From Methylocystis sp. IM3 (GTDB lineage: Bacteria; Pseudomonadota; Alphaproteobacteria; Rhizobiales; Beijerinckiaceae): a DNA stretch of 64,000 nt. Positions 1 to 64,000 of this stretch are shown here, piece by piece. Below the pieces are notes generated by a model, which saw nothing but the letters and a program-made list of their open reading frames with translations, had not been told where the DNA came from and made no database searches. The stretch lies in the NCBI RefSeq assembly GCF_038070105.1, contig NZ_JBBPBZ010000004.1:124001-188000 (forward strand). The letters are read 5' to 3'. The position numbers and the translations under genes are program-made. Each line of letters begins with the position of its first letter. Within the stretch, counting starts at the first letter, position 1.

Positions 1-897
1 CAGCACGCTTCTCGTGCTGATCTCCTCGGGCCGCGTCCGCGACACGACGACGTCTGTCGCAGCGACGATGACGCGCGCGGCCGCTCCCGGGGCCCCAACG
101 TCACCGGCGACCCAAATCAAACCAGCGGGGTGATCCAGCGCCGTAAGGCCGTGGGAAATAGGTCGATTGGCAACGCGCGCTTCCAGGACAGAAGAGACGT
201 TGAAACGATCTTTTTCAGAAGCTGTCGCAAGCCGACTGAAGGCCGTGGCCGGGTCGCCGACAAATTTCACGCGACCGGAGTCGAGGATGACGACGCAGCG
301 CGCCAGTCGGACCACCTCGTCGACAGCATGGGTGACATAGACCATTGGAACCTTGAATTCGTCACGCACCTTCTCGATCAGCGGAATGATTTCGAGCTTA
401 CGCTGCATGTCGAGCGCGGCAAGCGGCTCGTCGAACAGAAGCAGCTTTGGGCAGGAGAGCAGGGCCCGCCCAATGGCGACGCGCTGTCGTTCCCCGCCGG
501 ACAGCCGCGCCGACGGGCGGGACAGGAGTTGGCCGATTCCCAGCGTTTCGACCACGGCGTCGAAGTCGATGCGAGGGGCGTCACGCGGCGCGAACCAGCG
601 GCCGTAAAGCAGGTTCTGTTTGACGCTCAGATGGGGAAACAGGTGCGAGTCTTGAAAGACGAGCCCTATTCGGCGCCGGGAAACCGGCACGAACACCCCC
701 ACTTCAATGTCAACCAGAGTTTCGCCGTCGAACCGAACATAGCCCAAGTCGGGCCGCATCAACCCGGCGATGATGTTGAGCGTGACGGATTTACCCGAGC
801 CGGACTGGCCGAAAAGCGCGGTAACGCCCGTGTTGTTGCGAAAGGCTACGTCGAGCGAAAAGGCCCCAACGGCGAGTTGGACATCGACCTCGATCAT
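1..897 (-). CDS. modC: Molybdate ABC transporter ATP-binding protein ModC (3' end outside window)
   Basis: This is the cytoplasmic ATPase that powers molybdate import through ModB. The reading frame is open from ATG at 897 to the window edge, giving 299 codons; ModC proteins usually have about 350-360, so the C-terminal end is missing. Visible motifs are Walker A GQSGSGKS, the ABC signature LSGGERQRV, Walker B LLLFDEP with the D-loop, and a switch histidine in VTHAVDEV. The last visible residues look like the start of a TOBE/Mop molybdate-binding domain (RPEEIS). The start overlaps the modB stop codon (ATGA), which indicates translational coupling. No start-codon alternative is needed. The assignment rests on motifs plus the modA-modB context. 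Confidence 0.95.
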   Translation of the reverse strand, partial: MIEVDVQLAVGAFSLDVAFRNNTGVTALFGQSGSGKSVTLNIIAGLMRPDLGYVRFDGETLVDIEVGVFVPVSRRRIGLVFQDSHLFPHLSVKQNLLYGRWFAPRDAPRIDFDAVVETLGIGQLLSRPSARLSGGERQRVAIGRALLSCPKLLLFDEPLAALDMQRKLEIIPLIEKVRDEFKVPMVYVTHAVDEVVRLARCVVILDSGRVKFVGDPATAFSRLATASEKDRFNVSSVLEARVANRPISHGLTALDHPAGLIWVAGDVGAPGAAARVIVAATDVVVSRTRPEEISTRSVL

Positions 898-1613
898 TCA
901 ACGGTCCCCAGACGCCTTTCCGCCCACCACTGCACGCCTTCGGAAGCAATGAGCGCGGAGAGCGCGATGAAGACCGCGACTAAGGTCAAGCGCATAGCGC
1001 TCTCGTCCCCGCCTGGAACCTGCGTGTAGCTGTAGATCGCCGCCGAGATCGTCTGAGTCTCTCCAGGAATGTTCGAGACGAAAGTAATCGTCGCGCCAAA
1101 TTCGCCGAGAGCTTTTGCGAATGCGAGGATGGCGCCGACAATGACCCCTGACGTGGAGAGGGGAAGCGTTACCATGAAAAAGGTCCAGACTCTGTTGGCC
1201 CCCAATGTTTCGGAAGCAAGCTCAAGCCGCCGATCAACCGACTCAAATGACAGACGCATAGCCCGCACCATGAGCGGGAACCCCATGACCGCGCAGGCGA
1301 CCGCAGCGCCTGTCCATCGGAAGGAGAAGACAATTCCGACTTCCGCAAGATAGGCGCCGAGGAGCCCCTTGCGCCCCAGTAGCAGCAACAGAGTGAATCC
1401 CGTCACAACCGGCGGCAGAACCAGAGGCAGGTGGACGAACCCATTGAGAATGGTTTTGCCTGGGAATTGCCAACGCGCGAGCGCGTAAGCAGTGAAGATC
1501 CCAAACGGTAAGCTCGCAAACGTCGCGACGGTCGCGATCTTCAGCGAAAGCCGAATTGCCGTCCACTCCGCCGGCGACAGGTCGATCAATGCCGGGAGAT
1601 TAAAGTCGAGCAT
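894..1613 (-). CDS. modB: Molybdate ABC transporter permease ModB
   Basis: This 239-residue inner-membrane permease forms the channel for molybdate (and tungstate) and couples to ModC. It has about five hydrophobic segments. The EAA-type cytoplasmic loop near residues 130-150 (LELASETLGANRVWTF) is where the ATPase docks, and the segment ALGEFGATITFV is typical of ModB. The start has a clear ribosome site (AGAGGAG) just upstream. It lies 35 bases after modA and overlaps modC by four bases, so modA-modB-modC is one operon. Length and motifs match full-length ModB proteins, and nothing looks truncated. Confidence 0.96.
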   Translation of the reverse strand: MLDFNLPALIDLSPAEWTAIRLSLKIATVATFASLPFGIFTAYALARWQFPGKTILNGFVHLPLVLPPVVTGFTLLLLLGRKGLLGAYLAEVGIVFSFRWTGAAVACAVMGFPLMVRAMRLSFESVDRRLELASETLGANRVWTFFMVTLPLSTSGVIVGAILAFAKALGEFGATITFVSNIPGETQTISAAIYSYTQVPGGDESAMRLTLVAVFIALSALIASEGVQWWAERRLGTVE

Positions 1614-1648
1614 CCGGCTCTCCTCTTTCGCGCAGCTGCAGTCCCGCT

Positions 1649-2449
1649 TTATTTGGGGAGCACCGTGAAGCCCTGTTCAGTCAGGATTTTCCGCGCTGTG
1701 GGTGACGAGAGAATCTCCAGAAAGGCCGACGCGTCCGGATTTTTCGCGGCGGAAGTCAGCGCGACTGGATAAATGATCGGACTATGGCTCGCCTCCGGGA
1801 AGACGCCCACAACCCTGACCTTGCTGTCGGCTTTCGCGTCTGTGGCATAGACAATCCCGAATTTGGCTTCGCCTCGAGAAACCAGCATCAGCGCATTCCG
1901 GATGTTGTCGGCCTGCGCGAGCTTGGGCTCGACTTGTTTAAAAACTCCCAAAGCTTCGAGCGACTGCTTTGCGTAGATTCCCCCTGGGCAAGCGGCGATC
2001 GTGCAGACGGCCACCTTGCTGTTCCCCGTCGCCCCCGCCAGATCGAAACCCGGGGCAATCTTGAGATCGACTTTTTGATCAACCGGTTCGATCAAAACCA
2101 ATTCGTTCTGGAGAAGATTGCGCCGCGTCGCGTCTTGGATAAGCTTACGTTTTTGTAGATAGTCCATCCATTCTTGATCGGCGGATACGAACAGGTCTGC
2201 GGGGGCGCCATATTCGATCTGTCGAGCGAGAGAGCCGGATGAACCGTAAGCGATCGAAACCTCTTTTCCAGTCTGCGCCTTCCAGGCCTCGGCCACCGCA
2301 TCCAGCGCGTTTTTCATGCTCGCAGCCGCGAAAACCAAAACCGGCGCCGCTTTTTTCTCCGCGCCACGGGCGACGGCGGCTCCGCCCCCCATGCTCGCCA
2401 TCAAGAGCGCAACTGTGCAGACGAGACGAAGAGACGCCTGAAGGAACAT
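1649..2449 (-). CDS. modA: Periplasmic molybdate-binding protein ModA
   Basis: This is the solute-binding protein that captures molybdate in the periplasm and delivers it to ModBC. The 266 residues begin with a Sec signal peptide (hydrophobic residues about 8-27, cleavage near VARGAEK). The mature part has family hallmarks: VFAAASMKNALD, with the anion-binding serine, followed by YGSSGSLARQIEYGAPADLF and SRGEAKFGIVYATDA. It is the first gene of the modABC operon. Upstream, at 2518-2526, lies a CGCTATATA sequence that matches a ModE operator half-site, so repression by ModE-molybdate is plausible. No anomalies were seen. Confidence 0.96.
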   Translation of the reverse strand: MFLQASLRLVCTVALLMASMGGGAAVARGAEKKAAPVLVFAAASMKNALDAVAEAWKAQTGKEVSIAYGSSGSLARQIEYGAPADLFVSADQEWMDYLQKRKLIQDATRRNLLQNELVLIEPVDQKVDLKIAPGFDLAGATGNSKVAVCTIAACPGGIYAKQSLEALGVFKQVEPKLAQADNIRNALMLVSRGEAKFGIVYATDAKADSKVRVVGVFPEASHSPIIYPVALTSAAKNPDASAFLEILSSPTARKILTEQGFTVLPK

Positions 2450-2517
2450 GATAAGACCCTTCCCGTGGCGGCTCGGTAGAACAGACTCCTGAGCGGCCCG
2501 CGAACGATAACGTGGAC

Positions 2518-2541
2518 CGCTATATACTGGACTAATACAGA
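2518..2541. promoter_or_regulatory. Possible ModE operator upstream of modA
   Basis: CGCTATATA at 2518-2526 matches the known ModE half-site (CGnTATATA). The expected partner half-site to its right is only weakly present (TAATACAGA). It sits about 70-90 bases upstream of the modA start. The match is by eye and one half-site is poor, so confidence is limited. Confidence 0.45.
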
Positions 2542-2653
2542 TGACTTGGCCAGCTCAGATTTAGATTGAGCCTAGGACACGAGACCGCGAGTCTCGGCAA
2601 TCGGCGCACGACGCCCAAAATGAGCCGCCGGGACGCCGGCGGCTCTTTGGAGA

Positions 2654-2857
2654 TCAGACCGCCACCATCACGTCCGAGGACTTGATGATCGCCTTTACCT
2701 TCTCGCCGACCTTGAGAGCGAGTTCGTCGACAGACTCGTTGGTGATGGCAGCCGTAACGATGGCGCCGTTGACGTCAATGAGAACGTGCGCCGTCGTAGC
2801 GCCCTTTTTGATGTCCTTAACCGTGCCGTCGAGCACATTACGAGCTGAAATCTTCAT
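2654..2857 (-). CDS. mop: Molbindin (Mop-domain molybdate-binding protein)
   Basis: This 67-residue cytoplasmic protein consists of a single Mop/TOBE domain (MKISARNVLDGTV, then AAITNESVDELALKVG and IIKSSDVMVAV). Family members form hexamers that bind molybdate and store or buffer it for cofactor synthesis. The chosen ATG at 2857 has a good ribosome site (AGGGAG, seven bases upstream); a longer reading frame exists but has no supporting signal. It sits next to the modABC operon but is transcribed separately on the same strand. By eye about 52 of 67 positions agree with a second molbindin at 58782-58988, so the window holds two paralogues. Confidence 0.93.
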   Translation of the reverse strand: MKISARNVLDGTVKDIKKGATTAHVLIDVNGAIVTAAITNESVDELALKVGEKVKAIIKSSDVMVAV

Positions 2858-3276
2858 GGTTTTCTCCCTTCTGCAAAGCTGTGGCCTAACTTCCCGCAAC
2901 TCATACCCGGCAGGCGCGATGGCCGCCGTTCGACACCATTTAGATAGGCGCCTCCTACCCCGACCTGCAATATGCTGAAGCCGTGCGTTTGTTCCGGCTT
3001 GATCCAAGCATCTGCATCCTCGAAGAGAGGATCAAAGGTTGGCGAACGACGCTGTTCGGATAACGAAAAACGGCAAATCCCATCGCCGACAGTCCTTTAT
3101 GTTGCGTACCGCCAAAGTCGCCTATCTTTGAAAAGGCCGCAGGTTTTGCAAAATGTGCGCTTTTCTACGGCGCGGCTTTCCATAAAAAGCCTTTACGACA
3201 GAAGAGCCCATGTTGCGAACCGTCGGCAACGTCGTAACCTTCCCTGTCATCGGAACTGAAAGCTGCGCTCAAACAA
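2858..3276. other. Intergenic region between divergent mop and TrmO-like gene
   Basis: About 420 bases carry no convincing gene; open frames here have atypical composition and no recognisable domain. It must hold the divergent promoters of the molbindin and TrmO-like genes. No clear ModE box was seen. Confidence 0.5.
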
Positions 3277-3885
3277 ATGATCAATGACGAAATCCGCGCC
3301 GGAGAAGTCGCCATTTCGTGGCTCAATCCAAGCGATGCGAGCGTCGCGGTTATCGGGCGGATAGAAACTCCCTGGAAAACGCGTGCGGAATGCCCGAGAC
3401 AGGGCCAGACCGACGGGCCGCTTTGTCGAATCATCCTGGCCGAAACATGGAAACAAGCGCTTTGTGGAATCGCGAGATACCACCGGCTTGAAGTTATCTA
3501 CTGGCTGCATCTCGCCCGCCGCGATTTGGTGATGCAGTGCTCGCGGTCCGGCAATGAGCCGAGGGGCACTTTCTCATTGCGATCGCCAATGCGGCCGAAT
3601 CCGATCGGCACGTCGATTGCCAAGCTGGAGGCGGTCGAAGATTGCACGCTCCTGGTGCGAGGGCTTGATTGCGTCGACGGCACGCCACTCCTCGACATTA
3701 AGCCCGACCGCCAGAATTCCAGTCGCTGCGGAACGACGAAGCGCCAGTTCCGGTTCATGATAACCAGCAGTTATCAACTGATAAGCCGTTTTCGTTGGAC
3801 GAAACTCGAGGCTCCTCCTATACACCCCACGCGTCATTCGGCAGTGGCGCCTAGGCACTGGCCGCGATGTGGCTACTGCCGGTGA
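3277..3885 (+). CDS. TrmO/TsaA-family protein (tRNA N6-t6A methyltransferase-like)
   Basis: Residues about 22-145 match the UPF0066/TsaA/TrmO beta-barrel family, in which SAM-dependent enzymes methylate N6-threonylcarbamoyladenosine in tRNA-Thr. Typical segments are VAVIGRIETPWKTRAECP, HRLEVIYWLHLARRD, RGTFSLRSPMRPNPIG and GLDCVDGTPLLDIKPDR. After DIKPDR the predicted sequence (about 55 residues) no longer resembles the family and is rich in basic and aromatic residues. The true protein may therefore end with a divergent tail, or a frameshift may lie near 3710. The start is uncertain because no strong ribosome site precedes 3277. It is flanked by a molbindin and a formate dehydrogenase gene; no functional link is evident. 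Confidence 0.75.
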   Translation: MINDEIRAGEVAISWLNPSDASVAVIGRIETPWKTRAECPRQGQTDGPLCRIILAETWKQALCGIARYHRLEVIYWLHLARRDLVMQCSRSGNEPRGTFSLRSPMRPNPIGTSIAKLEAVEDCTLLVRGLDCVDGTPLLDIKPDRQNSSRCGTTKRQFRFMITSSYQLISRFRWTKLEAPPIHPTRHSAVAPRHWPRCGYCR

Positions 3886-3951
3886 AGACTGGGCAACCTG
3901 TCGGACACCGCCTCTCGGACTGGCCAAATCCGCCCTCGATCCGGTTGTATT

Positions 3952-3993
3952 GAACCGCAAACGAAACCTCACTCGGGGGTTCGTTTGCGGTTC
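3952..3993. repeat. Perfect 14-bp inverted repeat with 14-base loop
   Basis: GAACCGCAAACGAA at 3952-3965 is the exact reverse complement of TTCGTTTGCGGTTC at 3980-3993. No T-run follows, so it is not a classic terminator. It may be the end of the TrmO-like transcript, a regulator site or a small repetitive element. Confidence 0.85.
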
Positions 3994-4050
3994 TTGCGCT
4001 TCTCACAAAGGGCCCGGCTGTCTCGCAATTTTCATCTTCATTCGCCGCCG

Positions 4051-4121
4051 TTCATTTTGATAAGCGCCGCTTCATTGCTTCGCGTCAGGCGCGAGATCCT
4101 TCATTTCGATAAACGGCGCTT
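4051..4121. repeat. Pair of 22-base direct repeats upstream of fdh
   Basis: TTCATTTTGATAAGCGCCGC plus TT (4051-4072) recurs as TTCATTTCGATAAACGGCGC plus TT (4100-4121), with three differences and a 49-base period. GATAAGCGCCG (4059-4069) also forms a perfect inverted repeat with CGGCGCTTATC (4114-4124). The spacing and position fit binding sites of a transcription factor acting on the downstream gene. Confidence 0.75.
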
Positions 4122-4266
4122 ATCATGGCATCAGCCAAAACGAATGGAGCGTTCCGCGCGTTGGTTTAGGAACCACATGACGCTTCCAATAAATCAGCGC
4201 GTGGACCGCGCAGGGGAGAGGCGTCGCCACTAACACGGCCCCCTAGCGCGTCAGGAGGATTCGCTC

Positions 4267-5469
4267 ATGGCAAAAGTAGTTTGTGTCCTTTACGACGATC
4301 CGGTCGGCGGCTATCCGAAGACCTATGCACGTGATGACGTCCCGCAGCCGAAAGTCTATCCCGATGGCCAGACGTTGCCGACGCCCAAGGCGATCGACTT
4401 CAAGCCCGGCACGTTGCTCGGGAGCGTTTCGGGCGAGCTTGGGTTGCGTAAATTTCTGGAGTCGAATGGACATCAGCTGGTCGTGACGTCCAGCAAGGAC
4501 GGCGCCGACAGCGTGCTCGACCGTGAGTTGCACGATGCGGAGATCGTGATCTCCCAGCCCTTCTGGCCCGCTTACATGACGGCCGAGCGGATCGCCAAAG
4601 CGAAGAAGCTCAAGATGATCGTGACGGCGGGAATTGGCTCCGACCATACCGACTTGCAGGCCGCAATCAAAAATAACGTCACGGTCGCCGAAGTCACCTA
4701 TTGCAACAGCAATGCCGTAGCCGAACATGTCGTCATGTCCATCCTGGCGCTGGTGCGCAACTTCGTCCCCTCGCATGACATCATTCTCAAAGGCGGCTGG
4801 AACATCGCCGACGCGGTTTCGCGCTCCTATGACCTCGAGGCGATGCAGGTTGGCACCGTGGCCGCCGGCCGGATCGGCTTGCGCGTCCTCCGCCTCCTGA
4901 AACCCTTCGGCGTCGGACTGCACTACATGGATCGCCACCGCCTCCCGAAATCTGTCGAGGAGGAGCTGGATCTCACCTATCACTCAGACCTCCAAAGCCT
5001 CGCCAAGGTCAGCGACGTCGTAACGCTGAACTGCCCGCTGCATCCCGAAACCGAGCACATGATCAATGCGGACACGCTGAGGCTCTTCAAGCGTGGCGCC
5101 TATATCGTGAATACCGCGCGCGGCAAGCTCGTCGATCGCGACGCCCTGGTGCGCGCGCTGGAGGACGGCCACATCGCCGGTTACGCTGGCGACGTCTGGT
5201 TCCCGCAGCCGCCAGCCAAGGATCATCCCTGGCGGACGATGCCCCACCACGCCATGACGCCGCACATCTCAGGCACGAGTCTGTCGGCGCAGACGCGCTA
5301 CGCAGCGGGCGTTCGTGAGATCCTCGAATGCTATTTCGAGGGCCGTCCCATCCGCGATGAATATCTCGTCGTGCAGGGCGGCAAGCTCGCCGGCGTCGGC
5401 GCGCATTCCTACAGCGAGGGCGATGCGACCGGCGGCTCGGACGAAGCGGCCAAATTCAAGGTCGCCTGA
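4267..5469 (+). CDS. fdh: NAD-dependent formate dehydrogenase (metal-free, D-2-hydroxyacid dehydrogenase family)
   Basis: This enzyme oxidises formate to CO2 with NAD+, giving NADH in the last step of methanol or methane oxidation. The 400 residues run colinear with the Pseudomonas sp. 101/Moraxella type enzyme. Expected active-site residues are present: the TAGIGSDH segment near 120-127 (substrate-binding Ile), the Asn of TYCNSNAVAEH near 146, Arg of NTARGK near 284, Gln of FPQPP near 313 and His of TPHISGTS near 332. The nucleotide-binding loop reads GTVAAGRIG. The start has a strong ribosome site (AGGAGG). The enzyme needs no metal, unlike the molybdenum FdsA encoded 5 kb away, so it could sustain formate oxidation when molybdenum is short; that is inference. 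Confidence 0.97.
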   Translation: MAKVVCVLYDDPVGGYPKTYARDDVPQPKVYPDGQTLPTPKAIDFKPGTLLGSVSGELGLRKFLESNGHQLVVTSSKDGADSVLDRELHDAEIVISQPFWPAYMTAERIAKAKKLKMIVTAGIGSDHTDLQAAIKNNVTVAEVTYCNSNAVAEHVVMSILALVRNFVPSHDIILKGGWNIADAVSRSYDLEAMQVGTVAAGRIGLRVLRLLKPFGVGLHYMDRHRLPKSVEEELDLTYHSDLQSLAKVSDVVTLNCPLHPETEHMINADTLRLFKRGAYIVNTARGKLVDRDALVRALEDGHIAGYAGDVWFPQPPAKDHPWRTMPHHAMTPHISGTSLSAQTRYAAGVREILECYFEGRPIRDEYLVVQGGKLAGVGAHSYSEGDATGGSDEAAKFKVA

Positions 5470-5560
5470 CCCCTCCCCAGAAGGGGACTTGGCCAACGGG
5501 CGTCGGCCGCAAACCGACGGCGTCCGTTGGCGTCGAATATGAATAGGCTGAAAGACATTC

Positions 5561-6019
5561 ATGACAGAGGCGCGCTCGATTCTCTTCGCCGGGGCTGGCG
5601 GCTTTACGCTCATTCTCGGGCTCACGCTCCTCGGCGCGCGCCTCGATCAGCAAATGATTCTGGGGTCGTTCGGCGCTTCCTGTGTGCTCGTGTTCGGGTT
5701 TCCAGACTTGCCGTTCTCCCAACCCCGGAATGTCGTCTTCGGACACGGCGTTTCATCGCTCATTGGTCTGGGTTGTCTCGAGGCATTAGGCCCCGCCCCA
5801 TGGGCCATGGCTGCCGCCGTCGCGCTGGCGATCATGACCATGATGGCGACCAGGACCGTTCATCCGCCCGCCGGCTCCAATCCGGTGATTATCTTCCTGA
5901 CGCACCCTAAGTGGGCTTTTCTTTTCATGCCCACGATCGCCGGCGCCGCATTGATCATCGCCTTCGCCTTGCTCTACAACAATGCGACACGAGACCAGAA
6001 ATATCCAAAATCCTGGTGA
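5561..6019 (+). CDS. HPP-family integral membrane protein
   Basis: This 152-residue protein has four predicted membrane helices and the family signature HPPAGSNP near residue 104, plus the conserved FGASCVLVFG and PRNVVFGHG segments. HPP proteins are poorly characterised; some plant and cyanobacterial members take part in nitrite transport. The gene lies 91 bases after the formate dehydrogenase on the same strand and just before a LysR regulator, so it may be cotranscribed with either. No substrate can be named from sequence. The length is normal for the family. Confidence 0.85.
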   Translation: MTEARSILFAGAGGFTLILGLTLLGARLDQQMILGSFGASCVLVFGFPDLPFSQPRNVVFGHGVSSLIGLGCLEALGPAPWAMAAAVALAIMTMMATRTVHPPAGSNPVIIFLTHPKWAFLFMPTIAGAALIIAFALLYNNATRDQKYPKSW

Positions 6020-6044
6020 TGCGTATTAATCCGGAGTGTCGGAG

Positions 6045-6959
6045 ATGTTTTTTCGCCAGCTCGAATATCTTGTGACGCTGGCGCGAGAACAGCATTTTGC
6101 GCGCGCCGCGGAGGCCTGCAATGTCTCGCAACCCGCCCTGTCAGCGGCGATCCGACGACTGGAAGAAGAGCTGGGCGTCTCCATCGTCGAGCGTGGACAG
6201 AAGTTTGTCGGGCTGACAGAGGATGGCGCGCGCCTACTCGGCTGGGCGCGTCAAGCGCTCGCGGCATGGGACGGACTGAAACAGGAAGCCTCGGTCTCGC
6301 GCGCCCAATTGAGTGGCGCTCTGCGGGTCGGCGCCATCCCCACGACATTGCCGGTCCTGTCATTGCTGAGCGGCCCCTATTTGCGCGCCTTCCCTGCTGT
6401 TCGGCAATTGGTTCAGTCGCTCAGCAACGAGGAGATCATACGGCGTCTCGACAAGTTCGAGCTGGATATCGGCGTGACCTATCTCGAAGACCAGGACTTG
6501 CACCGGTTCCGCGTCCTGCCCCTTTACCGCGAGCGCTATGTTCTGCTTGCGCGCGACGCCGCCGCGCTTGGCGACTGCGCTTCCATGAGTTGGTGCGACG
6601 CGGCGAAATTGCCGCTCTGCCTCTTGACGCGCAACATGCAGAACAGACGGATCATCGACGCGGCTTTCCAACGCGCTGGCGTTCATCCAAACGTGGTCGT
6701 GGAAACCGACTCTGTCTTCGCCCTTTACTCGAACGTTCGCTGCGCGGAAATCTTCAGCATCATGCCGCACAGCCTGCTCGCGCTCTTCGAGATGCGCGAA
6801 GAGTTGACTGCGATCCCGCTCGCGCCGGACCTTTTTCGCAAGATTGGCATCGTCGCCCTCGACCAGGATCCGGCTCCGCCAATCGTTTCGGCGATTTGGA
6901 AATTGACGAGCCAGCTTGATTTAAACCCCTATTTCAGTTTCCTCGACAACGGCAGCTGA
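6045..6959 (+). CDS. LysR-family transcriptional regulator (FdsR-like position)
   Basis: This is a DNA-binding activator or repressor of 304 residues. The N-terminal winged helix-turn-helix (FFRQLEYLVTLAREQHFARA, then SQPALSAAIRRLEEELG) is followed by a periplasmic-binding-like effector domain (LSGALRVGAIPT, SNEEIIRRLDKFELDIGVTY). ATG at 6045 is preferred because GGAG lies eight bases upstream; a GTG nine bases earlier is possible. In related bacteria a LysR protein beside formate dehydrogenase genes (FdsR) controls them, and this gene sits between the two formate dehydrogenase loci, so that role is plausible. Its 3' end overlaps the convergent amidotransferase gene by 31 bases. Confidence 0.9.
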   Translation: MFFRQLEYLVTLAREQHFARAAEACNVSQPALSAAIRRLEEELGVSIVERGQKFVGLTEDGARLLGWARQALAAWDGLKQEASVSRAQLSGALRVGAIPTTLPVLSLLSGPYLRAFPAVRQLVQSLSNEEIIRRLDKFELDIGVTYLEDQDLHRFRVLPLYRERYVLLARDAAALGDCASMSWCDAAKLPLCLLTRNMQNRRIIDAAFQRAGVHPNVVVETDSVFALYSNVRCAEIFSIMPHSLLALFEMREELTAIPLAPDLFRKIGIVALDQDPAPPIVSAIWKLTSQLDLNPYFSFLDNGS

Positions 6960-7654
6960 TCGATCCATGATCGCCAGAAGCGCAGGGCAGCCTGTTCCAG
7001 CTTAGGCGCCAGCTCTCGGCTTGCCTTTCGCAAAGCCGCGATATCGACCTTTGCCGCCGCCAGCTCGCAGGCGTGTCCGACGTACCATCGCTCGAGCCCG
7101 TCCGCGGTCACCTCGGGGTGAAACTGTAGCCCCAGAGCGTAATCACCGATCGCATAAGCCTGGTTCGCATATCGACTGGAAGACGCAAGACACCGGGCGC
7201 TCGCCGGCAGATCAAAAGTATCGCCGTGGAAATGGAACACGGACGGCGCTTCTGAAAGAAGCCTGCAGAAAGCCGCGTCGTCGGACATGCTTGTTTCGGG
7301 CATGATCGCGCCCCATCCAATTTCCTTCCCATTCACGCCGGGATAGACTTGCGCGCTAAGGGCCTGGGCCATCAGCTGGGCGCCGAGGCATATGCCAAGC
7401 GTTGGCTGTCTGGCGTCGAGACGGCGGCGAATGAAATCAATTTCTCCACGCAGGAACGGGTACGCTTCGATTTCGTAGACCCCTATCGGTCCCCCCAAAA
7501 CAACAACCAGTTCAGACGAAGATGAATCCAAGACGCTGAAATCGGCTGTCGTGGCGTCGATCCACTCGATCGCGGCAGCTCTCCGGGTCAATTCCACACC
7601 GAGCGTGCCCAGATCTTCAAAAGCGACATGGGAAATCGCAATGACATTTTCCAT
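6929..7654 (-). CDS. Class I glutamine amidotransferase-like protein (GMP-synthase type)
   Basis: The 241 residues form a GATase1 domain. The nucleophile elbow GICLGAQ carries the catalytic Cys near residue 92, and the catalytic His-Glu pair appears in LQFHPEVTADG; HFHGDTFDLP is typical of stand-alone GuaA-like proteins. Such proteins transfer ammonia from glutamine or act as glutamine hydrolases on unknown substrates; they lack the synthetase domain of GMP synthase. It lies downstream of the formate dehydrogenase/transporter operon on the same strand and converges with the LysR gene. The physiological substrate cannot be deduced. Confidence 0.85.
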   Translation of the reverse strand: MENVIAISHVAFEDLGTLGVELTRRAAAIEWIDATTADFSVLDSSSSELVVVLGGPIGVYEIEAYPFLRGEIDFIRRRLDARQPTLGICLGAQLMAQALSAQVYPGVNGKEIGWGAIMPETSMSDDAAFCRLLSEAPSVFHFHGDTFDLPASARCLASSSRYANQAYAIGDYALGLQFHPEVTADGLERWYVGHACELAAAKVDIAALRKASRELAPKLEQAALRFWRSWIDQLPLSRKLK

Positions 7655-7731
7655 GGAAGCGACCGCCTCGGGCTACGCGTGACCGGTTCACCTGCGGTAG
7701 CGTGGATGGGGGACCATGCATCGCAGCAGCG

Positions 7732-7998
7732 TCACTGGCGACGAGCGCCGCACAGATCGGCCTGCATCATCTCATATTCTTGGATGATCTTACGCGCCCA
7801 CGACAAGGCTTTTTCGCCATGCGCTGTCAGGGTGATCGGGCTGCTTTGCGTCGTAATCAGAGGCGCTTCCAAATATTTTTCCAGATCGCAGATAGACGTC
7901 ACAACGGTTGCTCGCGTGACATTGCACGCCTGAGCGGCCTGAGCAAAATTGCGTTCACGCGCCAATGCAACGAAATGATGGAGATCGTGGATCATCAT
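7732..7998 (-). CDS. Stand-alone LysR-type DNA-binding domain protein
   Basis: The 88-residue product has only the LysR helix-turn-helix (HDLHHFVALARERNFAQAAQ, then TRATVVTSICDLEKYL) and the start of the linker helix. It has no effector-binding domain, which normally adds about 200 residues. The chosen ATG at 7998 has a strong ribosome site (GGAGGAGG, seven bases upstream), so it may be expressed as a small regulator or dominant-negative partner. Alternatively it is the remnant of a full LysR gene. The DNA-binding part resembles that of the LysR protein at 6045-6959. It follows the transporter gene by 46 bases on the same strand. Confidence 0.7.
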   Translation of the reverse strand: MMIHDLHHFVALARERNFAQAAQACNVTRATVVTSICDLEKYLEAPLITTQSSPITLTAHGEKALSWARKIIQEYEMMQADLCGARRQ

Positions 7999-8043
7999 TC
8001 TGATTGCCTCCTCCATTGAGGGCTGATCACTCTTAGATGTCTC

Positions 8044-9753
8044 TCACCGGAACAGCGCCAGCGCCTTCAGCACGGTCATCGACACGCCCCAGGCGAGGGG
8101 GATTCCGACTGCCGCCCAGGCGAGCAGCAACACAGGTGATACTGCCCCGTCGCCGCGGGCGCGGATGGGCATCGCCGGCTCGGTCACGGGTTCCAGCTCG
8201 TCCTCGACGTAATCCTCGAAATCCGCGTGCGGCTCTTTTTCTTCCTCGCGGATGGCGGCGACGCTCGTCTTCTTGGCGGCCGCGACCTCCTCGTCGGTCA
8301 TGTAATATTTTTCGTCGACGGGGCGGACGAGGAGATTGCAGACGAGGCCCGCGAGCAGCAGAGCGGCGAGAACATACATGGTCTGGTTGTAGGCCGCCTC
8401 GCGCGGCACGCCGATCGAGAGCTGATATTCGCGGATGTAGTTCACCAGGACCGGACCGAGCACGCCCGCCGTCGACCAGGCCGTGAGCAGGCGCCCGTGA
8501 ATCGCGCCGACGTAATGGATACCGAAAATATCGGCGAGATAGGCGGGAATGGTCGAGAAGCCGCCGCCATACATGGTGATGATCACTGCGAAGAGCAGCA
8601 CGAAGAGAAAGACGATGCCGCCCTTGGCGGCGAAGGGAACCGCGCCATAGAGCAGCAGGCCGAGCACGAAGAAGATGGCGTAGGTTCCCTTGCGTCCGAA
8701 TGTGTCGGAGGCCGAGGCCCAGCCGATGCGCCCGCCGATGTTGCACAGGCTCAGGAGCCCGGTGAAGCCCGCCGCAATGGCGGCGATCTGCTTCTTCTGG
8801 TCGGCGGTCAGCGCGTCATAGCCGGTGTCTAGCCCGATGAGCCGGCCGCCGAATACCTCCTGCAACATGGGCGAGGCCATGCCGAGCACGCCGATGCCGG
8901 CCGAGACATTGAGGCAGAGCACGCCCCACAGCAGCCAGAACTGTGGGGTCTTCCAGGCCACGTCGAGATGCACATGTCGATGGGTGACGAGGGCGTTGGC
9001 GGCGGGGGCGGGCGGGGTCCAGCCTTTCGGCGCCCAGCCGTCCGGCGGCACGCGATAGCCGAGCGCGCCCGAGACCATGAAGAGGAAATAAATGGCGGCG
9101 AGCGCCACAAAAGTCTGCCAGACGCCGGGCGAGGTCGGGGTGGCGAAGAAGCCCATGAGCTTGTCGGCAAGCGGCGCGCCGATCATGGCGCCGCCGCCGA
9201 AGCCCATGATGGCGAGGCCTGTCGCGAGGCCGCGCCGGTCGGGAAACCATTTGATCAGGGTCGAGACGGGCGAGATGTAGCCAAGTCCGAGTCCGACGCC
9301 GCCGATGACGCCCGAGCCGAGCCAGAGCATCCAGATCTGATGCAGTGAGACGCCGAGCGCCGAGACCAGCAGGCCGCCGCACCAGCAGAAGGCGGCGGCG
9401 AGCCCCGCCTTGCGCGGGCCGGCGCTCTCCAGCCAATGGCCGAAGATCGCGGCCGACGAGCCGAGCAGCACGAAGAACAGCGTGAAGGTCCAGCCGAGCA
9501 TGCTGATCTTCCAGTCGCAATCCGTCGCGACGAGGGTCGAGAAGAAGCCCATGTCGGCCGGGCAGTCCCTGGGCGCGGCGCCGCCGACGACGCGCGAGAG
9601 CGGTAGCCAGAACACCGAGAAGCCATAGGCCATGCCGATGCAGAGATGAATGGCGAGGGCCGCCGGCGGCACGAGCCAGCGATTGAAGGCGGGTGAGGCG
9701 ACGGTGCGCTCGCGGCTGAAAAACGTGCTTTCGCTGGCTGAAAGAAGACTCAT
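8044..9753 (-). CDS. OFA-family MFS transporter (oxalate/formate antiporter type)
   Basis: This 569-residue inner-membrane carrier has about 12-14 hydrophobic helices. Typical OFA segments include GMAYGFSVFWLPLS, GGVGLGLGYISPVSTLIKWF with the PDRRGLATG loop between helices, and the second-half equivalent RIGWASASDTFGRK. An acidic cytoplasmic stretch near 505-535 and a terminal helix extend it beyond the usual length of about 430; such long forms occur in Alphaproteobacteria. The ATG at 9753 follows AGGGAT closely. It is the third gene of the fdsA-fdsD operon, which suggests formate or oxalate as the transported anion. This is context-based; the substrate is not proven. Confidence 0.88.
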   Translation of the reverse strand: MSLLSASESTFFSRERTVASPAFNRWLVPPAALAIHLCIGMAYGFSVFWLPLSRVVGGAAPRDCPADMGFFSTLVATDCDWKISMLGWTFTLFFVLLGSSAAIFGHWLESAGPRKAGLAAAFCWCGGLLVSALGVSLHQIWMLWLGSGVIGGVGLGLGYISPVSTLIKWFPDRRGLATGLAIMGFGGGAMIGAPLADKLMGFFATPTSPGVWQTFVALAAIYFLFMVSGALGYRVPPDGWAPKGWTPPAPAANALVTHRHVHLDVAWKTPQFWLLWGVLCLNVSAGIGVLGMASPMLQEVFGGRLIGLDTGYDALTADQKKQIAAIAAGFTGLLSLCNIGGRIGWASASDTFGRKGTYAIFFVLGLLLYGAVPFAAKGGIVFLFVLLFAVIITMYGGGFSTIPAYLADIFGIHYVGAIHGRLLTAWSTAGVLGPVLVNYIREYQLSIGVPREAAYNQTMYVLAALLLAGLVCNLLVRPVDEKYYMTDEEVAAAKKTSVAAIREEEKEPHADFEDYVEDELEPVTEPAMPIRARGDGAVSPVLLLAWAAVGIPLAWGVSMTVLKALALFR

Positions 9754-9789
9754 ATCCCTATTCCCGGATTTGCTTGGCTTCAAAACCGC

Positions 9790-10053
9790 TCAGGCGCCCA
9801 TCAATATCCAGCGTGCGCTGACCCGGTAACCCCGCGCGTAACGCATCGCATCGTCGGCGGTGATGATGCGGGCGCCGTCCTCGTGCTCAAAATAATCGGG
9901 GCTCTTCCAGCGGAAAAAGGACGCTGCATTGCCGGGGGTCACATATCCAGCCATCTTCCTGGCGCGCACAAGCCTCTCTGCCGCCGCGGCGTCAATGCGC
10001 TCGCGAGGTTCCACGAAGAAGGCGAATTGCTGGTGTCGTTGGGGCGCGTTCAC
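9790..10053 (-). CDS. fdsD: Formate dehydrogenase delta subunit FdsD
   Basis: This 87-residue protein matches FdsD, a small subunit or chaperone found beside NAD-linked molybdenum formate dehydrogenases. Recognisable segments are RLVRARKMAGYVTPGNAASF and the C-terminal GYRVSARWILMG. It begins with GTG at 10053 preceded by a strong GGGAGG site. It lies 45 bases after fdsA and 36 before the transporter gene, as part of one operon. The usual order fdsG-fdsB-fdsA-fdsC-fdsD is incomplete here because fdsC, fdsB and fdsG are absent. Confidence 0.85.
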   Translation of the reverse strand: MNAPQRHQQFAFFVEPRERIDAAAAERLVRARKMAGYVTPGNAASFFRWKSPDYFEHEDGARIITADDAMRYARGYRVSARWILMGA

Positions 10054-10098
10054 TTCTTGCCTCCCGTTCCAACTGGCTTGCTCGCAAAGGTCCGAGCC

Positions 10099-12978
10099 TC
10101 ATTCTGCGGGGGACGAGGCGTTCTCGACTCTGCGGCTGTTCTCCGCCATCTCACGATAGCGCTCCTGCCATTCGGTCGGGCCGTTGGAGGGCGATACCTG
10201 CACCGCGGTCACCTTGTATTCGGGACAGTTCGTCGCCCAGTCCGAATTGTCGGTCGTGACGACATTCGTCTGGCACAAGGGGTGATGGAAGGTCGTGTAG
10301 ACGACGCCGGGCGCCACGCGGTCGGTGATTCTGGCGTGCAGCGTCGTTTCACCGGTGCGGCTTTGCACCCGCACCCAGTCGCCGTCGCGCACCCCGCGCA
10401 GTTCCGCGTCATGGGGATGAATTTCCAACACGTCCTCGGGGTGCCACTGGCTGTTTTCGGTGCGCCGCGTCTGCGCGCCGACATTGTATTGGGACAGAAT
10501 GCGCCCCGTCGTCAGCAGCAGCGGGAAGCGTGGCCCCGTGCGCTCGTCGGTCGGCACATACTCGGTGATGACGAATTTGCCCTTGCCGCGCGCAAAGCCG
10601 TCGATGTGCATGATCGGCATGCCATCCGGCTCCGCGTCCGTGCAGGGCCATTGAACCGAGCCGACCGCGTCGAGCTTCTCGTAGGAAATGCCCGCGAATG
10701 GCGGCGTGAGGCTCGCCATTTCCGCCCAGATCTCGCTCGGATGCGTGTAGTTCCAGCCGCAGCCCATGGCGTTGGCGAGGAGCTGCGTCGCCTCCCAATC
10801 CGCATAGTCCGCCTTCGGGCTCATGACTTTGCGTACGCGTTGCACGCGGCGCTCGGCGTTGATGAAAACGCCGTCCTTCTCCAGAAAGCTCGCGCCGGGT
10901 AGGAAGACATGGGCGTAATTCGCCGTTTCATTCAGGAAAAGATCCTGCACGATGAGACAGTCGAGCGCGCCGAGACCGGCGGAGACATGCTTGATGTCGG
11001 GGTCGGATTGAAGAATGTCCTCGCCCTGCACATAGAGCCCCTTGAAGCGACCTTCGACCGCGGCGTCGAACATGTTCGGGATGCGCAGGCCGGGCTCCGG
11101 ATCGAGCGGAACGCCCCAGGCCTTCTCGAAGAGCTCGCGCGTATCGTCGCTGGAGACGTGCCGGTAGCCGGGATATTCGTGCGGGAAGGAGCCCATGTCG
11201 CAGGAGCCCTGCACATTGTTCTGCCCGCGCAGCGGATTGACGCCCACGCCCTTGCGCCCGAGGTTGCCGGTCGCCATGGCAAGATTGGCGATCGCCATGA
11301 CGGTCGTCGACCCTTGGCTATGTTCGGTGACGCCCAGGCCGTAATAGATGGTGGCGTTGCCGCCGGTCGCGTAAAGCCGCGCCGCGCCGCGCACGAGATG
11401 CGCCGGAACGCCGGTGTATTTTTCGACCGCTTCGGGGCTGTTCCTCTCTTCAGAGACGAAGGCGGCCCAGTCCTGATATTCGTCCCAGTCGCAGCGGGCG
11501 CGGATGAAGTCCTCGTTGACGAGACCTTCCGTCACGATCACGTGCGCCAACGCCGTGACAATCGCTACATTCGTGCCGGGCTTCAACGGCAGATGATAAG
11601 CCGCCTCGATATGCGGCGTGCGGACGAGCTCGGTGCGGCGCGGATCGACGACGATGAGTTTGGCCCCTTCGCGCAGCCGCTTCTTGATCTGCGAGCCGAC
11701 GACTGGATGCGCGTCGGTTGGATTGCAGCCGATGATGAGGATGACGTCGGATTCCTCGACCGAGTCGAAGTCCTGCGTCCCGGCGGATGTGCCGAATGCC
11801 TGGCTGAGCCCGTAGCCGGTCGGCGAATGGCAGACGCGTGCGCAGGTGTCGACATTGTTGTTGCCAAAACCCGCGCGGATGATCTTTTGCATCAGATAGG
11901 TCTCCTCGCAGGTGCAGCGCGAGGAGGTGATGCCGCCGATCGACAGGCGGCCGTATTTTTCCTGAATGTCCTTGAAACGCGACGCGGCGTAGGAGATCGC
12001 CTCCTCCCAGCTTACTTCGCGCCAAGGGTCAGTGATCTTCTCGCGGATCATCGGCGAGAGCACGCGGTCGCGATGTAGGGCGTAGCCATAGGCGAAGCGG
12101 CCCTTGATGCAGCTATGGCCGTGGTTGGCCTTGCCGTCCTTCCAGGGGACCATGCGGACAACCTCTTCGCCCCGCATCTCCGCCTTGAAAGCGCACCCCA
12201 CCCCGCAATAGGCGCAGGTCGTGACCTCCGAATGCTCGGGCTGGCCGATGGCGATGACGGAGTTTTCGATAAGCGTGGCAGTGGGGCAAGCCTGCACACA
12301 GGCGCCGCATGAGACGCATTCCGAGTCCATGAAGGCCTCGTGGACGCCGGGCGCGACGCGCGAGTCGAACCCCCTGCCCTCGATGGTCAATGCGAACTGC
12401 CCCTGCACCTCGGAACAGGCGCGGACGCAGCGGTTGCAGACGATGCATTTGGACGGGTCGTAGGTGAAGTAGGGATTACTGTCGTCCTTCGGCAGCCACT
12501 CGTCGTTGGGCGTCCCATCATTGCGCGCGAAGACATGGTTCTTGCCGTCATAGCCATAGCGCACGTCGCGCAGGCCGACGGCGCCGGCCATGGATTGCAG
12601 CTCGCAATCGCCATTCGCCGCGCAGGTGAGGCAATCCAGCGGATGGTCGGAGATGTAAAGCTCCATGATCCCGCGACGGATGGCGTCGACGCGCTGGCTG
12701 TGCGTCTTCACCGAAATGCCCGGTGCGACAGGCGTGGTGCAGGAGGCGGGCGTGCCGTTGCGGCCCTCGATCTCGATGACGCAGAGACGGCAGGAGCCGA
12801 AGGATTTGATCATGTCGGTGGCGCAGAGTTTCGGGATCTCGATCCCGGTCTCCATCGCCGCCCGCATGATCGACGTGCCCTCGGAGACAGTGACGCTCTT
12901 GCCGTCGATCGTCAGCGTGACGAGGGTCTCAGACCGCGACGCCGGCGTGCCGAAATCGATTTCCTTGATGAGAGTCAT
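10099..12978 (-). CDS. fdsA: Molybdenum formate dehydrogenase catalytic subunit FdsA
   Basis: This 959-residue cytoplasmic subunit oxidises formate at a bis-MGD molybdenum centre. Domains in order are a 2Fe-2S ferredoxin fold (Cys 52, 63, 66, 80), a His-Cys3 4Fe-4S site (His 112, Cys 116, 119, 125), two 4Fe-4S motifs (CIVCNRCVRAC from 178, CVSCGACVQAC from 221), the oxidoreductase Fe4S4 site (Cys 255, 258, 262, 290) and the molybdopterin domains. The probable Mo ligand is Cys 383 in RVCHSPTG, where some family members have selenocysteine. Family enzymes work with FdsB (FMN/NAD) and FdsG; neither is encoded here. Upstream TATA/CG elements near 13217-13251 resemble ModE half-sites. Confidence 0.95.
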   Translation of the reverse strand: MTLIKEIDFGTPASRSETLVTLTIDGKSVTVSEGTSIMRAAMETGIEIPKLCATDMIKSFGSCRLCVIEIEGRNGTPASCTTPVAPGISVKTHSQRVDAIRRGIMELYISDHPLDCLTCAANGDCELQSMAGAVGLRDVRYGYDGKNHVFARNDGTPNDEWLPKDDSNPYFTYDPSKCIVCNRCVRACSEVQGQFALTIEGRGFDSRVAPGVHEAFMDSECVSCGACVQACPTATLIENSVIAIGQPEHSEVTTCAYCGVGCAFKAEMRGEEVVRMVPWKDGKANHGHSCIKGRFAYGYALHRDRVLSPMIREKITDPWREVSWEEAISYAASRFKDIQEKYGRLSIGGITSSRCTCEETYLMQKIIRAGFGNNNVDTCARVCHSPTGYGLSQAFGTSAGTQDFDSVEESDVILIIGCNPTDAHPVVGSQIKKRLREGAKLIVVDPRRTELVRTPHIEAAYHLPLKPGTNVAIVTALAHVIVTEGLVNEDFIRARCDWDEYQDWAAFVSEERNSPEAVEKYTGVPAHLVRGAARLYATGGNATIYYGLGVTEHSQGSTTVMAIANLAMATGNLGRKGVGVNPLRGQNNVQGSCDMGSFPHEYPGYRHVSSDDTRELFEKAWGVPLDPEPGLRIPNMFDAAVEGRFKGLYVQGEDILQSDPDIKHVSAGLGALDCLIVQDLFLNETANYAHVFLPGASFLEKDGVFINAERRVQRVRKVMSPKADYADWEATQLLANAMGCGWNYTHPSEIWAEMASLTPPFAGISYEKLDAVGSVQWPCTDAEPDGMPIMHIDGFARGKGKFVITEYVPTDERTGPRFPLLLTTGRILSQYNVGAQTRRTENSQWHPEDVLEIHPHDAELRGVRDGDWVRVQSRTGETTLHARITDRVAPGVVYTTFHHPLCQTNVVTTDNSDWATNCPEYKVTAVQVSPSNGPTEWQERYREMAENSRRVENASSPAE

Positions 12979-13216
12979 CGTTCAAAATCCTTGCCTGCTC
13001 GGCTTTCCGCGCGCTGCGATCAATCCGCGCCTGTCCTGGTCAGGGCTCATGCGCCGGCGGGGACGCGCGACAGATGACTTAGAAGTATTTTTTGATCAAC
13101 AGCCTAATATCCATGGGGTTATTTGCTTCTAGAATAATGCCGCCCGGCCGGCAAAGACTAGGATTTAGCGGCAATATTCAGCCTATGCTGCAACGCGAAA
13201 ATTCGAATATACGTAA

Positions 13217-13251
13217 CTATAACGACATATATATGTTTTTATTACATAACG
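13217..13251. promoter_or_regulatory. AT-rich elements resembling ModE half-sites upstream of fdsA
   Basis: CTATAACG (13217-13224), CGACATATA (13223-13231) and TACATAACG (13243-13251) each resemble ModE half-sites, the last matching the right half of the E. coli modA operator. The spacing (11 bases between the last two) is not canonical. This is a visual match only. Confidence 0.3.
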
Positions 13252-13484
13252 ATACAGCGATGAATCGAGAATGCAAGCCGGTCTAAGTTTCGAAGCGCCT
13301 TGCGCAGCGCAATTTCCGCTCCAGGGTTTAGGGGGTCATTACTTATCCCTGCAAGGCAAGCGATCATTGACGTCGTCAAGCGTCCGGCAGAAGCCCGTGC
13401 TGGCGGCTTTCCTACAAATTGGCTTGGTTCCGACGGACGTTGCGCGTTAAGCGACGACCCGGCTCCGGTGGTTCCTGTGATAGT

Positions 13485-13509
13485 CGCTATATATAATGAC
13501 AATATAGTG
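13485..13509. promoter_or_regulatory. ModE-type operator upstream of the YqeB-like gene
   Basis: CGCTATATA (13485-13493), a seven-base spacer and AATATAGTG (13501-13509) form an imperfect palindrome with 7 of 9 positions matching. Half-site sequence and spacer length fit the known ModE operator architecture. It lies about 55 bases upstream of the start at 13565, in promoter position. Control by molybdate through the ModE-like protein encoded at 15098 is inferred. Confidence 0.65.
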
Positions 13510-13564
13510 CCTACTGCGATCTGGCCCATGCCTTGCTCCGGCCCTTTTAGAAAGGAGCCTCAGC

Positions 13565-14431
13565 ATGGACGATTTTTGCCCACACGGCTTTCTCTCGGAC
13601 CACGCGGATCCTTACGCCATCATCCTCGGAACCAATGAAATCGCCTCGGCGATCGCGGTCCGGCTTTCCTGGGAGCGCTTCCGGGTCGTCATGAGCCACG
13701 ATCCCTTTCCGCCTGTCATTCGGCGCGGCATGGCCTTCCATGATGCGCTTTATGACGACCGGGCGGCGGTCGACGGCATCCTCGGCAAACGCGCGGAATC
13801 CGCGGTCGAGATCGTCGAGGCGCTCGCAACCTCCGGGGCGGTTGCCGTGACCCCGCTCCAACTGACGGACCTCATCACGCTACGGACCCCGGCCATCGTC
13901 GTCGACGCGCGCATGCAGAAGCACCGGATCACTCCCGATCTTCGTGGCGTCGCGGGGCTTTCAATCGGGATCGGCCCAAGATTCAGCGTCGACCTGAACT
14001 GCGACATTGCGGTCGAGACGCACCCCGCGCGAACGGGCGACCTGGTGGCGGCGGGGGAGACGCTCCGAGCCGATGGCGTCGCCCGCGCGCTCGGCGGGGT
14101 CGGTAGCGAGCGGTTTGTCTATTCGACTGCCCAAGGTGTCTGGCGCACGCCGCTCGACATCGGCGCGATGGTCTTTCGGGGCTATGTCATCGGCTATCTC
14201 GACGGCTTGCCGGTCCGAGCGCCTATGGACGGCCGTCTCCGTGGGATCGCACGAGACGGGACGCTTGCGCCAGGCGGCGTGAAGCTCGCGGAGATCGACC
14301 CGCGCGGACGTCAGGCGTGCTGGACGGGCACGGATGAGCGAGGTCGAGCAATCGCCGTGGCGGTCGTCGAGGCGATCGAAAAAGCGCCTAAGCGCCGCTT
14401 CGCAGTCACCTCGCAATTGATGCCGCATTGA
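13565..14431 (+). CDS. YqeB/EF2563-like molybdenum hydroxylase maturation protein
   Basis: The 288 residues match the EF2563/YqeB family, described in bacteria with (often selenium-dependent) molybdenum hydroxylases. It has a Rossmann-like N-terminal part (DPYAIILGTNEIASAIAVRL), the conserved PAIVVDARMQKH and LSIGIGPRFSVDLNCDIAVE segments, and a biotinyl/lipoyl-like barrel near the end (RAPMDGRLRGI). Family members are thought to help assemble or insert cofactor; the reaction is unknown. It has a good AGGAG ribosome site and lies under the ModE-type box at 13485. It is the first gene of a molybdenum-control group followed by a DUF2478 gene and a split modE. No hydroxylase gene is visible in the window. 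Confidence 0.78.
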   Translation: MDDFCPHGFLSDHADPYAIILGTNEIASAIAVRLSWERFRVVMSHDPFPPVIRRGMAFHDALYDDRAAVDGILGKRAESAVEIVEALATSGAVAVTPLQLTDLITLRTPAIVVDARMQKHRITPDLRGVAGLSIGIGPRFSVDLNCDIAVETHPARTGDLVAAGETLRADGVARALGGVGSERFVYSTAQGVWRTPLDIGAMVFRGYVIGYLDGLPVRAPMDGRLRGIARDGTLAPGGVKLAEIDPRGRQACWTGTDERGRAIAVAVVEAIEKAPKRRFAVTSQLMPH

Positions 14432-14449
14432 TTGAAACCGGAGAGCGCA

Positions 14450-15025
14450 ATGAATTTAGCCGTAAAGCGCATCGCCGCCGTTCAAGGCGCCGCGAGCCCG
14501 TTGATCCAGTCCACGCTGTTGGCTTTCGCTCAACAATTGAGCCGTCAGGGCCTTCGCGTCGCCGGCGTCGTGGAGATTTCTTCGTGTGGAGACGAAGGGC
14601 GCTGCAAGAGCCTCAGCGTTCGCGATCTGGCCTCGGGAGATACCTATCCAATCACTCAGAAGCTCGGCGCAGGTTCGGAGGCCTGCAATCTCGATCCTGG
14701 CGGCCTGGCTCTCGCGTGCGGTGTTATCGAGGACGCTATTCAACGCGGCGTTGACGTGGTCGTTTTGAGCAAGTTCGGCAAGCTCGAAGCCGCCCGCAGC
14801 GGTCTATGCGACGCTTTCCGAGCCGCGATGATGGCTGATATTCCTGTCATTACGGCCGTTTCGCCGCCAGTCGCCGAGGACTGGGATCGATTCGCCGGCG
14901 AACTCGCCCAGTCCGTCGAAGCGCGAGTCGACGCCTTGGCCGAGTGGTGGGAATTCCAGAGCGAACACATTGAATGTGGCCAACGCGCCATTGGAGCCCG
15001 GGCTTCAGCATGGGCGCGTGCATAG
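14450..15025 (+). CDS. DUF2478 protein (putative nucleoside-triphosphatase-like, molybdenum-associated)
   Basis: This 191-residue cytoplasmic protein matches DUF2478, commonly found in molybdate transport or nitrogenase gene neighbourhoods of Alphaproteobacteria. Visible features are the N-terminal AAVQGAASPLIQSTLLAFAQ, GLRVAGVVEI, the conserved Cys segment SCGDEGRCKSL and VVVLSKFGKLEAARSGL. The start ATG at 14450 follows a GGAG site and lies 18 bases after the YqeB-like gene, so they are probably cotranscribed. The function is unknown; an NTPase-like fold is suggested by the pattern. A second family member is encoded nearby on the opposite strand (16079-16594). Confidence 0.75.
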   Translation: MNLAVKRIAAVQGAASPLIQSTLLAFAQQLSRQGLRVAGVVEISSCGDEGRCKSLSVRDLASGDTYPITQKLGAGSEACNLDPGGLALACGVIEDAIQRGVDVVVLSKFGKLEAARSGLCDAFRAAMMADIPVITAVSPPVAEDWDRFAGELAQSVEARVDALAEWWEFQSEHIECGQRAIGARASAWARA

Positions 15026-15097
15026 GGCGGCGCTGTTTTTTGACTTTTGCCGGAATCTAGCAAGATTGGCGCGTCGTTACATTGGACGCCCCTTGCA

Positions 15098-15544
15098 ATG
15101 TCTACATCGAGAAAGATCGACGCCCTCCTTGCGCTGCGAAGCGACGGCAAGCTTCTCGTCGGACGCGACCGAATCAAGGTTCTCGAGGCTGTCGCCAAAC
15201 ACAAGAGCATTTCGAGAGCCGCCAAGGCGGTTGGTTTCAGCTACAAGGCCGCTTGGGACGCCGTGACGGCGATCAACAATCTGCTGCCAAGCCCAGCGTT
15301 CGTGACCAAGGCCGGCGGCAGGAGCGGCGGCGGCGCAGAAGTGACGGCGGAAGGGCTGAAGCTGATCGAGACCTTCCACAGGCTGGAAGAGCGCTTGTCC
15401 AGTGTTTCGTCCATGATCGCCAAGGAGGGCCTGGAGGGAGTGGATGATTTCTCGCTGTGGGGGCTCGGGCTCCGCATTTCGGCGCGCAATGTGTTTCGCG
15501 CCGAGGTCGAGTCAGTCAAGAAATGGCCAGTGGAGTCGAAGTGA
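15098..15544 (+). CDS. modE: ModE-type regulator, DNA-binding part (split gene)
   Basis: The 148-residue product carries the winged helix-turn-helix of ModE, the molybdate-responsive repressor. Segments are LVGRDRIKVLEAVAKHKSIS, AKAVGFSYKAAWDAV and the RSGGGAEVTAEGLKLI loop, and it ends inside the first Mop domain (LRISARNVFRAEVESVKK). The frame then runs into a stop at 15542. The rest of the first Mop domain, and a second one, continue in another frame that starts at an internal ATG at 15523. Intact ModE proteins of about 260 residues read straight through, so this is a frameshifted gene, a deliberate split into two overlapping proteins, or a sequencing error at the AAGAAATGG stretch. Confidence 0.85.
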   Translation: MSTSRKIDALLALRSDGKLLVGRDRIKVLEAVAKHKSISRAAKAVGFSYKAAWDAVTAINNLLPSPAFVTKAGGRSGGGAEVTAEGLKLIETFHRLEERLSSVSSMIAKEGLEGVDDFSLWGLGLRISARNVFRAEVESVKKWPVESK

Positions 15545-15891
15545 CGCTCCAGATCTCGGGCGAGCACAGGCTCTACTCCGTCATCACCAATGAGGCGACG
15601 GCCGATCTCGATCTTCGGCCCGGGCGGAAGGTGATTGCATTGGTGAAGTCGTCCTTCGTTGAACTGGTCCCGTCCATTCAATCTCATAACGACACCCGCA
15701 ATCTCTTTACAGGCGTCGTCTCGCGCCGCACCGATGCGGAAAGAAACTGCGAACTACTGATCGACATCGGCGCCGGAAAAACCATGACGGCCGTCGTGTC
15801 CCGTCGCATTGTTGAGCAGATGGTCGTCGAGGAAGGGAGCCAGGTGACGGCTCATTTTGCGCCAGAAAACGTTATCCTCGCAGCCGACTGA
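15523..15891 (+). CDS. ModE molybdate-binding (di-Mop) part in a second frame
   Basis: This 122-residue frame begins with ATG at 15523, inside the end of the upstream modE frame. It encodes most of one Mop repeat (VTLQISGEHRLYSVITNEAT, then LALVK-type segment VIALVKSSFVELV) and a complete second one (NLFTGVVSRRTDAERNCELL, then VTAHFAPENVILA). In intact ModE these two repeats bind molybdate at the dimer interface. If translated by coupling, it would be a free di-molbindin. If not, the upstream DNA-binding half would lack molybdate sensing. The overlap is 22 bases and the frames differ by one base. Confidence 0.8.
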   Translation: MASGVEVTLQISGEHRLYSVITNEATADLDLRPGRKVIALVKSSFVELVPSIQSHNDTRNLFTGVVSRRTDAERNCELLIDIGAGKTMTAVVSRRIVEQMVVEEGSQVTAHFAPENVILAAD

Positions 15892-16078
15892 CTGCTGGCA
15901 TGTAGCAACGGTCGATAGATTGAATCCGAAATCGCGGGCCATGCTTCATCGACGGCCGAAAGAAGTATGCAAAGCAGGAAGCCAACGACAAAAAGATAGC
16001 CTTTACCGACAACAACTCGACTCGTAGGGGCGTTTAGAGGTTCTCGTTGATGTTGTTTTAGATCGGGAAGAATTCCGC
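15892..16078. other. Convergent intergenic region
   Basis: This short gap lies between the ends of the di-Mop frame and the second DUF2478 gene. No gene or clear terminator hairpin was recognised. Confidence 0.4.
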
Positions 16079-16594
16079 TTATTGATCGCGAATGTCTCTC
16101 CACCAAGCCCGTATGGCCGCCTCGTCTGCAGGCAACGAGACTGCCCCGGGGGCGAGAGCATTCCAAGAATCGCGATGTCTTTCCGAGACCGTGGTCAGTA
16201 CGGGTTTGTGGGCCGTAACCGCCGCTTCGAATGCTGCGGCCAAACCTGCATGCATGGTTTCGAGTTTCCCGAATTTGCTGAGAACGACGAGGTCACAGGC
16301 AGGAAGAGCCTTAAGCACCGCTGCGCAGGCGCTTTCGACGCCGGCGGCGTCGATATCACATGATGTGCCCACCGGCGGAGCATCAAGATGAATCTGGTAA
16401 GTTGCGCCAGAGGTTATATCTCGGAGAAGGCCCGCAGTACAGGTGCGGTCGGATGGACCATGGGGTTCGGCAATGACGCCCGCGATCTTCGTCCCGGAGG
16501 CTTGCCACTCCGCCACCAGCGTCACGAACAAAGACTGAGTGATCGCGCTGTTGGCGCCAACCACTGCGGCAATTTTATCGGTCGCACGCGCCAT
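16079..16594 (-). CDS. Second DUF2478 protein
   Basis: The 171 residues from ATG at 16594 match DUF2478: KIAAVVGANSAITQSLFVTL, SGTKIAGVIAEPHG, the conserved Cys in CTAGLLRDITSGATYQIHLD and CDLVVLSKFGKLETMHAGL. It is a clear paralogue of the protein at 14450-15025 and is transcribed towards it, with the split modE between them. About 40 bases upstream lies TATATATCG (16630-16638), a ModE-like half-site, which suggests molybdenum-linked expression. A longer frame exists upstream but has no ribosome site. The molecular role is unknown. Confidence 0.75.
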   Translation of the reverse strand: MARATDKIAAVVGANSAITQSLFVTLVAEWQASGTKIAGVIAEPHGPSDRTCTAGLLRDITSGATYQIHLDAPPVGTSCDIDAAGVESACAAVLKALPACDLVVLSKFGKLETMHAGLAAAFEAAVTAHKPVLTTVSERHRDSWNALAPGAVSLPADEAAIRAWWRDIRDQ

Positions 16595-16629
16595 TGTTCG
16601 CCTCTTGGCCAACTGAACTGGGACTTGCT

Positions 16630-16638
16630 TATATATCG
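16630..16638. promoter_or_regulatory. Possible ModE half-site
   Basis: TATATATCG (reverse complement CGATATATA) lies about 40 bases upstream of the DUF2478 start. No matching partner half-site at standard spacing was found. Confidence 0.3.
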
Positions 16639-16651
16639 TTTTAGTCGTCAA

Positions 16652-17074
16652 ACAAAGAAACTCAGTTCAAATTTGCGCAGCCGCGCTATAGGGGCGCGAT
16701 AGCTTCCCTACAATGTGCGTTAGATCGTTCCAGCTGTTCCTTACGTTGCTTCATGCGCATTTCGGAAAAGCTCTCTTTGTGTTCGAGCTGCACAAATACG
16801 TAGTGGCGGCCATCTCATATCCCCTCAAGCATTCTGGCTTGCCGCAAGCTGCTCTTCGTGCTTGTCGGTATCCGGAAAAAGGCGAGCCGGCGGCGGGCGC
16901 TTGCAAACCATGCCCTTGCCAGAAATCTCGCGCCGGAACCTGCGCTCTCTTTTCAGGTGAGTTGAAAGGAGTCGAAATCTCGGTCGTGATTGGGTCGAGT
17001 GAGCAAATTCGCCATCCCTCGCGGCCGATAGATAAAAGTTAGAGTAGGGATTGGTTTCCCGTGACGGTTGAGGA
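16652..17074. other. Intergenic region at the junction of the metabolic and plasmid-like segments
   Basis: About 420 bases carry no convincing gene; a 109-codon open frame on the plus strand lacks a ribosome site and any known motif. Gene content changes here from molybdenum metabolism to mobile-element backbone, so this may be an old junction. No terminal repeats were seen. Confidence 0.4.
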
Positions 17075-17093
17075 CCGAGAGAGAGGCTCTCGG
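17061..17093 (+). promoter_or_regulatory. Conserved 5' leader with hairpin (copy 1)
   Basis: The leader GTGACGGTTGAGGACC is followed by CCGAGAG (17075-17081), a five-base loop and CTCTCGG (17087-17093), a 7-bp hairpin 21 bases before the DUF932 start. A nearly identical leader precedes the ParB-like gene (18424-18458). Confidence 0.6.
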
Positions 17094-17114
17094 CGTCCGT
17101 TGTGGAGAAGATCA

Positions 17115-18311
17115 ATGGCGCAGGTGGAAATTCTGGATACGGTTGGCGGCCGTGACGGCGGCTACAAGGTGGACGCGAGCCGAGGCGAGCGCATTGGCCG
17201 CGTGTCGTCGGAGTGGTTTTCTCGGCCGCAGGACGAGCGATACCTGTCCCTATCGGATCTGTTGGGCGCCGTCCGTTTGCGGACCGAGCGCAGCCGTACG
17301 AGGACAATCGAGAGCGCCGCGATCCGAGTGGAAGCCAGCCGCGACGACGCCGAACGGCTTTCACTCGCACTGCCGGGTTCCAACAGTCCGGTCGCCATGA
17401 CACATTGGAGTTTCAGCCAGCTCGCGAGCCTCGTCGGCGCGCCGGCCGCTTACCTTCGTCAACTCCCGGCGCCGCTCGCTGGAATCAACCTGCAATATGG
17501 CTTGACCTCTCATCGCGCCGAACAGGTGAAGACGCTTGAGGTCGAAAGCAATCGCGTCGAATTGCGCGCAGTGACCGGTCCCGACTATGGCCGGATCTAC
17601 GACCATGAACTCGTCTCCGCCGTGCAGCGCATCGCTGGCAATGGCGTGGGCGACACCCGCTGGAAAGTGCCTGGCGTTCTCGACTGGTCGACCGGGATCT
17701 ACAATCCCCATGTCGACGTCACCGAGGAGACGACGACGCTTTACGCCTCGGACCGGGACGTCTTCTTGTTTCTCGTCGACGATCTCAATCCAATCGAAGC
17801 CGGCAAACTCCCCGACGGCTCGCCCGATCTCTTCTTTCGCGGCTTCTACTGCTGGAATTCAGAGGTGGGCGCTAAGACGCTCGGGATCGCGAGCTTCTAT
17901 CTGCGCGCTGTTTGCCAAAATCGCAATCTCTGGGGCGTGGAGGATTTCGAAGAGATCACCATTCGCCACTCAAAATACGCCGCCGCGCGCTTCGCGCATG
18001 AGGCGGCGCCGGCGTTGGCGCGTTTCGCCGATTCTTCGCCCCTGCCGTTCATCAACGGCGTCAAGGCGGCGCGGCAACGGATCGTGGCCCGCAACGATGA
18101 CGACCGCGCGGAATTCCTGCGCAAGCGCGGATTCTCGAAAGCCGAGACGGCGAAGATCATCGGCACAGTCCTCGCCGAGGAAGGCCGCAAGCCCGAAAGC
18201 GTGTTCGATTTCGTGCAGGGCATCACTGCTGTCGCGCGGGGGAAGAGCCACCAAGACGCGCGGCTCGATTTCGAGGCGCGCGCCAAGAAGCTCTTCAAGC
18301 ACGTCGCCTGA
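17115..18311 (+). CDS. DUF932 (phage/plasmid-like) protein
   Basis: The 398 residues match DUF932, a family common on plasmids, conjugative elements and phages and without a proven function. Conserved segments include HWSFSQLASLVGAPAAYLRQ, ELRAVTGPDYGRIYDHEL, LFFRGFYCWNSEVGAKTLGI and the C-terminal helix-rich region. ATG at 17115 is chosen because GGAGAAG lies four bases upstream; an upstream GTG would include the hairpin leader. Its neighbours are ParB-like, Toprim and DUF2493 genes on the same strand, a typical alphaproteobacterial plasmid set. Shared leader sequences with the ParB-like gene suggest common post-transcriptional or transcriptional control. Confidence 0.85.
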   Translation: MAQVEILDTVGGRDGGYKVDASRGERIGRVSSEWFSRPQDERYLSLSDLLGAVRLRTERSRTRTIESAAIRVEASRDDAERLSLALPGSNSPVAMTHWSFSQLASLVGAPAAYLRQLPAPLAGINLQYGLTSHRAEQVKTLEVESNRVELRAVTGPDYGRIYDHELVSAVQRIAGNGVGDTRWKVPGVLDWSTGIYNPHVDVTEETTTLYASDRDVFLFLVDDLNPIEAGKLPDGSPDLFFRGFYCWNSEVGAKTLGIASFYLRAVCQNRNLWGVEDFEEITIRHSKYAAARFAHEAAPALARFADSSPLPFINGVKAARQRIVARNDDDRAEFLRKRGFSKAETAKIIGTVLAEEGRKPESVFDFVQGITAVARGKSHQDARLDFEARAKKLFKHVA

Positions 18312-18423
18312 CGATCTACATCTTTGCAGGGCTTGACGCGCAGCCTGCAGCTGCCGCGGCGGCTCCCTCCCCGACTAAGTGTTTGCGGCGTCGCTCTCAG
18401 AGTTAGAGGGCGGCGCTGCGCTT

Positions 18424-18458
18424 CGTGACGGTGTGGAGGTTGAGAGAGAGGCTCTCGG
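18424..18458 (+). promoter_or_regulatory. Conserved 5' leader with hairpin (copy 2)
   Basis: This is the second copy of the leader seen before the DUF932 gene: GTGACGGTGTGGAGGTT followed by GAGAG (18442-18446), a short loop and CTCTC (18452-18456). It lies about 25 bases before the ParB-like start. Confidence 0.6.
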
Positions 18459-18482
18459 TCGCCCGTCGCGGAGTTAAAGACC

Positions 18483-20621
18483 ATGACCAAGTCGGTGCAA
18501 AAAATCCAGTTGAGCGCCTCGCGCGACATCCCCTTTAACAAGCTCGTGCTGTCCCAGTCCAATGTGCGGCGGATCAAGGCAGGCGTCTCGATCGAAGAGC
18601 TGGGGGAGGACATCGCCCGCCGTACCCTCCTGCAGAGCATCACCGTGCGGCCGGTGCTCGATGACCAGGGCGCCGAGACCGGCATGTTCGAAATCCCCGC
18701 GGGTGGGCGCCGCTACCGCGCGCTGGAGCTACTGGTGAAGCAGAAGCGTCTCGCCCGCGACGCCCTGATCCCTTGCGTCGTGCGGATAGAGGGAATTGCC
18801 GAGGAAGACAGCCTTGCGGAAAACGTCCAGCGCGCGCCACTGCATCCACTCGATCAGTTCCGCGCGTTCCTGACTCTGCGCGAGAAAGGGAGTAGCGAGG
18901 AGGAGATCGCCGCCGCTTTCTTTGTCAGCGTCGCCGTCGTCAAGCAGCGCCTGCGGCTGGCCTCCGTGTCGCCCAAGCTCCTCGACGTCTATGCCGAGGA
19001 CGGCATGACCCTCGACCAGCTGATGGCCTTTACGGTCAATCCCGACCATGAGCGCCAGGAACAGGTCTGGGAAGCCATCCAGCGCTCCTATAACAAGGAA
19101 GCTTACCAGATTCGTCGGCTGCTCACTGAGGACTCTGTACGGGCCTCCGACAAACGGGCGCTGTATGTGGCCGAAGAATACATGGCTGCCGGCGGTCCCA
19201 TCATGCACGACCTCTTCCAGAGCGACGACGGCGGCTGGCTTCAGGGCGTTCCGCTGCTCGAACGGCTGGTCGCGGAGAAGCTCGCGCGCGACGCCGAGCC
19301 TCTTCGGGCAGAGGGCTGGAAATGGGTCGAGACGGCGATCGACTTCCCTTACGGCCACACCTATGGGCTTCGCCATCTGCAGGGCGAACGCCAGCCTTTG
19401 ACCGAGGAGGAAGCGGCGGCCCGCGAGGCGCTGCGGAACGAAGCCGAGAACTTGGAGGCGACCTATTCGGATTCGGAAGAGATCCCGGAGGAGGTCGACG
19501 CGCGTCTCGCCGAGATTGAGGCGGCCCTCGAAGCCTTCGAGGATCGCCCGGTTCTCTATGCCCCTGAGGAGATCGCCCGCGCTGGCGTCTTTGTCAGCAT
19601 CAACGGCGAGGGGCGTCTTCGGGTCGAGCGCGGCTACGTGCGGCCGGAGGACGAGGCGCCGATCGAAGAGCCGGAGACCCCTGAGGTCGTGACCGAGGCG
19701 GGGGAAGCCTATGCGATGCGTTCGTCGCTGGGCTCCTCATTCGCGCCCGACGACGCCGAAACCGGGCAATCCGGAGCTGTTGCGGACGAGGAGGATGAGG
19801 GGATCAGGCCCCTGCCCGACAAATTGCTCACTGAGCTGACCGCCTATCGCACGCTGGCGCTGCGCGAGGCGGTGGGCAAAGATCCATCGATCGCGTTTCT
19901 TGCGGCCCTCCACGCCATGTGTCTGCGCCTTTTCTATCGCTACGCTGTGGACAGCTGCTTCGAGATCGAAGCCAAAAACGTCTCTTTCGGCGCGCAAGCT
20001 CCGGGGCTCTCCGACACGCCGCTTGCCGCGTTGGTCGACGCCCGCCATCTCGACTGGTCCCAGCAATTGCCGGCGGAGCCGCAGGACCTGTGGGACGTGC
20101 TGACGACCCTCGACGCCGATACGCGCCAGCGTCTGTTCGCGCATTGCGTCTCGTTGGCCCTGAACGCCGTGCACGAGCCCTGGAGCCGCCGGCCGCGGGC
20201 GATCGCCCATGCCGACCGTCTCGCCTCGACGCTCTCTCTCGACGTCGCCGCGACGGGCTGGACGCCGACCGTCGACAATTTCCTCGGCCGGGTCACCAAG
20301 GCGCGCATCGTCCAGGCAGTGCGCGAGGCGAAAGGCGCCGATGTCGCCCGACGGATCGAGACGCTCAAAAAGGGCGATATGGCGCGAGAGGCGGAAACGC
20401 TTCTGACTGGCGCGGGCTGGCTGCCCGAGCCGTTGCGCACGCCGGGTCGCGGGCCGCAACCTTCCTTGGATGCGACCTCTCCTTCCCTGTCGGAAGAATC
20501 GGCGCGGCTCGAAGAAGGCGCTGCGCCAGAAAGCGAACGGACATTCGACGAAATCGTCGGGCATGACGAGGATGCCGAGCTGGCGGCAGTCGACGGCCCT
20601 CAAAGCGTCGCCGCCGAGTAA
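18483..20621 (+). CDS. ParB/Srx-domain plasmid protein
   Basis: The 712 residues begin with a ParB N-terminal nuclease-like domain (IPFNKLVLSQSNVRR, PAGGRRYRALELL, LAENVQRAPLHPLDQFRAF) and a helix-turn-helix region (EEEIAAAFFVSVAVVKQRLR). A long acidic linker with low-complexity segments (residues about 300-430) and a helical C-terminal part follow. It is far longer than segregation ParB (about 300 residues) and has no ParA partner beside it. The type is common on Rhizobiales plasmids next to DUF932 genes and probably acts in plasmid maintenance or DNA metabolism; recent work gives ParB domains CTP-binding roles. A strong terminator follows at 20646. Confidence 0.85.
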   Translation: MTKSVQKIQLSASRDIPFNKLVLSQSNVRRIKAGVSIEELGEDIARRTLLQSITVRPVLDDQGAETGMFEIPAGGRRYRALELLVKQKRLARDALIPCVVRIEGIAEEDSLAENVQRAPLHPLDQFRAFLTLREKGSSEEEIAAAFFVSVAVVKQRLRLASVSPKLLDVYAEDGMTLDQLMAFTVNPDHERQEQVWEAIQRSYNKEAYQIRRLLTEDSVRASDKRALYVAEEYMAAGGPIMHDLFQSDDGGWLQGVPLLERLVAEKLARDAEPLRAEGWKWVETAIDFPYGHTYGLRHLQGERQPLTEEEAAAREALRNEAENLEATYSDSEEIPEEVDARLAEIEAALEAFEDRPVLYAPEEIARAGVFVSINGEGRLRVERGYVRPEDEAPIEEPETPEVVTEAGEAYAMRSSLGSSFAPDDAETGQSGAVADEEDEGIRPLPDKLLTELTAYRTLALREAVGKDPSIAFLAALHAMCLRLFYRYAVDSCFEIEAKNVSFGAQAPGLSDTPLAALVDARHLDWSQQLPAEPQDLWDVLTTLDADTRQRLFAHCVSLALNAVHEPWSRRPRAIAHADRLASTLSLDVAATGWTPTVDNFLGRVTKARIVQAVREAKGADVARRIETLKKGDMAREAETLLTGAGWLPEPLRTPGRGPQPSLDATSPSLSEESARLEEGAAPESERTFDEIVGHDEDAELAAVDGPQSVAAE

Positions 20622-20645
20622 ACCTTCACGAGGTCGATTGCAGAG

Positions 20646-20675
20646 GGGCTCGCCAGCGATGGCGGGCCCTTTTTT
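20646..20675 (+). terminator. Rho-independent terminator or attenuator
   Basis: GGGCTCGCC (20646-20654) pairs with GGCGGGCCC (20661-20669) with one internal mismatch around a six-base loop and is followed by six T residues. It lies between the ParB-like stop and the Toprim start, only 15 bases before the latter, so it may act as an attenuator. Confidence 0.8.
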
Positions 20676-20690
20676 CTTGGAGGACGCGCC

Positions 20691-21734
20691 GTGTCGAGTT
20701 CAATTGCGTCGGAATTGGCGCATCGCCTGGCGCAGGACGCTGAGGCGGTCTGCCGGCACTATCTGTCGAACGGCCGCCGCCATGGCCGTTACTGGATCGT
20801 TGGAGACGCCCGTAATGCGCCTGGCCGGAGCCTGTTCGTTCGACTGACAGGTCCGGAGAGCGGCAAGGGCGCCGCCGGAAATTGGACCGATGCGGCTTTG
20901 GGCGATTATGGCGACCTGCTTGACATCATCCGCCAAAGCGTCGGGTTGAATGATTTTTCCGAGGTTCTCGACGAAGCGCGGCGCTTCCTAAGCCTGCCCC
21001 GCGACGAACCACGGCCCCAGCAAGCATTCAATTGCACGGAGCGAAGGACAGGCTTGCCGGACTCAGCGCGCCGTCTATTCGCTATGTCGCGGCCGATCGC
21101 GGGCACGTTGGCGGAGCGCTATCTGCGTCATCGCGGGATTTCAGCGCGACCGGATCTCGAAAGTCTACGATTCCATCCACGCTGTTACTATCGACCGGAA
21201 AGCGGATCGGCCTCTGAGACTTGGCCCGCGATGATCGCGGCGGTTACTAACCTCGAGGGGCAGATCACCGGCGTGCATCGCACATGGCTCGACAGGTCGG
21301 GGCGTGGCAAAGCGCCGATCATTTCCCCACGACGCGCCATGGGGGAGCTGCTTGGCAATGGCGTCCGATTTGGCGCGACGCTCGATGTGATGGCGGCGGG
21401 CGAAGGGATCGAAACCGTGATGTCGGTTCGATGTCTACTGCCCCTCATGCCGATGATCGCGGCGCTTTCTTCCGCGCACCTCGCCGCGGTCCTGTTCCCG
21501 AAGGGACTGCGCCGCCTCTATGTCCTGCGCGACAAAGACTCCGCCGGCGAAAGGGCTTCGGCGAGCCTTATCGACCGCGCGACCGCCGAGGGGATCGAGG
21601 CGATCGTCCTCACCCCCGAACAGGGCGATTTCAACGACGATTTGCGCCGCATTGGCGCACAAGGGCTGCACGCGGCGCTCAGAGGTCGCCTCGCGCCTCA
21701 GGACGTTGACCGGTTCATGAGATTGTCACCGTGA
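20691..21734 (+). CDS. Toprim-domain primase-like protein (DUF7146 type)
   Basis: This 347-residue protein resembles plasmid/phage primase-type proteins. An N-terminal segment of about 100 residues (CRHYLSNGRRHGRYWIVGDA) replaces a classical zinc finger. A DUF7146-like middle (LAERYLRHRGI) and a Toprim domain follow, with the catalytic Glu in AAGEGIETVMSV and the acidic pair in LYVLRDKDSAGERA. Toprim enzymes bind Mg2+ and act in priming or DNA cleavage. It starts with GTG preceded by TTGGAGGA six bases upstream. The gene is in line with the ParB-like and DUF2493 genes and probably serves plasmid replication or transfer. Confidence 0.82.
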   Translation: MSSSIASELAHRLAQDAEAVCRHYLSNGRRHGRYWIVGDARNAPGRSLFVRLTGPESGKGAAGNWTDAALGDYGDLLDIIRQSVGLNDFSEVLDEARRFLSLPRDEPRPQQAFNCTERRTGLPDSARRLFAMSRPIAGTLAERYLRHRGISARPDLESLRFHPRCYYRPESGSASETWPAMIAAVTNLEGQITGVHRTWLDRSGRGKAPIISPRRAMGELLGNGVRFGATLDVMAAGEGIETVMSVRCLLPLMPMIAALSSAHLAAVLFPKGLRRLYVLRDKDSAGERASASLIDRATAEGIEAIVLTPEQGDFNDDLRRIGAQGLHAALRGRLAPQDVDRFMRLSP

Positions 21735-22067
21735 CGCCACCTCACGAAGGAGCCCGCGCCCTATCCCCTGCCCTCGCGCCTTGCGTCAATCGCTTTCTTT
21801 CCTTTTGTCGGAGCTTGCCGCGTCCCGGCCTTCTGAGAGGGCGACCCTTGCGTCGGGCGCGCCGGCTTGGGCAATGGCTGCGGCCGGCTATTTTCCGTCG
21901 CGCCCTGCGGGCGCTTTACATCGCGAGGCAAAATAGCCGGCACTTCGCCATCCTTCGCTACGCTGCGCCCGGTCGCTGCGCGCCCGGTGCCAGCCGGTCC
22001 CGCCCGACGCCTTCTGTCGCCACGAAGGCCGCGAGGGTCGCGGCCGATCCGACGAAGGAGAGCGCCA
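21735..22067. other. Hairpin-rich intergenic leader
   Basis: About 330 bases without a supported gene. The region holds the inverted repeat listed at 21883-21941 and further GC-rich hairpins up to the DUF2493 ribosome site (GAAGGAGAG). Confidence 0.6.
21883..21941. repeat. 12-bp inverted repeat enclosing a GC hairpin
   Basis: GCCGGCTATTTT (21883-21894) is the exact reverse complement of AAAATAGCCGGC (21930-21941). Between them GCGCCC-TGC-GGGCGC forms a 6-bp hairpin. A similar architecture precedes the second SSB gene (32167-32249). Confidence 0.8.
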
Positions 22068-23006
22068 ATGACGACCAATCACGACGACCAAGGCATCGGG
22101 ACAATTCCTGCCGCTACCTCGACCGAGCGCGTTCTCGCCGAACTCCAACTCTACGGCTACCGCCCGTTCCAAGACGAGCCTGACCCCCGGCCGTTGCCAG
22201 ACGCTTCAGCGATCACCGGCGCCGTCGCCGACATCTTCGACGCCCTCCTCGCGACGTTGACTGACACGCGCCTCGAGCCCGATCTCGAGGAACTGCTCTG
22301 GTCCACGGTCAACCTCTTCCACCGGGCGGTCCTTCGGGTTGAACGAGAACTCGATGACAACGAGCAGGCGCAGCGGCGCAGCCAAAAGGAACAGGACGGC
22401 TCGGAAATCCGCTCGGTGGAGCTCGAGCGCCTGATCTGCGTAGGGCAAACGCTGCTCGAACGCCGCGACAGTTTGGAGCTCTTCCGCGACCAGGCCGCCG
22501 ACGCCTTCGAGTTGCACACCGGCTCCTCCTGGCGCCCCCGCTCGGGCTCCAAGGTCAACCATCGATCCTTGACGGCCGCGATGATCGACAGCCGCGATTT
22601 TCTCGCCGCCAAGCGCCGCGCCGACACCGAGCCTCTCCTTCCGGCCGGCCCACGGATCGCCTTCACTGGCGGAATCGACTTCAACGACCATCGCGCGATC
22701 TGGGATCGCCTCGACAAGGCTCTCGTCAAACATCCCGGCATGGTGCTGTTGCACGGCGGTTCGCCCAAGGGAGCTGAACTCATCGCGTCCTGCTGGGCGA
22801 ATGCTCGCAAGGTCTCGCAGATCGCGTTCAAGCCGGACTGGACACGCCACGCCAAGGCGGCGCCGTTCAAGCGCAACGATCAGATCCTCGAAACGCTTCC
22901 CATCGGCGTCATCGTCTTTCCTGGCTCGGGCGTCTCCGCCAATCTTGCCGACAAGGCGCGCAAGCTCGGCATCCCGGTGTGGCAGTTTGAGGACGGCGGC
23001 GCATGA
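22068..23006 (+). CDS. DUF2493 (SLOG-like) plasmid protein
   Basis: The 312-residue product ends in a DUF2493 domain (residues about 190-310): RIAFTGGIDFNDHRAIWDRL, VLLHGGSPKGAELIASCWA, then IGVIVFPGSGVSANLADKAR. This Rossmann-like fold belongs to the SLOG group predicted to bind nucleotide-derived ligands. The N-terminal half is helical and of unknown role. ATG at 22068 has an AGGAGAG site; the open frame extends upstream through the hairpin leader without support. Such genes are frequent on alphaproteobacterial conjugative plasmids beside Toprim and ParB-like genes. The precise function is unknown. Confidence 0.82.
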   Translation: MTTNHDDQGIGTIPAATSTERVLAELQLYGYRPFQDEPDPRPLPDASAITGAVADIFDALLATLTDTRLEPDLEELLWSTVNLFHRAVLRVERELDDNEQAQRRSQKEQDGSEIRSVELERLICVGQTLLERRDSLELFRDQAADAFELHTGSSWRPRSGSKVNHRSLTAAMIDSRDFLAAKRRADTEPLLPAGPRIAFTGGIDFNDHRAIWDRLDKALVKHPGMVLLHGGSPKGAELIASCWANARKVSQIAFKPDWTRHAKAAPFKRNDQILETLPIGVIVFPGSGVSANLADKARKLGIPVWQFEDGGA

Positions 23007-23142
23007 GCGCCGTCTATCGTTTCGTTGAGATCCCACGACAACATTTGCTCGAGTCATGCGACGCTCGATCGCGTCTTGGACATTGACGGATTCAAGCATG
23101 ACCATGGCCCAGAGGCATGGAAAGCGCCTACCGAATGTTACG

Positions 23143-23171
23143 ATGCTATGCTAAACTGTATGGTATAGCAT
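23143..23171. promoter_or_regulatory. Palindromic promoter element upstream of the SSB gene
   Basis: ATGCTATGCTAAAC and GTATGGTATAGCAT flank a central T; 11 of 14 positions are palindromic. It contains the TATGGTATA core shared with other backbone promoters (24135, 26146, 35300). It lies about 20 bases before the start codon. Confidence 0.6.
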
Positions 23172-23192
23172 GCAGCAGCGGACGCAAGCGCC

Positions 23193-23549
23193 ATGACCTC
23201 TCGAAATCTCTTCATCATTTCCGGAAACGTCTCGCAAAATCCACGTCGATTCGGCGACAACGCCCCAAAGACCGTCCTCACGGTCGCAGTCGACGATATT
23301 TGGACGGATCGCGAAACAGGAGAGAGAAAGAAGCGAACGGATTTCCTGACCGCCTATACGTTTAACAAGAAAATTGGCGACTTTGTCTTGGCGCAGGTAA
23401 AGCCAGGATATCAGGTCACGATTGACGGCCGCATCCGATCAAACTCCTACGAGAAAGGCGGCGACCGGGTCTATTCGACCGACCTCGAAATCATTCGCAT
23501 TGATGCGCACCCACCGCGAGCAGAAGCCGGCGGCGGCGTTCCCGAATGA
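23193..23549 (+). CDS. Single-strand DNA-binding (SSB-like) protein, small plasmid form
   Basis: The 118 residues form an OB-fold domain: NLFIISGNVSQNPRRFGDNA, KTVLTVAVDDIWTD, ERKKRTDFLTAYTFNKKIGD, then VKPGYQVTIDGRIRSNSYEK. It lacks the acidic C-terminal tip that chromosomal SSB uses to recruit partners. It probably coats single-stranded plasmid DNA during transfer or replication. The stop overlaps the next start (ATGA at 23546). A palindromic promoter element lies just upstream. A second, only distantly similar SSB-like protein is encoded at 32374. Confidence 0.85.
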   Translation: MTSRNLFIISGNVSQNPRRFGDNAPKTVLTVAVDDIWTDRETGERKKRTDFLTAYTFNKKIGDFVLAQVKPGYQVTIDGRIRSNSYEKGGDRVYSTDLEIIRIDAHPPRAEAGGGVPE

Positions 23550-24085
23550 CCCGCCAAAGGGTGATTTCCTTGGTTGCAGTTGGCCTCGGGCTGAGCGTCG
23601 CCAGGGCTGAGGTCTACACGCCGCAGAGCGCGCTGCAATCGACGCCCATGCGTGTCGAAGTGATCGACGCGACGTCTTTTCGCGACATAGAGACCGGAGC
23701 AGAGTACCGGCTCTATGGCATCGAGTCCTGCCTGCCGACGCAGACCGCGAATTTGAATCGTCAATCCTGGCCTTGCGGCGCCGTTGCGATCGCCTGGCTC
23801 ACGAACGCGACCCTCGCCAAATGGGTGTCCTGCAACGCGTTGCGGGAAACGGCCGGCCAGCTTCTATCCCGCTGCGCGTCGTCAGAGCATCAGGATCTCG
23901 CGGCCGACATGCTGAAAGAAGGTCTCGCGATTGTCTTGCCGATTGCCGAGGGCCAGGAGGTGCGCGCCTACAGCCAGCTGCAGGATCAGGCTCGCAAGCA
24001 ATATAGGGGATTATGGTCCAGTCAGTTTATGATGCCCTGGGATTTGAGGGCGAAGCAGGCTGGAGGGTCGGCCTCAAGCCGCTGA
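23546..24085 (+). CDS. Exported thermonuclease-like (SNase-fold) protein
   Basis: This 179-residue protein has a Sec signal peptide (residues 1-22, ARA cleavage) and an SNase-like core: VIDATSFRDIETGAEYRLYG, IAWLTNATLAKWVSC and DMLKEGLAIVLPIAEGQEVR followed by YRGLW. Thermonuclease-family proteins on conjugative plasmids are usually exported nucleases. The typical catalytic Arg/Glu positions are not obvious here, so activity is doubtful. It overlaps the SSB gene by four bases and is probably cotranscribed with it. It may act in the periplasm during DNA transfer. Confidence 0.72.
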   Translation: MTRQRVISLVAVGLGLSVARAEVYTPQSALQSTPMRVEVIDATSFRDIETGAEYRLYGIESCLPTQTANLNRQSWPCGAVAIAWLTNATLAKWVSCNALRETAGQLLSRCASSEHQDLAADMLKEGLAIVLPIAEGQEVRAYSQLQDQARKQYRGLWSSQFMMPWDLRAKQAGGSASSR

Positions 24086-24134
24086 GCAAGGACGGCCAGC
24101 GGCTTGATCTCGCGCTCTAAATAGGGTTAGGATC

Positions 24135-24157
24135 CTCTATCATACTATATGGTAGAG
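24135..24157. promoter_or_regulatory. Palindromic promoter element upstream of the lipoprotein gene
   Basis: CTCTATCATAC, a central T and ATATGGTAGAG give a palindrome with 9 of 11 matching pairs. The -10-like CTATAT (24144-24149) lies only about 10 bases before the ATG at 24160, so the transcript may be leaderless. Confidence 0.6.
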
Positions 24158-24159
24158 AG

Positions 24160-24765
24160 ATGTCCGCGCGCGCTGCCCTTCTTATCGCTCCCTTGATCTT
24201 GGGCGGCCTCGCCGGCTGCGAGGCGCCAAGGGCTCAATATTCTTCTATGGCCGAGGCGCCGGCGCGCGATCGACTTCTCGCGCCCCGGGAGGTGGTTCCC
24301 GGCCGTCTCGCATACGCCGACGCGCCGGACGCTTTCGCGCCAGTTCTGGCAAGCCGTGTCGCCTATCCCACCCAGGCCCAGGCAAATTACGCTTTTCAAC
24401 GCTCCTGGGCGTCGAGCGAGCAGTCCGGCGGCGCTCCTTTGGCCCTCATCGGTGGCGATCCCAAGAGCTCTGATCGCGGGCCCGTTCGCGTCCGGCTCTT
24501 CGCCTGTCGCTCGGGCGCCTTGGACGACATCACCGGACGAATTGTACCGCCTCGCGGACGTGTCGTGCACTGCGCGACGGATTTCCTCGACTCGAAGGAT
24601 CGTCGATTGTTCCGTGAAACCGTGAACTTCTTTGATGAGCGCAGCGCATGGCGGATGGCGCAAACGGCGCCGCCCCAAGCCCAGGCGCCGTGGATTGCTC
24701 CCGAATCCTCGCCGAAGGATTATTTCTCTTGGGCGCCATGGGGACAGCGCACGACGCCCTACTGA
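24160..24765 (+). CDS. Plasmid-encoded lipoprotein of unknown function
   Basis: The 201 residues start with a type II signal peptide and lipobox (LILGGLAGC, Cys 20). The mature region has no family I recognise; two cysteines (FACRSG and VVHCATDF) could form a disulphide, and the sequence VRVRLFACRSGALDDITGRI is repeated nowhere else. It lies between the thermonuclease-like and acyltransferase genes and has its own palindromic promoter element directly upstream. A role at the cell envelope during conjugation, such as exclusion or pilus support, would be a guess. Confidence 0.7.
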   Translation: MSARAALLIAPLILGGLAGCEAPRAQYSSMAEAPARDRLLAPREVVPGRLAYADAPDAFAPVLASRVAYPTQAQANYAFQRSWASSEQSGGAPLALIGGDPKSSDRGPVRVRLFACRSGALDDITGRIVPPRGRVVHCATDFLDSKDRRLFRETVNFFDERSAWRMAQTAPPQAQAPWIAPESSPKDYFSWAPWGQRTTPY

Positions 24766-25031
24766 CCCGTTGCAGGGCGACTCTTCCTGGCCCAGCGACG
24801 CGATCGACGTCATTGGCGCTCGACGGGCGCGGAAGCTTTTCGGAGCCCGGATGGAGGAACCTCGACCGAAGGGGGCCGCGCATCAAGCGTTTGTGCTCGC
24901 AACGTTGAACTCCCGACACCGACATTGGTGGATCAGAAAATCGCATGTACGGCTGCGGAGGACCCAGACTTTTCTGCGGGGGGCCCGAAGGCGCAATGCG
25001 ACGACGCTGAGGCCCGTTTCCTTATGTACCG
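24766..25031. other. Convergent gap without gene
   Basis: About 265 bases between convergent genes; no gene or clear terminator hairpin was recognised. Confidence 0.4.
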
Positions 25032-26123
25032 TCACAGTGCGACCCGCGCCAGCATCCGTTCGGCTCGGCCGCACACCCATTCCGAGAAGTGCTTTCCCAG
25101 AATTTGCGCCGGCCTTGTCAGGATAGCTTCGAGCAGCAAAGCAAGAACCACGGTTAAACCTGCTGCAATGCTGAGAACCAGGATCGGTGGCGCCAGGTCG
25201 CCAAGCGCCTGATGGATCCCAGACATAACTGGGAGATGCACGAGATAGATCGAGAAAGATAGCTCGCCAAGTCTTTGGAGCACGCTTCCTCCCTGAGGCT
25301 CAGGTCTTTGTTCGATGGCCGAGGCGACGACAAGTCCGAATATGATCGCGACCATGGTGATCGACGATCCTGAGGCCAAAGCTCCAAACACGCGCGCGAG
25401 AATTGACGCAGCTACGAGCCAAAAAGCGGCGACGGCCTTGCTAAAGCGCGGCAAGGGCCATCGCCTTGCCAGGCCGAGCGACAGCAAGACGCCCACAGCG
25501 AAGCCGTCGAGGCGGAACGTCCACCAAAAGCCGCCCCAGGGGCGTTCGTTCACGGCCCCGGCGACGAGAGTCGTCATGCAGACCACGGCCGTCAGTTTAG
25601 GGCTCAGCGCGATCAGGAATGGCACCGACACATAGAATTGCATTTCGCTCGCGAGCGACCAGAAATGCGAGGTGGCCGTCGGTGCGCCACAGCCGGCCGC
25701 GCCATCAAAACAGGGAGCCCAATAGAGATTTGCGTAAAAGCCGGCGGCCGCTTTCAAATCGTCTGCTGTTTCGCCCAGCGAAATCCCGTACGCCTGAAAG
25801 AGTGCGATCAGGACGATCACCGCCCAGGCCGGCAGACTAATCCGAAGAATTCGTCGGCTCCAGAACGCAGTCGCGTCTCTCCAGAAGGCGCCATCTGCCT
25901 CCAAGTGCGAACGCCTCGCGCTTTCGGTGGCGGCAAATCCCGAAATGACAAAAAAGAAGTCGACGCCCACGCCGAACGCTGGAACGCTCAAGACGCGCGC
26001 TGCGGCTAGGTCGGGCCCAAAAACGAGACCAATGTGAGACGCGACGACCGCCAGGATCGCGAGGCCGCGCAGTTCATCGAGGGCGCGGATCCGCCCCGCA
26101 ACGCGATCGAAATTTGGCCCCAT
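25032..26123 (-). CDS. Acyltransferase 3 (OafA/YrhL-family) membrane protein
   Basis: This 363-residue inner-membrane enzyme has about ten hydrophobic helices. The family start RALDELRGLAILAVVASHIG carries the catalytic-type His; FGVGVDFFFVISGF and SHFWSLASEMQFY are also diagnostic. Acyltransferase-3 proteins transfer acetyl or succinyl groups to cell-surface sugars such as O-antigen, Nod factor or glucans. On a conjugative element it might alter surface polysaccharide and so phage or mating-pair recognition; that is speculative. It is divergent from the exported protein gene at 26165, and both share the palindromic element at 26146. Confidence 0.88.
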   Translation of the reverse strand: MGPNFDRVAGRIRALDELRGLAILAVVASHIGLVFGPDLAAARVLSVPAFGVGVDFFFVISGFAATESARRSHLEADGAFWRDATAFWSRRILRISLPAWAVIVLIALFQAYGISLGETADDLKAAAGFYANLYWAPCFDGAAGCGAPTATSHFWSLASEMQFYVSVPFLIALSPKLTAVVCMTTLVAGAVNERPWGGFWWTFRLDGFAVGVLLSLGLARRWPLPRFSKAVAAFWLVAASILARVFGALASGSSITMVAIIFGLVVASAIEQRPEPQGGSVLQRLGELSFSIYLVHLPVMSGIHQALGDLAPPILVLSIAAGLTVVLALLLEAILTRPAQILGKHFSEWVCGRAERMLARVAL

Positions 26124-26145
26124 GAGCGACTTGCCTTTGCGCCTT

Positions 26146-26167
26146 CACTATATAATATACCATAGTG
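26146..26167. promoter_or_regulatory. Palindromic element overlapping a start codon
   Basis: CACTATATAATATACCATAG plus TG (22 bases) is palindromic at 8 of 11 pairs and includes TATAAT (26151-26156). Its end overlaps the GTG start at 26165. It lies between divergent genes and could control both. Confidence 0.6.
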
Positions 26168-26776
26168 CCTCAGCCGCCAAATCGTTCCGCCTTGAAACGC
26201 CGACGCGCTCTGCTGGCGGCGGCGCTTTGTTTCGCGGCGGCGACGGCCCAAGCGCAGGAGCTCACGCCCCATCCGGAAAATTGGCGGCCGATCGTTTATC
26301 GCGACCTGCAAATTCCGGGGCCCCAAGATCGGATTTATGCCGACCTATGGGCCGACGTCATCCAGAGCAACAATCGCCGCTATCTCGCCGCGGGAGATCG
26401 CCGATTTCTGCTCGGCAATGCGCCAGTGCGCGAGGCGCATGCGCTCGTGCGCGGCGGCGATAAGGTCGCGCTCCTGAGCATTCTCGATACGGCCACCCTT
26501 TGCGTCGCCGTGGCGAGAGATCCGAGCAGCGACCTTTCGGTAAAGATGTGCCCGATGCGGCTTGCTGTTTGGAATGGGAGCTCGACGACGCTCAGAGAGG
26601 CCAAAGGCTGTTATCTCGAACCAGGCGCTGGGGCGCGGAAAACCATGGCGAACTTGTCTTACGCCGCCTCATACACATCCTACGATGTTCTCACGAAATC
26701 GATCAGGCTTGGCGTCATCCTGGGGCGCCGTGTCGTCGAGCAGTGTTCGCAAAGCGTGCCGCTCTACCCCGATTGA
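26165..26776 (+). CDS. Exported protein of unknown function
   Basis: The 203 residues begin with a twin of basic residues and a Sec signal peptide (LKRRRALLAAALCFAAATAQ, cleavage at AQA). The mature protein has three cysteines and no recognised domain. GTG at 26165 places the start about nine bases after a TATAAT box, implying a leaderless message; a TTG at 26192 would also give a good signal peptide. It is followed by a small membrane-protein gene 11 bases downstream. It belongs to a run of exported plasmid proteins (23.5-29.9 kb) with shared promoter elements. Confidence 0.65.
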   Translation: MPQPPNRSALKRRRALLAAALCFAAATAQAQELTPHPENWRPIVYRDLQIPGPQDRIYADLWADVIQSNNRRYLAAGDRRFLLGNAPVREAHALVRGGDKVALLSILDTATLCVAVARDPSSDLSVKMCPMRLAVWNGSSTTLREAKGCYLEPGAGARKTMANLSYAASYTSYDVLTKSIRLGVILGRRVVEQCSQSVPLYPD

Positions 26777-26787
26777 GGCCTCTCACG

Positions 26788-27153
26788 ATGCAACGGATCT
26801 ACGCCGTTTCCTACGCAATCTACTACTGGTCGGAGTGGCTGTTTCTTCTGGCTTTCGCCAGCTTGTTCGTCATTCCGTTCACGTCGCTCGATGCGCGTTT
26901 TGCGGCCTGGTGCGTCGGGCTTGTGGTCGCGTTTGCAAGCCTTGCCGCGGGGGTCCTGTCGGAGGCGTTATGCCGAGCCCTGTTGCGCTGGCGCCGCGAG
27001 AGGCGAGGATTTGCAGAGGAGGAGGCGCGGCGCATCGAGTTTTTTGAAGAGGACAGGCGCGTTTCGCATGTCGCACAAGAGGCAAGCCGACTCGCGGCCG
27101 AGCGCCATCGGCAGAGCGTCGAGGCGTGGTGGATCAACAACCGCCGTGGCTGA
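26788..27153 (+). CDS. Small membrane protein with coiled-coil tail
   Basis: The 121 residues hold two membrane segments (YWSEWLFLLAFASLFVIPF and WCVGLVVAFASLAAGVLSEA) followed by an arginine- and glutamate-rich helical tail (RRERRGFAEEEARRIEFFEE). No family was recognised. ATG at 26788 is preferred within a longer open frame because it follows the previous stop by 11 bases and begins the hydrophobic part. Cotranscription with the exported protein gene is likely. It may be an accessory protein of the plasmid envelope set. Confidence 0.6.
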   Translation: MQRIYAVSYAIYYWSEWLFLLAFASLFVIPFTSLDARFAAWCVGLVVAFASLAAGVLSEALCRALLRWRRERRGFAEEEARRIEFFEEDRRVSHVAQEASRLAAERHRQSVEAWWINNRRG

Positions 27154-27267
27154 GCGCGTGTCGACGACTGTCTCTCATTCCAGGAATTCAGCCTCTCTTC
27201 TCGGCGCGGCGCCAAGCGCCCTGCCCGGTGAGAGGCATCGCAGCCGCCGTCAAGGCTTTCGAAGAGT

Positions 27268-27543
27268 TCAGAATAGCCAACGTGTGGAATCGTCGAGCAA
27301 CGCTTGCAATTCTTGGCGCGTCGCTTGGCTGAGCGCATTGCGTTCGCGTCGCGCGAAGACGGAGCACCAGAACAGGGCTTCGTCCGGTTTCTTTTCGTAA
27401 ACGGCCTTTCCGATCAGCATGGCGATCAACGCCAATCGGTCGCATTCGTCTGGGCCGAAATGATCATTCAGAATATTGGCGGTCTCTTCGGCGGATCGCG
27501 TCTTCTCTGCGCTTTGTTCCAACATGGGAGAAGAAGCAATCAT
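27268..27543 (-). CDS. Small helical protein of unknown function
   Basis: The 91-residue product is acidic and helical (SAEETANILNDHFGPDECDR, KKPDEALFWCSVFARRERNA). It has a strong ribosome site (GGAGG seven bases before ATG), so it is probably a real gene although no family was recognised. It lies between the small membrane-protein gene and the XRE regulator, both of which it could be linked to. Confidence 0.6.
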   Translation of the reverse strand: MIASSPMLEQSAEKTRSAEETANILNDHFGPDECDRLALIAMLIGKAVYEKKPDEALFWCSVFARRERNALSQATRQELQALLDDSTRWLF

Positions 27544-27810
27544 TTTTAGCCTCCATTTGCCGTCAACACCGGCCTAAGCGATTCATCACTGCAAGTCCCG
27601 AGAGAAGCGCCTCTGCGGGCGTCTGTGCTCCGGTAGCCAGAACAACCTGTCTCGTTGTGGTCTCCTCTCCTGTTGCCGACTTGGCGCAGCCTCTCCCAGC
27701 CGACAAAGCTTGGCGCCGGCGACATTCGTGCTCCGAAAGGCTCAGCTAGAGTCGCTTGGCTAAAGCAGCTGGCGCGACCGGAGCCATTTTCTGCGTTACT
27801 TTGTCGGAAG
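27544..27810. other. Gap without gene
   Basis: About 265 bases; open frames here have skewed composition and no signal. Nothing recognisable was seen. Confidence 0.4.
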
Positions 27811-28293
27811 TTAGGCTCTCTTGCGCGACTTTGTCTTTCGTGTCGACTTTGCCTTCGACGCCGAAGCGGGCTTGTCGACGGCGGACGGTTTCGCCTCGGC
27901 GGGTCGTTCGGCGGGTTTCGACGCCGGCGGGGTGATTGCGAATTGATCTGCGGCAAATTTTGACCGCGTCTGGCGTCGCGCCTCTACGCTTTGCGTCAGC
28001 CGGTCGAGATCGATGTTCTGGCCGGCGAGCCAGGCGCGCATGACCTTCTCGTCAATGCCGAGCATGTCCCAAACCGTGAGGTCCAGAGCTTTGGCGGTCC
28101 GTTCGATCGTCCAAAACGTCGGATTGCCGATGCCCTTTTCCAAATTGTAGTAGGCGGCCATGGACATGCCGATCTTGTCGAGGAAGGTTTTGAGGTTGGG
28201 ATATTCCTTGGCTTTCCGCTGCAAGATAATGGCGAACAAGGCGGTCGCGACAGAATCCCTGTCTTCGCCTTCTTGCTGTTTGGGCATCGCCAT
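27811..28293 (-). CDS. XRE-type helix-turn-helix regulator
   Basis: The 160 residues contain an N-terminal helix-turn-helix of the XRE/Cro type (residues about 30-80: LKTFLDKIGMSMAAYYNLEK, then FWTIERTAKALDLTVWDMLG). The C-terminal tail of about 60 residues is Lys/Ala/Pro-rich and histone-like (KPASASKAKSTRKTKSRKRA), which may add non-specific DNA binding. ATG at 28293 is supported by a GAGGAG site. An AT-rich element of the plasmid-wide type lies upstream at 28383-28401, so it could be autoregulated and is a candidate for the regulator of that element; this is inference. Confidence 0.75.
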   Translation of the reverse strand: MAMPKQQEGEDRDSVATALFAIILQRKAKEYPNLKTFLDKIGMSMAAYYNLEKGIGNPTFWTIERTAKALDLTVWDMLGIDEKVMRAWLAGQNIDLDRLTQSVEARRQTRSKFAADQFAITPPASKPAERPAEAKPSAVDKPASASKAKSTRKTKSRKRA

Positions 28294-28382
28294 AACTGTT
28301 TTATCTCCTCTCCCCGAATGACGGACCATGACGCCTTGCGCCGAGCCCGAAACGAGCGACTCACATTACCGTCAGGCTTTCG

Positions 28383-28401
28383 CCTAAAATATATCATATT
28401 C
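28383..28401 (-). promoter_or_regulatory. AT-rich backbone-type promoter element upstream of the XRE gene
   Basis: CCTAAAATATATCATATTC reads on the minus strand as GAATATGATATATTTTAGG, close to the elements before the TraL-, TraK-like and virB1 genes. It lies about 90 bases upstream of the XRE start. Confidence 0.5.
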
Positions 28402-28686
28402 TTTCCTGGCAGAAGATCATTGAGTTATCCTTTATGGCAAGGCAAAGCTTGGACCGCCCTTTGTCTTCTCCACCCGCCCTTTCCCGGTAAGGCCTCACAA
28501 GCTCACGGGGCGTTGTGGGAGTCGATCGAGGGCTCGCCTCGGAGGCTGTAAGCCTCTGAATTTTAGGGCTGAAGCTTCGGTCTGTCGAACAGGTTGCTCG
28601 CAGGGGCAAAGCCGTCAATGCTCGGGCGTGGCCTAGAACCGCTTCGCCTCCGATGCCGCCTATGCAAGCAGGGTGAGCGGCTGTCG
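28402..28686. other. Gap without gene
   Basis: No gene is supported. GAGGCT-GTA-AGCCTC (28543-28557 region) forms a small hairpin followed by TTTT and might be a weak terminator. Confidence 0.35.
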
Positions 28687-28710
28687 ATACTCTATTAAAG
28701 AGTATAGTAT
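28687..28710 (+). promoter_or_regulatory. Inverted-repeat promoter element
   Basis: ATACTCT (28687-28693), ATTAA, AGAGTAT (28699-28705) is a perfect 7-bp inverted repeat followed by AGTAT. It lies about 70 bases upstream of the exported protein gene at 28776 and resembles the other AT-rich backbone elements. Confidence 0.55.
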
Positions 28711-28775
28711 AAGAAACTTCGGTGCGTTATGCTCCGAGCCAGGCCGTTTGCGGACAAATTTTCAGGAGGCCGATC

Positions 28776-29234
28776 ATGTCGCGACTTCTTCTCTGGCGAG
28801 AGGGGGCGTTAGCACCCATTCATTTTAGCGGGGTTCATCAGGGTAAATCTCGTGGCTATCTGAGCATTTGCGCGTCTTTATGCATCATATTGTCCGTGCC
28901 CTGGAACAGAGCGCTTGCCGACGATCGCGACCGTTTGGCGCCGGGGCTTTACGTCGCCGCGACGGTTGGATGCGACGGCCTTGGCGGCGGCGGCACGGTC
29001 GATTTCGACGGCAAGAATTTCTCGCCGCACTACCAGGCATGCCTCACCCAGGCGCTCTCCCAAAACGTGCGCTATCGTCAGACCTGCATTGAGGGACAAG
29101 GAGCAAACTATCCCACGACAGCGCAAATCCAGGGCAACCCGTCCAAGACGATGAAGGACGTGGCGATCGCGGTCCTGTCGCGAAACGCCTTCTCCATGAA
29201 CGGCGTTCGATATGATTATTGCGGGGCGAGATGA
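28776..29234 (+). CDS. Exported protein of unknown function
   Basis: The 152 residues have a long N-terminal region and a hydrophobic segment (YLSICASLCIILSVPWNRAL) that looks like a late signal peptide or anchor. The mature part (LAPGLYVAATVGCDGLGGGG) is compact with four cysteines and ends DYCGAR. ATG at 28776 follows a strong AGGAGG site. The stop overlaps the start of the lytic transglycosylase gene (ATGA at 29231), so the two are translationally coupled and may work together at the cell wall. No family was recognised. Confidence 0.65.
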   Translation: MSRLLLWREGALAPIHFSGVHQGKSRGYLSICASLCIILSVPWNRALADDRDRLAPGLYVAATVGCDGLGGGGTVDFDGKNFSPHYQACLTQALSQNVRYRQTCIEGQGANYPTTAQIQGNPSKTMKDVAIAVLSRNAFSMNGVRYDYCGAR

Positions 29235-29947
29235 TGCGTCGGGCCGCTCTGCTTTTCGTGTCGCTCGCCTCGACACTTGCCTTCGCGAGCGACTGTCCCA
29301 ACGGCGACAATCTTCTCAAAAACAACACGCCGCTCAGCCAGTTGTGTTCAAAGGGCTTCGGCCAGTTCAGCCCTGGCTCGTTACAGCAGGCGATCGGCAA
29401 CCAGCCGAACAATGTCGCGATGATCACCGCAGCCGCTGAGCAGCAGGGCGTGCCCGTTGATCTCGCGCTGGCGGTTTCCTATCACGAGTCGGAGGGCTTC
29501 AACTCCTGCGCGGGATCCGACACCGGCGTCAAAGGTCCGATGCAGCTCACGCAACGAACTGGAAACAGCCTCGGCTACAACCGCGACATCAACGAACAGA
29601 ACATCATGGGCGGCATGAAGCTGCTCAAACAATGCGACAACAAGTGCGGCGATACCGCCTTCTCCTGTCTCTCGGCGTGCTACAACGGCTCGCCGCGTCC
29701 GGGCGAGCAGGCCGGCTGGGCGAGAGGCGTGCAGAACGCCTACGGAAAGCTCCACAGCGATCCTTCGCTTTTGGCCTCCGCCACGAGCAACTGCTCTTCC
29801 TCAGGCTCGAATTCGAGCTGTCCCGACGCCGCCGGCGGCGTGGTGGCGACCTCGGCGACGCCGAGCGCCCCGACAACGCTCCCGAGCCTGGGCGCGCCGC
29901 CCGCGCTCGCCAGCAGCGACATTGTCGTGATGCCGACGCAAATCTGA
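29231..29947 (+). CDS. Lytic transglycosylase, SLT family (conjugation-type)
   Basis: The 238-residue exported protein has a signal peptide (residues 1-20) and an SLT domain. The catalytic Glu lies in AVSYHESEGFNS, followed by GVKGPMQLTQRTGNSLGYN and the conserved ACYNGSPRPGEQ. Such enzymes cleave peptidoglycan to make room for secretion or transfer machinery. It is unlike the VirB1-type enzyme at 57208 in sequence, so the element carries two. The Ser/Thr/Pro-rich C-terminal tail is probably unstructured. It is coupled to the upstream exported protein gene. Confidence 0.85.
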   Translation: MMRRAALLFVSLASTLAFASDCPNGDNLLKNNTPLSQLCSKGFGQFSPGSLQQAIGNQPNNVAMITAAAEQQGVPVDLALAVSYHESEGFNSCAGSDTGVKGPMQLTQRTGNSLGYNRDINEQNIMGGMKLLKQCDNKCGDTAFSCLSACYNGSPRPGEQAGWARGVQNAYGKLHSDPSLLASATSNCSSSGSNSSCPDAAGGVVATSATPSAPTTLPSLGAPPALASSDIVVMPTQI

Positions 29948-30227
29948 GCGGCGCATTTGGCGGCGCGGGCGTCAATCCGCGCCGTTGCCCGAAGAGGCGC
30001 CGGGTTGGCACGCGTTGGCGTGTAAATGTCCTATTTTAGCAGATGTCTCACCGACATGGCTACGCGGATTCGCGGCCTTTGATATAGCCGCGTTCAATCG
30101 GGTTCGCCCGTCAGGCGGGGGGGATTTCGAATTTTCGCTGATTTTTTGTGGCAGCGCGCCCATCGACGCGCCTCTGCGCGCGACCATACTTCCCCGGTGG
30201 GGGAGCTGCCGGGTGGCCTTTCCGATT
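29948..30227. other. Gap upstream of the replication control region
   Basis: No gene is supported in these 280 bases. It leads into the AT-rich element at 30228 and the antisense RNA region. Confidence 0.5.
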
Positions 30228-30248
30228 CTACTAAACTATAAACTGTAG
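30228..30248. promoter_or_regulatory. AT-rich element upstream of the repC leader
   Basis: CTACTAAACTATAAACTGTAG matches the CTAAAcTATA core of the backbone elements and has CTAC/GTAG ends. It could provide the repC promoter, since it lies upstream of the whole leader. Its -10 character (TAAACT, TATAAA) is only suggestive. Confidence 0.5.
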
Positions 30249-30280
30249 TCCCAAGAATCGCATGGAGGGAAGCAGGCCCC

Positions 30281-30309
30281 AAAAAAGAAAAGCCCGGCGC
30301 GAAGGCCGG
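30281..30309 (-). terminator. Terminator of the antisense RNA
   Basis: On the minus strand CCGGC-CTTCGC-GCCGG is followed by GCTTTTCTTTTTT. The hairpin plus T-run is a convincing rho-independent terminator. Confidence 0.8.
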
Positions 30310-30370
30310 ACCTCTCGAACAGCTCGCTAAAAGGGACGGCAATCCCTTCACAGCCAAACACCAACCGTGT
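30283..30370 (-). ncRNA. Probable counter-transcribed antisense RNA controlling repC
   Basis: The minus strand between a sigma-70-like promoter (30404-30376) and a terminator (30309-30281) would yield an RNA of about 88 bases. Its 5' end overlaps the CCAAACAC-GGTTG-GTGTTTGG hairpin (30354-30374). It is complementary to the repC leader, about 100 bases before the start codon. On the sense strand the same region can fold into a long stem (GAAAAGCCCG with CGGGCTTTTC, and CGCTAAAA with TTTTAGCG). RepC replicons are known to use such a ctRNA (IncA/inc-alpha) between repB and repC to limit copy number. Position, promoter, terminator and complementarity fit. Expression is not shown. Confidence 0.75.
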
Positions 30371-30375
30371 TTGGA

Positions 30376-30404
30376 ATTTTAGCGGGCTTTTCTCATTACG
30401 CAAG
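30376..30404 (-). promoter_or_regulatory. Promoter of the antisense RNA
   Basis: On the minus strand CTTGCG (30404-30399), a 17-base spacer and TAAAAT (30381-30376) form a plausible sigma-70 promoter. Transcription would start near 30369. Confidence 0.65.
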
Positions 30405-30471
30405 AGGTTTGCGCGTTTCGCGCCACGGAAATTCTTTGCCTGCTTTCCGCTTAACGCGCGGAGAGCAAAGG

Positions 30472-31719
30472 ATGACTCTTGCCCAATCGAACGCGACGGG
30501 CCGCCGCCGCGATTCCGCGACGAGCTGGCGCGTTGGCAAGCTTTTTAACGCGCCGCTCTTCGCGGTCTCGCGCAGGGAGCTTTTAAAAGCCGTGCGCGAC
30601 GCCGTGCGTGCGCTTGCGCTCGACCGCAGCGAACGTCAGCTGGTCGAGTGCCTCGCGGTTTGCTTTGGCGAGCAGCAGCTCGCGCATGGTCTGCTCTGTT
30701 GGCCGTCGAACGCGCAGATCGAGAAGAAGACCGGCATGAGCGAGCGCACGGTCCGTCGGACGATCGTCAAGCTTCGCGAGCGCGGTCTGATTTTGATGCG
30801 CGACAGCGCCAACGGGAAGCGCTTCCCGATCTCGAACGCCGAAGGCGAGGTCGTCGACGCGCGGGGCTTCGATCTGACGCCGCTGCACGCCCGCGCCGCG
30901 GAATTTGCGGAGCGTGCTCGCGCCCTCGATATTGAAGATCGAGTGCGCCGGCAGCTGCGCGACGACCTCACGGCCGCCCGCAACGCTTTGGTCGATCTGT
31001 GCGCCGAGGATCCGTCCGGCGTCCATGCGGAAATTCTGTCGAGCGCGAAGGTCGTGGCGCGGCCTTCGAAAGCCGCCGCGCCAGAGGAATACGCCGCGGC
31101 GATCGAAGCCTATGTTGCGTTGGCCGAGGAAGTTCGCGAAATCCGCTATCGGAGCGATCCTTCCACTCAAACGCCCGGCTCTGCCGGCCATGCTGGCCGT
31201 CACTCAGAGCAAAATTCCAAACCCTCTATCGAAGATTGCAACGCTCCTCGCCACGGCTCCCCGCCGCCATCCGACCCGCGCGACGATTCCAGCAATGAGG
31301 CTTTTCGAGAAAGGAGGGGCAATGACGTTCGGCGAAACGAATGGACGCCGGGGCCGGTCGACCGTGCGATCCCCAAGGATCTCGCCCTCTGGCTCGCCGC
31401 CTGCCCCGAGCTATCCGAGTGGGGAACAGTCACGACGATCGAGCGCGCGGCGACCCTGGGCGCTCAATTTATTCGGGCCTGCGGGCTCGCTCGGCACGCC
31501 TTTGATGCGGCGGGGACGCGTCTCGGCGTCATCAACGCTGGCCTACTTGGTCTCTTTGTCGTTCAGCGACATGCCGATGGGGAACAGCGCGGCGGCACGC
31601 CGATACGCTCTCCGGGAGGGCTGTTCGTCATGCTCGCCCGCGAGATCGAGCGTGGCCGCCATCCACTCGAGAAGGAATTGATCGCGATGCAGCGCCGGCG
31701 CGGGCGCAATTGGCGCTGA
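30472..31719 (+). CDS. repC: Plasmid replication initiator RepC
   Basis: This 415-residue initiator binds the origin of repABC-type replicons. The N-terminal domain has the winged helix-turn-helix LCWPSNAQIEKKTGMSERTV; a variable acidic linker (about 240-300) and the C-terminal domain (GTVTTIERAATLGAQFIRAC, ending GGLFVMLAREIERG) follow. In this family the origin usually lies inside repC. ATG at 30472 follows GGAGA with proper spacing. No repA and repB genes precede it, so this is a RepC-only arrangement or the segregation genes lie elsewhere. An antisense RNA region controls it upstream. Confidence 0.9.
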   Translation: MTLAQSNATGRRRDSATSWRVGKLFNAPLFAVSRRELLKAVRDAVRALALDRSERQLVECLAVCFGEQQLAHGLLCWPSNAQIEKKTGMSERTVRRTIVKLRERGLILMRDSANGKRFPISNAEGEVVDARGFDLTPLHARAAEFAERARALDIEDRVRRQLRDDLTAARNALVDLCAEDPSGVHAEILSSAKVVARPSKAAAPEEYAAAIEAYVALAEEVREIRYRSDPSTQTPGSAGHAGRHSEQNSKPSIEDCNAPRHGSPPPSDPRDDSSNEAFRERRGNDVRRNEWTPGPVDRAIPKDLALWLAACPELSEWGTVTTIERAATLGAQFIRACGLARHAFDAAGTRLGVINAGLLGLFVVQRHADGEQRGGTPIRSPGGLFVMLAREIERGRHPLEKELIAMQRRRGRNWR

Positions 31720-32373
31720 CGCCTACGTGGCGGATGCTCCCGCCTAACGTGCGGCCTTCTCGGGGGAGCGCTCAGCCGTCTGTCCGCGTTCTGGGTCGTC
31801 TCTATGCAGGCGCCCGTGACGATCTCATCGAAGGCCGAACCCAGACCAAGGACCGCATTAGGCCTTTTGAGCCGTGCTAAGCGATGCCCCCGCGCGGTTG
31901 GGATCCTTGGCTGGATCGATCGGAGCTCACATTGATGCGAAGGTCGAAACACGAAGGCGAACCGTTCCATCAGCGTTCAGCCAATGTCGATCTTCGATCT
32001 TGGCCGCTTCAGGCGCCATCGATGCGGTCATATCGAAGGTCATCGCCGAGACGGCTCACGAGAACTGGCGACAACGTCGAACGCTTTCTCCCTAAAGCTC
32101 CAAGACGCCTCCCCTTTCGCTTAAGTCATTGACGCATACGTTCGGCGGGCCGTGGCGTCGGCCACTGGCGTCGAAAATTTTCCCCTTGCCGCCTGCAGCG
32201 GCAATTCCTCGCGCTCGGGCGCAAGCGCCCTTTCAAAATTTCCGTCGCCGGGCGTGGCGCGGCGCTTCGCTGGCCCCTCGCCTCTAGCTCGGGCTCTGCC
32301 AGGCCCTGTGCCGCCCGTCTGGCGCGACATAAGCGAAGGGGATGGCTCCTTCGCGGATAAAAGGAGAAAGACG
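31720..32373. other. Long non-coding region between repC and the SSB gene
   Basis: About 650 bases with no supported gene; open frames on both strands are short and compositionally odd. The second half is full of hairpins: the inverted repeat at 32167-32249, TTGCCGC-CTGCA-GCGGCAA and GGGCGC-AA-GCGCCC. It may hold replication or transcript-leader functions. Confidence 0.5.
32167..32249. repeat. 15-bp imperfect inverted repeat enclosing GC hairpins
   Basis: GGCGTCGAAAATTTT (32167-32181) and AAAATTTCCGTCGCC (32235-32249) pair at 13 of 15 positions. Two GC hairpins lie inside. The layout mirrors the element before the DUF2493 gene at 21883-21941. Confidence 0.7.
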
Positions 32374-32709
32374 ATGTTCGACTTCGCCCGCTTCCACATC
32401 CTCGGCCGCGTCGGCAAGACCAAGACCTTCGAGAAAAACATCCGCGTGTCGATCGCCGCCAACGCCTCCTACAAGAAGGACGGCCAATGGGTGGACGAGA
32501 CGGACTGGAACGAGATCGTGATTTTTGACAAGAACACGCGTCAATATGTGACCGAGAACGTCGAATCCGGCGATTACGTCCGCGTGCAGGGCCGCCTGCG
32601 CCAGAACAGCTTCAAGCGCGACGGCGAGACGGTCTATGTGGTCGAGCTCATCTGCGACGAGTTCAGCCGCGCCCCGAAAAAGAAGGCCGCTGAATCAGCG
32701 GCGGCCTAA
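32374..32709 (+). CDS. Second single-strand-binding (OB-fold) protein
   Basis: The 111 residues fit an SSB-type OB fold: HILGRVGKTKTFEKNIRVSI, DETDWNEIVIFDKNTRQYVT, then VESGDYVRVQGRLRQNSFKR. The tail is basic (APKKKAAESAAA) and lacks the acidic tip of chromosomal SSB. A strong ribosome site (AAGGAGAAAG) precedes ATG at 32374; the open frame upstream runs through the hairpin leader and is not supported. It probably serves plasmid replication or transfer. It is only distantly similar to the SSB-like protein at 23193. Confidence 0.85.
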   Translation: MFDFARFHILGRVGKTKTFEKNIRVSIAANASYKKDGQWVDETDWNEIVIFDKNTRQYVTENVESGDYVRVQGRLRQNSFKRDGETVYVVELICDEFSRAPKKKAAESAAA

Positions 32710-32787
32710 ACCGCAAGGGCCGCTCCTCTGGGGCGGCCCAATTCCGGCACGACGAAGCGCAACTCAATTCGTGCTTTCCGATTGCCT

Positions 32788-33600
32788 TCACAAATCCAGG
32801 AGCCATCTCACCGAGCGGCTGCGCCGGAATTCTACGAGGAATCTCCTCATAAAGACGCCAGCCGCCAGACCCAGCGTCGCCCAGACGGCGGCAGGCAGGC
32901 CGGCGACCCAACCCATGACGGAGAGCCCCCGTCCTGCGGCGTTCGCCGGCGCGCCGGGCGGCGCATCAAGCCACAGCGGCGGCGCGCAGGCGCGGACGCC
33001 TTGAACGGCATAGACGCCTTTACCGCCGTCACAGTTGTCGCGAAGGGTCTTCGTCAGATCGCCATTGGCCCGCATCAAGGCGAGCCAGCTGTCGGCGTCT
33101 GCGCGCGCGGTGAGGGTCTCTGTCCCATGACGGAGCTGCGCTTCCTCCGTGCGACCCGCGGCATATCCCAATCCGCCGCCCAGCGCGACCGCGAGACACA
33201 GCCCCACGATCTGGAAAAGGCGGGCCTGCCCTTCCTGCGGGCTGGACAACTCCCGCAGCGCATTCGTCGCCGCTTGCCGAACGTCGCCCTTGGTCTCCTC
33301 GACCATTCTCACGATCTCGGCCGCGACGTTTTCTCGCGCGGCCGCCACCGCTGCGTCGGTCAACGGCTTGACCGCTTCCTTCGCCGCGTCTTGAACCTTT
33401 TGTGGAAAGCCAGAGACTGCCGCCGGGATATCGACCGCAGCCTTCTCGAGGACCCCGGCGACGGCAAGAAAAACGACGGTTGGGTCATCCGGGGATAGCT
33501 GTAGATCGCCGATCCGCCGCCACATCGCCTCGCGGATCGTGGGGTCAAGGCCAAGAGCATCCGCGGCTTTCTGGAATCGGGATTTGGCGCCCTCATCCAT
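32788..33600 (-). CDS. TraM-position membrane protein of the DNA-transfer region
   Basis: The 270-residue product has an acidic helical N-terminal half (coiled-coil-like, PQKVQDAAKEAVKPLTDAAV) and two C-terminal membrane segments (FQIVGLCLAVALGGGLGYAA and a glycine-rich one near 225-245). It follows the TraL-like ATPase gene with an ATGA overlap, in the order traK-traL-traM of IncP plasmids. Sequence similarity to IncP TraM was not visible, so the name rests on position. It may anchor the ATPase or relaxosome to the membrane. Confidence 0.55.
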   Translation of the reverse strand: MDEGAKSRFQKAADALGLDPTIREAMWRRIGDLQLSPDDPTVVFLAVAGVLEKAAVDIPAAVSGFPQKVQDAAKEAVKPLTDAAVAAARENVAAEIVRMVEETKGDVRQAATNALRELSSPQEGQARLFQIVGLCLAVALGGGLGYAAGRTEEAQLRHGTETLTARADADSWLALMRANGDLTKTLRDNCDGGKGVYAVQGVRACAPPLWLDAPPGAPANAAGRGLSVMGWVAGLPAAVWATLGLAAGVFMRRFLVEFRRSRSVRWLLDL

Positions 33601-34409
33601 CAGGCGCCAGAGACGCCGAGCAGCGGTAGGGCCGGGGCAATCATCCCCGCGAAGTCGCGTTGGAACTTGGCGACATGGGCTTGTTCGGTGATCGTTAGCA
33701 GACCAACGGCCTGCGCCTGCGAGAAGCGGATGTTTTCGGCGTCTAATTTGGCGAAAGTGCCGCTTTGCAGCGACGGAAACTCGATTTCGATCCCGCCTTC
33801 CTGCAGCAGGCGGCGCCGCGTGCCGCCGCCCTTGCTCTCGCCCTTGGCGTCGCGGAACCCGTACCAGAAGGGAAAGTCGCCGGGCGGCTTGCCGTGCTTC
33901 AGATTGACGACGGCGACATGGTCGACGCTCGCGCCCGTGAGATCGAGCCAGCGAGCGACGGACTGCGCGGAGCCGATGTCGGGCGAGATCACGTGGAACA
34001 CCGTCAGCCGACAGCCATGCGTCCCGAAGGCGTCGAGCAAGCCAGAAAGCCCCTCGCCATCGTCGACGATCTTCGTTAAGTCGGCGAGCAGGCCGCCAGC
34101 GAGATCGTGGATGTAAAGCGGATCGTTGGAGGCGATCGAGTCGAGCAGAATGTTGCGCTCATTATCGCTGCGGCCATTGTAGAAGCCGATCCCGACCGCG
34201 GGGTCCTGGCTCTTGCACAAGGCCCCTTCAGCCTCGCGCGTCCCGAGCACGCGGATGGTTGCGCCGATCGAGCCATCGGCGTCGAAGGCTAGGACGCGCT
34301 CTCCCTGCGTTCGCAGCCAATCCACCAAAGCGCGGGTGAACACGGACTTGCCAACGCCGCCTTTTTCATTGGCGATCAACGCCACCCGCCGCTTGCCGTT
34401 CAACGCCAT
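33600..34409 (-). CDS. ParA/MinD-type ATPase, TraL-like
   Basis: The 269 residues form a deviant-Walker ATPase of the ParA/TraL class. The Walker A motif ALIANEKGGVGKSVFTRALV carries the signature lysine, and DADGSIGATIR and YIHDLAGGLLADLTK are further nucleotide-site segments. In IncP plasmids TraL lies between TraK and TraM beside oriT; the same order is seen here. It is not paired with the ParB-like gene 13 kb away. A promoter-like AT element (CCTAAACTATAAAG, 34435-34448) lies just upstream, and the start has a CTGGAGG site. Confidence 0.78.
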   Translation of the reverse strand: MALNGKRRVALIANEKGGVGKSVFTRALVDWLRTQGERVLAFDADGSIGATIRVLGTREAEGALCKSQDPAVGIGFYNGRSDNERNILLDSIASNDPLYIHDLAGGLLADLTKIVDDGEGLSGLLDAFGTHGCRLTVFHVISPDIGSAQSVARWLDLTGASVDHVAVVNLKHGKPPGDFPFWYGFRDAKGESKGGGTRRRLLQEGGIEIEFPSLQSGTFAKLDAENIRFSQAQAVGLLTITEQAHVAKFQRDFAGMIAPALPLLGVSGA

Positions 34410-34434
34410 TCATGGCCTCCAGGGGTCACATTCT

Positions 34435-34448
34435 CCTAAACTATAAAG
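34435..34448 (-). promoter_or_regulatory. AT-rich backbone promoter element before the TraL-like gene
   Basis: CCTAAACTATAAAG, read on the minus strand as CTTTATAGTTTAGG, shares the TTTAG/TATA core with the elements at 30228, 35159 and 57945. Confidence 0.5.
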
Positions 34449-34502
34449 AAGAACTTTCTGAGCGCCTACCCCCTCCGAGGCCGAGGCGCGTCGCTTTTCC
34501 TC

Positions 34503-35036
34503 TTAGACGTCTTCGTTGAAGCGGTGACCGAGCACCTCTGCGGCCGTCTTTCCCGTTTGCTTCTGTGGCTTTGCGACCACCTGTGAAATCGGCGCCGCAG
34601 CAGTATGCGCATGCGATCGCGTCGGCGGCGCAACGGGCGCATCGACGCGTTGCGCCACGGGCGGCTCCGGCCTTGTCGCGTCCGTTTCGCGCCTGTCTTC
34701 GGCTTTTATCATCTGCACATTGTCGTGGACATCAGCGCTCTGTGCACTGGATGCGCGCTCGGCTTTGCTCTTTCCGCTTGATGCTTGCTGCGCCTTCGCG
34801 CGCCGGGCCTGCCGCACATATTGCCGAAATGTATGCAGACTCATCTGGATTCCATTTCGCGCGAATATCGCGACGATATCGCTGTCCGTATGCCCCCGTT
34901 CTCGGCAGGAAATGACATCGTCTATCGCGTCTTCGATCGCTTGTCTGAGGCTCTTTGCGCCAGGGGGTTTTACGGGCGCCTCGCGCAAATCGGCGAGGGC
35001 TTGCGCCCAGTTCGCTTCGGTGTGTTTCGCCGTCAT
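34503..35036 (-). CDS. TraK-position oriT-region protein
   Basis: The 177 residues have a helical N-terminal DNA-binding-like half (SLRQAIEDAIDDVISCRERG, IQMSLHTFRQYVRQARRAKA) and a long flexible Pro/Ala-rich tail. The first half resembles the TraK/plasmid helix-turn-helix proteins that bind oriT next to the nick site. It is transcribed away from the TraJ-like gene, with a 325-base region between them that should contain oriT. In IncP systems TraK wraps oriT DNA to stimulate the relaxosome; the same job is inferred here. Confidence 0.6.
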   Translation of the reverse strand: MTAKHTEANWAQALADLREAPVKPPGAKSLRQAIEDAIDDVISCRERGHTDSDIVAIFARNGIQMSLHTFRQYVRQARRAKAQQASSGKSKAERASSAQSADVHDNVQMIKAEDRRETDATRPEPPVAQRVDAPVAPPTRSHAHTAAAPISQVVAKPQKQTGKTAAEVLGHRFNEDV

Positions 35037-35158
35037 GCGCGTGAATCCTCCATGACATTGTGCTCAGGCATCGGCGAGACATGTCGACTCACTGTCGCGA
35101 TGCGTGCGCGATACGCTTGCCGATACATTTCGGGAACGCGCCCGAGCGCTCTGACAAT

Positions 35159-35174
35159 ATGCTAAAGTGTAAAG
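35159..35174 (-). promoter_or_regulatory. AT-rich backbone promoter element before the TraK-like gene
   Basis: ATGCTAAAGTGTAAAG (minus strand CTTTACACTTTAGCAT) fits the shared element and lies about 120 bases from the TraK-like start. Confidence 0.45.
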
Positions 35175-35275
35175 TGAGACAACGATCGCGAAGGAGGAGA
35201 CGCGGCGGCCGGGACAAAAATGCGATAGTGTGCTGATAAGGAAGGGATTGATAGGCGGTTAGGGTCTTTTGTGGT

Positions 35276-35314
35276 TTGACAAGATACCGGTTTCTTGAGT
35301 ATGGTATAAAATAT
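35276..35314 (+). promoter_or_regulatory. Promoter for the TraJ-like/relaxase operon
   Basis: TTGACA (35276-35281), an 18-base spacer and TATGGT (35300-35305) form a good sigma-70 promoter. The -10 overlaps GTATGGTATAAAATATAC (35299-35316), the shared palindromic core, so a repressor there would block RNA polymerase. Confidence 0.65.
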
Positions 35315-35361
35315 ACAAGAAGCAAAAGCGCCCGCCTTCCTTTCCCTGCCCCAGGATCGCC

Positions 35362-35781
35362 GTGCCCCGTCCGCACAAGCCCGACATCGCCAAGCATCGC
35401 GTCCAGGCGGACTTTTCGCCGGAGGATTTCGCGCGGCTCGAGCAAGCCTGCGCCATCTTCGGACTCGGGAAGTCCGACCTGCTGCGCCGGCTCGTGCGCG
35501 CGTCCATCGACGTCGGGCCCGCGCTCAGCGTCGAGAACGGCGAGGCGCTCGCAGCAACCACGCGGGAGCTGCGCGCCTGCGGGCGCAACATCGCGCAGAT
35601 CGTCAAAGGCATTAATCTCGGCTATGCGCCGCAGCTAGCCGACGACAAGGAACTTTTCGTCGCCACCCACCGGGCGCTCTCCGAGATCAACGCGCTCGTG
35701 CACGAGATGACCGCCGCCTATGGCGCGCGGGTTCGGCGCGCCGCGGGCCTAAAGCCGCTTCCTGGGACGGAGGCGTCGTGA
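35362..35781 (+). CDS. TraJ/MobC-like oriT-binding protein
   Basis: The 139-residue protein has a ribbon-helix-helix-like start (IAKHRVQADFSPEDFARLEQ, LGKSDLLRRLVRASID) and the segment RELRACGRNIAQIVKGINLG typical of MobC/TraJ mobilization proteins, which help the relaxase bind its site. It starts with GTG at 35362. Its stop overlaps the relaxase start (GTGA at 35778), so the two are coupled. Position next to oriT and before the relaxase matches traJ of IncP. Confidence 0.78.
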   Translation: MPRPHKPDIAKHRVQADFSPEDFARLEQACAIFGLGKSDLLRRLVRASIDVGPALSVENGEALAATTRELRACGRNIAQIVKGINLGYAPQLADDKELFVATHRALSEINALVHEMTAAYGARVRRAAGLKPLPGTEAS

Positions 35782-38120
35782 GCGAGGCTCGAGCGAACGT
35801 CCGCGCCTCCCTTGTGGCGGAAATGAACCGGCTGGCTCTGGCGGCGGGCGCATTTCGGCGTTCACGCGCGGCGCGGGAGAAGCGAGGACTCGAGGAGCAA
35901 CCTGATAGGGTCGTAGGACTGAGGCCGTCGACGGCCTCCTCATCGGAGCATTCGCGGGTCTCGGCCCTGGAGCCAGCCCCGCGTGCCCTGGCCGCGGACC
36001 GCGTTCTGCGCGGAATGACCATCACAGGCGGGGAGGACGAAGAGAAGCGACGGCGGTTGCCGCAAGTCTCCGCCTCGGGCGGAAAGCCGCCGCGACGAAG
36101 CGCCGACGTCGCGTCTTCCCCGGCCGTCATCGGCCGGGGCGCGCCGCTGATGTCGCGCGCGAGAGCCTTGGCGCAAGGCTATCAACCGGCAGTCGTCAAG
36201 GTCGTCTCGTATGCGCATGGCGCGGCGCGAGCCTCGGCGACCGCGAATTATATCGATCGCGAAGACGCCCTTCTCGAAACCCAGGACGGCGTCGAGTTGA
36301 AGGGGCGCAGGGCGATCAACGCCGAGATCGCCGAATGGGCAAAGGATTTCGAGCCGCGTGAGGAAAGCCAGGACGTCGCCGGCGTGCGCTTTCAGATCAT
36401 GGGCCTCAAGGACACGTCGGTCGATCGCCAGACCCTCGAAACGTCGCTCGCTGCCGCCTTCGTCGGACATCGTTATGCCTACCGGATCGAGGTTCTGAAG
36501 GACGGCGCCATCGAGGCACGAGCTGTCGTCGCCTTCGCCGGGACGCTTGCCGAGGGCGAGGCCGTTAGGCGTGAGCGTTTCTCTGTCGCCGAGCGCCAGG
36601 TCGGCGCGGCCGAGGGTTTTGAAGCCCGCGTCTTCGCGCCAAAATCCGACGCACGGATGAAGGCCCGCGTCGAGGCGGCGACCGGGATCGGCCAGCATCG
36701 GATCGCGCTTGAGCCCGGCGCGCCCGGAAATGGTCCGTCGAGCGTCGTCGATCGCCTGACGCGGCTCCAGGAGCGCGGCGCGGCGGTTTCGGATAGCGGG
36801 GCCCTCCTCGACGACCCGAGCGCAATTCAAGCCGAGTCGCGCGCCTGGCGGCGCGATCTGCGCTCGTTCAAGCCGCGCGACACGATGCACCTCATCGTCT
36901 CCGCCAAGGCCGGCGTCGACGTCAACGCCTTCAGAACTGCCGTGCGCGGCTTCGTCCACGAGCAGTTCGCCGAGCACAAATTCATGTTCGGCGTGCACAC
37001 CGACAAGGCTGACGCTGGGCATGTCCACGCCCATGTGATCGTCGCTGTCCGCGACGCCGAGGGCGTGAAAATTCATCCAGGGCCGCAGGATTTTCGACAT
37101 TGGCGCGAGACCTTCGCGGAGCACGCCCAGATGCAAGGGCTAAAGATCGTTGCGACCTCGGCCGCAGAACGCGCCTCGTCTCAGAGCTATGGCCCCAAGG
37201 ACAAGGCGATTGTCGACGCTGCCGATCATCCTCGACCGGATCGAGAGGCGCGCGATCGCGCCTATGCGAGCGATCCGGCGAACAAGACGCTCATCGACAA
37301 TGCGCGCAGGCGCATCGAGATCGCGCGCACCAATCCAATTCGTATGCCGGCCTCGGAGCGTCAGCTCGCCGTCGCGAACGACTGTGCCTCGACGTGGCGA
37401 CAGCTGGCGCGGGAGGAACCGCAGAGCGCGACCGCAAGCGCTCTTGCCCAGCGGATGCAATTCTCTCAAGCCGCCGGGCACGCAATCGCCACGCTCGTCA
37501 ATCAGGCTCTCATCACCCAGACCACGAGGAACAGCGCCATGCCGATCACCGCCGCGCAAATGGGATCCGACCTCAAGCTGCTGAACGAAGCCGTGGACAG
37601 GGTCGGCGCCGTGTTGCCAGCCGACACCAGAGCGGCATTTTTCGAGCAGTCGGGGCGCTATCTCGAAAGGCTTGCGGCGCGTGTCGATATGCAGCGAGAA
37701 TTTGAGGGCAAATCCTCGCAAGCCGCGCTTGCTCCCGTCGTGGAGCAGGCCGCGGGAATCGCTCGCGTCGAACAACGCGAAGCGATCAGCGCGCAGAGGC
37801 TCGTGGAAAGCGCCGAAGCCGTCGAGCGGCGTGTCGAGGCGCGGGGGAACCCGACTCCTGCGGGCACGCGCGACATCGACACCTCTCGCGCCGTCGTCCG
37901 GGAAGCCGAGAGAACCGCCGCGGGTGAACAAGCCCGCGCGTATGCGGCGACCGAGGCGCAACGCGCGCTCGCGGCCAATGCCGTGGTGCCTCTCTCGGCT
38001 TCAATCGTTGTCGACGCGCGGCTTGAAGCGTTGCGCCGAGAACAAATGGAAAAGATTCGTCAAATTGCGGCGGAAACGGAAGCGGCCGGCAAGACATCAG
38101 ACTTTGAGATCGAACAATGA
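35778..38120 (+). CDS. Relaxase (VirD2/TraI-type mobilization nuclease)
   Basis: This 780-residue enzyme nicks oriT and pilots the strand into the recipient. A low-complexity N-terminal extension of about 130 residues precedes the relaxase domain. The probable catalytic Tyr lies in VVKVVSYAHGAARASATANY (motif I), and the metal-binding histidines in GHVHAHVIVAV (motif III). The C-terminal part is helical and charged, including HRP-type segment YGPKDKAIVDAADHPRPDRE, and probably binds the coupling protein. It starts with GTG overlapping the TraJ-like gene. Its own promoter region is the shared operator at 35299. The VirD4 and VirB genes at 45-58 kb complete the apparatus. Confidence 0.88.
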   Translation: MSEARANVRASLVAEMNRLALAAGAFRRSRAAREKRGLEEQPDRVVGLRPSTASSSEHSRVSALEPAPRALAADRVLRGMTITGGEDEEKRRRLPQVSASGGKPPRRSADVASSPAVIGRGAPLMSRARALAQGYQPAVVKVVSYAHGAARASATANYIDREDALLETQDGVELKGRRAINAEIAEWAKDFEPREESQDVAGVRFQIMGLKDTSVDRQTLETSLAAAFVGHRYAYRIEVLKDGAIEARAVVAFAGTLAEGEAVRRERFSVAERQVGAAEGFEARVFAPKSDARMKARVEAATGIGQHRIALEPGAPGNGPSSVVDRLTRLQERGAAVSDSGALLDDPSAIQAESRAWRRDLRSFKPRDTMHLIVSAKAGVDVNAFRTAVRGFVHEQFAEHKFMFGVHTDKADAGHVHAHVIVAVRDAEGVKIHPGPQDFRHWRETFAEHAQMQGLKIVATSAAERASSQSYGPKDKAIVDAADHPRPDREARDRAYASDPANKTLIDNARRRIEIARTNPIRMPASERQLAVANDCASTWRQLAREEPQSATASALAQRMQFSQAAGHAIATLVNQALITQTTRNSAMPITAAQMGSDLKLLNEAVDRVGAVLPADTRAAFFEQSGRYLERLAARVDMQREFEGKSSQAALAPVVEQAAGIARVEQREAISAQRLVESAEAVERRVEARGNPTPAGTRDIDTSRAVVREAERTAAGEQARAYAATEAQRALAANAVVPLSASIVVDARLEALRREQMEKIRQIAAETEAAGKTSDFEIEQ

Positions 38121-38170
38121 GTAAGCGTTGACCGTGATTTGTTTGAGGGATCATCGACGTTTCAGATGCA

Positions 38171-38602
38171 TCACGGCTTGATGATCTTCGGTGGCGACTT
38201 AAACGGATCCAGTATCGTAGCACCGCGGCCCAACATATGTCTCACGTTTCGGGTAACCAAGGTCAATCCATGCACTCCGGCGGTTGCGACTAGTCCGGCA
38301 TCATCTACGTGTTTGTCGCTTTGAGCCAGAAGCTCGCCCCATAGGTCCGCGATCTCACGGGTGATCGGCAGGATTCGGTCTCCGAAAGCGTCCAAGATTT
38401 CTCGGACCCGCATCTCAATTTGATTGGCCACCCCGCGCTTGTTGGCCCTGAGCTTGATTATACCCTTGCGGACCTCGCGGACCGTGATTGCGCTGATTGC
38501 CAGGTCGGCGTCATCGACAGAGTCGAGCCAGGCGGCCACATTCGCATGTGGCTCGGTCCTGCCGATCTCGCGGAAAACGTTTGTGTCGAGCAGAAATTTC
38601 AT
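38171..38602 (-). CDS. PIN-domain toxin (FitB/VapC-like)
   Basis: The 143 residues are a PIN ribonuclease domain: the first acidic residue in MKFLLDTNVFREIGR, ISAITVREVRKGI with the conserved Glu, HVDDAGLVATAGVHGLTLVT with the later Asp residues, and the terminal region. Such toxins cut tRNA or rRNA and are neutralised by the partner protein. The start overlaps the antitoxin gene stop (ATGA), as in toxin-antitoxin operons. Converges with the relaxase gene. It is likely to stabilise the plasmid. Confidence 0.85.
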   Translation of the reverse strand: MKFLLDTNVFREIGRTEPHANVAAWLDSVDDADLAISAITVREVRKGIIKLRANKRGVANQIEMRVREILDAFGDRILPITREIADLWGELLAQSDKHVDDAGLVATAGVHGLTLVTRNVRHMLGRGATILDPFKSPPKIIKP

Positions 38603-39216
38603 TTCTCCTCGTCCAGGACCTCATCCAAAGCTTCAAGGCCAGCGCCCTTGATCGTGCGCTTTACTGTTTTCGACGGATAAGGCCGGCCCGCCTTCGGATG
38701 CGCGTCTGCGTAGGCACTCGCGGTGGCGACCGCCTCCGAAGTCAGAGAGGGATAGTCTTGGCAAATCTGTTCAGGCGTCATCCCTCCCGCTAGGAGGGCC
38801 GCTATGCGATAGACTTCGACATGCGTACCCTTAAGCACGGCTTCGCCGTCCTGACGGAATTCGATCTTCTCTGCCAGTTCCGCCAGCTCGCGTGCACGGC
38901 TGTGCACCTCGGCTTTGAGGTCGTCGATGGCAATGCTGAGCCGACCGAACCGAACTTCGTGTGCGCGCTCAACTGCCACGCCCTTGAGAGCGTGATAAAA
39001 TTCGTTCCGTGCTTTAGGCGTGAGCTCGTCACGAAGTGTGCGCACGGCGAAGAGGTATAGGACGTCGGCCCACTCGATCGCGCGCACGGGGCCGCCGGCC
39101 TTGTTGACCAACTTCGCCTGGACGGGACCTTCATCCAGGGCCTTCTTGACCCTCTTCACGGGCTCGCGAAGCACGAATGCCACTTCCGCGGCGGTAAACG
39201 CGATGGCTTCAGACAT
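38599..39216 (-). CDS. DUF433-domain antitoxin
   Basis: The 205 residues pair with the downstream PIN toxin. The N-terminal part is a MerR-like helix (FTAAEVAFVLREPVKRVKKA), and the C-terminal half is a DUF433 domain (GTHVEVYRIAALLAGGMTPE, ICQDYPSLTSEAVATASAYA). ATG at 39216 is chosen because AGGAG lies six bases upstream. Upstream, around 39228-39265, CCCAATATTAGGG-like repeats may be its operator. DUF433 antitoxins with PIN toxins form known type II systems. Confidence 0.82.
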   Translation of the reverse strand: MSEAIAFTAAEVAFVLREPVKRVKKALDEGPVQAKLVNKAGGPVRAIEWADVLYLFAVRTLRDELTPKARNEFYHALKGVAVERAHEVRFGRLSIAIDDLKAEVHSRARELAELAEKIEFRQDGEAVLKGTHVEVYRIAALLAGGMTPEQICQDYPSLTSEAVATASAYADAHPKAGRPYPSKTVKRTIKGAGLEALDEVLDEEK

Positions 39217-39227
39217 GGTCATCTCCT

Positions 39228-39265
39228 AATCCGACCCCAATATTAGGGTTGGGTTGGACCTAATT
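39228..39265. promoter_or_regulatory. Possible antitoxin operator
   Basis: The sequence CCCCAATATTAGGGTTGGG contains an AATATT-centred inverted repeat directly upstream of the antitoxin gene. Autoregulation is typical of such systems. Confidence 0.4.
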
Positions 39266-39311
39266 CAAGTAAGCTAACTTTCCTTCCGAAGAGCCTTGAC
39301 GCGTCGCGCGT

Positions 39312-39326
39312 GTAAGATTATCTTAC
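39312..39326. promoter_or_regulatory. Perfect palindrome, likely operator of the cargo operon
   Basis: GTAAGAT-T-ATCTTAC is an exact 7-bp inverted repeat 26 bases before the ACP-like start. The XRE protein encoded in the same operon (39654) is the natural candidate to bind it. Confidence 0.65.
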
Positions 39327-39351
39327 CACATGTCGGATTTAGGAGGTGCCC

Positions 39352-39657
39352 TTGGATTCTGCCGCATTAAAAGAGACGCTGATCGCCGTCCTCGGCCAAA
39401 TTCAGGCCGACAGCGGCCTCGAATGCCCGCCTCTCACAGGCGCCACCAAGCCCATCGAGAACCTGCCCAAGTTCGACAGCAAGGTCTGGCCTGTCGCGAC
39501 CACGATTATCGCCACCGAGACTGGCGCGACCATCCCGAACGACGTGAACATCTTCGTCGACGAGACGACCAAGCTCCCGCGCTCCATCGACGAAATCGCC
39601 GCCTTCGTTTGTGAGCTGCTCAAGAAGCAGAGCGAGAAAGAAGCGGCAGCGGCATGA
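39352..39657 (+). CDS. Acyl-carrier-protein-like protein
   Basis: The 101 residues have the pattern of an ACP: a first helix (LKETLIAVLGQIQ), the segment PKFDSKVWPVATTIIATETG with an Asp-Ser (Ser 43) in the phosphopantetheine position, and the following IPNDVNIFVDETTKLPRSID. The canonical DSL is DSK here. A holo-ACP synthase gene lies 4.2 kb downstream in the same island, which supports the reading. The start is probably TTG at 39352, six bases after AGGAGG; a GTG at 39346 lies too close. It is the first gene of the cargo operon and overlaps the XRE gene. The acyl or amino group it would carry is unknown. Confidence 0.65.
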   Translation: MDSAALKETLIAVLGQIQADSGLECPPLTGATKPIENLPKFDSKVWPVATTIIATETGATIPNDVNIFVDETTKLPRSIDEIAAFVCELLKKQSEKEAAAA

Positions 39658-40019
39658 CCGAACTCGATTCCGGCAAGCGTGCGCAGATCGCCGAGCGCCT
39701 GAAGGAGGCGCGCAAGCTCGCGGGCCTGTCGCAAGGCCATGTCGCCAAGATGCTCGGCCTGCATCGCCCCTCCGTCAGCGAGATGGAGGCCGGCAATCGT
39801 CGCGTCTCGGCCGACGAGCTCGCCCGGCTTGCTGAGATCTATGACGTCAGCGTCGCCTGGCTGCTCGGTGAGGCGCCAGAGACGCTCGACGCCCAGGACC
39901 CCCGGCTCGAGCTCGCCGCACGCGAACTCTCGAAACTCAAGCCTGACGACCTGGAACGCCTGCTCAAGCTTCTGGCCGCCATGCGCAGCGATTCCACCCC
40001 GAACGAAGGCGATCGCTGA
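39654..40019 (+). CDS. XRE-family helix-turn-helix regulator
   Basis: The 121 residues contain a classical Cro/C1-type helix-turn-helix (residues 12-67: RLKEARKLAGLSQGHVAKML, RPSVSEMEAGNRRVSADELA) and a helical C-terminal tail (ELAARELSKLKPDDLERLLK). It overlaps the ACP-like gene (ATGA) and the ImmA/IrrE gene, so the three are tightly coupled. XRE plus ImmA/IrrE pairs are a known stress-released switch: the peptidase cleaves the repressor, as in ICEBs1. Here it probably represses the operon through the palindrome at 39312. Confidence 0.9.
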   Translation: MTELDSGKRAQIAERLKEARKLAGLSQGHVAKMLGLHRPSVSEMEAGNRRVSADELARLAEIYDVSVAWLLGEAPETLDAQDPRLELAARELSKLKPDDLERLLKLLAAMRSDSTPNEGDR

Positions 40020-40921
40020 TGAGCATGATGCGCACCTTCAAGCCCAGCTTTGATCGCCGCGCCCTGGCGACCCAAGCCATGCAGGCCGCCGCAGCGACGC
40101 GGGCGAAGGCCAAGCTCGACCAAGCGGGCCCGATCTGCATCTACGGGCTTTGCGAGACACTGGGCGTCGCGGTGCGGTTTAACAACATTAATATGGAAGG
40201 GATGTATCAGCGGGGCCTCCCACCGCGCATCCATCTCTCCGCGCGACGGCCGCTGCCGCGCCGCGCCTACAATTGCGCGCACGAGCTCGGCCATCATGTT
40301 TTCGGCCATGGCTCTTCGATCGACGAACTGCGTGAGGACGCCAAGGCGCAGCCATGGGAAGACCCGAAGGAATTCCTGGCCGACACCTTCGCTGGCTTTA
40401 TTCTCATGCCGATCATCGGCCTGCGCCGCGCCTTCTCGGTCCGAGGCTGGACCCCCGAAACGGCGACGTCGGCGCAGATCTTCACCATCGCCTGCGAGTT
40501 CGGCGTTGGTTACGCGACGCTTCTGACCCACCTCTCAGCAGGCGTGAACATGTTGTCGCGCGGTCGCGCCGCCGCTTTGCAACGCGTCACCCCAAAGGCG
40601 TTGCGCATCGACATCCTGGGCGCGCTGACGCCCGAACCGCTGATCGTCGTCGACCGCCATCGCACCGCGCCCACCTTGGATGCAGAGGTCAAAACGCTGC
40701 TCCTTCTGCCGCCCGGCACCGAGGTGACGGGCGGTGGGCTCGCGTTCGAACGCGACTTTGCAGCCGGACGCCTGTTCCGGGCGGTGAAGCCGGGAATATT
40801 CCAGGCGACCGCTCGCGACTGGGCCGTCTTCGTGCGCATCGCCCCGATCCAGAAAAGCGAGCCATACGGCTATGTCGGTCTCGCGCAATTCCGCCATCTG
40901 GAGGAGGACCCGGATGAGTAA
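40019..40921 (+). CDS. ImmA/IrrE-family zinc metallopeptidase
   Basis: The 300 residues match ImmA/IrrE peptidases. The zinc motif HELGH occupies residues 88-92 (YNCAHELGHHVFGHG), and the downstream EFLADTFAGFILMP supplies the third ligand region. The C-terminal 120 residues form a GAF-like or sensory part (VKTLLLLPPGTEVTGGGLAF) without a known ligand. Family members cleave the cognate XRE repressor when triggered. Coupled to the XRE gene (TGATG) and overlapping the next gene by eight bases. A signal produced by infection or DNA damage is plausible but not shown. Confidence 0.9.
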   Translation: MSMMRTFKPSFDRRALATQAMQAAAATRAKAKLDQAGPICIYGLCETLGVAVRFNNINMEGMYQRGLPPRIHLSARRPLPRRAYNCAHELGHHVFGHGSSIDELREDAKAQPWEDPKEFLADTFAGFILMPIIGLRRAFSVRGWTPETATSAQIFTIACEFGVGYATLLTHLSAGVNMLSRGRAAALQRVTPKALRIDILGALTPEPLIVVDRHRTAPTLDAEVKTLLLLPPGTEVTGGGLAFERDFAAGRLFRAVKPGIFQATARDWAVFVRIAPIQKSEPYGYVGLAQFRHLEEDPDE

Positions 40922-41768
40922 GGCGAAGATGCTCGCGCCGCCGCCGCCCCTGGTGATCGACGACACCAATCTCTCGCGCGCTTGGGCGCGGCTGCTGTTG
41001 CAGGTTCTTGACGGTGCTGGCACCGAGGTCGCGCCATTGATCCTGAGCCTGAGCGGCTTCACCCAGAGCGGCGCACCTCTCGAAGACCCGGCGGTGCGCC
41101 AAGCCCTCGATCGGCTACTCATGCGCAAAGGGAGACTTGTGATAGACGACGTCGCGTTCACCATTTTCCCGCAGCGCCTCTGGGAAATGTCGCGCGGCGA
41201 CCGGAAACGCTTCTTTACCCTCTATTGCGCCACATTCCCGCGTTGGCAGGCAATGAACCGTAAGGCCAATGGTCGCGGCCTCTATTTCGAGCGCCTAGCC
41301 ATGTACGGTCGTGGCCCCTGCGACGGCAATCAACTGGAGTGGATCTTGTCTCAGTTCAATTCGCGAACAGGCGTGCGCCGCTCGATGCTGCAGGCAACCA
41401 CCTTCGATCCGGGCCGCGACCATGTGGCCAGTGCGCAGCTCGGCTTTCCCTGCCTACAGCACGTGAGCTTCGAGCCGACCGCGGCCGGACTTGTCACCAA
41501 CGCGTTCTATGCCACACAGCAGATCTTCGACAAGGCCTATGGCAACTATCTCGGCCTGGCACAGCTTGGCGCGTTCATGGCCCAAGAGATGGGTATGCCG
41601 CTTGCGCGCCTCAACGTTATGGTCGGGGTCGCCAAGCTTGAGCGGATCACCAAAAACGACGCTGATTTCGCGCCGCTGATCGTCGCCGCTCAGGCCCTCG
41701 TGACGCCGCCCGCTGTGCCGTCAGCGCGGCGCGCCACAGTCGCTATGGCCATCGGAGCAGCGCGTTGA
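40914..41768 (+). CDS. Thymidylate-synthase-like enzyme
   Basis: The 284-residue protein keeps the layout of thymidylate synthase-type folds. It has paired arginines (RTGVRRSMLQATTFDPGRDH, Arg 155-156), a Pro-Cys motif (FPCLQHVSF, Cys 180, His 183), and the helix with Asn 211 in AYGNYLGLAQLGAFMAQEMG. Thymidylate synthases and dUMP hydroxymethylases use the Cys to attack C6 of dUMP; here the surrounding residues differ from housekeeping ThyA (PCLQH instead of PCH). That suggests a changed substrate. The N-terminal 120 residues are unfamiliar. Upstream GGAGGA supports the start. Phage enzymes of this family make hydroxymethyl-dUMP for base modification. Confidence 0.72.
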   Translation: MSKAKMLAPPPPLVIDDTNLSRAWARLLLQVLDGAGTEVAPLILSLSGFTQSGAPLEDPAVRQALDRLLMRKGRLVIDDVAFTIFPQRLWEMSRGDRKRFFTLYCATFPRWQAMNRKANGRGLYFERLAMYGRGPCDGNQLEWILSQFNSRTGVRRSMLQATTFDPGRDHVASAQLGFPCLQHVSFEPTAAGLVTNAFYATQQIFDKAYGNYLGLAQLGAFMAQEMGMPLARLNVMVGVAKLERITKNDADFAPLIVAAQALVTPPAVPSARRATVAMAIGAAR

Positions 41769-42901
41769 GTTCGAGGTCTCCCAAAATCCCGTCGAAACGT
41801 CCGCGCGGCCGCCCCTTAAGAGACCGTCCAAGCGCAACCAGCGCATTACTGCCGATGGAGCTACCTGTCGCCGTTCGGCCCGCGGCGGCTTCGCCGGCGC
41901 CCGTGCCGATCGTGTTGCGACACCTCGCGCCGGCCAAGGTGTCGGAAGTCTATGAGAGTTATTGGCGCTTTGCCGCCGAACGGCAGGCGGTGTTCTTTCG
42001 CCGCGCGCGCGGTGAGAAGCGCCCCTGGACCAGCAATCCGGTGCTGGCGATCTTCAAATTCACCAACGCCTACCGGGCGTCCGACCGGGTCAGCCAATAT
42101 CTCATCCGGCATGTCATTTATCACGAAGACCTGCCCAAGTCGCCGCGCGAAGTGTTCTTTCGCATCCTGCTGTTCAAGCTGTTCAACAAGATCGAGACCT
42201 GGGAGCTTCTCGAACGCGCGCTTGGCCCGATCACCTTCGAGGACTATCGCTTCGCTGCCTATGACGCGGTGCTCTCGCGCGCGATGCAGGCCGGCCATCG
42301 CATCTACTCGGCTGCATACATCATGCCGCCGGGCAGCCGCGCCTTCGGACGGCCGGCCAAGCACCAGAATCATCTGTTGCTGCTTGAACGGATGATGGCG
42401 GACCGGCTTGCCGAGCGGCTGGCCCAAACCCGAACGATGCAGGAGGGGTTCGAGAAGCTGCGCGCCTATCCGACGATCGGCGACTTCCTCGCTTATCAGT
42501 TCATCACCGACATCAATTACAGCGAACTCACCGATTTCAGCGAAATGGACTTTGTCGTGCCCGGCCCCGGGGCACGCGACGGCCTGCGTAAATGCTTCCT
42601 CGATCCGGGCGGCCTGAACGAGCCCGAGCTCATCCGGTTGATGGCCGACCTGCAGGAGCAGGAGTTCGAGCGACTGGGTCTCGATTTCCAATCGCTCTGG
42701 GGCCGGCGGCTCCAGCTGATCGACTGCCAGAACCTGTTCTGCGAAGTCGATAAATATGCGCGCGTGGCGCACCCGCAGATCGCAGGAATGACCGGCCGTG
42801 TCCGGATCAAGCAGAAGTTCGAGCCGACCCCCGAGCCGATCGAACTCTTCTATCCCCCCAAATGGAACCTCAACGACAAGATCAGCATAGACGCGCCGTA
42901 G
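41765..42901 (+). CDS. 5hmU-DNA-kinase helical domain / thymine-pyrophosphorylase-like protein
   Basis: The 378 residues resemble the helical domain of 5-hydroxymethyl-dU DNA kinases and alpha-glutamyl/putrescinyl-thymine pyrophosphorylases, predicted to hypermodify thymine in phage DNA. Family-type segments are RPWTSNPVLAIFKFTNAYRA (86-105), YPTIGDFLAYQFITDINYS (235-253), MDFVVPGPGARDGLRKCF (261-278, helix-hairpin-helix-like) and IDCQNLFCEVDKYARV (319-334). The start is TTG overlapping the preceding stop (TTGA), preceded by GGAG; an internal ATG at residue 31 is possible. The basic N-terminal 45 residues could bind DNA. The assignment is from pattern memory, so the exact reaction is open. 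Confidence 0.7.
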   Translation: MSSRSPKIPSKRPRGRPLRDRPSATSALLPMELPVAVRPAAASPAPVPIVLRHLAPAKVSEVYESYWRFAAERQAVFFRRARGEKRPWTSNPVLAIFKFTNAYRASDRVSQYLIRHVIYHEDLPKSPREVFFRILLFKLFNKIETWELLERALGPITFEDYRFAAYDAVLSRAMQAGHRIYSAAYIMPPGSRAFGRPAKHQNHLLLLERMMADRLAERLAQTRTMQEGFEKLRAYPTIGDFLAYQFITDINYSELTDFSEMDFVVPGPGARDGLRKCFLDPGGLNEPELIRLMADLQEQEFERLGLDFQSLWGRRLQLIDCQNLFCEVDKYARVAHPQIAGMTGRVRIKQKFEPTPEPIELFYPPKWNLNDKISIDAP

Positions 42902-42935
42902 TGCGCTTCAGTGGGTGAGGCCGAAGGAGGCGAGC

Positions 42936-43841
42936 GTGGATTTCAATAGCTATCAGAAGGAGGCATTGCGCACCGATCGTGTGCCCGCTCGCGATGGTGC
43001 CGACGATGCCACATCGTTGATCGTGCCGATGCTAGGTCTAGCTGGCGAGACCGGTCAGCTACTTAGCGAATACAAGAAGCATTTGCGCGACGGCGAAGCG
43101 CATCGCCTGTTCAAAGAGCGCGTGTCTGAGGAACTAGGCGACCTACTCTGGTACATCGCCAACGTCGCCAGCAAGTTCGAACTCTCACTTTCTGATATTG
43201 CCACCGCCAACCTGGCCAAGGTCAAGCAGCGCTGGGCGAGCGAGCGCAACGAGCCGCTCACCTTCGACGCTGAGCTACCCGAGGGCGAGCGCCTGCCGAG
43301 GCGGTTTGAGGTCGAGCTCATCGATGTCGACGGCGAAGCGCGCCAGCGGGTACGTGTTCTAATTGACGGCAAGCCCTTCGGCGCAGAACTCACTGACAAT
43401 GCCTACGATCCGGATGGATATCGCTTTCACGATGTTTTCCACTTCGCTTACGCCGCGGTGCTGGGCTGGTCGCCCATCGCGCGCGCCTTGCTCCGGAAAA
43501 AGCGCAAAAGTCGGCCGTTACTCGACGAGGTGGAGGACGGCGGCCGCGCGGCGGTCATCGAAGAGGGCGTAGCGGCGCTCGCCTTCGATTATGCGCGTCG
43601 CCATCGCTTCCTCGACGGTGTTGCCGCCCTCGATTTCCAGCTCTTGCGCACGATCAAGGACATGACGTCCCATCTGGAAGTGCGCCAATGCACCACCGGT
43701 GAGTGGGAGCAGGCGATCCTGCAAGGGTTCGAGGTGTGGCGCGCTGTGTTCGCCGCGCGTGGTGGCCGCATCGCCGTCGATCTCGACGCGCGGCGCCTCG
43801 CCTTCCTCGGCCCCTCGCATGGTCAGGAGCCGCGCGCGTGA
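42936..43841 (+). CDS. MazG-like nucleotide pyrophosphohydrolase with extra C-terminal domain
   Basis: The 301 residues start with a MazG fold: GLAGETGQLLSEYKKH and VSEELGDLLWYIANVASKFE carry the Mg2+-binding Glu/Asp residues. Such enzymes cut NTPs or dNTPs to monophosphate and pyrophosphate. Residues about 110-300 form a second helical region with YRFHDVFHFAYAAVLGWSP and VEDGGRAAVIEEGVAALAFD, also rich in acidic and His residues, seen in long MazG-like proteins. GTG at 42936 is chosen because AAGGAGG lies five bases upstream. It fits a role in removing or sanitising nucleotides in the island's pathway. Confidence 0.8.
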   Translation: MDFNSYQKEALRTDRVPARDGADDATSLIVPMLGLAGETGQLLSEYKKHLRDGEAHRLFKERVSEELGDLLWYIANVASKFELSLSDIATANLAKVKQRWASERNEPLTFDAELPEGERLPRRFEVELIDVDGEARQRVRVLIDGKPFGAELTDNAYDPDGYRFHDVFHFAYAAVLGWSPIARALLRKKRKSRPLLDEVEDGGRAAVIEEGVAALAFDYARRHRFLDGVAALDFQLLRTIKDMTSHLEVRQCTTGEWEQAILQGFEVWRAVFAARGGRIAVDLDARRLAFLGPSHGQEPRA

Positions 43842-43843
43842 GC

Positions 43844-44227
43844 CTACGGCCCCAGTGCGATAACGCTCGCCATCGCCAAACCGCCTGCATGGCTAATGCT
43901 GAGACGCCAGGCGGTTATCCCCAACGCCGCTGCGGTCTTCAGCGCGCCGCCGGCGAGTTGGACCTCCGGCGCTGCGCCCGGCGCGCGGTGAATCACGACA
44001 TCCGTGAACGCAATCCCAGCGCCGAAGCCCGTCCCAAGCGCCTTGAGAACCGCCTCCTTGGCGGCAAACCGCCCCGCCAGGCGCTCGACCCGATCGGTCC
44101 CATTGCCGATCTCGTCAAGCTCAGCCTGATCAAAGCAACGCGGAACGAGCGGGTTGCGCGGATCGTCGATCCAGCGCCGCATCTCGGCGACCTCCACAAG
44201 GTCGATGCCGTGTCCGATGAAGTTCAC
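43844..44227 (-). CDS. Holo-ACP synthase (AcpS-type phosphopantetheinyl transferase)
   Basis: The 127 residues match AcpS: IGHGIDLVEVAEMRRW with the metal-binding Asp, CFDQAELDEIG, and RLAGRFAAKEAVLKALGTGF with the second metal ligand. AcpS moves phosphopantetheine from CoA onto a Ser of a carrier protein. The start is GTG at 44227, five bases after GAAGG; the longer frame upstream has no family similarity. It lies on the opposite strand to the other cargo genes, convergent with MazG. A dedicated AcpS in a small island strongly implies a dedicated carrier, most likely the ACP-like protein at 39352. Confidence 0.88.
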   Translation of the reverse strand: MNFIGHGIDLVEVAEMRRWIDDPRNPLVPRCFDQAELDEIGNGTDRVERLAGRFAAKEAVLKALGTGFGAGIAFTDVVIHRAPGAAPEVQLAGGALKTAAALGITAWRLSISHAGGLAMASVIALGP

Positions 44228-44328
44228 GAAAGCCTTCTTTCCCTTGAGCCCAACAGATCGAGGCGCGTCCAAAACCAAGGAGCGCGGCGAATGATGGCTG
44301 AATAATAGGGACCACGGGGAGCAAAGTA

Positions 44329-45078
44329 ATGACCAAGCCACCAGCCATGTTCTGGAGCGGGGAAACGCTCAGCGAGCGGCTCAAAACGCTGATCGACCCG
44401 TTCGCGCCCGAACGCGTGGACTGTGCTGCCTACACGTTGTCCATCGGCCCCGAAGTCTATGTCTCGCCCAATGATCAGACGGCCGATCCCACCACAGTCA
44501 CCGTCCGTAAACTTAGCGACGGCGAGGCATTCACCGTTCCGCCCGGCCAGTTCGCCTTCCTGCTTACCGAGGAGATCGTCTCAGTTCCAGCCGATGCACT
44601 GGCTTTCATCTCTATCCGCGCTAAGATCAAGTTCCGAGGCCTCGTCAATGTGTCGGGATTTCACGTAGATCCGGGCTATCGCGGCCAGCTAACTTTCGCC
44701 GTCTTCAATGCAGGCCCCGTGCCGATCCACCTCAAGCGCGGGCAACCAATCTTTCTGATCTGGTACTCAAGCCTCGACTGCGAGACCGCCTTTAAGAAGG
44801 ACGGCACCATCCACGAGGGCATCGATCCCGAGCTGGTCACGTCCGTCGCCGGTGAGCTGCAGTCTTTTGCCAGCCTCTCGAAAAAGATCAAGGACGTTGA
44901 CAAGGCACTCGGAGACCGCGTCCATGCCGTTGAGAAGGAGCAGACCTACTACCGCGTCATCGGCGCAGTCGCGCTTGCACTTGTGATCGCGCTAACGGTG
45001 AATTGGCTCAAGGACATCCTCCCTTCGCGATCCGCTCCAGCCCCCCAGGCGACGTCGGCGCCGCCGGCTAGACCATAA
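44329..45078 (+). CDS. dCTP-deaminase/dUTPase-like protein with C-terminal membrane anchor
   Basis: The first 150 of 249 residues form a trimeric dUTPase/dCTP-deaminase fold: AYTLSIGPEVYVSPNDQ, AFISIRAKIKFRGLVNVSGF, HVDPGYRGQLTFAVFNAGPV and KRGQPIFLIWYSSLD. Asp 114 occupies the dUTPase-type catalytic place, but the Glu of dCTP deaminases is replaced by Ala 124. A coiled helix (SKKIKDVDKALGDRVHAVEK) and a membrane segment (VIGAVALALVIALTVNWLKD, about 210-230) follow. This anchoring is unusual for the family. It may sense dNTPs or phage nucleotides at the membrane. ATG at 44329 follows GGGGAG. Confidence 0.75.
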   Translation: MTKPPAMFWSGETLSERLKTLIDPFAPERVDCAAYTLSIGPEVYVSPNDQTADPTTVTVRKLSDGEAFTVPPGQFAFLLTEEIVSVPADALAFISIRAKIKFRGLVNVSGFHVDPGYRGQLTFAVFNAGPVPIHLKRGQPIFLIWYSSLDCETAFKKDGTIHEGIDPELVTSVAGELQSFASLSKKIKDVDKALGDRVHAVEKEQTYYRVIGAVALALVIALTVNWLKDILPSRSAPAPQATSAPPARP

Positions 45079-45146
45079 ACGAGCAGCGGCGTGCGACGGC
45101 TAAGAGAAAGGGAAGGCAAAGGTGTGAATCTAGCGGGCTAAAAATC

Positions 45147-45302
45147 GTGAATGCACAAATTTTGGAAGCTTTGACTGCAAACCGACGAGAGCGTCGTCAT
45201 CATTGGCGAGAGCAAGGTTGGAAGGGCGACTTTATCCGAGCCCTGCAATTCATCCTCGACCCCACCCATGAATCCAAAACCCTTGAGGGGTCCGGAAGCT
45301 AA
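45147..45302 (+). CDS. Possible small ORF at the island edge
   Basis: A 51-residue frame starts with GTG at 45147 and ends at 45302, overlapping the convergent virD4 stop by four bases. The product (ALTANRRERRHHWREQGWKG, then FIRALQFILDPTHESKTLEG) has a natural-looking composition but no ribosome site is obvious. It may be a real small protein or the remnant of a longer gene. Confidence 0.3.
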   Translation: MNAQILEALTANRRERRHHWREQGWKGDFIRALQFILDPTHESKTLEGSGS

Positions 45303-47341
45303 GCGGCAGTCCAATCTTTTCGGATTTTCTCTGTGATTGCCGTCAGACTCTTCAGAGCAGATCCGATCTCGTCGCCAGCGTGCGAGGAAATTGCCTGCCG
45401 CGCCTCGGCGTTTATCCTGGCGATGACGTTCTCCACGTCAACGTCCGCTCGCTGCTTTCGCGCGCCTTCTTGGTTAGAGTCTCCTGGCGGCGCTTCGGCG
45501 TCGGATTTCTCGTTCGTATGCAAGACGGGGGTTGCAGCGGACTCAGCTTGCGCCGCCTTCGAGGCCAGCCTCGACTTGAAATGAGCATCCAGCCACGCTG
45601 AGGGCTCGGTCCAGTGTAGCAAACGCGGCGGATCGATCAGCGGAACCGCGGTTTGCTTAATCAACCGCCGCATCTGCCGATCACGAAAGAAATAAACCTT
45701 CGCAATCTCGAACGGCCGCGCATTGGCGACGAGCAGGATCGACTTGTCCTTCGCCATCCGCGTCAATTCTTGCGGCCGCCGCAGGGGCGCCGCCATGTGC
45801 CCGAGCGACACGCGAGATTGCGAGAGCCCGGCTCCCATCATCTTCGTCGTATGCGTCGCCGTGTAGGTCCCCAGCGCGTCCGAGACATATTTCGCGGTCT
45901 CGTTGTCGTTGATCGCGACGAAGAGCTTTAGCGCCGCTCCGGCGACGAGCGTCTCTCGCATCGCCTTGCCATAGGTCTCGTCGAGCTGCGAGATGTTTTG
46001 CAGCACGATCGCCATCCGGAAGCCATAGCCGGCGCTGACCGCGATCTTCGAGGCGAGAGACGACATCCGACCGAGCGCGTAGAATTCATCGAGGAGCAGA
46101 AGGACCTGATGCGGTTCGTCGGCGCCAGGGAGGTTTCGCATCAGCACGTCGTGGATCTGCTGGAATAAAATACGAATGAGCGGGCGGTAGCTTTCGAGAT
46201 CGGCAAGCGGCGAGCCGATGAATATCGACATGCGCTTGCGACGCAGATCGCGGACATCGAAATCAGACACCTCCGTCACGGCGCAGATCAGCGGCGAGTC
46301 CCAGGGCGCGAAAGCATTGTTGACGTTGAACATGACCGAGCCGCGCGTGCGGTCGGGAATCGCCACAAATTGATTGAAGGCGTCGAACACCCAGGAGGGA
46401 ACGGAGCCGTCATTTTCCGTCGCGACGATGGTTTTCAGTACGTCGGCGATGTCGTGCCCAGTCGAGATCACCCGCACCGCGGAGCGAATATGCCGCGCCT
46501 TCTCGAAATGGATGCTCGTCATCACATAGCCGAGCAGCGCCGCGACGGTCTTGCGGGCGGCAAGCGTCCATTCGTTCTCGACTGAGCCGGTCACGACGAG
46601 GAAGCTCGCGATATTGGCGCAATCCGTCGCCATCTCAGGCCCTGGCCGCACATAGTCCAGCGGATTGTAGCGGTGGGAGGAGGCCGAGCCCGGCGCAAAG
46701 ACGAAGACGGCGTCGCCCTTGGCCGCACGCGCCGCGCCGAAGGATTTCAGATTCTCGCTCTTGATGTCGAGCGTCACCATGGATCCGGGCCAGGCGAGGC
46801 CGTTCGGGATCACGAAGCTCACGCCCTTGCCGGTGCGGGTCGGGCCGACGATCAGCACGTGGCCCGGATCGTCCGAGACCAGCATCTGGCCGTTGAGGCG
46901 GCCGAGGATAATTCCGCTCTTCGCCCCCAGCCCGGCCCGGCGCGCTTCGGAAAGCGTCCCAAAGCGCGCGTCGCCGTGAAGCGTTGACCGGCGGTTCGCG
47001 TAGAGAAAGATCGCTAAGGCGAGGAAGAGTGCGAGCACGAGGCCAGCGGCGATGGCGCCGTTTTCCAGCGCGAGGTTGGAGACGCGCTTGTCCTGCGCAT
47101 AGACATAGAAATGCTTGTAGGCGAGCGGAAAGCCGTGATCGAAGGAGAGAGGCGGAAACTGCTCGAGGTCGAAGCGGGGATTTTCCGTCGTGACCCTCTT
47201 GAGAAGCGCCCATTTCTGCGCAGGCCTGGAGAAGCCGGAACGAAAGCCGGTCACGATCGCATAGGGCACGACCCAGAGCAGCGCCGCGGCGAGGGACAAG
47301 AATAGCCCAATGACCAGCCGCTCGAGATGTTCCCGCATCAT
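45299..47341 (-). CDS. virD4: Type IV secretion coupling protein VirD4/TraG
   Basis: This 680-residue inner-membrane ATPase links the relaxosome to the secretion channel. Two N-terminal membrane segments (about 10-30 and 95-115) are followed by the nucleotide-binding domain with Walker A IVGPTRTGKGVSF and Walker B VLLLLDEFYALG, plus the RecA-like segments QNISQLDETYG and the family-typical MVTLDIKSENLKSFG. The C-terminal 100 residues are charged and probably contact substrates. It is the last gene of the minus-strand virB operon, 14 bases after virB11. Full length, no anomalies. Confidence 0.93.
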   Translation of the reverse strand: MMREHLERLVIGLFLSLAAALLWVVPYAIVTGFRSGFSRPAQKWALLKRVTTENPRFDLEQFPPLSFDHGFPLAYKHFYVYAQDKRVSNLALENGAIAAGLVLALFLALAIFLYANRRSTLHGDARFGTLSEARRAGLGAKSGIILGRLNGQMLVSDDPGHVLIVGPTRTGKGVSFVIPNGLAWPGSMVTLDIKSENLKSFGAARAAKGDAVFVFAPGSASSHRYNPLDYVRPGPEMATDCANIASFLVVTGSVENEWTLAARKTVAALLGYVMTSIHFEKARHIRSAVRVISTGHDIADVLKTIVATENDGSVPSWVFDAFNQFVAIPDRTRGSVMFNVNNAFAPWDSPLICAVTEVSDFDVRDLRRKRMSIFIGSPLADLESYRPLIRILFQQIHDVLMRNLPGADEPHQVLLLLDEFYALGRMSSLASKIAVSAGYGFRMAIVLQNISQLDETYGKAMRETLVAGAALKLFVAINDNETAKYVSDALGTYTATHTTKMMGAGLSQSRVSLGHMAAPLRRPQELTRMAKDKSILLVANARPFEIAKVYFFRDRQMRRLIKQTAVPLIDPPRLLHWTEPSAWLDAHFKSRLASKAAQAESAATPVLHTNEKSDAEAPPGDSNQEGARKQRADVDVENVIARINAEARQAISSHAGDEIGSALKSLTAITEKIRKDWTAA

Positions 47342-47355
47342 AGGCGGCCGATCTT

Positions 47356-48405
47356 TCAGCGGACCCGCGCCGCGGCGTCCTGCTTCCAGGCGGCCATGCG
47401 CGAAAAATAGATTTCAGACGTCCCGCGCCAGCCGCCCAGTCGGCTCTGCTGGATCACGATCGGCAGGACCGTTTTCACATAGGAGATGATCTCGTCCTTA
47501 CGCAGGCCGAGCCCGCTCTGCATGACCATTAGCGCGAGTTGCTCGAACGCGCCTGCCGGGCTGTCGGCGTGAATGGTCGTGATAGAGCCGGGATGACCGG
47601 TGTTGACCGCCCGCAGGAAGGAATAGGCCTCTGAACCCCGGATCTCGCCGAGAAAAATCCGGTCCGGGCGCAGGCGCATGGCGGCCTGGAGTAGGCTCTC
47701 GATCGTCACCCGCGCCTGACCCTGGTCGCCTTTGGAGGCGACGAGCGGCAGGAAGTTTTTCTGTAGCGGCTTTACCTCGCGGGTGTCTTCGATCGTGACG
47801 ATCCGCTCCTCGAGGGCCACTTCCTTCAAAATGGCGTTGAGAAAGGTGGTCTTGCCTGACGAGGTGCCGCCCGAAAGCAAGATGGAATAGCGATTACAGA
47901 CAGCGAGCCGGATGAAGGCCTCGATCCGCCCGGCGTCCAAATGCTCGCAGAGCGCGCGGTCGACCTCGGACAGTTCATCACCGGCGGAGACCTTCACCCG
48001 CTCGAAGGAGCCCATCCGCCGATAATCCTCGAGCGCGAGCTCCTTGATCACCTGCTTGCGGATCGCGAAGGCTCCGCCGTTGGTCGTCGCCGGCGGCAGC
48101 ACCCCCTGAAAGCGTTCACCGGTGGCGAGCGCGGCCGAGAGCAGCGGGTGCTCGCTATTGACGCTTTGATGCGAGAAGCCCGCGACGCGCTCGCAAAGAT
48201 GCTGAATCCAATCGCTCGTGACCGCAGGCGCCTCGATGCGCCGCATCGCCGATTCCCCCATCACCTCGACGAAGAGCTCGCCCGGGCCATTGGCGACGAT
48301 TTCGACGACCGTCTCGTCGTTCAGCCATTGCCGCAGCGGCCCGAGCGCGTCTTCGAGGAAGACCGTATGGGCTCCCGCGTCCTTATCGACGAGCCTTGGC
48401 TTCAC
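47356..48405 (-). CDS. virB11: Type IV secretion ATPase VirB11
   Basis: This 349-residue hexameric traffic ATPase energises pilus assembly and transfer. The nucleotide-binding domain has Walker A SGGTSSGKTTFLNAIL, the Asp box ITIEDTREVKPLQ and the Walker B-like RPDRIFLGEIRGSEA, then the His box TGHPGSITTIHADS. It starts with GTG at 48405 and overlaps virB10 by 23 bases, which is a tight coupling. Length and motifs are normal. Confidence 0.94.
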   Translation of the reverse strand: MKPRLVDKDAGAHTVFLEDALGPLRQWLNDETVVEIVANGPGELFVEVMGESAMRRIEAPAVTSDWIQHLCERVAGFSHQSVNSEHPLLSAALATGERFQGVLPPATTNGGAFAIRKQVIKELALEDYRRMGSFERVKVSAGDELSEVDRALCEHLDAGRIEAFIRLAVCNRYSILLSGGTSSGKTTFLNAILKEVALEERIVTIEDTREVKPLQKNFLPLVASKGDQGQARVTIESLLQAAMRLRPDRIFLGEIRGSEAYSFLRAVNTGHPGSITTIHADSPAGAFEQLALMVMQSGLGLRKDEIISYVKTVLPIVIQQSRLGGWRGTSEIYFSRMAAWKQDAAARVR

Positions 48406-49684
48406 GGCGCAGCTCCCTCAGTTCCTCCTTGACGGGGTCGGGATAAAATAAAGAGAAGTCGAGATCCTTCTTGATGAAGACGACGATGCGCGCGCCCTGG
48501 TCGACGTAGACGGTCGGCGGGATGTTGATCGACTCCCGCAGCGCTTCTTGCGAGAGGCGGGTCAGGGACTGAGAAACCTGCTGCGCGCCGATCTGCCGGG
48601 CGTTGATCAGATTTTGATTGGGCAGCGTCGTGACCGCGGTGAGCTGGCCGGTGAGGGGATCGAGCACATATTGGCTTTGTTGCTGGTAGCTGTTGACGTT
48701 TTGGCCAAGCATCGCGACAAACTGCGAGACGCCGCCGATGACGCTGAGCGCCACGGCCGCCCCGAAGCGCTCAACATAGTGATTGTCGAGGAAGCCGGAG
48801 TTACCCGCGCGGCCAAGGTCGTCGGTCCCCGGGGAGCCCAGCTGAACGGAGACGCCGTCGGGGCGCAACAGCCGCGTCCAGACCACGAAAACCCGCGTCT
48901 GCCCGCGGGCGAGCCCGGAGCGATATTCGCCGATCAGGGTCGATCCCGAGGGGATGAGCACGCGGCGGCCGTCGAAGGACCAGACGTCCTCGCGGGTGAT
49001 GGCTTTCACGGAGCCTGGGAGGTCGCTCTGGATCGCGGTCAGCAGCTCGCCGCGCACCATTGTGCCTTGCGGCACGAGGGCGTCGATCCGCTCATTTTTC
49101 GTCGCGATGGAGCGCTCGACTCCGGCGGAGCCGGCGCGGGCGAGAAAACGCCGGTTGGGATCGTCGTCGGCGATTTCCGAGGCGCCGCCCGCTGCCTGCT
49201 CATTGTTCCCTGCCGCCGCGCCGAGTGCGCCATCTGCGACGAGCTGGGGCGCGCGCAGCCGCTCCCAGCGCCGTCGCTCCTCTTCCGCGGCGAGACGCCG
49301 GGCCTCGGCATCGTCGACTTTCGGTTCGCTCTCCGTCTCGAAGGCCGGCGGCGCGACAAGCGGCGTGGGAGGGGCGACCGGCGGCGGGGGAACCTCGGCA
49401 GCTGGGGGCGGCGGCGGGGCCGTCATCTTGCCGAGATCCAGATTTGGGCGCTGGTCGATGGCGGGCGCGGGAAAAGCGGTGGTATGGAACTCCTCTTTCT
49501 CCGGCGTGGTCATCAGCCGCGTCTCCTTATGCTGGGAGGCGTAAACCATCCAGCCGACGAAGAGCGCCGCGACGCTGGGGACGCCGATTTTGATGAAATT
49601 CCCCATCACGTGCGACGAACGCCGGACCGAGCTTCTCGCCGCGTCTTCGAGCTCGAGCGAACGATAATGTTCGGGCGATGGCAT
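48383..49684 (-). CDS. virB10: Type IV secretion core protein VirB10
   Basis: The 433 residues span both membranes: a short cytoplasmic part, one membrane helix (FIKIGVPSVAALFVGWMVYA), a Pro-rich periplasmic stretch (about 90-115) and the TrbI/VirB10 C-terminal domain (LVPQGTMVRGELLTAIQSDL, VWSFDGRRVLIPSGSTLIGE, PPTVYVDQGARIVVFIKKDL). The last segment contributes to the outer-membrane pore. It is located between virB9 and virB11 as usual. No truncation was seen. Confidence 0.93.
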   Translation of the reverse strand: MPSPEHYRSLELEDAARSSVRRSSHVMGNFIKIGVPSVAALFVGWMVYASQHKETRLMTTPEKEEFHTTAFPAPAIDQRPNLDLGKMTAPPPPPAAEVPPPPVAPPTPLVAPPAFETESEPKVDDAEARRLAAEEERRRWERLRAPQLVADGALGAAAGNNEQAAGGASEIADDDPNRRFLARAGSAGVERSIATKNERIDALVPQGTMVRGELLTAIQSDLPGSVKAITREDVWSFDGRRVLIPSGSTLIGEYRSGLARGQTRVFVVWTRLLRPDGVSVQLGSPGTDDLGRAGNSGFLDNHYVERFGAAVALSVIGGVSQFVAMLGQNVNSYQQQSQYVLDPLTGQLTAVTTLPNQNLINARQIGAQQVSQSLTRLSQEALRESINIPPTVYVDQGARIVVFIKKDLDFSLFYPDPVKEELRELRREAKARR

Positions 49685-49693
49685 GTGCGCTCC

Positions 49694-50512
49694 TTACCAA
49701 AATTGAAGGCCGCTGAAGCCCACGTGCTCTGGCGCATAGGGCTCAAGGCCGTCAGGTTCGTGGAGATTATTCAGCCGCCGATTGAAGACGCAGGTCGCTT
49801 CAGCGCCGTTGCGCAGCGTCCACTGGAAATTGACCTTGTCGACGATGATGTAAGGACCTTCTTTATGGAAATTGACGACGCTCTCCCTGCGATCGCGGTC
49901 GACAACGAAGATCGCCGGCGTCTCCTGATCAGGCGCAAAGCGAAACCACGTCTTGACGCCATCGTCGAAGACCGCGGTCGGCTTTGAGAGCGAGGAGCCT
50001 TTGTAGGCGTAATCGCTGTTGGCGTTGGCGACGTTGAAATTCTTGGTGTTGGGATAGCTTGCGCGCTCCTTGGCGAGGGCGATCAGCCTGGCGTCGGCCT
50101 CGTCGTCGGGGAAGCGAAAACGCACCTTGAACACTTGCGCCCTTCCCTGCCGGAAATCCGCCCGCAGAAGGAACGAATAGATGCGCTTTGAGGTGACGAC
50201 GTTCAAATTGGAGAACGCGTTCTTCTCCACCGGCTTGACGAAGATGATGTTGCCGCGCTTGTTGGGCTCGACTTTCCAGGCGAGCGAATCGCCGAGCGCC
50301 AATGTCTCGATCTTCTCGTCCTCGCCCAGCACGATCATCGTCGAGACGCCATAGGAGCCGTTGATGGCGACGACCTCGTCGGGGCGAAAACTGACTTCTC
50401 GCACCCGAGCGTCGTAGCGGCCCGCCCAAGGAGACTCCTCCGCCTGCGCGAGGCTCGCAGCGCCGATCGCGAGCAAGCCGAGAAGGAGGGGGAAGCCGAG
50501 ACGCCGGATCAT
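49694..50512 (-). CDS. virB9: Type IV secretion outer-complex protein VirB9
   Basis: The 272 residues have a signal peptide (cleavage near AQAEES) and VirB9 domains: YDARVREVSFRPDEVVAING and AWKVEPNKRGNIIFVKPVEK in the N-terminal half, then FRFAPDQETPAIFVVDRD and YIIVDKVNFQWTLRNGAEA in the C-terminal half, which binds VirB7 at the outer membrane. The start overlaps the virB8 stop by four bases. The protein forms the core complex with VirB7 and VirB10. Confidence 0.93.
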   Translation of the reverse strand: MIRRLGFPLLLGLLAIGAASLAQAEESPWAGRYDARVREVSFRPDEVVAINGSYGVSTMIVLGEDEKIETLALGDSLAWKVEPNKRGNIIFVKPVEKNAFSNLNVVTSKRIYSFLLRADFRQGRAQVFKVRFRFPDDEADARLIALAKERASYPNTKNFNVANANSDYAYKGSSLSKPTAVFDDGVKTWFRFAPDQETPAIFVVDRDRRESVVNFHKEGPYIIVDKVNFQWTLRNGAEATCVFNRRLNNLHEPDGLEPYAPEHVGFSGLQFW

Positions 50513-51282
50513 TTCTCGGCTCCCGGCGCGGTCGGGACCGTTTCCTGGTCGCGGCGGTATTCGGTCGTCTGGAAGCCGAGCGGATTATCAAAGCGCATCT
50601 GGTTCGACATGGGCGAGCCGGAATAGCGAAAACGCACCAGCGCCACCCAGTCGCGATGGACGATGTTGGAGGCGGATTTTTCATCCGTGCCAAAGCGCAC
50701 CAGCGCCGTGCGCTGGTTTGGGAACGTCACCGATTTGACGGAGACGGCGACTTCCGTGGTGGCGCCGAAGGTTTTTACCGGGTTCTTCGGATTGGCCGGG
50801 CTGAAAATTTCGGTGAGGTCGCGGGCGGCGTCGCCGGTCGAGAGCAGCTGCGCGAGATCGAAATTGTCCTTGAGCGCCTTGGGATCATAGGTCTCGCGCG
50901 CCTTCACATAGCGCACGACGTTGAACATGGTGACGGCTTCGTCTTGACTGAGCGCTCCCTCAGCCATCGGCCGCTTGACCTCGACGAAACCCGAGGATTT
51001 GTCGACGACGATCATATAAGGCTCAAAGGTCTTGAGCGGCGCGAGGCTTGCGAGCGACACGATCGCGCCAAGCGCGATGACGGTCATCACGGCTGCGACG
51101 ATCCAGGCGATCGAGAGCGAGGAGTTTTTCCAGAGCGTACGATCCTCTTCCCAGGTTCCGCCCTCCTGGTAGTAGCGCGCGCCCTCCCCTGCCGCGGAAC
51201 CCCCGGGGCCCGGCGCAATGGGCGCTAACTCTTCGCGCAGGGCTCTGCGGGAGAGGCGGCGAAACGGCAATTCCCACATCAT
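50509..51282 (-). CDS. virB8: Type IV secretion assembly protein VirB8
   Basis: The 257-residue protein has one membrane helix (LSIAWIVAAVMTVIALGAIV) and the periplasmic VirB8 domain (PYMIVVDKSSGFVEVKRPMA, MFNVVRYVKARETYDPKALK, VHRDWVALVRFRYSGSPMSN). It nucleates assembly of the channel at the inner membrane. The start is the first of two adjacent ATG codons at 51282, overlapping the virB6 stop. A longer open frame upstream is an out-of-place extension over virB6. Size is typical. Confidence 0.92.
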   Translation of the reverse strand: MMWELPFRRLSRRALREELAPIAPGPGGSAAGEGARYYQEGGTWEEDRTLWKNSSLSIAWIVAAVMTVIALGAIVSLASLAPLKTFEPYMIVVDKSSGFVEVKRPMAEGALSQDEAVTMFNVVRYVKARETYDPKALKDNFDLAQLLSTGDAARDLTEIFSPANPKNPVKTFGATTEVAVSVKSVTFPNQRTALVRFGTDEKSASNIVHRDWVALVRFRYSGSPMSNQMRFDNPLGFQTTEYRRDQETVPTAPGAEK

Positions 51283-52373
51283 CAAATCCGGTCCATTTTC
51301 TTGGCGAGCACATCGGCGGCGCGCTGGCCGTAGATGCGCTCGTAGCGGGCCCGCGTGAGGCGATCCTGCAGCGACCGATCGACGCCGAAGCGCGCGCCGT
51401 AGCCGAAAGGCACGCGGGCGCGATAGGCGCCTGAGGCGGCCAACGCGCCGTTCGCGGTGATCGAGCGCCAGAGTCCGCCAATCGTCGTCGCATAGAGCGG
51501 AATGCCGCCGGCGATCGCCGCGGCCATGCCGGGGAGTTGGCTCAAAAGGAAAAGGCCGGTCAGGCCGACGAGAAAGAAAGGCGCGAGCGCGCCCCAATCG
51601 ACCTGACCGCTGTTGATCGCGGCGCCAAGACCCGCGAAGATCGGCTGTGTGACGGTGAGGTAGAAGGCGAGAAAGGCGTAAACCAGCACCTGGAGCATCG
51701 CATACAGGACGGCGGCGGAGAGCCAGCCAGAAAAGAAGCGCGAGGAAGCGTCAAAAAGCAGCAGCAGAATCATCAAGGGCGCGATGCCGAGGATCAGCCA
51801 AAGAAAAACCTTCGAGAGGATGATCGTGAAGGTGGCGACCGCCAGAAACAGCGCGATGATGATCACGCAAGCGAGCCCAACGAGGGCCGAGGCGAAGGAT
51901 TGCAGGCTGAAGGCGAAATGCAGCTGAAAGCCTTGCGCGACCTGGTTCCAGATCGCTTCCAGCGCAGAGACAACGGCGTTTGGCGATGTGTAAGTGTTAT
52001 TGTTGCCGACGCTGAGCAGCCGGTTGCCGATCGCCGCCGGCCCGTCGTTGAAGAGCGTGTAGGCGAAGCTCGTGAAGTCGCTCCAGGAGGTTGCGAGCGC
52101 ATAGATCACAAAGGCGCGCAACAGCCGGAAGGCGGCGTCGGTGGCAGTTCCCGTAGCGGTCCCTGACCAGACGCCAAATCCCCAGAAGATCACATAGGCG
52201 ATGAGAAGGAGCGAGGCGATCGAAGCCCCTGCCCCGCCCGCGGTCACATCTCGAGCGAGCTCCTGAAAAGCGCCCTGGACATAGGTGCAGCCGGTCTGGT
52301 CGACGCCGGAGAGAATCTGGGGAATGATCCCGGATCCGTAATTCTGCGCCGAGCAGTTCTGCAGGACGGTCAC
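51282..52373 (-). CDS. virB6: Type IV secretion channel protein VirB6
   Basis: The 363 residues form a polytopic inner-membrane protein with about six to seven helices. Characteristic segments are ASIASLLLIAYVIFWGFGVW, RLLRAFVIYALATSWSDFTS and KVFLWLILGIAPLMILLLLF. VirB6 lines the substrate path. It starts with GTG overlapping the stop of the upstream lipoprotein gene (GTGA). The C-terminal cytoplasmic tail is basic. Confidence 0.92.
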   Translation of the reverse strand: MTVLQNCSAQNYGSGIIPQILSGVDQTGCTYVQGAFQELARDVTAGGAGASIASLLLIAYVIFWGFGVWSGTATGTATDAAFRLLRAFVIYALATSWSDFTSFAYTLFNDGPAAIGNRLLSVGNNNTYTSPNAVVSALEAIWNQVAQGFQLHFAFSLQSFASALVGLACVIIIALFLAVATFTIILSKVFLWLILGIAPLMILLLLFDASSRFFSGWLSAAVLYAMLQVLVYAFLAFYLTVTQPIFAGLGAAINSGQVDWGALAPFFLVGLTGLFLLSQLPGMAAAIAGGIPLYATTIGGLWRSITANGALAASGAYRARVPFGYGARFGVDRSLQDRLTRARYERIYGQRAADVLAKKMDRI

Positions 52374-52642
52374 TTAAGCCGCTCCGCGTTGATCGGGCGC
52401 AAGGGGCCGCAGTCGCCGGCGGCGGAGCTGAAGGGCGCGGGCGCGCGCGCCGCCTCCGGCTCCGCATAGAACAGGGCTTGCACGGCGTTCTGTTGCGGGC
52501 CCGCCGGCTCGGGCATGGGTTGTTCCGCCGCCGCGGGCATGCCGCCCTCGGACATGGCGCAAGGCGCCTCCAACGGCTTGTAGCCACAGCCCGAGAGCGC
52601 GCCTGCGAGCAGCGCGGCGCTCGCCATAAAGAGAAGCCGCAT
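52370..52642 (-). CDS. Small VirB7-position lipoprotein
   Basis: The 90 residues carry a lipobox (LLAGALSGC, Cys 19) and a short Pro/Ala-rich mature part with a second Cys (EAPC) that could bond to VirB9. VirB7 proteins are small lipoproteins of this kind but show little sequence conservation. It lies between virB5 and virB6, overlapping virB6, as in many alphaproteobacterial systems. The role as VirB7 is inferred from position and lipidation. Confidence 0.7.
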   Translation of the reverse strand: MRLLFMASAALLAGALSGCGYKPLEAPCAMSEGGMPAAAEQPMPEPAGPQQNAVQALFYAEPEAARAPAPFSSAAGDCGPLRPINAERLK

Positions 52643-52646
52643 TGCG

Positions 52647-53360
52647 TTATTGTCCGTAGGGTCGAAACTGCATGGCGCGGGCCGCGGCGGAAAGCGCGGC
52701 GATGCGATCGAGATTGGCCTGATTGGCCGCCGCCGCGGCCGTATTGACAGCGCCATTGAGCTGAACAATCGACTGGCCATTCTGCGTTTGGATTTGCGAA
52801 TTCTGATCGATCGAGCCTTTTACGTCGGGGGAGCTTCCGATCTGCTGCCCGCCGGAGGTGTAAGCGTTGCTGGCGTTCTTGACCGTCCCTTGGGTCGAGT
52901 TGATAAGCCCCAGGATGAGTTGAGCCGTATTCGAAGAGTTGAGATAGGCCTTGTCGCTTGGGAGCGCGCCTTGCAGCCCGGAGAGTGTTTTGACGAGATT
53001 GAGCCCATTGATCAGCGCCGAGATGATTTGCTGAGAGTCGCCGCCAAGCCCAGCGAAAGACAGCGGGCCCCCTGAAATCACCGAGCCGAGCGACGGCGCG
53101 CTCCCCATCGAAAAGCCGCCGCCGAGCGCCATTTGCGCCAGCGGCCCTTGCGCCAGCGATGAGCGGTCTCCGGTCACGGCTTGCAGGGTCTTTTGCACAT
53201 TGGAAAGAATATCCTGATCGGTCGAGAGGATTTGCTTGGTGTTCGTCGCCGTCTGCTGTGACTGGGAGAGATTGGCGGCGTCGATCACCGCAACCTGGGC
53301 ATGGACGCCGCGAACGAGCAAAAGATTCGCAAGGCAGAAGGCCAATATCGCCCGTTTCAT
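52647..53360 (-). CDS. virB5: VirB5-like minor pilin
   Basis: The 237-residue exported protein has a signal peptide (cleavage at VHAQ) and a helical, Gln/Ser/Asn-rich mature part (AANLSQSQQTATNTKQILST, SINGLNL-type region near 115, AALSAAARAMQFRPYGQ at the end). VirB5 proteins sit at the pilus tip and are variable in sequence. It is assigned from signal peptide, helical periplasmic composition and its place between virB4 and virB6. Confidence 0.75.
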   Translation of the reverse strand: MKRAILAFCLANLLLVRGVHAQVAVIDAANLSQSQQTATNTKQILSTDQDILSNVQKTLQAVTGDRSSLAQGPLAQMALGGGFSMGSAPSLGSVISGGPLSFAGLGGDSQQIISALINGLNLVKTLSGLQGALPSDKAYLNSSNTAQLILGLINSTQGTVKNASNAYTSGGQQIGSSPDVKGSIDQNSQIQTQNGQSIVQLNGAVNTAAAAANQANLDRIAALSAAARAMQFRPYGQ

Positions 53361-53374
53361 GCAAAGTCCTTTTT

Positions 53375-54178
53375 CTAATGCGACGATGCGCGTTCGAGAT
53401 AAACGATGACGTTTCCGAGCGAATCGGTGACGCGGCGCTCCACGCAGCCGCCATCGAACAGCGACTGGCAGAACTGGCTCGAGGCCAGGATGCAGGGACT
53501 ATTCGCCGTGCCGCCGCCGCGGTAGCCAGCGCCGCAAATCGAATTGGTGGCGAGAAGCCCGCTTCCTGAGGGGAAGGACGTAAAACTCATGCCGCGCGCG
53601 GCCTGGCTCGCCTGCGACACGCGCATCATATTGATCGCGTTATAGGCGCTGACGAGCAGATTGGCGGTTGCGAGCACCTGGTTCCAGCTGACGCCGTTCT
53701 GCGTCCCGCCAGAGGAATTCTGGTCATAGCCGGCCATGATCGTCGGCGACCCGCCGATGAGGCCGGAGGCGCTCTGGTAGGTCGGCCCGTTGCTGACGAT
53801 CGTCACCTGCGTCGCCGTATTGCCCGCGACGACGTCCCCCGCGGCCGACCCGAAATTTTGCGTCGCCAATGTCGCCCCCGTCGCGTTTGCCGCGCGCGCC
53901 GGCGGCATTTGCGGGTCATAGTTTTGGACGGCGGCGGCGCCCGCGGACGCACTGGGCGTCGCGGTGTTGTTCTGCACCGCGCCCTTCTGGCCGGTGTGGG
54001 TCGCGCAATCGATCCCCTTCTGTCCGTCGCGCTGCTTTTGTTGCACCGGGACCAGGGTGGTCGTCAGCGCCGAGGTCTGAATCTTCTGCGTGAGTTGCTC
54101 GGCGTCCTCGACCGGAATATCGGCGAGGGCGGCGGTCGCTGAGCCGAGAAGAAAAGCTGACGTGAGGAGAAGGCGCAT
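53375..54178 (-). CDS. Exported protein of unknown function in the virB operon
   Basis: The 267 residues begin with a signal peptide (ALAD cleavage) and contain a low-complexity Ala/Gly/Asn-rich middle (about 65-150), a hydrophobic helix (VLATANLLVSAYNAINMMRV) and a compact Cys-rich C-terminal part (SICGAGYRGGGTANSPCILA, QFCQSLFDGGCVERRV). No VirB family fits. It overlaps virB4 by one base and precedes virB5 in the same transcript, so it is probably a lineage-specific pilus or periplasmic component. Confidence 0.7.
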   Translation of the reverse strand: MRLLLTSAFLLGSATAALADIPVEDAEQLTQKIQTSALTTTLVPVQQKQRDGQKGIDCATHTGQKGAVQNNTATPSASAGAAAVQNYDPQMPPARAANATGATLATQNFGSAAGDVVAGNTATQVTIVSNGPTYQSASGLIGGSPTIMAGYDQNSSGGTQNGVSWNQVLATANLLVSAYNAINMMRVSQASQAARGMSFTSFPSGSGLLATNSICGAGYRGGGTANSPCILASSQFCQSLFDGGCVERRVTDSLGNVIVYLERASSH

Positions 54179-56589
54179 CAGGCCGTCCTCCCCATGAAAA
54201 CTGGCAGCCAGGCCTCCGGCGCGCTCCCGACCTCCCCCATTAACGAATAGAGCTCGGATACCGTCTCGGTGCGCCCGGAGAGCACCTTGATGAACTCCGG
54301 CATGCCGCCGAGGTCCAATTTGGCGATGACCGAATCCTGCCCCTGTTTGATCAGAAAGGACCGCGCCTCGGGGACCGTCTCCCGGATCCAGCGCATTTCC
54401 CGGTCGGACAGCTGGAAGGCCCTGCGGTAGCTTTCGTCATCCGCTTTGGCATTGGCGAAGAACACATTGGTCGCGGTCTGCTCGATCAGTGTATTCGCGG
54501 CCCTGGAGCGCACGATGTCGGCGGCGCTTTGGGTGCCAAAGCCAATGATGCCGTTCTGCTTGCGCAGGGTTTTGAGCTTGTCCTTGATAAAGTACGAGAA
54601 AACCTCGTCGTCGAGCAGCCGCCAGCCTTCGTCGAGGAAGACCATGATCGGCGTCCCGTCGATCAGTTCCTCGATGCGATGGAAAATATAGAGCAGCGCC
54701 GCCGTGCGGATCGTCGGATTGTCGAGGACGCGCGTCATGTCGAAGCCAAAGATCGCGTGAAGCGAGAAGCGGTCCTCGGCGTTGTTGAACAGCCAGCCGT
54801 TCTGGTCCTTGCGGATCCACGGCTCCAGTCGCGAGGCCAAATCGCCCTCGCTCGCCTGAATGCGTCCCCGCAGCAGCGATTGGAAAGCAGGAAGGTTCCG
54901 TCCCTCTCGCGGGCCGGAGACGACGGTCTTAATCGCATTGCGGATGACCTGCTCTTCGGTGGCCGAGAGATCCGTGTCCGCGCCGCCCTTGGGCCGAAGC
55001 AGGAAGGAGAAGAGCCGGTAGAGAAATTCCCGCGTCTCGCCGCCGTCGGGCAACATCAGCGGGTTGAAGCCGGTGACCGTGCCAGGCTCGAGCGCCTCAT
55101 ATTGGCCGCCGAGCGCCCGGATGAAAGTTTCCGCGCCGCGGTCCTTGTCGACGAATACGAGCTTCGGCCGTGGCGTCAGCCGCTGCGCCTGCGCCGCGAT
55201 GAAGGAAAGCCAGACGGTCTTCCCCGAGCCCGAGGGGCCGACGACCGTGAAATTCCCAAGATCAGCGACGTGGAAATTGTAGAAATAGGCCGTCTGCGAC
55301 GCCGTCTGAAACACCGAGATCGCCGGCCCCCAATGATTGCCAGCAGGCGAGCCGCTCGGGAAATTATGCAAGGAGACGAAGCCCGCCAGGTTTTTCGAGC
55401 TGATGATGGAATTCCGGGCGATATAGGGAAAGTTTCCGGGCCACTGCGCCCAGAAGGCCGGTTCCATATTGAGGTCTTCGCGCACCCAGATCACGGAGCG
55501 GTCGGTGAGCGCCGCCCCCGCCGCCGTGACCGCGGCGTCGACCTCCTGCATGCTCTTACCTAACGCCAGCACCGTCATATGGTGCTCGCCGTAGAGGGCC
55601 TCGGAGGCGAGCAGTTCGTCCCGCGCGTCGTTCAAATGCTCGGCGACGATGGACCCCGCCTCGTCGGACATGTCGATCTGGCGCGCGACGCGGTCGATAT
55701 GGGATTGGGCGACGGGGCGGTCGATGATCGCGAAGGATTGCGCGACGACGAATTCATGCGGGATGGTCAGGAGATTGTCGAGAAAGCCCGGCCCGGTCTG
55801 CGCTGGATATTCCCTCACCGACAGCGCCGCGCCAAAGCGGGTCTCGTTGGCCGATGCGCCGCGGATTTCGAGCGCGTTCTTGCCGAAGAACACGCGCTTC
55901 GTCGCCAGCGCCTGGTCGAGCGACATTCTGGGAAGATGCATCGGCCTCGGGATGGCGCCATTGCCGAGCTGGACCAGGAATTCGAGCGGTTCCGAGAACC
56001 AGACCCCTGCCCGCTCGACGACCTTGAGAAGGCGCGGACGATAGGCAGACATGGCGGAGAGGACAGCCGTCGTAATGTCTCGCAGCTCGGCTTGCGTCTC
56101 TTGCCGGTCGAAGGAGTCGCCGTCGTCGGTCTTCTTGCCCAGGACCGTCTGCATCAGCGCTTCAAAGGTTCCGGCGTGGCCTTGCAGGGGCCTGCGGACG
56201 ATCGTGAGGTAGAGGTCGTTGACGAACATCCGCCGCTTTGAAAGCGCCGTGTGATAGCGCTCGTCGAGCTCCCGGCAGAAGGCGTTATCGAAACTCGACG
56301 GGATTGTCGGTTCGATCTCGCGCCGGATGATATGCGAATACAGCGCGAAGCGGCTGTTGCCGAGCGTGCGCACGAGGTCGTTGCGGCCGAGCATGCGGAC
56401 GTTGATGCTGGACCAGTCCGCAGTCTGGAACGAGAAGCCTTCCAGCTTGATGAAGTTCATCAAGAGGCCGGACTTGGATTTGACGATAAAGTCGTCGACG
56501 TGGCGCAGATACGGCAGATGCGACGAGACCGGGCGTTCCCGCCGTGACACCGCGCCAAAGCTCATCTGGTTCTGCAGCGCCCGCAGCAT
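54178..56589 (-). CDS. virB4: Type IV secretion ATPase VirB4
   Basis: This 803-residue ATPase drives pilus assembly and transport. The N-terminal third is family-typical (RERPVSSHLPYLRHVDDFIV). Walker A is VVGPSGSGKTVWLSF, and Walker B is MVFLDEGWRLLDDEVFSYFI; LVFVDKDRGAETFIRALGG and FGTQSAADIVRS are also characteristic. ATG at 56589 has GAGGGG four bases upstream; a TTG at 56601 overlapping the virB3 stop is an alternative. It is full length. Confidence 0.95.
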   Translation of the reverse strand: MLRALQNQMSFGAVSRRERPVSSHLPYLRHVDDFIVKSKSGLLMNFIKLEGFSFQTADWSSINVRMLGRNDLVRTLGNSRFALYSHIIRREIEPTIPSSFDNAFCRELDERYHTALSKRRMFVNDLYLTIVRRPLQGHAGTFEALMQTVLGKKTDDGDSFDRQETQAELRDITTAVLSAMSAYRPRLLKVVERAGVWFSEPLEFLVQLGNGAIPRPMHLPRMSLDQALATKRVFFGKNALEIRGASANETRFGAALSVREYPAQTGPGFLDNLLTIPHEFVVAQSFAIIDRPVAQSHIDRVARQIDMSDEAGSIVAEHLNDARDELLASEALYGEHHMTVLALGKSMQEVDAAVTAAGAALTDRSVIWVREDLNMEPAFWAQWPGNFPYIARNSIISSKNLAGFVSLHNFPSGSPAGNHWGPAISVFQTASQTAYFYNFHVADLGNFTVVGPSGSGKTVWLSFIAAQAQRLTPRPKLVFVDKDRGAETFIRALGGQYEALEPGTVTGFNPLMLPDGGETREFLYRLFSFLLRPKGGADTDLSATEEQVIRNAIKTVVSGPREGRNLPAFQSLLRGRIQASEGDLASRLEPWIRKDQNGWLFNNAEDRFSLHAIFGFDMTRVLDNPTIRTAALLYIFHRIEELIDGTPIMVFLDEGWRLLDDEVFSYFIKDKLKTLRKQNGIIGFGTQSAADIVRSRAANTLIEQTATNVFFANAKADDESYRRAFQLSDREMRWIRETVPEARSFLIKQGQDSVIAKLDLGGMPEFIKVLSGRTETVSELYSLMGEVGSAPEAWLPVFMGRTA

Positions 56590-56597
56590 CAAGCCCC

Positions 56598-56894
56598 TCA
56601 AATCTTATAGGAGTCGCAACCCCAGAATTCTCGGGAACGCGGCGGGCACTTGGAGGATCGCACGAACAGGACCTCGAAGATCCGGTCGTCTCTCAAGGTC
56701 ATGACGTAGCCGAAGAGATGGAAGGGGATGATCCAAAGGAGGTTGAACAGGTTGTGCGTCGCGAGGAAGATCACCGAGGTCACGACCATCTCGAACATGA
56801 AATACATGTAGGGAACGCCGACGATGGTCGGGGCCCGGGTCAACGCTTTGACGAGCGGGACGATCATCGGCTTCTCGAGATCCGCGTTGCTCAT
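56598..56894 (-). CDS. virB3: VirB3
   Basis: The 98 residues match VirB3, a small inner-membrane protein that works with VirB4: EKPMIVPLVKALTRAPTIVG, two hydrophobic segments (about 25-65) and LRDDRIFEVLFVRSSKCPP. It starts with ATG at 56894, just after the virB2 stop, and runs directly into virB4. Typical size. Confidence 0.9.
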   Translation of the reverse strand: MSNADLEKPMIVPLVKALTRAPTIVGVPYMYFMFEMVVTSVIFLATHNLFNLLWIIPFHLFGYVMTLRDDRIFEVLFVRSSKCPPRSREFWGCDSYKI

Positions 56895-56896
56895 CG

Positions 56897-57211
56897 TCAG
56901 CCGCCGACGGAGGACTGAAAGAACTGGACGATTTGCGTCGAGCCGAAGACCAGCACGATGCCGAAGATGATCGAGCCGGCGATGCCCCAGGTCATTCGGC
57001 CCGCCCAAGCCAGGAAACCGGCGGCGATGACGGCGAGGATGGCGAGAGACGTCGAGATCGGCCCTGTGAGGGTTTGCACGAGCGTTTGCAGAGTCGACTG
57101 CACGGGGGAAAGCGTGCCGCCCGTCGCAAAAGCGGGAGAGCTTGCGTGGAGCAGCGCCAGCGCGGCGAGAAAGGAAATTTTGCCGCGACCAGCTTTGCTA
57201 AAATGACTCAT
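56897..57211 (-). CDS. virB2: VirB2 major pilin
   Basis: The 104-residue pilin precursor has a long signal peptide (cleavage near AFATGG), followed by two hydrophobic helices (ISTSLAILAVIAAGFLAWAG and SIIFGIVLVFGSTQIVQFF), as in cyclised or processed VirB2 subunits. It lies between virB1 and virB3 and overlaps virB1 by four bases. It would form the conjugative pilus. Confidence 0.9.
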   Translation of the reverse strand: MSHFSKAGRGKISFLAALALLHASSPAFATGGTLSPVQSTLQTLVQTLTGPISTSLAILAVIAAGFLAWAGRMTWGIAGSIIFGIVLVFGSTQIVQFFQSSVGG

Positions 57212-57930
57212 TCCTGTTCACCATTCTGTTCGAGATTCCAGACGAAGCCAGACCGCCAATTATGGTCCTTGGCGCTTTCTATTTGCGGCGGCGCGGCGCC
57301 AGAGCCGCGGTCATCGCGAGTCTTTCCGTCGATCTTGGGCCAGTCGTAGAAGTCGTTCACGACCGCGGCCACGAAGTTCACGGTCTCCGGAAAGGGTGGA
57401 ATGCCGCCATGCTCGACGAGCGCCTTCTCGCCGGCGTTGTAGGCAGCGAGGATGAAGAGCGGATTCCGATAGCGGCTGTGCAAGTCGCGCAAAAACCGGA
57501 CCCCGCCTCTGACGTTATCGGCAGGGTCGCAGATGTTGACGCCATAATGCTTGGCGGTCTCGGGCTCGAGCTGCATGAGCCCGATCGCTCCGCGCGGCGA
57601 AACCGCGTCGCTCTGAAAGCGGGACTCAGCGCGCGCTACGGCCGACACGAAGTCGGGGTAGAAATTCTCCTCATGGGCGATCCTCTCGACGAGGTCGCGC
57701 GCAGCGCTCGCTGGCATCGGCCCGGGTCCCGGGCAACTCTCGGTCTTCTTCGCGCCGCCTTCGGTCGCGCGTTCGACCTCTGAGCCCGCGACGGGCGCTG
57801 GAACCACCTTGCCCGAGGGCGAGACGACCGCTTCCAAGGCGCGGCCGCGCGCGATCATCGCCGCTTCGCCCGCGAGAGCTTGCGGCCCAGTGACGCAAGC
57901 GAGGACAATTCCGAGAGCCGGGCCGCGCAT
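57208..57930 (-). CDS. virB1: VirB1-like lytic transglycosylase
   Basis: The 240 residues have a signal peptide and an SLT domain. The catalytic Glu lies in VSAVARAESRFQSDAV, followed by SPRGAIGLMQLEPETAKHYG and NLFILAAYNAGEKAL-type motif (here PLFILAAYNAGEKALVE). It opens the peptidoglycan for the secretion channel. ATG at 57930 follows TGGAGG. It is the first gene of the virB operon, and the AT-rich promoter element at 57945-57965 lies just upstream. Confidence 0.9.
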   Translation of the reverse strand: MRGPALGIVLACVTGPQALAGEAAMIARGRALEAVVSPSGKVVPAPVAGSEVERATEGGAKKTESCPGPGPMPASAARDLVERIAHEENFYPDFVSAVARAESRFQSDAVSPRGAIGLMQLEPETAKHYGVNICDPADNVRGGVRFLRDLHSRYRNPLFILAAYNAGEKALVEHGGIPPFPETVNFVAAVVNDFYDWPKIDGKTRDDRGSGAAPPQIESAKDHNWRSGFVWNLEQNGEQE

Positions 57931-57944
57931 CTTGCCTCCATCGT

Positions 57945-57965
57945 CTACTAAAGTATATGGTAAAC
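57945..57965 (-). promoter_or_regulatory. AT-rich promoter element of the virB operon
   Basis: CTACTAAAGTATATGGTAAA plus C contains both CTAAAgTATA and TATGGTA cores of the backbone element. It lies 15 bases from the virB1 start, so it probably controls the whole secretion operon. Confidence 0.6.
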
Positions 57966-58355
57966 GTAATCGCACCTATGGCGCAAGCGGCGCGACCACA
58001 ATTTTTGTATCTCTAGCGGAATCTCGGCCATAGGACGGCGATTGTCTCTAAGGATTTCAAACAAGGCACAATGCACAAAATAGCTTGGAAACAGCCGTCT
58101 AGATCGCCGATAGGCGCTCGTATGGCTATTCGATCAAGATTGATCCGTGTTGACGCCAAAGCGCGGCGCCCCCTTTTGGAGGCCGACATCTACTATCGTA
58201 AAATATAGTTTTAGCGCCTTGGGATGACCGCTCTCATGGGCTACGCGCTCTCGGCTCTATGAGACGCGCGGTCGCATGGCGGTTCCTCCGTTCCCTGTTG
58301 TCGAGGATAGATGTAATGCTGTTGCATGGGGACGCTGGTTTTGCCCCATTGCTAA
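57966..58355. other. Region upstream of the virB operon
   Basis: No gene is supported in about 390 bases. CTACTATCGTAAAATATAG (58190-58208) is another AT-rich element like those at other backbone promoters. Confidence 0.45.
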
Positions 58356-58601
58356 ATGAGTGAGAGTTCTGAGAAGTCGCTTATGACGAACGATGCCGCT
58401 GCTCAACTCGCAATCCTGACCGAGGCGCTGACGGAGATTGTCGACTTGACGACAACTCGACCGTGTTCGGTCGCTCTGTCGGGTGATCTTCTCGATCGAA
58501 TGGGTGAAATCGCTGCGGGAGCCCTTACAGCCGCAGCAACCTACGGGCAGTTGCCGCCCTTCCCGACGGAGATCGGTCTTCGTGGAGAGACGCTAAATTA
58601 G
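58356..58601 (+). CDS. Small protein of unknown function
   Basis: The 81-residue product (LAILTEALTEIVDLTTTRPC, SGDLLDRMGEIAAGALTAAA) looks helical and soluble. ATG at 58356 lies after GCTAA without a strong ribosome site. No family was recognised. It stands between the virB operon and the second molbindin gene, and may be a small regulator or a fragment. Confidence 0.45.
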   Translation: MSESSEKSLMTNDAAAQLAILTEALTEIVDLTTTRPCSVALSGDLLDRMGEIAAGALTAAATYGQLPPFPTEIGLRGETLN

Positions 58602-58781
58602 CGTCGCTTGACCGCTTAAGCGAGCTTCTGACTTCCTTGGATGCGCGCCGATCGGCGGGCCCATTCGTTTGGTAGGGGCGCGCCCCTGTAGGCGCTTGCG
58701 CAAGGCCGGCCACAGCTGGGGCTTGAAGTAAAACCAAGCCCCAGGCTCTCTATCTCTCAGCGGCCGTTGCCTTGGTCGCTG

Positions 58782-58988
58782 TTAGTCGACTCCGACAATT
58801 ACCTCGGAAGACTTGATGATAGCCTTGGCCTTGCCGCCGACGTGCAATCCGAGTTCGTCCACCGACTCGTTCGTGATTGACGCCGTGATTGTGATGCCTT
58901 TCACGTCAATGAGAACGTGAGCGGTCGTTGCGCCTTTTTTGATTTCCTTGACGGTCCCTTCGAGGACGTTCCGCGCCGAAAGTTTCAT
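58782..58988 (-). CDS. mop: Second molbindin (Mop-domain protein)
   Basis: The 68 residues form one Mop domain: MKLSARNVLEGTVKEIKKGA, ASITNESVDELGLHVGGKAK and IIKSSEVIVGVD. It would bind and store molybdate in the cytoplasm. ATG at 58988 is chosen because GGAGG lies eight bases upstream; a TTG two codons earlier is also possible. About 52 of 67 positions match the molbindin at 2654-2857. Its presence inside the mobile segment, apart from other molybdenum genes, is unusual. No ModE box was seen upstream. Confidence 0.93.
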   Translation of the reverse strand: MKLSARNVLEGTVKEIKKGATTAHVLIDVKGITITASITNESVDELGLHVGGKAKAIIKSSEVIVGVD

Positions 58989-60517
58989 GCTCAATCCTCC
59001 GACTTACAGTAAAATGCAGGTCTTACATAGGTTCGGTCGCCGCACCCGTCACCCCGGTGCGTCAACTTGGCAGATGGCCTTGAATGGCGCACCATCGCCA
59101 CCGCGCCCGTCCGTAACGGCTCGGCGAAAGCTTCGGTCAAAGGGTCGCGACTAGCGTAGCTGTGAGCGATCGCGGAATGACGCTAATCTGCCGGCTCCGT
59201 CAACCGGAACGCATCATGCCATGACCGCCCCACAACGCATCCCGCCAGATCGAGCCGGAGAAGTTCTCGCCGGGATTGTCGAGCGCGTGACGTTCCACAA
59301 TGAGGAGAATGGCTTCTGCGTCTTGCGCGTGAAGGCGCGCGGTCATCGCGACCTCGTCACTGTCGTCGGCCATGCCGCGACGATTTCCGCTGGGGAATGG
59401 ATCACGGTCACTGGCGAGTGGGTCAACGACCGAAACCATGGCCAGCAATTCAAGGCCCGGTTCCTGAAAACATCGGCCCCAACGACCGCCGAAAGCATCG
59501 AGAAATATCTTGCATCGGGGATGATCCGGGGCATCGGGCCGGCCTACGCCAAGCGCATGGTCAAGGCGTTCGGCGACAAGGTCTTCGACGTCATTGAAGC
59601 CGAGCCCGATCGGCTGAAAGAAGTGGACGGCATTGGCCCGATCCGGGCCCAGCGCATCGTTTCCGCCTGGGCCGACCAAAAAGTCGTGCGGGAGATCATG
59701 GTGTTCCTCCACAGTCACGGCGTCGGCACCGCGCGGGCTGTCCGCATCTTCAAGACCTATGGCGCTGACGCCATACAGGTGATGACGAAGAACCCCTATC
59801 GCCTCGCCCGAGATATTCGCGGGATCGGCTTCAAGACGGCGGACGCCATCGCCATGAAGCTCGGGATCGAGAAGACGGCGATGATCCGCGTGCGCGCGGG
59901 AATTTCCTACGCGCTCACCGAAGGCATGGACGAAGGACACTGCGGGCTGCCAATCGACAAGCTGCTGCCGCTCGCGGGAGAACTGTTGGAAGTCCCTCAA
60001 GAATTGGTCCAGACCGCCATGGCCCTGGAGTTGAGCGAAGGCGTCGTCGTGCGAGACCAGGTCGCCGAGACGGATTGCGTTTTTCTGACCGGCCTCTACC
60101 GCGCCGAACAGACGATTGCCGAGAGGTTGCAAACTCTCCTCAATGGCAAGCTGCCCTGGCCGTGGATCGATCCAACCAAGGCCCTCCCCTGGATCGAACA
60201 GAAAACCGGCCTGGCGCTGGCGGAGCGCCAGAATGAGGCCATTCGCCTGGCTTTGATGACGAAGGTCCTCGTCATCACCGGCGGGCCGGGCGTTGGAAAG
60301 ACCACGATCGTCAATTCGATCTTGCGCATCCTGGCGGCCAAGGGCGTCAAGCTTTCCCTTTGCGCCCCGACGGGCCGCGCCGCCAAGCGCATGACGGAAG
60401 CGACGGGCTTCGAGGCCAAGACAATTCATCGGCTCCTCGAAGTCGATCCCAAAAACGGCGGGTTCAAGAAGAACGTCGACAGCCCGATCGACTGCGAACT
60501 CCTCGTCGTCGACGAGG

Positions 60518-60521
60518 CCTC
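60518..60521. repeat. Target site duplication, left copy
   Basis: CCTC directly precedes the IS left end and recurs at 61846-61849 after the right end. Four bases is usual for IS3-family elements. Confidence 0.85.
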
Positions 60522-60571
60522 TGAACTGCCCCGGGTTTGCCGGAGGCCCCAACTCTTGAGAGACTGGGGCT

Positions 60572-60907
60572 ATGGAAGCGAAGAAGAAGACATCGAACAG
60601 ATTTTCACCTGAAGTTCGGGAGCGGGCGGTTCGGATGGTGCTGGAGCACCAGGGGGACCACGCCTCGCAATGGGCGACGATCGCCTCGATTGCCGGGAAG
60701 ATCGGCTGCACGGGCGAGACGCTTCGCGGCTGGGTCCGACAGGCGGAGCGAGACGCCGGCTCGCGCGCCGGCGTCACGTCGGACGAACGGGCGCGGCTGA
60801 AGGCGCTGGAGCGGGAGAACCGCGAACTCCGGCAGGCCAATGACATTTTGCGGAAGGCTTCGGCGTATTTTGCTCAGGCGGAGCTCGACCGCCGGTCGAA
60901 ACCATGA
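60572..60907 (+). CDS. IS3-family transposase OrfA
   Basis: The 111-residue OrfA has a helix-turn-helix ([40 protein letters not shown]) and a C-terminal leucine-zipper-like helix ([20 protein letters not shown]). It binds the element ends. Its stop overlaps the orfB start (ATGA at 60904); IS3 elements normally fuse the two by -1 frameshifting. Confidence 0.95.
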
Positions 60908-61806
60908 TCGCCTTCATCGACGCGCACCGGGAGAGCTACGGGGTCGAGCCGATCTGCAAGGTTTTGCCGATCGCCCCGTCGACGTATCGCTCGCATGCAG
61001 CGCAGCGGCGCGATGAGACGAAGCTGTCGACGCGGGGGCGTCGGGACCGGGCGCTCGGCGAGAAGATCCGCCGCGTGTTCGCGGAGAACTTCTCCGTCTA
61101 CGGCGCTCGAAAAGTGTGGCGGCAGCTGCGGCGCGAGGGGGAGGATGTCGCGCGCTGCACGGTGGAGCGGCTCATGCGGCGCCTGGGCTTGCAGGGCGTC
61201 GTGCGCGGTCGGCCGGCAAAAACCACTGTGAGCGACAGCAAGGCGCCCTGTCCGAGAGACAAGGTGAACCGACAGTTCGCGGCGGATCGGCCAAACCGGC
61301 TGTGGGTAGCCGACTTTACCTATGTCGCGACCTGGCAGGGCTTCGTCTATGTCGCTTTCGTTATCGACGTCTTCGCCCGGCGGATTGTCGGGTGGCGAGT
61401 CTCGCGTTCGGCGCAGACGCCCTTCGTGCTCGACGCGCTGGAACAGGCGTTGTGCGATCGACAGCCTCTTCGCGGCGGTCTCGTTCATCACAGCGACCGC
61501 GGCGTGCAATATGTCTCGATCAAATACACGGAGCGACTTGCGGACGCCGGTGTCGAACCCTCAGTCGGCAGCGTCGGCGACTCTTACGACAACGCGCTCG
61601 CCGAGACGATCAACGGGCTCTACAAGGCCGAGGTGATCTGGCGGCGCGGACCGTGGCGCGGCCTCGAGCAGGTGGAGTTCGCCACGCTTGAATGGGTGGA
61701 CTGGTTCAACAACAAGAGATTGCTGGAGCCGATCGGAAACATTCCGCCGGCCGAGGCAGAAGCGCGCTACTATGCGCAAATCGAGGAGCACGCCATGGCG
61801 GCGTGA
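60904..61806 (+). CDS. IS3-family transposase OrfB (DDE integrase core)
   Basis: The 300 residues carry the integrase core with the DDE triad: Asp in [15 protein letters not shown], Asp in [19 protein letters not shown] and Glu in [19 protein letters not shown]. An N-terminal HTH_21 region ([20 protein letters not shown]) precedes it. It performs the cut-and-paste strand transfer together with OrfA. Full length. Confidence 0.95.
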
Positions 61807-61845
61807 CTCAAACGAAACGGCCTCCGGCAAACCCGGGGCGGTTCA

Positions 61846-61849
61846 CCTC
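61846..61849. repeat. Target site duplication, right copy
   Basis: CCTC follows the IS right end and matches the left copy at 60518-60521. Joining the flanks rebuilds GAG GCC TCG ATG, in frame with recD2. Confidence 0.85.
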
Positions 61850-62771
61850 GATGGTTGACGTGATGCTCATGCAGGCGCTGCTCAAGGCATTGCCCAATGA
61901 CGCCGCCTTGCTGGTCGTTGGCGATATTGACCAGCTGCCCTCTGTTGGCCCTGGACAAGTCCTCGCCGACATCATTGAGTCCGGCGCTGTTCCCGTTGTG
62001 CGCCTGACGGAAGTATTTCGGCAGGCGGCGCAGAGCCGGATCATCATGGCGGCCCATAACATCAACAAGGGACTCATGCCTGACCTCGGACGACCAGCGA
62101 GTGATAGCGATTTCTATTTCGTGAGGGCCGCAGATCTGGAGAAGGCCGTCCCCACGATCGTCAATCTCGTCAAAAGTCGCATACCGGCGCGCTTCGGCTT
62201 CGATCCGATCCGCGACATTCAGGTTCTGTGTCCGATGAACCGCGGCGGCGTCGGCGCTCGCGCGCTGAACGTCGAGTTGCAATCCGCCCTGAATCCCGCA
62301 GGCGAGAAGAAAGTGGAGCGCTTTGGCTGGACATTCGCGCCCAAAGACAAGGTGATGCAGATCGAGAACGACTATGACAAGGAGGTCTACAACGGCGACG
62401 TCGGCTATGTAGAGGACGTCGACGCCGACACGGGAGAGCTGACAGCGAATTTCGATGGCCGCTCTGTCACCTATGAATTCGGCGAACTCGACACGCTCGT
62501 TCCGGCCTATGCCGCCACGATTCACAAGTCCCAAGGGTCGGAATATCCAGCTGTCGTCATTCCCGTCATGACGCAGCATTATGCCATGCTTAAGCGCAAT
62601 CTGATTTACACCGGCGTGACTCGCGGTAAGAAGCTCGTAGTGCTAGTCGGCCAAGCGAAAGCAGTGGCGATAGCGGTAAAAAACATTTCCGGCCGTCGGC
62701 GCTGGACGAAACTTCGAGAGTGGCTCGCGATTCCATGCTCCTCGATCCCGCCGATGAGCGTGGCTTGATCT

Positions 62772-63125
62772 ATGGCTTTGCGATCTAAAGAAATTGAAAC
62801 CGGAGAGTCGCGATCGATGTATGTGATTTCCTTGGACCACTATCTGGACGCCAAAGGCGCAATCGCCGTCGACAAAGGCCCGGGCCGCAAGATCGCGGAA
62901 TTCGCGACCGCCGCGGTCGCTTACGCCTCCAACAAAAGGCGGCCGGACGACGCGCCTCGGCCGACCTGTTTCAAATGCCGCAAATCGAAAGATAGCGCCG
63001 TCGACATCAGTCTCACTGAAAGAGGTCTTGTGGTCTGGCGGTGTCACGCATGTGGCAACGAGGGCCAGATCTCCAACTGGCGCGGCACATTCTGGGACTT
63101 GAGCCAAGTCATGTCGTTGAAATGA
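62772..63125 (+). CDS. Small zinc-ribbon protein
   Basis: The 117 residues end in a zinc ribbon with two CxxC pairs (TCFKCRKSKD and WRCHACGNEG), separated by about 24 residues. The N-terminal half is basic and unfamiliar. It begins three bases after the recD2 stop, so the two may have been cotranscribed before the IS insertion. A nucleic-acid-binding or primase-accessory role is possible but unproven. Confidence 0.65.
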   Translation: MALRSKEIETGESRSMYVISLDHYLDAKGAIAVDKGPGRKIAEFATAAVAYASNKRRPDDAPRPTCFKCRKSKDSAVDISLTERGLVVWRCHACGNEGQISNWRGTFWDLSQVMSLK

Positions 63126-63180
63126 GCCGCTGCTCCGAGAATTCAAATCCCCCGGACCAATGCGATAGCGGGCCCGCGTG

Positions 63181-63972
63181 TTAGAGGAACGCTGACAGGA
63201 GCGGCCTCTGCTCAATGTGTCTCTGAATGGTTGACCGAAGGTTGTCCATGGACGCGTCGAAATGGGCTTGCCTCAGATCGCCGCGCGCCATTTCATAGCG
63301 GAGGAACACACAATAAGTGGCGATGACGTCGGTCAAACAATAGTCTGCCACCTCGGCTAGCTGACCCGCCGTCACGAGAGCCTCAACCTGACTGCCGTCG
63401 ACGCCGCCGATCTTTACCGGAATGTTCGCCAAGGCCGCCATCTCGGCAAGACTGGGCTTCGTCGAAGCGCCATAAGTTGACAGGACATCGCATAGATCGA
63501 GGTGATCCTGGCCGAAGCGATGCCAATAATTACGGCGGCCGCCATTGTAGAGTCCAGGCAGGGGGACACCGAGAGCAAACGACCGATAACGTAGCAATGG
63601 AAGGTCGAAACCATTGCCGCCGAAGGTCACAAGCATGGGGCCCGTGCCGCGTCCGTCTACCGGCAAGCTTTTAACGAAGCCGAGCAGCAATTCGGCCTCG
63701 CTCTTCTCGGCGATCGATCGGCTGCCGAACTGGCTCACAGTCCACGGGCCGCCCCCCTCGTCCCGTTTCGCATAGAGGGCGGCGATAGAGACAATCCGAT
63801 AGACCGGCGTCTTGAGGAAGACGGTCGACGGATCCTGACCATCGCGCCCGTAGCGCTCCCCCAGCATTCTCCTGACGTCGGCATCCGGCGCATCTTCCGG
63901 CTGACCGAGAAGTCGCCGGCCCACGCCAAGGTCAGGAACAGCTTCAATATCGAAGACGACCAGGGTGGTCAT
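63181..63972 (-). CDS. PolB-type 3'-5' exonuclease
   Basis: The 263 residues match the predicted 3'-5' exonuclease family related to DNA polymerase B exonuclease domains. The DEDD-type residues are visible: Asp-Glu in LVVFDIEAVPDLG, Asp in FGGNGFDLPLLRYRSF and Asp in YCLTDVIATYCVFLRYE. It degrades single-stranded DNA from the 3' end during repair or replication. It converges with the zinc-ribbon gene, and its start lies close to the window edge. Confidence 0.82.
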   Translation of the reverse strand: MTTLVVFDIEAVPDLGVGRRLLGQPEDAPDADVRRMLGERYGRDGQDPSTVFLKTPVYRIVSIAALYAKRDEGGGPWTVSQFGSRSIAEKSEAELLLGFVKSLPVDGRGTGPMLVTFGGNGFDLPLLRYRSFALGVPLPGLYNGGRRNYWHRFGQDHLDLCDVLSTYGASTKPSLAEMAALANIPVKIGGVDGSQVEALVTAGQLAEVADYCLTDVIATYCVFLRYEMARGDLRQAHFDASMDNLRSTIQRHIEQRPLLSAFL

Positions 63973-64000
63973 GGATCAAGTCCCATGTCTTGAGCAGCGA

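Follow-up and report, generated by a model that had tools for sequence, protein, structure and literature searches.

A mobile, probably stress-inducible operon linking a carrier protein to a thymidylate synthase-fold enzyme, with a probable role in defense

Eight adjacent genes in Methylocystis sp. IM3 most likely form a damage-inducible mobile system that makes a modified deoxypyrimidine nucleotide with the help of a carrier protein, and they are probably used in defense. The best overall explanation, in which this mobile, stress-inducible nucleotide-modification system causes phage replication to fail, is given a probability of roughly 45%.

Organization of the locus

All eight ORFs were confirmed within positions 39352-45078 of the window, by which we mean the entire 64,000-nt stretch of DNA analyzed here. 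As the preliminary description had it, in order as well as in position, they are grouped between a gene for a MobA/VirD2-like relaxase (35778-38120) and one for a VirD4/TraG-type coupling protein (45299-47341). The components named in that description, namely an acyl carrier-like protein (ACP), a holo-ACP synthase (AcpS), a thymidylate synthase (TS)-like enzyme, here called TSL, and HMUDK_hel, MazG, XRE-family and ImmA-type proteins, were each upheld by families, profiles and folds; ACP and TSL have no Pfam matches in the window and were identified via profiles and structure. The XRE/ImmA pair had been placed at the start of the operon, and it is indeed present near its head, but the first gene is ACP. 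The relaxase-coupling protein interval also holds a PIN-domain and DUF433 pair.

Conservation and distribution

With nine aligned TSL sequences as the query, a scan of an 84,980-species genome collection yielded 144 pattern-matching stretches, of which 62 were confirmed. Together with three earlier loci (L006-L008) they made up 65 loci, which were annotated with HMMs seeded from the window; L007 duplicates L053 and L008 duplicates L029, leaving 63 distinct loci in 53 clusters at 90% identity. TSL is present in 63/63 by choice of query, XRE in 62, ImmA in 61, ACP in 58 (a count that takes in the broken ORF of L018), MazG_C in 55 and AcpS in 41, while a C1 peptidase is found in 15 loci and thymidylate kinase-like domains in eight. 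HMUDK_hel (49 loci) and a UDG-family protein (13 loci) are mutually exclusive, and only L058, the contig of which ends soon after the XRE gene, has neither. Two of the five loci without ACP are cut by contig ends (L030 and L053), and the other three (L057-L059) carry a substitute 100-aa protein without a clear Ser motif. The commonest order is ACP-XRE-ImmA-TSL-HMUDK-MazG_C-AcpS; group 2 and the Actinomycetes loci depart from it, with genes rearranged or on the opposite strand. Recorded hosts comprise Alphaproteobacteria and other Pseudomonadota, Cyanobacteria, Planctomycetota, Armatimonadota, Chloroflexi, Acidobacteria, Binatota and Actinomycetes, several of them being metagenome-assembled genomes. 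The “Bacillus” record L035 falls among Sphingomonas-type sequences in the TSL tree, and may be misassigned.

In independent annotations of plasmids from Sinorhizobium, Allocoleopsis and Streptomyces, the genes surrounding TSL encode an HTH regulator, ImmA/IrrE, a protein with a nucleotide kinase domain, and a pyrophosphohydrolase. ACP is annotated as “acyl carrier protein” in the Allocoleopsis and Streptomyces relatives and as hypothetical in Sinorhizobium, and among the three only the Sinorhizobium plasmid has a holo-ACP synthase annotation; the Streptomyces plasmid lists TSL as a hypothetical protein and has the genes for the kinase-domain protein and the pyrophosphohydrolase on the opposite strand. 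Co-occurrence of these families across genomes, whose absence would have told against the original proposal, is seen both in 63 loci from several phyla and in annotations made independently of ours. Since the gene set recurs with largely the same order across phyla, it represents a genuine system and not a product of chance, and we are highly confident that the operon is a real, conserved and inducible nucleotide-modification system. A loose assembly of cargo genes, adjacent by chance, would be in keeping with the optional presence of the dCTP deaminase/dUTPase-fold (DCD) protein (19/63 loci) and with AcpS, which varies in strand and position between loci; it is contradicted by the 63-locus tally, by the order and the upstream palindrome (see below) kept across phyla, and by gene fusions, and can be given almost no weight.

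TSL was found in 8 of 72,556 plasmid records, five of the eight being typed as conjugative, and in none of 50,697 phage records at the search sensitivity used. A viral origin of the core was rejected on the latter result, and because none of 53 TSL pattern matches in IMG/VR was confirmed, again at the sensitivity used. MazG_C (PF18722) occurs in 4 of 398 phylum-sample genomes, each time with TSL nearby, and HMUDK_hel (PF18723) in 8 of 385 class-sample genomes. Four of these eight HMUDK_hel loci carry both TSL and MazG_C (the window, L080, L081 and L082, with L082 cut within TSL, and L080 and L027 being one and the same contig), two (L083 and L084) combine HMUDK_hel with MazG_C, with TSL absent from the stretch read, and two have neither TSL nor MazG_C. 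In place of TSL, L083 carries Nmad2 and a ThsB-type TIR protein. The HMUDK_hel/MazG_C loci without TSL thus point to a wider network, in which the TSL-ACP version is one branch.

The carrier protein and its phosphopantetheinyl transferase

The ACP gene (39352-39657, plus strand) starts with a TTG codon at 39352, with AGGAGG just upstream, and yields a 101-aa protein, matching the database copy P0121 in length. The phosphopantetheine-attachment Ser, located in FDSKVW, is kept in 54/56 ACP rows, the exceptions being a Thr in L052 and the broken ORF in L018; with these two left out, it is the sole invariant column among 24 chosen divergent ACPs. When compared with PDB, the ACP-family profile matched carrier proteins (best 3.1e-5), and relatives of the window ACP score above the PF00550 cut-off in L051 and L060 and not in L054, L056 and L064.

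The operon AcpS, a phosphopantetheinyl transferase (PPTase), lies on the minus strand (43844-44341; TIGR00516, 2e-19), with the true start probably further inside the ORF. Residues D47, K95 and E96 are kept in 42/42 sequences, and the window genome has two further matches to the AcpS family besides the operon copy. AcpS is present in 27 of 30 loci whose ACP has a non-DSL motif vs 1 of 15 DSL-type loci. These counts drop L018, near-copies and short contigs, and they class L040, which supplies the single AcpS of the second group, and L060 (both DSV) as DSL-type. On the TSL tree (41 rows, with L057, which has no identified ACP, labeled by default) the pattern amounts essentially to one shift; the Fisher P of 6e-8 is therefore unusable, and the correlation was rejected as independent support. 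In the AcpS tree the operon copies cluster, with 3 changes vs 12.6 in shuffles. Of 31 other PPTase loci, 24 were extracted for this tree, nine of them, including the window genome's own other PPTases, being without a profile match, and one was lost to a length filter, so that a separate cluster of operon copies is only suggestive.

The thymidylate synthase-like enzyme

TSL (about 40914-41768, plus strand) has the TS fold, and its nearest structures are the CMP hydroxymethylase MilA and a phage dCMP hydroxylase. C179 and N210, which we take to be the catalytic Cys and the pyrimidine-binding Asn, are invariant in 64/64 sequences and align with phage TS, the Asn adjoining a one-column gap. The site of the Arg that presumably contacts the dUMP phosphate is occupied by Thr, Asn or Ser in 60/64, and the His site of His-x-Tyr, which we take to be the sugar motif of the TS family, by Lys in 44/64, with 11 sequences having a His two columns earlier. 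With the Arg and His-x-Tyr features missing, the protein is TS-like and cannot be assigned as a thymidylate synthase.

MilA, a CMP 5-hydroxymethylase that is 14% identical to TSL, belongs to an antibiotic pathway, mildiomycin biosynthesis, and a carrier protein that comes with a PPTase of its own is a typical feature of natural-product clusters. The MilA-like fold and the presence of such a carrier in the operon would both suit a pathway that, much like mildiomycin biosynthesis, yields a diffusible antibiotic or signal of nucleoside type. The eight genes, however, include no adenylation enzyme or exporter, and none was seen in the partly annotated clusters of relatives; moreover, the switch is of the immune or mobile-element type, and we see only a slim chance that the operon serves such a pathway.

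HMUDK_hel, MazG and DCD-fold proteins

The HMUDK_hel protein (41765-42901, plus strand), of the base-binding or transferase type, matches PF18723 at 8.5e-112 (373.5 bits, with a gathering cut-off of 25), and no P-loop kinase domain was found in it by Pfam. Its nearest fold is that of a phage base-modifying glycinyltransferase, the fold match being moderate, and its PDB sequence searches returned chance-like rows or none. The TS-like and pyrophosphorylase-like assignments of the preliminary description thus survive, in the form of a TS fold and a strong Pfam match, respectively. Identity of HMUDK_hel with the phage amino acid:DNA transferase was rejected: the latter is PF18724, and sequence profiles do not join the two, despite the nearest fold. 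Fusions connect HMUDK_hel to a thymidylate kinase-like domain in six loci and to MazG_C in one.

Phage PaMx11 carries a relative of HMUDK_hel that has a P-loop protein on one side and a TS gene on the other, with an amino acid:DNA transferase close by. As in the window, an HMUDK_hel family member adjoins a TS-type enzyme; unlike the window, the phage has an ordinary TS-family protein, the P-loop protein and the transferase, with no ACP annotated in the 8.8 kb covered. Phages of the PaMx11 type modify their own DNA, and phages M6 and ViI carry thymidine hypermodification genes. The PaMx11 arrangement would accord with an operon that places a modified base in the DNA of the host or element carrying it, to serve as an epigenetic mark or in the way that modification does in a restriction system. 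We regard such marking as improbable, in view of the stress-type switch that governs the operon and of the eight genes themselves, which include neither a nuclease (neighbors at other loci being sampled only) nor a DNA polymerase.

The MazG plus MazG_C protein (42915-43841, plus strand; PF18722, 2.1e-77; PF03819, 8.7e-5) departs from the consensus at residue 48, which we take to be the second Glu of the ExxE motif: it is Gln in 32, Ser in 15 and Glu in one of 56 rows. The DCD-fold protein (44329-45078, plus strand; PF22769, 3e-17) had been described as a membrane dUTPase-fold protein, and both the fold and a C-terminal TM-like segment (residues about 210-228, by hydropathy only) stand, but the deaminase catalytic Glu is retained in 0/20 sequences, its site being Ala in 12 and Ser in eight. 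With this residue replaced in all 20, the protein probably does not function as a dCTP deaminase, and that candidate was rejected.

The same proteins could instead sense or attack phage DNA containing hypermodified thymine, with HMUDK_hel or UDG recognizing bases of the 5-hydroxymethyluracil type, MazG and the DCD-fold membrane protein acting on phage nucleotides, and no new nucleotide being made. Such targets are suggested by the occurrence of HMUDK_hel relatives in 477 of 50,697 phage records, with Salmonella, Pseudomonas and Vibrio phages foremost, while the replacement of HMUDK_hel by UDG in 13 loci and the DCD-fold protein, whose nucleotide-binding fold is degenerate and which has a TM-like segment, point in the same direction. 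We nevertheless consider sensing unlikely: the constant core of a TS-fold enzyme and ACP has no obvious sensing role, and the TSL Cys and Asn are invariant. Of the two functions put forward initially, synthesis of a modified thymidine-type nucleotide is favored, and destruction of phage nucleotides less so, because the TS-fold enzyme and the carrier form the constant core, and because thymidylate kinase-like domains occur in 8/63 loci and the MazG motif is off consensus.

Regulatory switch and genomic neighborhood

The XRE-family repressor (39654-40019, plus strand; HTH_3, 1e-14) and the ImmA/IrrE (M78) metallopeptidase (40019-40921, plus strand; PF06114, 1.9e-14) resemble CapH (PADLOC capH, 1.4e-18) and CapP (PADLOC capP, 7.5e-10), respectively, so that a CapH/CapP-like HTH repressor and an HExxH peptidase stand beside the operon that they would regulate. 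The HExxH residues H88, E89 and H92 are kept in 63/63 sequences. An operator-like palindrome, GTAAGATTATCTTAC, is located at 39312-39326, 25 bases upstream of the ACP start; it is the single site in the window within 3 mismatches, and overlies a sigma-70-like -10 element (TATCTT, 17 bases after TTGACG) of a promoter read by eye. In the 45 main-group regions, which include near-copies, GTAAG-N5-CTTAC is found upstream of ACP exactly in 38, with one mismatch in six, and is absent from one (L018), while 2,250 base-shuffled regions gave no exact match and 0.8% with one mismatch. It is absent from 14/14 other regions (group 2, L060 and L069). By eye, several of these 14 show another palindrome there.

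CapP is described as activated by ssDNA, and CapH/CapP as controlling immune operons, in PMC13373217. The window operon is similar to such operons in having an XRE and ImmA pair near its head, and differs in that its other six genes have no PADLOC model match at E <= 1. Flanking ORFs were sampled without a control set, 288 being chosen, 179 of them within 3 kb, and 87 of the nearest hand-picked for scanning; the 87 proteins include AbiEii (5), SMC/AAA ATPases (4), integrase (3), DUF6088 (3), T4SS coupling (2) and TIR (2) proteins, among others, and some match conjugation or integrase models. PADLOC matches among them include AbiE, Mad3, LmuB, BrxH, GajA and AriA, some of which may be generic ATPase matches. 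Given the CapH/CapP-like switch and the defense-type flanks, an anti-phage role is plausible, and we judge it reasonably probable.

Discussion

According to the main text on DefensePredictor (PMC13092281), 5-hydroxymethyluracil kinase and thymidylate synthase domains, which need not share an operon, are found in systems that have been validated, and aGPT-Pplase, MazG, MazG-C, dUTPase and NMAD nucleotide-modification systems are predicted to act in defense, several of these domains being credited to Burroughs 2015. MazG, MazG-C, an aGPT/HMUDK-type domain and the dUTPase fold are shared with the window operon, whereas “acyl carrier” and “ImmA” do not appear in that main text (PMC13092281). No description of the ACP/AcpS version was found by titles and the beginnings of abstracts, a search that lay outside Burroughs 2015, Iyer 2013 and Lee 2018/2022.

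The gene set and its order, the folds, the conserved catalytic residues, the palindrome and the spread were computed, and from them we infer the chemical steps and the anti-phage outcome. In the resting state, the CapH-like repressor would occupy the palindrome upstream of the ACP gene and keep the operon off; when DNA is damaged or a phage replicates, the CapP-like peptidase, judging from its family, would cleave the repressor. AcpS, as its conserved active-site residues and the attachment Ser of its partner suggest, would attach phosphopantetheine to ACP, and the TS-fold enzyme, with its conserved Cys, could then produce a 5-modified deoxypyrimidine nucleotide, the added group being delivered or held by the carrier. 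Thymidylate kinase-like enzymes, either of the host or linked to the operon, may raise this nucleotide towards the triphosphate, to be incorporated into newly made DNA, mainly that of the phage. HMUDK_hel, or the UDG-family protein that replaces it, would bind the odd base and either modify it further or excise it, while MazG-MazG_C may limit or complete the nucleotide, with failure of phage replication as the presumed end result. A toxic or tagging nucleotide made with the carrier, as outlined here, is a tentative mechanism; the more specific version, an immune system in which the phosphopantetheine carrier and the TS-fold enzyme jointly produce a hypermodified deoxynucleotide that enters phage DNA and spoils it, while a DNA glycosylase-type partner acts on it, is conceivable but somewhat doubtful.

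If this explanation holds, the system would link the carrier chemistry of fatty acids and natural products to nucleotide immunity, and HMUDK_hel, MazG_C and the TS-like family would gain a testable joint function. It would also constitute a bacterial counterpart to the thymidine-hypermodification pathways of phages.

Gene content of the relative loci and neighbours of the operon

In the group-2 loci, which stand apart from the main group of relatives (L006, L061-L068 and L070-L072), a papain-like C1 peptidase is inserted between ImmA and the thymidylate-synthase-like (TSL) enzyme, and the HMUDK_hel (PF18723) protein is replaced by a protein of the UDG superfamily; L057, L059 and L069 carry the peptidase and retain HMUDK_hel. 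At L055 (9737-11964), a radical SAM protein lies 3′ of HMUDK_hel, in place of the MazG_C (PF18722) of other loci, and HMUDK_hel has kept a P-loop-like motif at its N-terminus. HMUDK_hel and MazG_C are also found together in two related islands, accompanied in L083 (6806-7945) by Nmad2 and a ThsB-type TIR protein, and in L084 (8539-13466), as judged by eye, by a similar protein and a fused HTH-ImmA protein.

The operon in the window is directly adjoined by PIN-domain and DUF433 proteins (38171-39222), which resemble a toxin-antitoxin pair, and the Allocoleopsis copy of the operon has a VapC gene annotated on the same side. Among the 87 flanking proteins scanned, AbiEii and DUF6088 rank with the commonest families.

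A thymidylate-kinase/HMUDK_hel fusion is found in L040, L043, L044, L048, L050 and L054, the last of which, a TSL locus (9777-12486), continues with a second, Pfam-recognised TS gene and seems to form a bridge to pathways of the phage type. Since the hosts of the fusion loci comprise Hyphomicrobiaceae, one cyanobacterium, one planctomycete and Sulfuritalea, the fusion may represent the older form.
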